From the NCBI GenBank assembly GCA_003557545.1, contig PWOD01000172.1, positions 1 through 32,028 on the forward strand: a stretch of 32,028 nt of DNA, given 5' to 3'. Within the stretch, counting starts at the first letter, position 1. Each line of letters opens with the position of its first letter. Position numbers and translations under genes: made by a program. The notes beneath the pieces were generated by a model. It saw only the letters and a program-made list of their open reading frames with translations. It had not been told where the DNA came from and did not search any database. The stretch comes from a bacterium (GTDB lineage: Bacteria; T1Sed10-126). Shown here piece after piece: positions 1 through 32,028 of this stretch.

Positions 1-3000
1 AGCTGCACCGACTGGAGATACCGCTACATGTGGGATGATCTGACCTGTGAAGATGATGATCTGATCTGGGATGGAGATGCGGTTCCCTTTGTTGAACACA
101 CCTGGAATAATGTTTCAAGCGGTTCTTACGGAGAACTCCAGTACTGGACTGCACCCGGTTCAGGCACCTACAGGATTCACGCCTGGGGAGCTCAGGGGGG
201 AGCTACACCTAACGCAACCGGCTGGGCACCAGGACCTGGCCACCAGGGAGGTTACGGCGCCTATATGTCGGGTGATTTTGAACTTCGGGGCGGGGAAACT
301 ATTGTCATCATGGTGGGACAGATGGGGGAGGAAGGTTCATACGGTGGAGGAGGAGGGGGTGGAACTTTTGTCACACGTTATGGGGCTCAGGATGATAGTG
401 ACATTTTTGTGATTGCCGGTGGTGGTGGTGGTGGTGGAAAAACAGATCCCGGTGTTAACGGAACCACAAGTACTGCAGGAACTGCCGATGCTTCAGGTCG
501 GAACCAGGGTGGAGTAAGTGGTTTAGGTGGACCGACTGACGCGGCAGCCGGCCGGGTAGCTCCCGCCGGTGGTGGTGGTGGCTTTAGAGGAAATGGTGCC
601 CTGGTAGGATCGGGAAGTTCTCGCCCGGCCCAGTCTTTTCTTAATGGTGGAGATGGTGGTTACGTATGGGAACGGGGGTGGGCCTACGGACAGGATGGAG
701 GTTATGGAGGTGGCGGCGGTGGATTTAGAGCTGGCTGGGGCCCGGCCGGGGGAGGAGGAGGAGGATACTCCGGTGGAGGTGGTGGATACCGTAGTGGTGC
801 AGGAACTCATGGCGGTGGAGGAGGCGGTTCTTTCAATGCCGGGCAAAACCAGCAGAATCAATCCGGTGTAAGATCCGGTCACGGTAAGGTAATGATCGAG
901 GGAGGGGTTGAGGTCCGGGGAGTAAGGATTTCCCGGCCGGTTGATCTGGATAAAATCAAACGTGTCTCCACCTCTAATATCGAATGGGATGCCAGTCAGC
1001 CTGGCGAAGCGAATGTTTCGGTAGAGGTAGCAATTACCGATAATCCTGATCATCCGCCGGTCGAAAAATATGAATGGATGGAGGCGGTAAGTGGCGAAAA
1101 CGTGCCGGGAGTAAACTGGGGAGATGATCTGTCCGGCAAATATTTATGGATTCGTCAAACTCTGACAACCAACTCCGATGAGCTGCCAAGGCTGCATGAA
1201 ATAGATGTCGAGATTAAAGGTGAGCGGGGTTCGGATGGATATCTGCTGTCGAAACCCCAGTCGATGCTGCCTTCTAAACCAAACCTTGTCGATCTTGAAT
1301 ATGATTTAAATAACGGTGAGATAACGGTTGATGTAATCGGCTCGCCGGGAACGGCCAACGAGGAGATAATCTCCGGAGTTGAGCTGTCAGGCCAGCAGGA
1401 GGTTGATCTGGACTGGGAGTCAGAGCACACAGTTTTTCAGACCCGGGTGCATCTGGAAGGTTCAAGCTGGGGAGCATTTCCCGAGTTTGACAGTTTAACT
1501 CTGGAGTCGAGCAAACAGTATGAGCTGGAGATAGAGATCGAAGGAACCGGCCGGGTGGGTGTCAACGGAACCCGCTATGATGATGGAGATACGATTCTGC
1601 TGGATGCCGGCAGCCGGGTTGATATATCGACCCATACCGGTCTGGGCTGGAGTTTTGACTACTGGGAGGAAGATCTCAGCGGAGAAACCCGGCCCCAGGC
1701 TGTAAAATGGATGGATTCGGACAAAAAGATCAAAGCAGTCTTCAGACGTGACACCTTTCTGCTGACGATTGATATAGAGGGTTGGGGATATGTGGAAGCT
1801 AATGGTGAGAGATACTACAACAATGACGCGCCGGTCGAGGTTGAGGTTTATGTGGGGGATACGGTGGGACTTGAGGCGATGCCTGATGATGGCTGGCATT
1901 TCCGGCTGTGGATGGGAGATTTACGGGGTAATGATCCTTCCCAGGAGCTGCTTGTTGATGGCAATAAATCGGTAACAGCAGTATTTACCGACGTCTATAT
2001 GCTGCATCTTGATATCTGGGGAGAGGGCAGTGTGATAATTGAAGGGGAAGAATATACTCACCGTGATGCGCCGACCTGGGTGCAGGTGGGAGCCGGAGAT
2101 ATGCTGCAGCTGGAGGCAATTGCGGCCGGTGGCTGGGAGTTTGAGAGATGGGAAGGTGATCTGTCCTCAGACAGTCCGGTCGGTCAGCTGTTTATGGATG
2201 GTAACAAGCAGGTGACAGCGATATTTGATGAGCAGGTGATACCCACCTATGATCTGGAGATCGATATAGAGGGTGCCGGCAGCATCCTGGTTAACGGTAG
2301 AGAATACAGTAATACCGATGTTCCCGCCCGGCGACGGATTGAGCTGGGTGCTGAGGTGGAGCTGGTTGCCGTGCCCGGCAACAACTGGGAGTTTGTCGGC
2401 TGGGAGGGTGATTTAAGCGGTGATGATATAGTTGAACGTTTAATAATGGGTGACCAGGGAAAACAGGTAAAAGCAGTCTTTGAGCGGGAGAGATATGATC
2501 TGTTGCTGGAGATTGAAGGCCGGGGTTCAATTATTGTTGACGGGGTTGAATACACGGAGAATGATCTGCCGCAGAGTCTGCGCATAGATACCGGAACCGT
2601 TGTGCAGCTGGAGGCTGAAGCGGCCCATGAGTGGGGATTTGATTTCTGGGAGGGTGCGCTCAGCGGCAGTGATACCAGCGGGGAGATTGTAATCAGCGGT
2701 CCGGCCCAGGTTAAAGCAGTGTTTGAAGATCAGCGTTTAGAACGGTTCGACCTGCGGCTAAATATTGAAGGCAGTGGTTCGGTATGGTTAAACGGTAGAG
2801 AATATACAGATTTCAACGCCCCGGTCGATGTTACCTATACTACCGGAACCCTTGTTGAGTTAGAGGCCGCCCCGGCGGTGCGCTGGGATTTGGTCGGCTG
2901 GAGTGGAGATCTCTCCGGGGACAGCCTGACCGAAACTCTATTAATGGAAGGCGATCGTGAAGTGACGGCGGTCTTTGAACAGGTGGGTTACCGGCTGTTG

Positions 3001-6000
3001 CTGGAGATAGAAGGATCAGGTGGAGTTGAGGTTGATGGTCAGCTGTATGATGTTGAGCAGACCCCGAGGGGAATAACAGTGTTGATTGGGGAGACGGCGG
3101 CGCTGGAGGCGGTTGGCCATGCCGGCTGGCGGTTATCCCACTGGGAGGAGGATTTGACCGGGGATGCTGATACTGCGAGTCTGTGGATGGATTCTGATAA
3201 AACGGTTCGCGCAGTATTTGAACGGGCGACCTATGAGATCACAATAAATATCGAGGGTGAGGGGAATGTTTTTATTGATGGGGAGACCTATGTCGGCACA
3301 GTAGCCCTTCTGGGGGGAGATACATTGCAGCTGGTGGCTGAAGGGCTGTGGGCCTGGGGTGATCAGTACTGGGAGTTAGAGGGCTGGAGCGGAGATATTA
3401 GTGGCACGTCGGCCAAACAGCCGTTGTTTTTAGATGAAAACAAGGAGATTACGGTAACTTTCAACCAGCTGCCGACCTACCGGTTGACGGCTGATATCGT
3501 CGGGCCGGGTGGGATCTATATAGAAGACATAAGGTATTCACAGCCGCTTGATTTACCGCAGGGTGAGACGGTTACGGTGGCGGCGCGCAGCGACGATATC
3601 TGTTATGCTTTCCAGCAGTGGGGCGGGAATCTATCGGGAACAACCAGTCCGATTTCATTGAACCGCAGTAGCGATGGATTCATCAGTGCTGAGTTTGGCA
3701 CCGGATTGAACGAGGGTTCAGGTACCAGTGGCGATCCCTATGGAATCTATAACTGGTATGATCTGAACAGCGTGCGCTGTTATCCGGAAGCCTATTATCT
3801 GCTGCGGGAAGATTTAGATGAGCACAGCTCCGGTTATCATGAGCTGGCCTCGCCGGAGGCTAATGATGGAGCCGGCTGGCTGCCGATAGGCACGACCCAG
3901 GAACTTTTCAACGGTCAATTTGATGGTGACAGTCGAACGATCACCGGTTTAACGATTAATCGTTACGGAACTGAAAATGTCGGATTGTTTGGTGAACTGG
4001 TTGGAGCGGCTGAGATCCGCCAGTTAAAACTGAAAGATGTGGATATTACAGGAGACACCTATGTAGGAGGATTGGTTGCTTATAATGATGTCAGTGGTGG
4101 ATTAATCGAGGATGTATCGGTCAGCGGGAGAATTGCTGGAACCAGCCGTGTGGGTGGTGTGGTGGGTGTCAACTATGGCAGGCTGATCGGTATCAGTGCT
4201 GAGGTTGAGCTGACGGCCAGCTTCCCCAGCCGTATGAGTCGCCGGTTTGCCGGTGGGCTGGTGGGACGTAACATGGGCCGTGGTGAGATCGAGCGTTCTT
4301 CAGCCGTCGGGTCGGTGACCGCCTCGGGTGATCGGGTTGGAGGATTAGTGGGTGATAACTACGGAGATATTGCTAACAGTTATGTCAATGTTGATGTTAC
4401 CGCAGCGCGCAGAGTTGGTGGATTGATAGGTTTTAACCAGGGGCTGGTGGAAAATACCTATTCACGGGGTAAGGTTGATGGAGGTTCACGTAATGTCGGG
4501 GGGCTGGTGGGAGATAATATCTGGCAGGTAAGAAACAGCTTCTGGGATGTTGAAGCAAGCGGTCAAACCAGCAGCGACGGTGGTCAGGGCAGGAGCGAAA
4601 GTGAGATGACCGCAATCAGCATCTATGAGGACGCCGGCTGGGAGATAGGTCGAACCCAGGAGCCGGGGAATGATGGTTATCCATATTTCTCCTCCGATAC
4701 CCCGCTGTGGTTAATTGAATCCCACGAGATGGAGGTAGTGGTAGATATTGATGGAGAGGGTGATGTGCTGGTCAATGGTGAGACCTATGTTGAACCGGTG
4801 CTGATCGAGGCTGGCAAGACGGTAAGTTTCGAAGCGGTAGAATCAGCTGACTGGAGTTTTACCGGCTGGTCCGGTGATTTAAGCGGTGATATTCCGCTGC
4901 GGGAGGTAGTCATTGAACGTGATTTAAGGGTGGTTGCCTCATTCGGTGAGACCTATATTTTAACAATAGATATCGAGGGTGAAGGTGAAGTCTTAGTAGA
5001 TGGTGTAAGCTACACTCAGCCACTGTATATACGGGGAATTAATCAGCTGACGATTGAGGCCGCTGGAGAAGCTCCCTGGGAGCTGTATCAGTGGGGTGGA
5101 GCTTTGAGCGGTGACCAGCCGGTTAAGCAGCTGCAGCTGGATGATAATAGATCAATCACCGCCTATTTCTGGCCGGGCGGGGGGACCCAGGAGCAGCCCT
5201 ATGAGATAACTGACTGGCATGATCTGGCAAGAGTTTCGGAGTTTGGCGGGATAGATTTTATTGAGATGCACTACCTGCTGGCTAATGATCTGGATGACAA
5301 CAGCGCCGGTTATACTGAGCTGGTGGGAAGCACGGCTAACGGTGGATTAGGCTGGCAGCCACTGGGCGATGAGGACAGTCCGTTTGACGGAGTATTTGAT
5401 GGCGACAGTAACCGAATATCCGACCTGTGGATGCAGCGTCCCGAAGCCCAACAGAGTGGACTGTTCGGCGTGGTAGCCGGTGAGATCAAAGATCTTCAGC
5501 TGGTTAGAACAGATATTGAGGGCGGCAGTGAAGCCGGTGTGTTAGCCGGGAAACTGCTTAACAGCGGCCGGCTGACTAATATAGAGGCACGTGGACAGAT
5601 ATCCGGTCAAACCCGGGTGGGAGGAGTGGTGGGAGTCAATGAGGGGATAATTCGATTAATCGAAGCAGCTGTAACTGTCAGCGGCAGCAGCCGTCTGGGC
5701 GGGATAGTCGGGGAGAACCGCGGAACGATTGAAAACAGCTACAGCCGGGGAGCAATCAGTGGTGATGAGATTGTTGGAGGGATGGTAGGAGAAAACAATG
5801 GAATTGTGGAAACCAGCTATTCCCTGGGACAGGTGAGTGGTTCTTCAGAGAGCGGTGGGTTGATCGGGGGCCGGGCTGATGGAGTTGCTCCCGGCAGTTT
5901 CTGGAGTCTGGACAGCTCCGGTCAAACTGATAGTGCGGGGGGTGAAGGAAAAACCAATACTGAGTTAAGACAGCTGGGGACCTTCCTTGGCGCCGGGTGG

Positions 6001-9000
6001 GATATTACCGGGGCGGCCCAGTCGAAGAACAACGGTTATCCATTCTTTAATGATGCTGCATCGATCTGGGCGATTTCCATGAGTGAGCTGCGGCTGACGG
6101 TGGAGATCGAAGGAGAGGGTGAGGTTTATGTTGATGGTGAAAAATATCAGGAACCGCTGATGATTGAGGCCGGCGAACAGGTTAGCCTGGAAGCGGTCAG
6201 CGATGGTTACTGGTGGTTTGCCGGCTGGGAGGGTGATTTAACCGGAAGTGATCCGGAAGAGCAGCTGGAGATGGAGTTTGATCGGACGGTGCGGGCGGTT
6301 TTTAGCAACGCTTATGATTTAACCGTTGAAATTGAGGGTGAAGGTTATGTTCTGGTGGATGGTGAAACATATACATCAGGCCATCAGGTGGGTGGTGGTG
6401 AGACTGTTGAGTTTGAAGCAGTTGGTGCCGCTTACTGGGATTTTGTTGAGTGGGATCAGGATCTATCGGGATCGGCAGCTGTGCAGCAGTTATATATCGA
6501 TGGTGAGAAGCAGATCAGGGCCAGTTTCCGCCGCGATTCAGTCAGTTTAACGATTGATTTGGAGGGAGCCGGTCGGGTTCTGGTGGAGGGCGAAGAATAT
6601 AGCGGGCAGCTGCACTATTATCGGGGTGAGAAGGTGCAGCTAAGAGCTGAGCCGGAGCATCTGTGGTATTTTTCCGGATGGGAGGTTGACCTGGAATCAC
6701 CGGAGGAATCGCCGCAGCTGCTGATGGATAGTAATAAACAGCTGACTGCCCGGTTTGCTCAGCATGATACAGCACTGGTTGAACTGAATTTTGTCGGTGA
6801 GGGCCAGGCGCAGGTAGATGGAGAAAAATATGATGAACCGCTGGTAGTGGTGCGGGGTGAGACGGTTGAACTAACTGCTCTGCCCAGCCGTGAGCCGGGT
6901 GAGGGATACTGGAAGTTTGTCGGCTGGGACGGTGACCTGGTTGATGATTTCAGTCCGATCGTAGCCACTGTAGATACAGATCTGCAGGTGGCGGTCCTGT
7001 TTGAGCCTGACAGTGTGCTGCTTGATATAGATATTAGTGGCAGCGGGGAGCTGGTATTTGATGATAATAGCTATACCAGCCAGCTTCAGCTGCGGGCCGG
7101 GTTGGAACATATTGTTGAAGCGCAGCCTTCGCCGGGCTGGAGGTTTGATGGCTGGCATGGCCTGCTGGGCGGTTCAAATCAAACAGCAAATCTACTGGTG
7201 GAAGAGACCGGTGAGCTGGGATTAAGTTTCAGTCGGAAAGATTTTGCCGGAGGAGATGGTTCGGAAGCTAATCCCTACCAGATAGAAAACTGGTATCAAC
7301 TGGATGCGATTCGGGATAATCTTGAATCCAGTTTTGTGCTGATCGCTGATTTAGACGCTGAAAGTTATGGTTATAATGACATGGTGCAGGGGATCGGTTG
7401 GGAGCCCCTGGGTAATTTCTGGGATTCACAGTTCAGCGGCCTGTTTGACGGACAGCACAGGACTATTGCCGATCTGTATATCAACAATTCGATGGGTTAC
7501 AGCGGTCTGTTTGGTTATCTGAGCGGTGACGCACGGGTGAAAAACCTGGGTCTGATCGATCTTGATCTGCAGGGTGGTAACTACAGCGGTGCTCTGGCCG
7601 GTCGGAACGATGGATTAATTCAACAGGTATTTGTCGAAGGTCAGGTAAGCGGAGCCAACCAGGTGGGAGGAATTGTCGGGCAGAACTATCAGGGTGGAAC
7701 AATCCGCAATAGCTACAGTCATGCCAGTGTAACCGCCACTGAGCGAGCCGGTGGACTTGTGGGCTATAATATTGGTGGGCTGATAGAAAGCAGTTTTGCC
7801 ACCGGTGAGGTTTCAGCCGATGAGGATGCCGGCGGACTGGTGGGAATGAACTGGAACGGTGAGGTGCTGAATAGCTTCTGGGACGTGGAAAGTTCAGGGA
7901 TCTTTGTTAGTGATGGTGGTACTGATAAGACCGGTGCTCAGATGCGACAGCTGGAGCTGTATGAAACAGCCGGCTGGTCGATCGCCGGGGTGGGAGCTGA
8001 TGACAACGATGGGTATCCCTATCTGTCCGGGGATCAGCCGGTCTGGCATATTCAGGTGGACACACTGACAGTAACGCTGGAGGGTATAGAGGGAGCCGGC
8101 ACACTGAGGCTGGATGGTGAAACCTACAGCCAGCCGGTGCAGCTGCAGCGAGGGACAACAGTCCTGTTAGAGGCGCTCCCCGAGGAGAACTATAACTTCC
8201 TGGGCTGGGAGGGTGATGTTAGTTCAAACAATCCACAGGTGGAGCTGCTGGTTGATTGTCATAAAGATATTCAGGCCCGGTTCCGACATGAAACCGAACT
8301 GATAACGGTTGATATCGAGCAGCAGGGGTCGGTATATATCAATGGTGAGAGATATCAGCGGCCGGTCGAGGTGTTGACCTCATCGCCGGTAGAGTTTACT
8401 GCTGTTGCTGATCAATACTACCATTTTGTCGGCTGGGAGGGTGATTTAAGCGGTAGTGATACAACGGTTGTCAGAACAGTTGAGGCTGCCAAACAGATAA
8501 CTGCTATCTTCCGCCGTGATACTCATCTGATAGAGGTAGAAGTTGAGGGGGAAGGAGATATTTATCTGGACGGTGATACCTACATCGAACCGGTGGTTGT
8601 GGAGGGTGGAAATACCCTGCGGTTTGAAGCAGTCGGGCGTCAGATTTCTGAAGAGGAGTTCTGGGGATTCATCCGCTGGGAGGATGGTTTAACCGGTGAA
8701 CAGGACAGGGTGAATGTTGTAATAGAACAATCTAAAACAGTGCGGGCGATCTTTGGGAAACTTGATACCAGTATTGTAACAGTAGATATTGAAGGTCCGG
8801 GTGAGCTCTATATAGACGGTCGTCCCTACAGCGAGCCGCGGGTCATACTGAGTGGTGAGCAGATCACTGTAGAGGCGGTGGGTGAGCGGGGTTGTTACCG
8901 GCTGCTCAGCTGGGGCGGGGATTTAAGCGGTGATGATCCCGAGCGGCAGGTACTGGTTGAAACAGACATGTTAATCAGCGCTGAGTTTGTAGCTAATTTT

Positions 9001-12000
9001 GGCGGTGGAGAGGGCAGCGACGAAGCGCCTTATGAGATAACCAACTGGTATCATTTACACAGCGTCCGCTGTTTTCTGGATTCCAACTTTGTGCTGAAAG
9101 CAGATCTGGATGAGACAGTAAACGGCTATCAGCAGGTCGCCTCGGCAGCGGCTAATGATGGATCTGGATTTAAGCCGCTGGGTAATAATGATGGTGGATT
9201 CAGTGGAGCGTTTGATGGACAGTACAGAACGATTAGTGATCTGACGATCCAGCGGCCCAATGAGGATTATGTTGGATTGTTCGGACAGATAGAAAGAAAC
9301 AGTCTGGTTGAGGCGGTGGGGTTGAACAACCTGCAGATAGCAGGTAAGAATTATGTTGGTGGAATAGCCGGTTATAATAGCGGCAGTATTCAGCGCAGTT
9401 ATGTGGAGGGAACAATCAGTGGTCAGGAAAGAGTTGGAGGTATTTCAGGCCGCAACCACATTGGAGCGAACCTGCGCAACCTGTACAGTCGTGCCCAGGT
9501 CAGCGGTCAATCCCGCGTGGGTGGGATAGTTGGTATGAACTATGGATCAACCGTCAGCTATACCTTCAGTGCCGGAAAAATCGAGGCCGGCCATCAGGTT
9601 GGTGGGCTGGTCGGGCATAATAACTTTGGCACGGTATCACGCAGTTTCTGGGATGAACAGCTGAGTGGCCAGAGTGAGTCGGCCGGCGGTGGCCGGGGAA
9701 AAACCAGTTATCAACTGAAACGTATAGAGACCTATGAAGCCGAAGGCTGGGAGATAGAAGCGGTCTTAGAGGATGAAAATGACGGCTATCCTTACCTGAG
9801 CGGAGGCGAGCCGATCTGGCAGATAGCGGTGGGAGAGCTGCGGTTAACCGTGGATACAGCCGCCGGCGAGGGTCAGGTGCTGGTGAATGGAGAAGAATAT
9901 ACAGAACCTGTTTTAGTGGGAGCCGGTCAGTCTGTGGAACTACAGGCGGTGGCCGCCCCCGGCTGGGAGTTTGCCGGCTGGTCGGGTGATCTGCAGTCAC
10001 AACACAGCCTGGTGGAGCTGTTGATGGATTCAGAAAAAACTCTGGAAGTAGAGTTTGAACGGGGCAGTTATCAGCTGCAGATTGAGATCGAGGGTGAGGG
10101 TGAAGTTTATGTTAACGGAGAGTTATACAGTGAGCCGCTGCAGCTGTCGGGCGGTCAAACGGTTGAAGTAGAGGCTATCGGAGCCGATGGTTGGGGGTTT
10201 GCCGGATGGTCCGGTGATATTAGTGGTGCAGCGGCCAGCCAGGAGTTTGAGATAGTTGAGGATATGAACCTGGAGGCCGAGTTTCTGGTGGGACTGTATC
10301 AGCTGGATATCGAGCTGGAAGGTTCAGGGGAGCTGTTTGTTAATGGTGAAAAATATAGTCAACCGGTTGAGTTGACCGGCGGCAGTTCGGTGCAGTTGGA
10401 GGCGGTAGCTTCAGATGGTTGGGAGTTTGTTGAATATTCTGGGGATATTCAAAGCAGCAGTCCTGATCAGGAGTTTGTGATTGATAAAGATTATTCGTTA
10501 ACCGTTAGCTTTGTTGAAAGTCGGTATCAGCTGGAAATTGAGGTGGAGGGACCGGGCGAGGTTTACCTGGACGGGGTTAAATATGATCAACCAGTCGAAG
10601 TCGGTTGGGGACAACAGCTGCTGCTGGAGGCTGAGGCGGACGATGATTGTCATCGGTTTGCCGGCTGGGGTGGTGACCGTCAGGGTCAATCTGAACAGCT
10701 GCAGCTGACAGTTGACGGTGATCTGCAGCTTACCGCTGAGTTCACCGCGGGTTTTGCCGGCGGCCAGGGTTCGGCGGCTGATCCCTACAGAATCTCCAGC
10801 TGGGAACAGCTGGCACGGATGAGCTGTTTTCCAACCGCCAGCTATCAGTTAGTGGAAGATCTGGATCAAACCAGCGCTGGATATCAGGAGATTGCCTCTG
10901 CTCAGGCTAATAATGGTGCGGGCTGGGAGATGCTGGGCAGCGCTGATCAGCCCTTCGCCGGTGAGTTAGACGGTAGCTCACACCAGCTGAAGGATCTGCA
11001 TATCAATCGGTCGGGTGAGGCTTCGATCGGTATTTTTGCCAATCTTTCGGGACGGGTGAGTAATCTGCGGTTAAATAATCTGCAGGTAACCGGCGGCAAT
11101 TTAGTCGGGGGCCTGGCCGGTCAGCTGCAAAGCAGTGGTGAGATTGTTGGAGTAGAAATTTCCGGTGAGGTTACCGGTTCGGCCCAGGTGGGAGGTATGG
11201 TTGGTCGTAACCTCGGTCAAATCGAAGCAAGCAGTAACAGTTCAACAGTGAATGGAAGTTTTGATGTGGGTGGGATTGTGGGGAGAAACCAGTCCGTGCT
11301 GAAAAATACGGTTAATACCGGAAAGGTCAGCGGTGACTACAGTGTCGGTGGGCTGGTTGGATACAACCGCAGTTATGTTGGTTATTCCTATACAACCGGT
11401 GAGGTTAGCGGGCTTAATATTGTAGGTGGATTAATTGGTCGGCGGGATAGTGGAGCTGAAGCGGAGGCGAGTTTCTGGGATGTTGAAGCAAGCAATCAGA
11501 GTTCCAGCGCCGGTGGTGAGGGTAAGAACCACGAGCAGCTGCAGCGGATGCAGACCTACAGCGACGCCGGCTGGGATATTACAGCGATCGGTTCTGAGCA
11601 GAATGATTACCTGCCCTTTATCCAGCTTGATCAGAGCGGCACGTGGAAGAAGAGCGTGCGATTGACGATAAATATGACCGGTAAAGGAACGGTACTGGTG
11701 GATGGCGTCGAACATACTGAGCAGCTGACAATACCGTTGACCGATGCGGTTTCCCTGGAAGCTGTGCCTGACCCGGATATCTGGGTGTTTAACAGCTGGT
11801 TTGGTGATTTAACTGGTGATCAGTTAATCAAAACTGTGCCGGTTGATTCGGATGTCGTAGCGACCGCCTCCTTTACCCTGGATATGAAGGGAACGGGGAC
11901 GGTGGATGATCCCTATGTGGTGACCACCTGGGATGAGATGGATATGGTTCAGGAACATCCGGATGCCCATTATACACTTGACGGAGGACTGTTTACTTTC

Positions 12001-12933
12001 TCAACCTCCTCAATCTCAACTCAGAGCCAACGAACGCTTAAACCGTTGACCCGACCTGATCAGCCCTTCACCGGAACTTTTGACGGTGCCGGGGCGGTGC
12101 TGGAGGGAATTACGATTGAGGCTGGCCATGGGGTGGCCGCATTGTTCCCCCACGTAGATGGCGGAGTGATAAAAAATATTGGACTTATCAATCCACAGGT
12201 AGAAGGGGGCGATCTGGCCGGCGGTCTGGTCGGACATTTAGAATCCGGCCGGGTGGAGAACAGTTTTGTGCGGGGAGGTAGGGTGAGTGGTGGCCGGGGT
12301 GCAGGAGGTCTGGTTGGTAAGATGAGTGGCGGTGAAGTGAAAAACTCCTACGCCGCGGTGCAGGTAATAGCGGATGAAAAGTTTGGTGGTCTGATCGGTT
12401 CGGCCAGCGGTGGAGAGGTAACCGGTAGTTTCTGGGAGAAGAATGCCAGTGGTCAATCAAGCAGTGCCGGTGGAATCAAGAAAACCGCCCGGCAGTTAAG
12501 AGAGCTGACAACCTTTGTCGATGCTGGCTGGGATATTCAGATTACTGAGCAGCAGGTTAATGATGGTTATCCCTATCTTTCCCGAGAGGCTGGTGGCTGG
12601 CTGTTAAGCGTCAGCACGGGCGATGAGCAGGCCAGTGGACTGTCGAACTTAATCGTCGGTCCCAATCCCTTCCGTCCCAACGACGGACGTGCTTCGACCG
12701 GGCGGGACAGACTGTATTTTGGCTTCAACTCCAGTTCGCCGGGACCATTTGTCCTGGAGATATACACCCTTACGGGCCGGCTGGTTTACAGTGAACAGAC
12801 CTCCCGGGACCCCTACGGATGGGATCTGCGCAACAACTCCGGTCAGCGGGTCAGCAGCGGCTATTACCTGTACCGTGTGGAAGAAAGATCAACCGGCGAT
12901 ATGAAAACCGGTAAACTCGCGATTGTTCGGTAA
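1..12933 (+). CDS. Giant repetitive surface/secreted protein (5'-truncated): Gly-rich ALK/LTK-like module, InlB-B-like repeats, GLUG-type blocks, FlgD-like C-terminal domain
   Basis: Open from base 1 in frame (SCTDWRYRYMWDD...) with no upstream stop in the window, so the true start lies left of it. Repeated signatures L.I.IEG.G...V.G..Y...G..V.LEA...W.F.GW.GDLSG...A.F and VGGLVG.N.G.I..SYS.G / SFWD...SGQ..S.GG. Stop TAA at 12931-12933. Confidence 0.95.
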   Translation, partial: SCTDWRYRYMWDDLTCEDDDLIWDGDAVPFVEHTWNNVSSGSYGELQYWTAPGSGTYRIHAWGAQGGATPNATGWAPGPGHQGGYGAYMSGDFELRGGETIVIMVGQMGEEGSYGGGGGGGTFVTRYGAQDDSDIFVIAGGGGGGGKTDPGVNGTTSTAGTADASGRNQGGVSGLGGPTDAAAGRVAPAGGGGGFRGNGALVGSGSSRPAQSFLNGGDGGYVWERGWAYGQDGGYGGGGGGFRAGWGPAGGGGGGYSGGGGGYRSGAGTHGGGGGGSFNAGQNQQNQSGVRSGHGKVMIEGGVEVRGVRISRPVDLDKIKRVSTSNIEWDASQPGEANVSVEVAITDNPDHPPVEKYEWMEAVSGENVPGVNWGDDLSGKYLWIRQTLTTNSDELPRLHEIDVEIKGERGSDGYLLSKPQSMLPSKPNLVDLEYDLNNGEITVDVIGSPGTANEEIISGVELSGQQEVDLDWESEHTVFQTRVHLEGSSWGAFPEFDSLTLESSKQYELEIEIEGTGRVGVNGTRYDDGDTILLDAGSRVDISTHTGLGWSFDYWEEDLSGETRPQAVKWMDSDKKIKAVFRRDTFLLTIDIEGWGYVEANGERYYNNDAPVEVEVYVGDTVGLEAMPDDGWHFRLWMGDLRGNDPSQELLVDGNKSVTAVFTDVYMLHLDIWGEGSVIIEGEEYTHRDAPTWVQVGAGDMLQLEAIAAGGWEFERWEGDLSSDSPVGQLFMDGNKQVTAIFDEQVIPTYDLEIDIEGAGSILVNGREYSNTDVPARRRIELGAEVELVAVPGNNWEFVGWEGDLSGDDIVERLIMGDQGKQVKAVFERERYDLLLEIEGRGSIIVDGVEYTENDLPQSLRIDTGTVVQLEAEAAHEWGFDFWEGALSGSDTSGEIVISGPAQVKAVFEDQRLERFDLRLNIEGSGSVWLNGREYTDFNAPVDVTYTTGTLVELEAAPAVRWDLVGWSGDLSGDSLTETLLMEGDREVTAVFEQVGYRLLLEIEGSGGVEVDGQLYDVEQTPRGITVLIGETAALEAVGHAGWRLSHWEEDLTGDADTASLWMDSDKTVRAVFERATYEITINIEGEGNVFIDGETYVGTVALLGGDTLQLVAEGLWAWGDQYWELEGWSGDISGTSAKQPLFLDENKEITVTFNQLPTYRLTADIVGPGGIYIEDIRYSQPLDLPQGETVTVAARSDDICYAFQQWGGNLSGTTSPISLNRSSDGFISAEFGTGLNEGSGTSGDPYGIYNWYDLNSVRCYPEAYYLLREDLDEHSSGYHELASPEANDGAGWLPIGTTQELFNGQFDGDSRTITGLTINRYGTENVGLFGELVGAAEIRQLKLKDVDITGDTYVGGLVAYNDVSGGLIEDVSVSGRIAGTSRVGGVVGVNYGRLIGISAEVELTASFPSRMSRRFAGGLVGRNMGRGEIERSSAVGSVTASGDRVGGLVGDNYGDIANSYVNVDVTAARRVGGLIGFNQGLVENTYSRGKVDGGSRNVGGLVGDNIWQVRNSFWDVEASGQTSSDGGQGRSESEMTAISIYEDAGWEIGRTQEPGNDGYPYFSSDTPLWLIESHEMEVVVDIDGEGDVLVNGETYVEPVLIEAGKTVSFEAVESADWSFTGWSGDLSGDIPLREVVIERDLRVVASFGETYILTIDIEGEGEVLVDGVSYTQPLYIRGINQLTIEAAGEAPWELYQWGGALSGDQPVKQLQLDDNRSITAYFWPGGGTQEQPYEITDWHDLARVSEFGGIDFIEMHYLLANDLDDNSAGYTELVGSTANGGLGWQPLGDEDSPFDGVFDGDSNRISDLWMQRPEAQQSGLFGVVAGEIKDLQLVRTDIEGGSEAGVLAGKLLNSGRLTNIEARGQISGQTRVGGVVGVNEGIIRLIEAAVTVSGSSRLGGIVGENRGTIENSYSRGAISGDEIVGGMVGENNGIVETSYSLGQVSGSSESGGLIGGRADGVAPGSFWSLDSSGQTDSAGGEGKTNTELRQLGTFLGAGWDITGAAQSKNNGYPFFNDAASIWAISMSELRLTVEIEGEGEVYVDGEKYQEPLMIEAGEQVSLEAVSDGYWWFAGWEGDLTGSDPEEQLEMEFDRTVRAVFSNAYDLTVEIEGEGYVLVDGETYTSGHQVGGGETVEFEAVGAAYWDFVEWDQDLSGSAAVQQLYIDGEKQIRASFRRDSVSLTIDLEGAGRVLVEGEEYSGQLHYYRGEKVQLRAEPEHLWYFSGWEVDLESPEESPQLLMDSNKQLTARFAQHDTALVELNFVGEGQAQVDGEKYDEPLVVVRGETVELTALPSREPGEGYWKFVGWDGDLVDDFSPIVATVDTDLQVAVLFEPDSVLLDIDISGSGELVFDDNSYTSQLQLRAGLEHIVEAQPSPGWRFDGWHGLLGGSNQTANLLVEETGELGLSFSRKDFAGGDGSEANPYQIENWYQLDAIRDNLESSFVLIADLDAESYGYNDMVQGIGWEPLGNFWDSQFSGLFDGQHRTIADLYINNSMGYSGLFGYLSGDARVKNLGLIDLDLQGGNYSGALAGRNDGLIQQVFVEGQVSGANQVGGIVGQNYQGGTIRNSYSHASVTATERAGGLVGYNIGGLIESSFATGEVSADEDAGGLVGMNWNGEVLNSFWDVESSGIFVSDGGTDKTGAQMRQLELYETAGWSIAGVGADDNDGYPYLSGDQPVWHIQVDTLTVTLEGIEGAGTLRLDGETYSQPVQLQRGTTVLLEALPEENYNFLGWEGDVSSNNPQVELLVDCHKDIQARFRHETELITVDIEQQGSVYINGERYQRPVEVLTSSPVEFTAVADQYYHFVGWEGDLSGSDTTVVRTVEAAKQITAIFRRDTHLIEVEVEGEGDIYLDGDTYIEPVVVEGGNTLRFEAVGRQISEEEFWGFIRWEDGLTGEQDRVNVVIEQSKTVRAIFGKLDTSIVTVDIEGPGELYIDGRPYSEPRVILSGEQITVEAVGERGCYRLLSWGGDLSGDDPERQVLVETDMLISAEFVANFGGGEGSDEAPYEITNWYHLHSVRCFLDSNFVLKADLDETVNGYQQVASAAANDGSGFKPLGNNDGGFSGAFDGQYRTISDLTIQRPNEDYVGLFGQIERNSLVEAVGLNNLQIAGKNYVGGIAGYNSGSIQRSYVEGTISGQERVGGISGRNHIGANLRNLYSRAQVSGQSRVGGIVGMNYGSTVSYTFSAGKIEAGHQVGGLVGHNNFGTVSRSFWDEQLSGQSESAGGGRGKTSYQLKRIETYEAEGWEIEAVLEDENDGYPYLSGGEPIWQIAVGELRLTVDTAAGEGQVLVNGEEYTEPVLVGAGQSVELQAVAAPGWEFAGWSGDLQSQHSLVELLMDSEKTLEVEFERGSYQLQIEIEGEGEVYVNGELYSEPLQLSGGQTVEVEAIGADGWGFAGWSGDISGAAASQEFEIVEDMNLEAEFLVGLYQLDIELEGSGELFVNGEKYSQPVELTGGSSVQLEAVASDGWEFVEYSGDIQSSSPDQEFVIDKDYSLTVSFVESRYQLEIEVEGPGEVYLDGVKYDQPVEVGWGQQLLLEAEADDDCHRFAGWGGDRQGQSEQLQLTVDGDLQLTAEFTAGFAGGQGSAADPYRISSWEQLARMSCFPTASYQLVEDLDQTSAGYQEIASAQANNGAGWEMLGSADQPFAGELDGSSHQLKDLHINRSGEASIGIFANLSGRVSNLRLNNLQVTGGNLVGGLAGQLQSSGEIVGVEISGEVTGSAQVGGMVGRNLGQIEASSNSSTVNGSFDVGGIVGRNQSVLKNTVNTGKVSGDYSVGGLVGYNRSYVGYSYTTGEVSGLNIVGGLIGRRDSGAEAEASFWDVEASNQSSSAGGEGKNHEQLQRMQTYSDAGWDITAIGSEQNDYLPFIQLDQSGTWKKSVRLTINMTGKGTVLVDGVEHTEQLTIPLTDAVSLEAVPDPDIWVFNSWFGDLTGDQLIKTVPVDSDVVATASFTLDMKGTGTVDDPYVVTTWDEMDMVQEHPDAHYTLDGGLFTFSTSSISTQSQRTLKPLTRPDQPFTGTFDGAGAVLEGITIEAGHGVAALFPHVDGGVIKNIGLINPQVEGGDLAGGLVGHLESGRVENSFVRGGRVSGGRGAGGLVGKMSGGEVKNSYAAVQVIADEKFGGLIGSASGGEVTGSFWEKNASGQSSSAGGIKKTARQLRELTTFVDAGWDIQITEQQVNDGYPYLSREAGGWLLSVSTGDEQASGLSNLIVGPNPFRPNDGRASTGRDRLYFGFNSSSPGPFVLEIYTLTGRLVYSEQTSRDPYGWDLRNNSGQRVSSGYYLYRVEERSTGDMKTGKLAIVR
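97..900 (+). other. Domain: glycine-rich module resembling the ALK/LTK glycine-rich region (Gly_rich family)
   Basis: YWTAPGSGTYRIHAWGAQGG ... GGETIVIMVGQMGEEGSYGGGGGGGTFV ... IFVIAGGGGGGG ... GGGGGGSF ... SGHGKVMIE; multiple G5-G7 runs. Boundaries approximate. Confidence 0.8.
1525..3714 (+). repeat. Protein repeat array R1-R9 of divergent InlB-B-like repeats (~70-85 aa each)
   Basis: Nine successive units, e.g. LEIDIEGAGSILVNGREYSNTDVPARRRIELGAEVELVAVPGNNWEFVGWEGDLSGDDIVERLIMGDQGKQVKAVF. Confidence 0.85.
3715..4731 (+). repeat. GLUG-type block 1 with its N-terminal linker
   Basis: GSGTSGDPYGIYNWYDL...FNGQFDGDSRTITGLTI...VGGLVGDNYGDIANSYVNVDV...NSFWDVEASGQTSSDGG...NDGYPYFS. Confidence 0.85.
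4732..5172 (+). repeat. B-repeat array R10-R11
   Basis: VVDIDGEGDVLVNGETYVEPVLIEAGKTVSFEA...W.GDLSG; LTIDIEGEGEVLVDGVSYTQPLYIRG. Confidence 0.82.
5176..6093 (+). repeat. GLUG-type block 2
   Basis: GGGTQEQPYEITDWHDL...FDGVFDGDSNRISDL...VGGVVGVNEGII...GSFWSLDSSGQTDSAGGEGKT...NNGYPFF. Confidence 0.82.
6094..7245 (+). repeat. B-repeat array R12-R16
   Basis: Five units beginning LTVEIEGEGEVYVDGEKYQEPLMIEAG and ending LDIDISGSGELVFDDNSYTSQLQLRAG...LSF. Confidence 0.82.
7246..8070 (+). repeat. GLUG-type block 3
   Basis: GGDGSEANPYQIENWYQL...FSGLFDGQHRTIADL...VGGIVGQNYQGGTIRNSYSHASV...NSFWDVESSG...NDGYPYLSGDQPVW. Confidence 0.82.
8071..9000 (+). repeat. B-repeat array R17-R20
   Basis: Four units, e.g. 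ITVDIEQQGSVYINGERYQRPVEV...YYHFVGWEGDLSGSDTTVV...ITAIF. Confidence 0.82.
9001..9843 (+). repeat. GLUG-type block 4
   Basis: GGGEGSDEAPYEITNWYHL...FSGAFDGQYRTISDL...VGGIAGYNSGSIQRSYVEGTISG...RSFWDEQLSGQSESAGG...NDGYPYLSGGEPIW. Confidence 0.82.
9844..10755 (+). repeat. B-repeat array R21-R24
   Basis: Four units, e.g. LQIEIEGEGEVYVNGELYSEPLQLSGGQTVEVEAIGADGWGFAGWSGDISG. Confidence 0.82.
10756..11661 (+). repeat. GLUG-type block 5
   Basis: GGQGSAADPYRISSWEQL...FAGELDGSSHQLKDL...VGGLVGYNRSYVGYSYTTGEVSG...ASFWDVEASNQSSSAGGEGK. Confidence 0.82.
11662..12600 (+). repeat. B-repeat R25 followed by GLUG-type block 6
   Basis: LTINMTGKGTVLVDGVEHTEQL...NSWFGDLTGD; then GTGTVDDPYVVTTWDEM...FTGTFDGAGAVLEGI...GAGGLVGKMSGGEVKNSYAAV...GSFWEKNASGQSSSAGG. 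Confidence 0.8.
12640..12930 (+). other. Domain: FlgD-like / T9SS type A-like C-terminal Ig-like module
   Basis: LSNLIVGPNPFRPND...LYFGFN...FVLEIYTLTGRLVYSEQ...YGWDLRNNSGQRVSSGYYLYRVEE...KTGKLAIVR at the extreme C-terminus. Confidence 0.75.
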
Positions 12934-13050
12934 GTTCTTACCTTAACTATAAATCAGATAGTACCTACAGCTGGTTCTCTTCACTTATTTTGTTAAAATA
13001 GATTGTGGTAATTTAACTCTGATTGAAAAATTTCTGTACCAATTATTCAG

Positions 13051-14223
13051 GTGAATCTTGTGAGTGAATTAATAGCCCATATCGATATGGATGCTTTTTT
13101 TGCCCAGATCGAAAAATTGGATAATCCTGATCTAAAAGATCATCCTGTGATTGTCGGGGGTGACAGCCAGAGGGGGGTTGTTTCCACAGCATGTTACCTG
13201 GCTAGAGAACATGGGGTTCACAGCGCTATGCCAATAAAACAGGCCCGCCAGCTCTGTCCTGAAGGGATCTATCTTCCTGTTAGAACCGATCGATATAGAG
13301 ATATTTCTAGTAGATTAAAAAAAATCCTGCAAAGCTTATCTCCAACAATAGAAATGGTTTGTCTTGATGAAGCCTATCTTGATATTAGCAATATATATAA
13401 AAGATGGGGCTCGGCTGAAAAATTCGGCTTAGAAATAAGCAAACAGATCTGCGAAAAATTAGAACTTACCTGTTCTGTCGGGATTGGACCTGATAAATTA
13501 ATTGCTAAGCTGGCTTCCGATAGTTGCAAACCTGATGGATTAAAACTGGTCGAAAATAACTTGCGCGAAGGTTTTTTAAAAGAACTACCTATTGAAAAAA
13601 TGTTGGGAATTGGTGATAAATCAGTCGAACAATTCAAAAAGCTTAAAATAAATACTATCTGGGATTTAAGTCAGATAGATACTGTGAAATTAAAAAAAAC
13701 TATTGGTTTAAGAGCTGTTCTTTTACAGCGTAGAGTTCTTGGAATAGAACAAAACAAAATAATTGATTCTAATTCTACTAAATCGATCAGCAATGAAGAA
13801 ACATTTGAGCGGGATATTTTTGAGTTGAAGCAAATTAAACAAATATTATTCCGTTTGACCGAAAAGGTATCTGGTAGATTAAGGCAAAAAGGATTGGAGG
13901 CAAGAACTGTTACGATCAAGATAAGACGTGGTGATTTTTCGACCCTGACCAGAACTTTTTCTGGAAGTTCACCTGTTGATATTACCGATAAATTCTGGCG
14001 AGCTGTAAAACTCCTGATAGAAGATTTCGAACTGGATAGTAGAGGAGTCCGTCTGCTTGGTGTTGAACTATCTAATCTACAAAAAGCAGGTAATCAACAA
14101 AAACTCTTCAGCTCGAAAGATCATGATCGTGCCCAAAAATTAGATCAATTAATCGACCAACTCAACAGCGAATACGGAGACAGAACAATTATTCGTGGAA
14201 GAAGTTTACCAGATGTTGATTAA
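13051..14223 (+). CDS. dinB: DNA polymerase IV (Y-family)
   Basis: IAHIDMDAFFAQIEKLDNPDLKDHPVIVGGDSQRGVVSTACYLAREHGVHSAMPIKQARQLCP; CLDEAYLDIS; CSVGIGPDKLIAKLASDSCKPDGL. GTG start at 13051, alternative GTG at 13060. Confidence 0.95.
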   Translation: MNLVSELIAHIDMDAFFAQIEKLDNPDLKDHPVIVGGDSQRGVVSTACYLAREHGVHSAMPIKQARQLCPEGIYLPVRTDRYRDISSRLKKILQSLSPTIEMVCLDEAYLDISNIYKRWGSAEKFGLEISKQICEKLELTCSVGIGPDKLIAKLASDSCKPDGLKLVENNLREGFLKELPIEKMLGIGDKSVEQFKKLKINTIWDLSQIDTVKLKKTIGLRAVLLQRRVLGIEQNKIIDSNSTKSISNEETFERDIFELKQIKQILFRLTEKVSGRLRQKGLEARTVTIKIRRGDFSTLTRTFSGSSPVDITDKFWRAVKLLIEDFELDSRGVRLLGVELSNLQKAGNQQKLFSSKDHDRAQKLDQLIDQLNSEYGDRTIIRGRSLPDVD

Positions 14224-14401
14224 CAATTAGCCATTCAGCCCAAAGTTGATCTAATTTAACCTCAAAAACCAGCTTTTTTTTGTTAGAATATACGCTGCTT
14301 AATTAATCGATCTAAAATACTGGGGAGTTATACTCTGGGAACCAGGAAAAGATTAAAAATATGAGTCATCGACGAATCAGTTAAAGTAGGAGGAGTTTAT
14401 T

Positions 14402-15388
14402 GTGAGTGAAACTGTAGTAAGTGGAATGAGACCAACCGGAAAACTACATTTAGGAAATTATTTTGGTGCTTTGAAAAGCTGGGTAGAACTTCAAAACACT
14501 GATGAATGTTATTTTTTTGTCGCTGACTGGCATGCTTTAACTACCGGTTATGAAGAGACTGAAGATCTCCAAAAAAACTGTTTTGAAGTAGTAGTTGACT
14601 GGCTGGCCGCCGGGCTGGATCCTGATAAAACTGTAATATTTTTGCAATCCGATGTCCCGGAACATGCTGAGCTACACCTGTTATTAGAAATGATTACGCC
14701 CGTACCATGGCTTGAGAGAAATCCAACCTATAAGGCAGCCCGGCAAGAATTGGGTAAAAATCAAACTGCCAACCTGGGATTTCTGTCCTATCCGGTTTTA
14801 CAAACTGCAGATATTCTGGCCTATTCAGCCACACGTGTTCCGGTTGGTGAAGACCAGAAACCACATCTTGAATTAGGACGTGAAATAGTACGAAGATTTA
14901 ACCACTTATATGACGCCGAACTTCCTGAAATGCTCCCGTTACTCAGACAAACGCCACATCTTCTTGGAACTGATGGTCGGAAAATGTCAAAAAGTTATGA
15001 TAACTGTATATATTTAAGTGATTCTCCGGAGGAGCGCCGGGCTAAAATAATGAAAGCCAAGACCGATATGGGATCAGAACCCGGAGCGAAAATTCCTTCT
15101 GATGGACCGGTAGGAAATCTATTTATGATGTTAGAACTATTTGCCACAGCTGATAAACTGAGTCATTACAAGGAACTTTATCGAACAGGCAAAATACAGT
15201 ATGGCTATATGAAAGAGGCGATAGCTGATGCAATGAATAACTATTTTAAGAGTTTCGATCGGCGGCGGGCTGAGTTTTTAAAACAACCTGAATTAATTGA
15301 AAAGATTTTAAATGACGGCAAAATTAAAGCTCGACAACGAGCCCAAAAAACTCTCCAGACAGTCAAAGAAAAAATCGGTTTAGCTTAG
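14402..15388 (+). CDS. trpS: Tryptophan--tRNA ligase
   Basis: GMRPTGKLHLGNYFGALKSWV (HIGH-like), KMSKSYDN (KMSKS); strong SD aggagg before the GTG start. Confidence 0.96.
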   Translation: MSETVVSGMRPTGKLHLGNYFGALKSWVELQNTDECYFFVADWHALTTGYEETEDLQKNCFEVVVDWLAAGLDPDKTVIFLQSDVPEHAELHLLLEMITPVPWLERNPTYKAARQELGKNQTANLGFLSYPVLQTADILAYSATRVPVGEDQKPHLELGREIVRRFNHLYDAELPEMLPLLRQTPHLLGTDGRKMSKSYDNCIYLSDSPEERRAKIMKAKTDMGSEPGAKIPSDGPVGNLFMMLELFATADKLSHYKELYRTGKIQYGYMKEAIADAMNNYFKSFDRRRAEFLKQPELIEKILNDGKIKARQRAQKTLQTVKEKIGLA

Positions 15389-15401
15389 GAGTAAATATAA
15401 T

Positions 15402-17066
15402 TTGATGGATCAAATTAAAAGAATTGCTATCGGCCAAATCAATACTACTATTGGTGATTTTTCTGGGAATCTAGCTAAAATAAAATCCTCTGTTGATAGA
15501 GCGATTCGACGTGGAGCAGAGCTGATCTGTTTCCCTGAACTGGCCGTTTGTGGTTATCCCCCTCGTGATTTGCTATTTAGAAAAAAATTTCTCACTGATA
15601 ATCTTAAGAGTTTAGAAGAACTGATTGGATATACCGACAAAATTGAAATTATTGTAGGATACGCTGCTAAAAATAAGATAAAAAATGGTAATCCGGCAAA
15701 GAATAATTTAGCCTGGATTAAAAATCACAAAATTTTTGCGACTCATTCTAAAAACCTTCTTCCTTCCTACGATGTTTTTGATGAAACAAGACATTTTGAA
15801 CCGGGCAAATCAAGCTCATTAATCAATCGTATCCTGCTAACGATCTGTGAAGAATTGTGGAATCAACCAGAAATAAAAGAGGAGTTTATTTCCCGGATTT
15901 ACCCCCGGCAACCGCTTGATATATTAAAAAATAGGTCTGCGAATATTATTATTAATGCAGCAGCATCCCCCTTCGTCCAGGGCAAAGATCGATTTCGAGC
16001 AAAACTTTTTAAATGGTTAGCAAAAAAATATAAAACTGGAATAGTTTTTTGTAATCAGGTAGGTGGTAATGACTCTTTGATTTTTGATGGCAACTCAATG
16101 ATAATTAACAGTGCAGGACAGATAATAAAAAAAGCGAAATCATTTGAGGAAGATCTTCTTCTTTTTGATTTTGAGGAGCTGTCAGCAACGACTCCAGTCA
16201 AAACAAGAGTTATTGAATTTGAATCGGAAATTTCAACGATCTACAGAGCACTTAAAGTTGGATTAAAAGATTATCTGGAAAAATGTCAATTTGAACGGGT
16301 TGTCATTGGTCTATCTGGTGGTGTAGATTCATCGCTATCTGCTGCAATAGCAGTGGACGCATTGGGTTCACAAAATGTCCTTGGTGTACTAATGCCCTCC
16401 GAAATAAGTTCGCCTGAATCTGTCACTGATGCAAGGAAACTGGCCAAAAATCTTTCGATTGAAACACTTTCTTATCCCATACAAGAGATTTTCAAAGATT
16501 ATCTCGAACTGTTAAAAGATGAATTCTCCGGAACCGAGTGGGGTGGGGCAGAAGAAAATCTACAGGCTCGAATTCGAGGTAATATATTAATGGCTTTATC
16601 AAACAAATTTGGCCACCTGCTAATTTCAAATGGAAATAAATCAGAACTGGCAGTAGGTTATTGTACACTTTATGGAGATATGAATGGAGGGCTGGCAATT
16701 CTTTCTGATGTTCCCAAAACCACGGTTTACCAGCTGGCTAATTATTGTAATAAAAATCAAGAAATAATTCCGCAGTCTATTATTGACAGACCACCCTCGG
16801 CTGAACTATCGCCGGGGCAGATTGATCAGGATGATCTGCCACCATATGAAATTTTGGATGAAATTATTGAACGATATGTAGAACGGCACCAATCAGTCAG
16901 CCAAATGGTAGAAGCCGGTCTGAATGAAACGCTGGTCAGAGAGATGGTTGAAAAGATAAATCACAATGAATATAAGCGGCAACAGGCTCCGGTCGGTTTA
17001 AAAGTAACCTCGAAATCGTTTTCCGCAGGTTGGACCATGCCGATCGCTCAAAAATTCAAACCCTGA
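15402..17066 (+). CDS. nadE: Glutamine-dependent NAD(+) synthetase (nitrilase domain plus NadE domain); start may be ATG at 15405
   Basis: N-terminal nitrilase-like IAIGQINTTIGDFSGNLAKI...ELICFPELAVCGYPPRDLLF; C-terminal VIGLSGGVDSSLSAAIAVDALG, NGNKSELAVGYCTLYGDMNGGLA, RPPSAELSPGQIDQDDLPPYEILD. Confidence 0.95.
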   Translation: MMDQIKRIAIGQINTTIGDFSGNLAKIKSSVDRAIRRGAELICFPELAVCGYPPRDLLFRKKFLTDNLKSLEELIGYTDKIEIIVGYAAKNKIKNGNPAKNNLAWIKNHKIFATHSKNLLPSYDVFDETRHFEPGKSSSLINRILLTICEELWNQPEIKEEFISRIYPRQPLDILKNRSANIIINAAASPFVQGKDRFRAKLFKWLAKKYKTGIVFCNQVGGNDSLIFDGNSMIINSAGQIIKKAKSFEEDLLLFDFEELSATTPVKTRVIEFESEISTIYRALKVGLKDYLEKCQFERVVIGLSGGVDSSLSAAIAVDALGSQNVLGVLMPSEISSPESVTDARKLAKNLSIETLSYPIQEIFKDYLELLKDEFSGTEWGGAEENLQARIRGNILMALSNKFGHLLISNGNKSELAVGYCTLYGDMNGGLAILSDVPKTTVYQLANYCNKNQEIIPQSIIDRPPSAELSPGQIDQDDLPPYEILDEIIERYVERHQSVSQMVEAGLNETLVREMVEKINHNEYKRQQAPVGLKVTSKSFSAGWTMPIAQKFKP

Positions 17067-17083
17067 AAAAGGAATGATTTGAC

Positions 17084-17989
17084 GTGAATTTAATTGTTCT
17101 GGGAGCAGGCGGTTATATGCCTGATCCTGGTTTTCCAGTTCCCGGTTTTATTATAAAACACCAGGGAGAAAACTATCTATTTGACGCCGGCGAAAACTCC
17201 CAGACAAAACTTGCACGTTATGGGATATCCAGAGTTAAATTGAACAATATTTTTATTTCACATATGCATGGTGATCATACCCTGGGACTACCAGGCATAT
17301 TAATCCGCCGCGGGCAGGAGGGTAGTCGCCAACCATTGAATCTCTTCGGCCCGCAAAAACTTGATAAATATATTCGGGCCACACAGAGATATCTAAGTTA
17401 TAGATTGCACTACCGGATAAATTTCACAGAGCTGAAAGATTCTGAAACCTACGATCTGGGTAAGATTAAGATGACCAGCTGTAGACTCGATCATCGACTT
17501 CCAACCTTCGGTTTTTTATTACAGGAGGTTAAAAATAAACGGAAATTTTACCCTGAAAAAGCTTTGAAATTAGGTGTTCCTCAGGGACCTTTATGGGGTA
17601 AATTGCAAAACAACTTATCTGTTGTTCTGGAGGATGGTCGACCGATTAACCCACCGGATGTAAGCGATCCACCTCCACGTGGAAAAACAGTGGCATATAT
17701 TACTGACACCCGGCCAGTGGCAGAATTTCCCAGAGAATTTTATAATGTCGATCTGTTAATTCACGAGGCAATGTTTTTACATAACGACAGAGCAGAAGCC
17801 CGTCAGAAATATCATTCAACAGCCCGTGAAGCCGCCCTGGTCGCCAACCATCTCAACGCTTCAAAACTTTTGCTCACACATTTCAGCAGACGTTATGATA
17901 GTCCTGGAGTTCTGTCTGAAGAAGCTGCTGATATCTTTCCCAATGTTGATTGGGCACAAACCGGGATGGAACTGAAAATAACCAGTTAA
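17084..17989 (+). CDS. rnz: Ribonuclease Z / tRNase Z-type metallo-beta-lactamase
   Basis: FISHMHGDHTLGLPGILIRRGQ, DTRPV, IHEAMF, LLTHFSRRY; GTG start. Confidence 0.9.
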   Translation: MNLIVLGAGGYMPDPGFPVPGFIIKHQGENYLFDAGENSQTKLARYGISRVKLNNIFISHMHGDHTLGLPGILIRRGQEGSRQPLNLFGPQKLDKYIRATQRYLSYRLHYRINFTELKDSETYDLGKIKMTSCRLDHRLPTFGFLLQEVKNKRKFYPEKALKLGVPQGPLWGKLQNNLSVVLEDGRPINPPDVSDPPPRGKTVAYITDTRPVAEFPREFYNVDLLIHEAMFLHNDRAEARQKYHSTAREAALVANHLNASKLLLTHFSRRYDSPGVLSEEAADIFPNVDWAQTGMELKITS

Positions 17990-18049
17990 ATCAGTATCTA
18001 TATCTGTTAACTATTTACACACTTTGTTTATGGAAAGACTGATACAATT

Positions 18050-18838
18050 ATGAGTATACTTGAAAAAATTCTAGATCATAAACGTTATGAAATCAAACAG
18101 ACAAAGAAAAACTACCCCTTGAGCCGGCTGGAAGAGGATCTTAACCGCCGCTCATCTAATTTTGATTTTTATAGGGCTGTAATTGCTCCCGGAATAACGC
18201 TTATTGCGGAAATTAAATCGGCTTCTCCGTCAGCCGGTAAGATCTCCTCACTGTCACCCGAAGATATTGCCCGGACCTACCAGGCAGGTCCACCCCGGGC
18301 TATTTCCATATTAACCGACGAACGATTTTTTGGACAAAATCTGAACCTTTTAAAAAAACTTCGTAAGCTGCTTGATAAACCAATACTAAGAAAAGATTTC
18401 ATAATAGATGAGTACCAGATTTATGAAGCAGCCGCTGCGGGAGCAGATGCCATACTGCTGATAGCTCTGGCATTGTCAGCTTCACAATTAAAAGATTATA
18501 CTCAGCTTGCCAATGAGTTAAAACTTGATGTATTAGTCGAAGTACATGAGCCGGAAGAGCTGGAAAAATTAACCTTCAGTCCCAGAATAATTGGAATTAA
18601 TAATCGAAAACTGGAGGGAGATATGTCAACAGATCTTGCCCAGACCGAAAGATTATTACCCTGTCTGCCTAAAAAATCAGCAGTCATTAGTGAAAGTGGA
18701 ATTAAATCATCGGACGATGTAGATTACCTGAGAAATCTGGGAGGTATCGATGGAATACTTGTCGGTACCGGGTTACTACAAGATTCTACCAATTCCGACC
18801 AGCTCAGTAATAAATTAAACCGTTTAATCCAATCCTAA
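18050..18838 (+). CDS. trpC: Indole-3-glycerol phosphate synthase
   Basis: LIAEIKSASPSAGKIS, LRKDFIIDEYQIYEAAAAGADAILLIALALS, LVEVHEPEEL, IGINNRKLEGDMSTDL, ISESGIKSSDDV, GILVGTGLL. Confidence 0.94.
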   Translation: MSILEKILDHKRYEIKQTKKNYPLSRLEEDLNRRSSNFDFYRAVIAPGITLIAEIKSASPSAGKISSLSPEDIARTYQAGPPRAISILTDERFFGQNLNLLKKLRKLLDKPILRKDFIIDEYQIYEAAAAGADAILLIALALSASQLKDYTQLANELKLDVLVEVHEPEELEKLTFSPRIIGINNRKLEGDMSTDLAQTERLLPCLPKKSAVISESGIKSSDDVDYLRNLGGIDGILVGTGLLQDSTNSDQLSNKLNRLIQS

Positions 18839-18863
18839 TAAAATTAAACCGAGGTGCTGTTAG

Positions 18864-21059
18864 ATGGACCCCATTTTAGATCCGCTGAATAAAAACCAAA
18901 AGATTGCTGTAACACATGAATCCGGACCACTTCTGGTATTTGCCGGAGCAGGCAGTGGTAAAACCCGAACAATTACCCACAGAATAGCTTATTTAATAAG
19001 AGAAAAAAATATTCAACCTTATAGAATTCTCGGTGTAACATTCACTAATAAAGCAGCCGGTGAAATGAAGGAACGGGCGAATAAACTGGTGGGAGAATCA
19101 GGAATTCAACCAGAATTACGGACTTTTCATTCCTTTGGTGTGCGACTTTTAAGCGGCGAGATAGAACATCTGGATAGAGAAAAAAATTTCACCATATATG
19201 ACGATATTGATCAGCGGGTTATTCTTAAGGAAACGATTAAAGAGCTAATGATCGATCCTGACCGATACAATGTTCGAACTCTGGCGGGACAGATAAGCAG
19301 TGCCAAGGACAGCCTTTTGGATGCGACTCAGTACAGTCAGAAAAAATCATTTAAAAACAGTCAAAAGGACAATGAATTTGTTCAGATTTATAGCTTGTAT
19401 GAAAAAAAGTTGAAGGAAAATAACGCGTATGATTTTGGTGATCTACTGATGGTCCCCGTGAAACTACTGCAAGCTAACCAGGCGGTGAGAAAACGCTGGC
19501 AGGAACGCTATCAGCATATCATGGTCGATGAGTTTCAAGATACCAATCCGGCGCAATTCGAACTGGCTCGTCTGCTTTCTGAAAAACATAGAAATATTGT
19601 TGTGGTCGGTGATGATGATCAGAGTATTTATTCCTGGAGAGGAGCAGATATCTCCAACATTCTAAATTTTGAGGAATATTTTCCAGAGGCTAAAACAGTC
19701 CGTCTTGAACAAAATTATCGTTCGACACAGCCGATTCTTGATCTGGCTCATAAGGTTATAAGTAAAAATACAAGACGTCAGGAAAAACAGCTCTGGACCC
19801 AACAAAAAACCGGTAAACAACCGGAAGTTTATGGAGCGAGAAATGATTACGGAGAAGCCGAATTTGTTTTAAACACCATTCGCCTATTAGAAAAAATGCA
19901 AAATATTTCTCCAGGGGATTGTGCTGTATTCTTCAGGGTTAATGCTCAGAGCCGGGTTTTTGAAGAGGTTTTTACCCGAGAAAATATGCCCTACGTTCTG
20001 ATTAGCAGCGTTGGTTTTTATGAACGAAAAGAGATCAAAGATCTTCTTGCCTATCTTAAACTTCTGGCAAATCCAAGCGATAACAATGCTCTTAAACGGA
20101 TTATTAACCGACCAACCAGAGGGATTGGTCAAAAAACTGAAAGCTGCCTGTTTGAATATGCTGCAGAACAGGAGATAGGTGGGATAGAGGCTCTGGCTAA
20201 AATAGTTGATTCAGATTTGATCTCCAGTCGGGCTGCCGGAGCTCTCAATAATTTTTACAATTTATACCTGAAGTTGCGAGAAACGATCAACCAACCTCCG
20301 GTCGAGATAATTGAGACGGTTCTACAGCAGACAGGTTATATAGAAACTATAGTCGAAAAGGAAGATCGTTATACGGCCGAATCTCGAATGGAGAATATTG
20401 AAGAACTCAAACGGGTAGCGGCTGATTATGGTGAGGAAAGTGCCAACCCTAATCTAATCGATTTTGTCGAAGAAATTACTCTGCTGACAGATCTTGATAC
20501 TCAGGAAACCGAACAATCAGCGGTTAACTTTATGACACTTCATGCCGCCAAAGGACTTGAGTTTGACGTAGTTTTCATGGTTGGAATGGAAGAAGGTCTG
20601 CTGCCCCATAGAAACTCAGAATTTGACCCTGAAAGAAGGGAAGAAGAGAGACGTTTATGTTATGTTGGATTTACCCGTGCTCGGGAACGTCTTTATTGTT
20701 GTTGGAGTCGTAGCCGTCGGCTGTATGGAAATCATCAGCAAAATCTTCCATCACCCTTTCTTAAAGAAGCAGACCTGCTTGGTAATAACAAACCTATAAG
20801 TTCAACTCCAAAAAGGGAAAAAATTAGAAGTTCTAAAAAGCTACTGGGAGGCTTCAAAAGACGTTCAACCAGGCCAACAAAAAAACCACCTAAAATCGAG
20901 TTAAATGCCGGAGACCGTGTTAAACATCCAAAATTTGGACAGGGTACTGTGAAACGAGTTGATAGACAAAACAGTTCACCCATCGCACTTATTGAGTTCA
21001 AAAAGTTTGGTGAAAAACGGCTTGCTATTGCTTATGCTGAACTGGATAAAATTAACTGA
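18864..21059 (+). CDS. pcrA: ATP-dependent DNA helicase, UvrD/PcrA type
   Basis: LLVFAGAGSGKTRTITHRIAYL, VDEFQDTNPAQFEL, VVGDDDQSIYSWRGADISNIL, LHAAKGLEFDVVFMVGMEEGLLPH, C-terminal GDRVKHPKFGQGTVKRVD. Confidence 0.95.
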   Translation: MDPILDPLNKNQKIAVTHESGPLLVFAGAGSGKTRTITHRIAYLIREKNIQPYRILGVTFTNKAAGEMKERANKLVGESGIQPELRTFHSFGVRLLSGEIEHLDREKNFTIYDDIDQRVILKETIKELMIDPDRYNVRTLAGQISSAKDSLLDATQYSQKKSFKNSQKDNEFVQIYSLYEKKLKENNAYDFGDLLMVPVKLLQANQAVRKRWQERYQHIMVDEFQDTNPAQFELARLLSEKHRNIVVVGDDDQSIYSWRGADISNILNFEEYFPEAKTVRLEQNYRSTQPILDLAHKVISKNTRRQEKQLWTQQKTGKQPEVYGARNDYGEAEFVLNTIRLLEKMQNISPGDCAVFFRVNAQSRVFEEVFTRENMPYVLISSVGFYERKEIKDLLAYLKLLANPSDNNALKRIINRPTRGIGQKTESCLFEYAAEQEIGGIEALAKIVDSDLISSRAAGALNNFYNLYLKLRETINQPPVEIIETVLQQTGYIETIVEKEDRYTAESRMENIEELKRVAADYGEESANPNLIDFVEEITLLTDLDTQETEQSAVNFMTLHAAKGLEFDVVFMVGMEEGLLPHRNSEFDPERREEERRLCYVGFTRARERLYCCWSRSRRLYGNHQQNLPSPFLKEADLLGNNKPISSTPKREKIRSSKKLLGGFKRRSTRPTKKPPKIELNAGDRVKHPKFGQGTVKRVDRQNSSPIALIEFKKFGEKRLAIAYAELDKIN

Positions 21060-21101
21060 TAACTGAAATTTAAACTGCTGATGAATAGCGAAAATAATTA
21101 T

Positions 21102-21131
21102 TTTTCACTTATCGGTTTTAATTGTTATAAT
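21102..21131 (+). promoter_or_regulatory. Putative sigma-70-like promoter (-35 TTTTCA, 18-nt spacer, -10 TATAAT)
   Basis: TATAAT at 21126-21131 and TTTTCA at 21102-21107, upstream of the ORF at 21237; eyeballed only. Confidence 0.4.
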
Positions 21132-21236
21132 TTTAATACAGTTAGGGATGTGCCGGGCAGCATCCTCGGCTGAGTCACAAGTTCAAAATTATTTCGAGTA
21201 GATCGACCTGTTATCTCATCTCAGGGATGTGACTTT

Positions 21237-21548
21237 ATGAATAATAACAGCACTTTTTTAAATCGTTTTTTAGTCCTCATACTAATCCTGATTTTCACTG
21301 CACCGTTCCTCTCTCCGGTGGCCGCGAATGACTTTACTGTTAAACCGACCAGTGAGATACAGGTGACTGAAGCGGAGTTTGAAGAACTACAGAATCTGCT
21401 CGATCAGCTGCGAGATCTCCATCAAAAAATCATTGATCTACGGAACAGATTTGAAGCGTTGGAAACCCGGCTGTTGCAAATCCAACAGCGAATTGAAAAT
21501 ATCATTACCAAACTTGAAGAATTAGAAGAACAACAGATGCTGATTTAG
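21237..21548 (+). CDS. Small secreted coiled-coil protein
   Basis: N-terminal signal-peptide-like FLNRFLVLILILIFTAPFLSPVAAND, then heptad-rich EAEFEELQNLLDQLRDLHQKIIDLRNRFEALETRLLQIQQRIENIITKLEELEEQQ; SD-like AGGGATG upstream. Confidence 0.75.
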   Translation: MNNNSTFLNRFLVLILILIFTAPFLSPVAANDFTVKPTSEIQVTEAEFEELQNLLDQLRDLHQKIIDLRNRFEALETRLLQIQQRIENIITKLEELEEQQMLI

Positions 21549-21734
21549 ATCGATCTCACCAGGCTGAAATCTGTTTTTCGGCTTCAAAATAAAATATTAT
21601 TTTTACTCCTGTTACTCTATCTAATAGTTCTGTCTTTCTGATCTTTATAAAAATATTATCTAAAATGGTAATTCTTGACGAGCCTGAAACTATCATCTGG
21701 AAGCAGAATAATTCAGCCACAGGCGGTGTTTTTT

Positions 21735-22616
21735 TTGACATCCTCAATAGATTGTATACCCTGTGTTTTTTCTATAATTTTAAAGGTTTTAAAGGCTACC
21801 GATTTAGATGATCAGGCTAAAAATCAAATAATGAGGGATTCTTTCGAAGCCGGGAAAGAGCTGTTAGAAACTGGAAATGCTCCTTTGATGCTTGGCAAAG
21901 TCCTCGAAAAAGTAAGGGAGAGAACTGGTCAGGAGGATCCATTTTATGATTTTAAACGCCGTTCGACATCGATCGCCTTAACATTATTACCAAAATTTAG
22001 AGAGCAGGTAAAACAGGCAGAAAATCCACTATTATTAGCTTTGAAAATCTCAGTGGCAGCTAACGGCCTGGATTTAGTAGCAATTGAGGAGTCCCAGCTG
22101 GATCAGATTGCTGAAGAGCTTGCGGTCTGTGATGAAATTGAACTGCAGGGCGAAGCCGACCAGCTAAGCGCCGAACTTGACGACGCCAGAGAGATTTTTA
22201 TTATTGGTGATAATGCCGGCGAGGTTGTTTTTGATCTATTAATTTTAGAGCAACTGGAAGCTGAAAATATTTACTACGGCGTTAGAGGTTATCCGGTATT
22301 AAATGATGCCACCGAGGTTGAAGCCTTAGAAGCTGGAGTTTACCGCTGGGCTGAAATTATTTCAAATGATAGTTATGTACCGGGAACTGTATTGACCGAT
22401 GTGAGTGAGCAATTTCTGGAAAGGTTTAACTCGGCCGATCTAGTGTTGGCCAAGGGACAGGGAAATTATGAATCTTTACGTAATAGTCCCAGAGAGCTCT
22501 ACAACCTGTTTAAAATAAAATGTCAGCCGGTGGCTGACGAGTTAGGTTATAAATTAAATGATTATCTGCTCATGAAACAGCTTCCAAACAAAAATACTGT
22601 AACAGAGACTGTTTGA
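21735..22616 (+). CDS. DUF89 / ARMT1-like damage-control phosphatase family protein (likely TTG start at 21735, not 21675)
   Basis: IDCIPCVFSIILKVLK, KRRSTSIALTLLPKF, LALKISVAANGLDL, IFIIGDNAGEVVFDLLILEQL, YGVRGYPVLNDAT, DLVLAKGQGNYESL. AGGCGGTG SD-like sequence lies just upstream of the TTG at 21735. Confidence 0.85.
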   Translation: MTSSIDCIPCVFSIILKVLKATDLDDQAKNQIMRDSFEAGKELLETGNAPLMLGKVLEKVRERTGQEDPFYDFKRRSTSIALTLLPKFREQVKQAENPLLLALKISVAANGLDLVAIEESQLDQIAEELAVCDEIELQGEADQLSAELDDAREIFIIGDNAGEVVFDLLILEQLEAENIYYGVRGYPVLNDATEVEALEAGVYRWAEIISNDSYVPGTVLTDVSEQFLERFNSADLVLAKGQGNYESLRNSPRELYNLFKIKCQPVADELGYKLNDYLLMKQLPNKNTVTETV

Positions 22617-22632
22617 TTAGATCAATTTACTG

Positions 22633-23388
22633 GTGAAATCTATGGGTACTTATTCGATTAAAACAGCCGAATCTTTATATTTAAATTTTGCTGTTAAATC
22701 AGCTGAACTTCAGCGTCTTTTGCCCCACGGAGTTAAACTTGACGAGAGAAAGTTTCAGGGGAAAAACTGGGGCTTCTTTTCTCTGGTTTTTTATCGCTGT
22801 CGGGCTTTCACACTGGGGGGAACCGGGTGGCCAAGGATTAGTTTTCCGGGAGCGGTCTTACGGGTCTATATCAAGGATGGTGGTGGTACGCCGGCAAGTT
22901 TTATAATCCGAAAGTATCTACCGCCAATCAAAAGTTTTATGTTAAATTTATTGAGTGGAATTCCCACCAGGAAGATGCAGTTCGATTATCCACGAGCGGT
23001 TAATCCGGGAGGTAAATTCTGCTGGGCTATCGACGGTTCCGGGGAGGGTGTAATAACAGCACGTATTATGCAAAAACAGGCGATCGGGACCGGTTTGGTC
23101 GAATATTTTCATGATACTGACGATCTCCATGATTTTTTCTTAAGACGTCCCGTCGAATATTACGGTGTAACCTCAGAAACTGTCCATAAAATATCAATTA
23201 TCGGAACCTCCTACAGACATCCGTTGGAAACAGAGATAGAACGCTGGGAATTAGGTTTTACAGCTGTCGACCTGGAAAGACATAGTTTTCCCAGGGAAGC
23301 AATTAGCTGCTGCTTTTATTGCCCTAAATCTGAACTGGATGTAAAAGGGCCCGAAAAAATTCCGATCGGCCAGTTAATCCGGGGCTAA
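22633..23388 (+). CDS. DUF2071 / acetoacetate decarboxylase-like fold protein
   Basis: Single ORF following DUF89 on the same strand; LLPHGVKLDERKFQGKNWGFFSLVFYRCR...FPGAVLRVYIKDGGGTPASFIIRKYLPP; weak by-eye resemblance. Confidence 0.5.
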   Translation: MKSMGTYSIKTAESLYLNFAVKSAELQRLLPHGVKLDERKFQGKNWGFFSLVFYRCRAFTLGGTGWPRISFPGAVLRVYIKDGGGTPASFIIRKYLPPIKSFMLNLLSGIPTRKMQFDYPRAVNPGGKFCWAIDGSGEGVITARIMQKQAIGTGLVEYFHDTDDLHDFFLRRPVEYYGVTSETVHKISIIGTSYRHPLETEIERWELGFTAVDLERHSFPREAISCCFYCPKSELDVKGPEKIPIGQLIRG

Positions 23389-24794
23389 TTTCCCTTAATA
23401 ACCCCCACCGGTTGAAGACGTGCGACTTTATTTGTCAATCCAGGATCAGCCAGAACTCCAATCACCCGGTCGATCTCTTTGTAAGCTCCAGGAGCTTCAT
23501 CAAGTATATGGTTGATTCTGGCACCATGGATTGATATATTCTGCATCTGCTGTCGGAGAATATCCCGACTGAAAGTTTTTTTGGCAGCAGTTCTGGAAAG
23601 TTTACGCCCAGCCCCATGATTTACAGAATAATATAGTTCACGAAGTTTTTCAGAAGCAGTTAATATATATGAGCTGGTGCCCATGGTGCCGGGCACGAGG
23701 ATCGGATGACCGGTAGTTTGAAAACCATCTGGAGTTTCTGGATGCTGTCGGGGTAAAGCCCTTACAGCGCCTTTTCTGTGAATCAGATACCGCGTTTGAT
23801 TAATTGTTTCAAAACGAGCCAGGTTATGTGAAATATCATACAGCAGAGCCAGTTCTGAATCTTTAGTAAGATCAGCCCGTTCTCTAAATACCCTTCGAAT
23901 AAGTTCAGTCATCAGCTGCCTGTTAGCGTAGGCAAAGTTAGCCGCGGCCGCCATTGCCTTCAAATAATTTTTACCTGTGGTTGAATTTATTGGAGCTGCC
24001 GCAAGACCCCTTGAGGGCAGCTTGACCCCATGTGCAGAAGTTTTTGAATTCATTTCAGCCGAATAATCTTTGCAGATCTGATGACCAAATCCACGGCTTC
24101 CTGAATGGATCTGAATAACCAGCTGGTCTTTGTTCAGAGAAAAATTTTCGGCAATCTTACTATCAAAAATTTCTGCCACCCGGTCAAGTTCAATAAAATG
24201 ATTACCACCACCAAGTGTTCCCAGCTGATGCATACGTTCCCGGGCCCGGGAGGATAAACAGTCAACTGCTGCACCGGGATAACTTCCTTGATCCTGAATA
24301 TAGTTTAAATCCCCAGCTGATGTCAAACCGATATCAACCAGTTTTTTTACTCCATTAACCACAATATCATCAAGATGTTTTTCAAGTTTATTCTGCAGGG
24401 GGCTTGTAGTACCTATTCCAGTCGGTATGGCGGCAGCTATTGATCCCATTAGTTGATTAATTCTGTCCATGTCAAACTCTCTGTAGGTTAAACCGGTTTT
24501 GAGTAACCTGACTCCACAGTTTATATCCATTCCAACAGCACCCGCTGAAATCACACCACTATCTGCCGCCATAACCATAACCCCGCCAATCGGCAAACCA
24601 AACCCCTGGTGGATATCCGGCATCCCGATTACAGCCTCAACTCCTGGCATAGAAGCGGCATCTCTTAATTGAGAAAGAGAATCATCCTGTTTGATTGACT
24701 GCAGCTGATCTTCGCTAACAAATAACTTTACTTCTGTCTTCATTGACCCCTGCCGGGGCAGTACATAACAGTTTTCAGAAAGCCTGTTTAACAT
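23385..24794 (-). CDS. rtcB: RNA-splicing ligase RtcB (likely ATG start at 24794; ORF open to 24878)
   Basis: GMPDIHQGFGLPIGGVMVMA, AVGMDINCGVRLLKT, QLGTLGGGNHFIELDRV, IQIHSGSRGFGHQICKDY, ANRQLMTELIRRVF, DISHNLARFE, HRKGAVRALP, GTSSYIL, SVNHGAGR. Confidence 0.95.
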   Translation of the reverse strand: MLNRLSENCYVLPRQGSMKTEVKLFVSEDQLQSIKQDDSLSQLRDAASMPGVEAVIGMPDIHQGFGLPIGGVMVMAADSGVISAGAVGMDINCGVRLLKTGLTYREFDMDRINQLMGSIAAAIPTGIGTTSPLQNKLEKHLDDIVVNGVKKLVDIGLTSAGDLNYIQDQGSYPGAAVDCLSSRARERMHQLGTLGGGNHFIELDRVAEIFDSKIAENFSLNKDQLVIQIHSGSRGFGHQICKDYSAEMNSKTSAHGVKLPSRGLAAAPINSTTGKNYLKAMAAAANFAYANRQLMTELIRRVFRERADLTKDSELALLYDISHNLARFETINQTRYLIHRKGAVRALPRQHPETPDGFQTTGHPILVPGTMGTSSYILTASEKLRELYYSVNHGAGRKLSRTAAKKTFSRDILRQQMQNISIHGARINHILDEAPGAYKEIDRVIGVLADPGLTNKVARLQPVGVIKGN

Positions 24795-24981
24795 CGATAA
24801 CACCCTTAAAAATTTTTCAGTACCGGTTACAATTATATTATAATTGAACTTCGGGCAGATTAAAGTGATCAAGATCAACTATTGGCAGTGAATTTTCTGG
24901 CGATTAAAAAATCAACAGTAGCAGAGATTTTTATAGTAAGCAAAAATACACTCATAAATAAAATGAAGGACTGATTATCCA

Positions 24982-25794
24982 GTGAAATATTTTGGTGATA
25001 ATAATATTCCGGCTATAGGCCTCGGTACCTGGGAAAATGTTAAACAAAAACTTTGTAAAAATGCCGTTAAAACTGCAATTGAAATCGGGTACAGACATAT
25101 TGATACAGCCCAGTTTTACGACAATGAAGAGGCAGTTGGTAAAGGCATAAAAGCTTCAGGAGTTGCCCGTGAGAAGCTCTTTATCGCCAGCAAAATTTGG
25201 ATTAAAAACCTCGATCATCGTGGTGTTATAAAATCGACTAAAGAGAGCCTTAAACGTCTTGATGTCGATTATCTTGATTGTATCTATGTTCACTGGCCGG
25301 CGGGTAAATATTCGCCGGAAGAAACTCTCCCGGCGTTGGTACAACTGAAAGAGCAGGGGTTGATTAAAAATCTTGCCGTAAGTAATTTTACTGAAGAACT
25401 GATCGAGACCGCACTAGAAACAATTGATTCCCCAATCTGGGCCAACCAGATTGAATTGCATCCCTTATTACAACAGCCCAATATGCAGGATTATCTTAAA
25501 AATAAAGAGATTTATCTTGTTGCCTATTCGCCATTTCGGCACGGCACAATCCTGGATAATCCTGAATTGACTGCTCTTGCTAATAAATATGACTGTTCAG
25601 TACCTCGCTTAATTCTGGCCTGGTTGGTTCAACAGGAAAACATTATAACCATTCCAAAAGCCAGCTCGGCTGAGCATATCAAGGATAATTTCGCTGCACT
25701 GGAGATGAGTCTGGCGGAGGAAGATTGCCAGATAATCGAAACTTTTAATCGTGGAGATAGATTTGTTGATCCCCCCTTTGCGGCGTGGAAATAA
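24982..25794 (+). CDS. Aldo/keto reductase
   Basis: IPAIGLGTWENV, IGYRHIDTAQFYDNEEAVGKGI, KIWIKNLDHRGV, LDCIYVHWPAG, NLAVSNFTEELI, ANQIELHPLLQQPNMQDYL, VAYSPF, TIPKASSAEHIKDN. Confidence 0.93.
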   Translation: MKYFGDNNIPAIGLGTWENVKQKLCKNAVKTAIEIGYRHIDTAQFYDNEEAVGKGIKASGVAREKLFIASKIWIKNLDHRGVIKSTKESLKRLDVDYLDCIYVHWPAGKYSPEETLPALVQLKEQGLIKNLAVSNFTEELIETALETIDSPIWANQIELHPLLQQPNMQDYLKNKEIYLVAYSPFRHGTILDNPELTALANKYDCSVPRLILAWLVQQENIITIPKASSAEHIKDNFAALEMSLAEEDCQIIETFNRGDRFVDPPFAAWK

Positions 25795-25803
25795 GCTGAA
25801 TAT

Positions 25804-26331
25804 TTAGAAAATTATTGGGACCATCGAGGGAAGAATCACAGCATAAATCGATGACTTTTTCTCAACTCGATTAACCTGACGAATAAGATAGGATGTTAAA
25901 ATTATCGAATGAACTGTTGCCGGTAAATAAACCCAGAAGAACGATAGTGGTAAAATATACCAGATTCCAGTTGTAAGACTGGCAGCCGATAGACTGCAGG
26001 CAATTCCGGTTTCTCCAAATGAGGGCTGTTTAAGTCGATAGAAAAATAAAATAAAAAGAGCCCGAACCAACCAGACTAAAGTCAGTAGAAAACCCTGAAT
26101 AATCAGATAAAGAATATAATAAACAAAGACAGGGAAGGCTGCATCTTCGGCAAGTTCAAACAGGTAACCCAGAAGCAAACTATTTTCAGGCGAAATCATT
26201 ATTCTGATGATTATTGCAAAATAAGGGATGATCAAGCCCCATTTGAGCCAGAGAGTTATACGCCTCCATTCACGAACTGGATAGGAACGGAAAATTGAGC
26301 CAGGTTCAAATAAAATTTTAAAAGCCAGCAT
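25804..26331 (-). CDS. Multi-pass membrane protein, possibly Yip1-like
   Basis: Several hydrophobic segments; N-terminal LFEPGSIFRSYPVREWRRITLW and C-terminal WVYLPATVHSIILTSYLIRQVNRV suggest a Yip1-type fold. Confidence 0.5.
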   Translation of the reverse strand: MLAFKILFEPGSIFRSYPVREWRRITLWLKWGLIIPYFAIIIRIMISPENSLLLGYLFELAEDAAFPVFVYYILYLIIQGFLLTLVWLVRALFILFFYRLKQPSFGETGIACSLSAASLTTGIWYILPLSFFWVYLPATVHSIILTSYLIRQVNRVEKKSSIYAVILPSMVPIIF

Positions 26332-26383
26332 TTAATCCACACAACTCCATCAAGAATTTGGATCGAACAGATAATAACATTGA

Positions 26384-27241
26384 TTAGTATCTTCTATCAA
26401 CAATAACATGATAGGAGCGTAATTCCTTAACCCTCTGAGAGTTGCCCAGTCTTTGATAAAGATTAATCAATTGCTCCAGTAATAGGAGGATGACCTGTTT
26501 ATTAGACAATGAAAACAGATACTCATCAACAACTTTAAATCCGGTTTTTAATAAAAACTCTTCACAATCTTCCCGTGTCAACAGCTTGCCCGAATGATAG
26601 GGATCTAAAAAAATCACCTGCTCATCACCCTGATATTTTAAAACAGTATGGACCGGTAGACCAATTATCCCAAAATTTAAGTTTAATCGATCAGCCAGTA
26701 GTTTTACGAGGCTACAAAGCGCCAGAGCTGAGCCGGTTTTTCGTTCCAAAACCCAGTTGATATAGCTATGGTTGGGATTTTCCGATCGGGCAGAAGGGGG
26801 ACCGGAATAATCGAACTGATCGAACAAAACATCACTTACCAGTTTTACAACAGTATGATCATCAAGCGCTTTCCAACGTGCCAGCTCAGCTGCTATAAGC
26901 TGGGCAAGTTCAGCCAGCTGATTTTCTACTGTTTCAGCTGAAAGATCAGGAAAACCGATCCGAGCTACGGTCAACAAACTTTTTTGAAGATCCAGAGGTT
27001 CTCCGCCCGATTTATCGGCGAGATTTCTGAAGGCTCCGTGCAGGGAAGCTGGTTCCAATAGCTCCAATAGCTCAGAAAGCCGTTCTTTTACTGGAGGAGG
27101 TTGATTGTTCAACTCAGACTTTAACAGGGGCAGCGCCTCAGGACCAATCTCCAGGAGATGCTTGCCAACCTTATTAACAATCTGCTGATCATCATCACCA
27201 AGTAAGTTTAATAGAGCCTCAACAGTTGAAAAATTTTTCAC
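26384..27241 (-). CDS. SirB1-family transglutaminase-like protein with N-terminal HEAT-like region
   Basis: NHSYINWVLERKTGSALALCSLVKLLADRLNLNFGIIGLPVHTVLKYQGDEQVIFLDPYHSGKLLTREDCEEFL; HEAT-like DDDQQIVNKVGKHLLEIGPEALPLLKSEL. Confidence 0.8.
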   Translation of the reverse strand: MKNFSTVEALLNLLGDDDQQIVNKVGKHLLEIGPEALPLLKSELNNQPPPVKERLSELLELLEPASLHGAFRNLADKSGGEPLDLQKSLLTVARIGFPDLSAETVENQLAELAQLIAAELARWKALDDHTVVKLVSDVLFDQFDYSGPPSARSENPNHSYINWVLERKTGSALALCSLVKLLADRLNLNFGIIGLPVHTVLKYQGDEQVIFLDPYHSGKLLTREDCEEFLLKTGFKVVDEYLFSLSNKQVILLLLEQLINLYQRLGNSQRVKELRSYHVIVDRRY

Positions 27242-27282
27242 TGTTAATCCCCTTATATAAAGTTTCGCTGATTAATTAAGAT

Positions 27283-28194
27283 TTAAACCCCGTCAGCCAT
27301 CTCCTCAATTTTGGCAATAATTAGACTGGCTATCCTGGCCTGTGCTTCCTCAGTTGTAGCACCAAGATGGGGGGTAGTGATTGTTTTAGGGGATTCAACA
27401 AGTGGGATTTGACCTGGTGGTTCTTCACTATAACTGTCCAGGCAAGCAGCAGCTATAGTTGATTCTTCGAGGGCTTTAGTTAAGGCAGCTTCATCAATTA
27501 TACCACCCCGAGAGCAGTTAACCAGTAAACAACTATCTTTCATCGCGGTGAGCTCAGCAGTGCTGATAAGATTTTTTGTTTCAGGAGTAAGTGGAACATG
27601 CAAACTAATAATATCTGATCGGCTTATCAGCTCATCCAGGGAACAGGGAGACGCACCACGAGATTTTATATCAGCATCATCGAGCAAAGCATCATAGGCA
27701 ATAGTTTCTGCTCCAAACCCCTGTAAAATTTCAGCTGTTCTCTGACCGATTCTTCCATATCCGACGATTCCTACCAGTTTTCCCATGATTTCATTACCAC
27801 TCAGCTGTTTTTTAATCCAGTTCCCCTGTTTAAGCTGCTCATCAGCTCTAGGAATATCCCGATAGGCGGCAAGAATATGAGCAACTACCAGCTCGGCAAC
27901 GGCATTAGTCGAGGCTTCAGGGGTATTTTTAACTTTTACTCCAAGTTCCTCAGCAGCAGTCAAATCAACATTATCGAGGCCCACTCCGGCTCTAACCACA
28001 CCGATTAAATTTTCACCCATTTCCATCAACTCACGGGTAACTGTGGTTCCACTCCGTATAATTAAAAAGTCTGCATCGACAATCTGCTGTTCAAGCTCCT
28101 TAAGCTCAAAAGTTTCAATGATCTGAAAACTATCTTCTGCTTCAAAATGTTCTTTTACTGAGGAATCAACCGGATCACAAATGAGGATTTTCAC
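27283..28194 (-). CDS. serA: D-3-phosphoglycerate dehydrogenase, short form (303 aa)
   Basis: VRAGVGLDNVDLTAAEELGVKVKNTPEASTNAVAELVVAHILAAYR, KLVGIVGYGRIGQRTAEIL, HVPLTPETKNLIS, LVNCSRGGIIDEAAL, TTPHLGATTEEAQ. GTG start with SD AGGAGG. Confidence 0.88.
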   Translation of the reverse strand: MKILICDPVDSSVKEHFEAEDSFQIIETFELKELEQQIVDADFLIIRSGTTVTRELMEMGENLIGVVRAGVGLDNVDLTAAEELGVKVKNTPEASTNAVAELVVAHILAAYRDIPRADEQLKQGNWIKKQLSGNEIMGKLVGIVGYGRIGQRTAEILQGFGAETIAYDALLDDADIKSRGASPCSLDELISRSDIISLHVPLTPETKNLISTAELTAMKDSCLLVNCSRGGIIDEAALTKALEESTIAAACLDSYSEEPPGQIPLVESPKTITTPHLGATTEEAQARIASLIIAKIEEMADGV

Positions 28195-28245
28195 TTTTAC
28201 TGCCTCCTAAAATATTTTTAAACTATAGCCAACAATGAAACAGAT

Positions 28246-28263
28246 TAATTAAGCGCTTAATTA
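28246..28263. promoter_or_regulatory. 18-bp perfect palindrome TAATTAAGCGCTTAATTA, candidate operator upstream of serA
   Basis: Exact self-reverse-complement; a minus-strand TATAAT (28260-28265) overlaps its edge, about 66 bp upstream of the serA start. Confidence 0.55.
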
Positions 28264-28292
28264 TAACCAAAGTTCATAACCACTAATATCAG

Positions 28293-30347
28293 TTAAAAGA
28301 AATTAGCAATTTCCAGGAACAACGGAACAAAAACAACCGAGACGATCGACATCAACTTAATAAGGATGTTGAGTGAAGGACCTGCGGTGTCTTTAAACGG
28401 ATCACCAACCGTATCACCAACAACAGATGCCTCGTGAGCGGTAGAGTTTTTCCCACCAAAATTATCAGCTTCAATATATTTTTTGGCATTATCCCAGGCA
28501 CCACCGGCATTTGCCATAAAAATTGCCAGAAGAAAACCGGTGACAATGGCTCCGGCCAGTAACCCGCCCAGCGCGCTGGGGTTCCAGATTCCAACTAGAA
28601 TAGGAACAACAACCGCCATTGTCCCAGGAATCACCATCTCTTTAAGGGCAGCTGCGGTAGAAATATCGATACACTTTTGGTAATCCGGCTGTTCAGTTCC
28701 CTCAAGAATTCCTGTTACTTCAGAAAACTGGCGACGAACCTCCGTTATCATCTGTTGCGCGGCCTTGCCAACTGCCTCCATCGTCATGGCACTAAAAACA
28801 AAGGGGAGAAGCCCACCAATTAATAAGCCGACCATAACCGGCGGATCTGTAATCGAAAAACTAATCCCATCTCCAACATTGGCCTGATAATTACTAAAAA
28901 GTGCCAGCGCCGTCAGAGCGGCCGAGCCAATAGCAAAACCCTTTCCAATTGCTGCTGTTGTATTACCGACAGAATCAAGGGCTTCAGCCTGTTTTCTCAC
29001 ATCTTTACCCATCCCGGCCATTTCAGCAATACCTGCGGCATTATCGGCCACCGGTCCATAACAATCCACGGCCAGGGTGATGCCAAGAGTTGACAGCATA
29101 CCGACTGCCGCCATCGCAATACCATATAACCCGGCCAGCCAGTAAGCAGTTATGATACCGGCAGCAACAGCAACTACAGGGACCCAGGTGCTTAACATAC
29201 CAATGGATAGCCCCCGAATAATATTAGTTGCTGCACCAGTTGTTGAAGCCCGGGCAATACTTTTAGTAGGAGCATAATCATATGAGGTATAAAACTCGGT
29301 GGAAAGTCCAATCACAATCCCCACTATTAATCCCGCCGCCATTGAACCAAAGATGGCCAGAGTGGCATCTATATTACCGTCCAGGAGCCAGTAAATCGTT
29401 CCAGAACTTAAAACTGCCATGATCACAGCCGAACTGAAGACCCCCCGATTCAAAGCCATATGAAGATCATCACCCGAACCCCTGCCAACAAAAAAACTAC
29501 CAATAACCGAAGCAAATATTCCGATTCCGGCCAACAATAAAGGAAGAATCATTACCACAGACAATCTCTCTTCACCCAGTAACAAACCCTGCCCAGCAAT
29601 CAATCCGGCCAGGGCCATAGCTGAAATTATTGAGTTCGCATAGGATTCAAAAAGATCAGCTCCCATACCTGCAACATCGCCCACATTGTCTCCAACATTA
29701 TCGGCTATCACAGCAGGATTACGGGGATCATCCTCAGGAATTCCCTCCTCAACTTTGCCGACCAGATCCGCACCCACATCGGCTGCCTTAGTATAAATCC
29801 CACCACCAACACGGGCAAACAGAGCAATCGAACTGGCTCCAAAACCAAAACCAAAAAGCAGCTCAGGCTCAGCCCCGAAATAGAACAGTATTGCGATTCC
29901 CAGAACACCAAATCCAACGACCGACATGCCCATTACGGCCCCGCTGGAAAAAGCTATTTTAAGACCTGATTTGATGTTTTCAGAGACCGCTTGAGCAGCT
30001 CGTGCGTTTGATGCAGTGGCAACCCGCATACCGATGTTTCCGGCCAGAGCTGATAATATTGCTCCGATCAGATAGGTTAGCCAGATATAGGCGGGAAAAT
30101 CTTCTACCAACCAACCAGCCAGAGCCAGTAACAATGCAACAATTAGAGCAAAAACTGTCAGATATATATATTGTTTATTTAAAAAAGTCATAGCTCCCGA
30201 ATAGATATGTTTTGAGAGCTCACGCATTTTTTCAGTACCTAACGATTTTTTTTGTAAACCAAATGATAAAATCACCGCATAAATTAGACCGATTACTCCC
30301 AGCATAACGGTTAACAAAATTAGACCATCAATACCCATACCAAACAA
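28293..30347 (-). CDS. hppA: Membrane-bound ion-pumping pyrophosphatase, probably K+-dependent class
   Basis: GGGIYTKAADVGADLVGKVEEGIPEDDPRNPAVIADNVGDNVGDVAGMGADLFESY; DSVGNTTAAIGKGFAIGSAALTAL; NAGGAWDNAKKYIE; VVGDTVGDPFKDTAGPSLNILIKL. Confidence 0.96.
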   Translation of the reverse strand: MFGMGIDGLILLTVMLGVIGLIYAVILSFGLQKKSLGTEKMRELSKHIYSGAMTFLNKQYIYLTVFALIVALLLALAGWLVEDFPAYIWLTYLIGAILSALAGNIGMRVATASNARAAQAVSENIKSGLKIAFSSGAVMGMSVVGFGVLGIAILFYFGAEPELLFGFGFGASSIALFARVGGGIYTKAADVGADLVGKVEEGIPEDDPRNPAVIADNVGDNVGDVAGMGADLFESYANSIISAMALAGLIAGQGLLLGEERLSVVMILPLLLAGIGIFASVIGSFFVGRGSGDDLHMALNRGVFSSAVIMAVLSSGTIYWLLDGNIDATLAIFGSMAAGLIVGIVIGLSTEFYTSYDYAPTKSIARASTTGAATNIIRGLSIGMLSTWVPVVAVAAGIITAYWLAGLYGIAMAAVGMLSTLGITLAVDCYGPVADNAAGIAEMAGMGKDVRKQAEALDSVGNTTAAIGKGFAIGSAALTALALFSNYQANVGDGISFSITDPPVMVGLLIGGLLPFVFSAMTMEAVGKAAQQMITEVRRQFSEVTGILEGTEQPDYQKCIDISTAAALKEMVIPGTMAVVVPILVGIWNPSALGGLLAGAIVTGFLLAIFMANAGGAWDNAKKYIEADNFGGKNSTAHEASVVGDTVGDPFKDTAGPSLNILIKLMSIVSVVFVPLFLEIANFF

Positions 30348-30566
30348 CTCCTCAATTTATTTTATTTAACCCTACGATTATAGGGAAGAGTTTTAAAAAT
30401 ACAATGATAACTCAATGATTAGATCGAAAACAATCCTGACAGGCAGCCCTATAATTTTATTTGGTAAACAGCTATAATTCAACAATCATCAGCATGGACA
30501 ATCAATTATCTCTGGTACAGAGCCGTCTAAAATCTGTTACTAATATCAACGAAACAGGTGGAATTA

Positions 30567-32028
30567 ATGCGTTTAATGATCGTTGAATCACCTTCTAAAA
30601 TAAAAACCCTGCGAGATTTTTTGCCGACTGATTGGAAGTTTGTCTCAACCTACGGACATCTTTATGACCTGCCCAAAAAGGGGCTGGGGATCGATTCCCA
30701 GTATAAACCTGAGTGGGTCTCACATAATCCTAAAAATGTAAAATATATCCGCCAGCAGGCGAAAAATTGTCGGGATATTTACCTGGCCTCGGACCCGGAT
30801 AGAGAAGGTGAGGGTATTGCCTGGCAGGTAGCGGAACTGGTTTTGAATAACCCCAATAAAAATATTCACCGACTTCGTCTGGAATCGATCAGTTCTGGCG
30901 AAGTAAAACGAAAATTAGCTCAGGAGCAACAGCTTGACATGAAGATGGTTCAGGCTCAATGGGCTCGCCGTTTGATAGATCGACTGGCCGGTTATAAGGT
31001 CAGTGGACTTTTAATGCAGGCATTCAACCGGGGGGGGCTGTCAGCCGGCCGGGTTCAATCAGCCACGCTGGCTAAAATTGTCGAAAGAGATCATGAAATC
31101 AAGGCATTTGAACCAGAAACCCATTATTTACTACAGGTTAAATTAACTCCTGAAAAGAAAAAGCTTACAACAAATTTTTGGGTTGATTTAATTGAATTCA
31201 GGGGAACTCGAATCGGAACAAAAAAAACAGAACAGCTGATGACCGATCAACAGGCGGTTAAAAAAATCCAGACCGATGTCAAGCAGCGGGGACTGATTCT
31301 GCAGCAAAAAGATCAAGCTCAAACCACCACTAATCCAGCTTCAGCATTTGATAGTTCAAGACTGCTGTCAACTGCCGCGCAACTGTTTAAATGGCCGGTA
31401 GGTAAAACCATGCAAATTGCTCAACAGCTGTATGAAAAGGGCCTGATAACTTATCATCGATCTGATTCCAACCGGATTTCACGTGAAGGATGCGCAGCGG
31501 CAGCAGCCTTCATCAGAGATAACTATGGTAAACAATATCACAACTGGAGATGGGGCGGAGGCGGGGATCAGGAGGGACATGAAGCGATCCGGGCGAAATA
31601 TGCCGGTCTGGAGCCGGAACAGCTGCACAGCGTCAGCAAATCACAAAAAAAACTTTATTCCCTAATCTGGCAGCGATATATACAATCACAGATGATTCCA
31701 GCTAGGTGGGATACCCTGAAGCTGCTGCTGACGATCAAAGGAAGATTTGAGGTGCTATTTAGGGGTACGGCACGAACAATCAAAGAGTTAGGATTTTATC
31801 GCTGTAAAATCAAAGGATCCAGAAACGCCCCTGAGAAGGCTTTTTCCCGGGCTGATTTTATCAAGCTGAAAAAGGCTGATAATTTTCAGCTGTTACAGAC
31901 TAAACTTAAAGAACTACAGACAAGTGGACCGACCGAATACAGTGAGGGTGGGGTTGTAGCCATGATGCGTCGTGAGGGGATTGGTCGACCGTCAACCTAT
32001 GCAGCGACAATTGAACGGTTAAAAACTC
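30567..32028 (+). CDS. topA: Type IA DNA topoisomerase (3'-truncated at the window edge; not in the supplied ORF track)
   Basis: Translated by hand from ATG 30567: MRLMIVESPSKIKTLRDFLPTDWKFVSTYGHLYDLPKKGLGID...IYLASDPDREGEGIAWQVAEL...NRGGLSAGRVQSATLAKIVERDHEIKAFEP...YEKGLITYHRSDSNRIS...QEGHEAIRAKY...MMRREGIGRPSTYAATIERLKT; open through base 32028. Confidence 0.92.
   Translation, partial: MRLMIVESPSKIKTLRDFLPTDWKFVSTYGHLYDLPKKGLGIDSQYKPEWVSHNPKNVKYIRQQAKNCRDIYLASDPDREGEGIAWQVAELVLNNPNKNIHRLRLESISSGEVKRKLAQEQQLDMKMVQAQWARRLIDRLAGYKVSGLLMQAFNRGGLSAGRVQSATLAKIVERDHEIKAFEPETHYLLQVKLTPEKKKLTTNFWVDLIEFRGTRIGTKKTEQLMTDQQAVKKIQTDVKQRGLILQQKDQAQTTTNPASAFDSSRLLSTAAQLFKWPVGKTMQIAQQLYEKGLITYHRSDSNRISREGCAAAAAFIRDNYGKQYHNWRWGGGGDQEGHEAIRAKYAGLEPEQLHSVSKSQKKLYSLIWQRYIQSQMIPARWDTLKLLLTIKGRFEVLFRGTARTIKELGFYRCKIKGSRNAPEKAFSRADFIKLKKADNFQLLQTKLKELQTSGPTEYSEGGVVAMMRREGIGRPSTYAATIERLKT

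Follow-up and report, generated by a model that had tools for sequence, protein, structure and literature searches.

The closest solved folds to the model of the junction described here are those of the M26 IgA1 proteases of Gram-positive bacteria (PDB 6xja, 6xjb; PF05342), which share the GLUG motif (PF07581) with it. In the pneumococcal member of this family, the beta-helix hangs on flexible loops and shifts by about 10 Å, and a disulfide is not mentioned in the respective report (PMC7695701). Covalent cross-links including a disulfide have been described for the 7651-aa adhesin of Mobiluncus mulieris, a giant repeat protein in which the cross-links present in the structure, the disulfide among them, are intra-domain and the inter-domain linker is flexible (PMC10619420). 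The protein analysed here resembles this adhesin in being a giant repeat protein, but differs from it in that the bond we propose would span a domain boundary. A search of the literature on GLUG motifs, B-repeats and inter-domain disulfides yielded no description of a bond at a B-repeat/GLUG junction. What is known are the domain families and the intra-domain, intramolecular cross-links of giant adhesins (PMC10619420), and what is new is the putative, selectively placed bond across the boundary between B-repeat and GLUG block.

The window, i.e. the whole stretch of 32,028 nucleotides that was analysed, starts at base 1 of contig C81, which belongs to a genome assembly of 2.15 Mb (239 contigs, 92% complete), and carries a giant open reading frame (ORF) of at least 4,301 aa (Table 1). 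Since the frame is open from nucleotide 1 up to the contig edge and no signal peptide was seen at the visible N-terminus, the true N-terminus is missing, and the length of 4,301 aa as well as the number of eight Cys are lower bounds; before the first ATG, the frame encodes a ninth Cys. The protein consists of a Gly-rich N-terminal part, a central region of B-repeats and GLUG blocks, and a C-terminal domain similar to those of substrates of type IX secretion (T9SS). The central region holds 25 divergent InlB B-repeats in arrays of 9, 2, 5, 4, 4 and 1, each followed by one of six GLUG blocks. In the whole protein, the stalk repeats matched PF18998 (Flg_new_2, divergent InlB B-repeat) with 378.7 bits against a cut-off of 23.6, while the fragments of junction 4 and junction 5 alone gave no match to this family. 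The Glug family PF07581 scored 118.2 bits (cut-off 20.5) with the whole protein and 47.7 bits with the fragment containing block 4 alone. A whole-protein match to PF05342, the N-terminal region of M26 IgA1 proteases (45.3 bits, cut-off 27.7), probably arises through the shared GLUG repeats. Unlike the M26 enzymes, the giant ORF has no matched protease domain: a peptidase catalytic family was not among the Pfam matches (E 1e-3) of the 4,301-aa ORF, to which the missing N-terminal part does not belong. The C-terminal domain scored below the curated cut-offs for TIGR04183 (21.3 versus 23) and CHU_C (23.4 versus 27); two other proteins of the same genome passed the cut-off for PF18962, and SprA-like pieces in the genome scored below theirs. 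A Gly-rich stretch with GGGGGGG runs at 328-900 is weakly similar to the ALK/LTK glycine-rich domain (E 0.012). Outside this ORF, the window encodes mainly housekeeping functions (DinB-type polymerase, Trp/Tyr-tRNA synthetase, NAD synthase, metallo-hydrolase, IGPS, UvrD-type helicase, RtcB and H+-pyrophosphatase), and Rfam gave no match anywhere in the window. When TrpRS was used for placement, its identity to sequences of many phyla was only 42-50%.

An earlier note on this DNA had counted eight Cys in the giant protein and arranged six of them in three pairs. Translation recovered all eight, the paired ones at the sites given there and the one outside Table 1 at nucleotide 46, and the spacing within each pair was exactly 59 residues. 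The first Cys of a pair (Cys1) lies in the last B-repeat of an array and the second (Cys2) in the GLUG block that follows; the respective motifs are DDICYAF/NSVRCYP at junction 1, ERGCYRL/HSVRCFL at junction 4 and DDDCHRF/ARMSCFP at junction 5. The junctions preceding blocks 2, 3 and 6 lack both Cys, as had been claimed, and the aligned residues are given in Table 1.

Table 1 Features of the giant ORF and its B-repeat/GLUG junctions (positions in the window).
Feature	Position	Strand	Basis
Giant ORF	28..12933	+	Translation and Pfam; 5' end cut by contig start
Cys1 of junction 1 (residue 1192), end of 9-repeat array	3601..3603	+	Translation, alignment
Cys2 of junction 1 (residue 1251), start of GLUG block 1	3778..3780	+	Translation, alignment
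Junction 2, without Cys pair (P/D)	4948..5466	+	Alignment
Junction 3, without Cys pair (G/D), control for modelling	7000..7512	+	Alignment, AlphaFold2
Lone Cys in internal B-repeat (LLVDCHKD), unpaired	8257..8259	+	Translation, repeat alignment
Cys1 of junction 4 (residue 2956), directly before B-repeat beta-strand	8893..8895	+	Translation, alignment, AlphaFold2
Predicted B-repeat strand starting directly after Cys1 (fragment residues 45-52)	8896..8919	+	AlphaFold2
Predicted opening helix of GLUG block 4 (fragment residues 95-103)	9046..9072	+	AlphaFold2
Cys2 of junction 4 (residue 3015), last residue of helix opening GLUG block 4	9070..9072	+	Translation, alignment, AlphaFold2
Cys1 of junction 5 (residue 3541)	10648..10650	+	Translation, alignment
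Cys2 of junction 5 (residue 3600)	10825..10827	+	Translation, alignment
Junction 6, without Cys pair (I/E)	11650..12135	+	Alignment
C-terminal domain resembling type IX secretion sorting domains	12628..12930	+	Scores below curated cut-offs

Further junctions were located with a profile of the window's six across the GLUG-bearing contigs of the same genome. Among the 57 junctions in which both positions were present, 20 had Cys at both (CC junctions) and 37 at neither. The all-or-none co-occurrence noticed in the window thus holds genome-wide and is stronger than first claimed, and homologues with just one Cys of the pair, which the earlier note had regarded as speaking against a bond, were not encountered (0/57). 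In all 20 CC junctions, Cys1 and Cys2 are exactly 59 residues apart. The association of the two sites was perfect (Fisher p 8e-16, with rows treated as independent though they are related), and when the 12,949 long-range column pairs were ranked by mutual information, this one came first. Junctions without Cys mostly have Tyr or Phe at the first site and Asp, Asn or His at the second. Both sites are, moreover, confined to the junction: the Cys1 column contains Cys in 20/57 array-ending B-repeats, which precede a GLUG block, versus 0/328 internal repeats (p 9.5e-19, kinship ignored), and the Cys2 column contains none in the 18 GLUG blocks without a preceding B-repeat. One additional GLUG block at the cut start of contig C125 has Cys2, and its B-repeat falls off the contig. 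In approximately 30 GLUG blocks of other genomes, including the sister genus, the Cys2 column holds Y, N, D, E or other residues, but never Cys. A profile of the CC junctions run against genome contigs matched 118 places, none of them a relative, and no CC junction was found in the one sister-genus genome examined. Taken together, the profile search, the sister genus and the GLUG blocks of other genomes revealed no CC junction outside this one genome. CC arrays are longer than the others, with a median of 5.5 repeats versus 1 (Mann-Whitney p 4e-4, kinship ignored); this bias would be in keeping with a mechanical role, although descent is a confounder.

The CC junctions also share their geometry. 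The loop before Cys1 has 13 residues and the linker to the GLUG block six in 20/20 cases, compared to a loop of mostly 12 or 18 and a linker of mostly seven residues in non-CC junctions; the loop of CC-type end repeats is one residue longer than that of most other end repeats. Four junctions combine the CC scaffold lengths with neither Cys (A/G, A/G, V/G and A/Y at the two sites), three of them being near-copies. AlphaFold2 modelling of junction 4, based on an alignment of six sequences, gave a pLDDT of 85.7 and a pTM of 0.81, and placed Cys1 (fragment residue 44) just before a strand (45-52) and Cys2 (fragment residue 103) at the final position of a helix (95-103). The control junction 3, which has no pair, was modelled about as well (pLDDT 85.9, pTM 0.76), with the same elements and an ordered linker. 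The earlier note had suggested that the pair makes some junctions rigid while those without it stay flexible; since the linkers were ordered and the confidence similar in both cases (pTM 0.81 versus 0.76), the models lend no support to flexible non-CC junctions. In a sequence search of the PDB, a GLUG-like lead-in was found in 3n6z with a weak score (E 0.011). The other matches, mostly antibody chains, look like chance.

Based on the all-or-none pattern in 57 junctions, the confinement of each Cys to sites where the partner domain is present, the locked loop and linker lengths and the lack of another conserved metal ligand, each CC junction probably carries an intramolecular, inter-domain disulfide between Cys1 and Cys2 that would pin the stalk end to the beta-helix. 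The inter-domain disulfide suggested in the earlier note is hence well supported, and it is the contrast between rigid and flexible junctions for which the models gave no support. In the proposed mechanism, the partners would be Cys1, located in the array-ending B-repeat in the loop that leads up to its conserved aromatic strand, and Cys2, located where the short opening helix of the next GLUG beta-helix block ends; their bond would fasten the stalk of B-repeats by its end to the beta-helix cap. The bond would form after export, in an oxidising compartment, probably with the assistance of a secreted DsbA-like protein. The co-occurrence of the two Cys, their site specificity and spacing, the lack of other conserved ligands and the predicted secondary structure around both are results of the analysis; we infer that the two Cys face each other and form the bond, and likewise infer the catalyst and any stiffening or mechanical protection of the joint. 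The DsbA-like protein in question (L096:1201-1869) is secreted and has, besides its CFFC active site, a second Cys pair.

The CC junctions are related to each other, and it has to be considered whether shared ancestry alone accounts for the pattern, i.e. whether a CC module arose once and was duplicated, the two Cys travelling together on a 59-residue segment without any bond. For the tree, the poor row L032 was swapped for one row of contig C125, which left the 20/37 split unchanged; three of the non-CC rows (L011, L015 and L027) are near-copies. On the best tree, the CC label changes six times, three of these changes being forced by well-supported branches, and every change affects both sites (0 discordant), in agreement with the expectation in the earlier note that the two Cys are gained and lost together. 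The three supported joint changes are too few for significance (sign test p 0.25). Since one origin of the CC type, with all CC rows in one clade, was not rejected (p-AU 0.41), the number of independent co-changes is uncertain and we make no claim of many independent gains of the pair. This result and the loop and linker lengths common to the CC rows are what an origin by duplication would predict. The mean identity among CC junctions is, however, only 42%, so that most else has drifted, yet both Cys were kept in 20/20 without a single-Cys relic; among the 17 invariant CC columns, only the two Cys are absent from every non-CC junction. At the level of the sequences, it is this retention of both Cys despite 42% mean identity that appears to be the evidence left after allowing for kinship. 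The distances of the B-repeat half and of the GLUG half of the junction are, furthermore, almost uncorrelated (Mantel r 0.20; 0.10 without near-copies), and the nearest neighbour of the GLUG half belongs to the same class in just 8/20 CC rows. Finally, the junction L033:3864-4391 falls on a supported branch together with nine CC rows and has kept the scaffold with neither Cys (A/Y), which looks like a joint loss of both, a direction inferred on a tree that is unrooted at this point. Taking these observations together, we regard ancestry alone as a very unlikely explanation.

Co-conservation of two Cys across a domain boundary would also be expected of ligands that bind zinc or iron at the junction together with other residues. 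The invariant CC columns comprise G, Y, P, W, L and F besides the two Cys, with no conserved His, Asp, Glu or third Cys, and near the junctions of the window protein there is no Cys other than the pairs. As no further conserved ligand is present, a metal site is highly improbable and was rejected as the main reading, in line with its lower rank in the earlier note. The Cys could instead join neighbouring chains or different junctions into bundles, which would be feasible given that a chain has several junctions and a cell many of these proteins. The exact spacing of 59 residues, the locked loop and linker and the strict pairing within junctions rather fit a local partner, and partners in other junctions of the same chain are not required, since L010 contains just one CC junction in its 4,363 aa; such intermolecular or swapped disulfides thus have very little probability. 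Equally little can be given to a buried contact of free thiols that packs the interface without a bond, like the core Cys of internal repeats. These core Cys occur in a KxCTAxF motif, in which Cys replaces the core Val/Ile of the last strand in 49/328 internal B-repeats and 0/57 array-ending ones (49/108 versus 0/13, p 8e-4, within the proteins using it, namely L033, L026, L031, L034, L036, L068 and L027), and look unpaired and buried. Reduced, buried Cys are thus apparently tolerated in 49 internal repeats, so that a Cys alone does not imply a bond; this weakens arguments from the scarcity of Cys, but not the all-or-none pattern at the junctions. It is also compatible with free thiols, and counts against the bond, that neither DsbB nor VKOR was found by Pfam in the 92%-complete genome; this is weak evidence, as part of the genome is missing and there may be other partners. 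Against free thiols, mere packing would accept Cys together with Ala, Val or Ser, yet none of the 57 junctions has a single Cys. In an internal repeat close to an array end (minus-strand ORF 2685 of L033, residues 649-727), an HCYFDCW motif with two Cys three residues apart adjoins the Cys1 column.

Going beyond the individual disulfide, we tentatively consider a broader scenario, which we judge possible but rather doubtful: the 13-residue loop, the 6-residue linker and the two Cys might constitute a modular covalent clamp, used at chosen joints across this family of giant surface proteins and particularly at those between a longer B-repeat stalk and a beta-helix. Each protein would then have its own pattern of locked and unlocked hinges, possibly switchable by redox state. 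This scenario fits the bias in stalk length (median of 5.5 versus 1 repeats). If the disulfide reading is true, the presence of a bond at some joints and its absence at others of one chain would provide a natural series for joint stiffness in giant surface proteins, with 20 CC examples and 37 comparison junctions within one genome.

In the sister genus, one B-repeat/GLUG junction (L071, G001:C28; L050) contains just two Cys, which flank the boundary at positions other than those of the CC junctions (GWQFCKW and EEGSCFILI, 57 apart by hand count). This single case may represent an independent solution of the same kind. The host genome shows a huge expansion of B-repeat/GLUG proteins: the listed ORFs, some of which are cut or split, total about 70,000 residues, corresponding to about one tenth of the 2.15-Mb assembly. 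The largest has 5,487 aa, and the proteins are encoded on contigs C5, C6, C8, C11, C18, C20, C54, C61, C81, C92, C104, C112, C125, C179, C214, C228, C235 and others.
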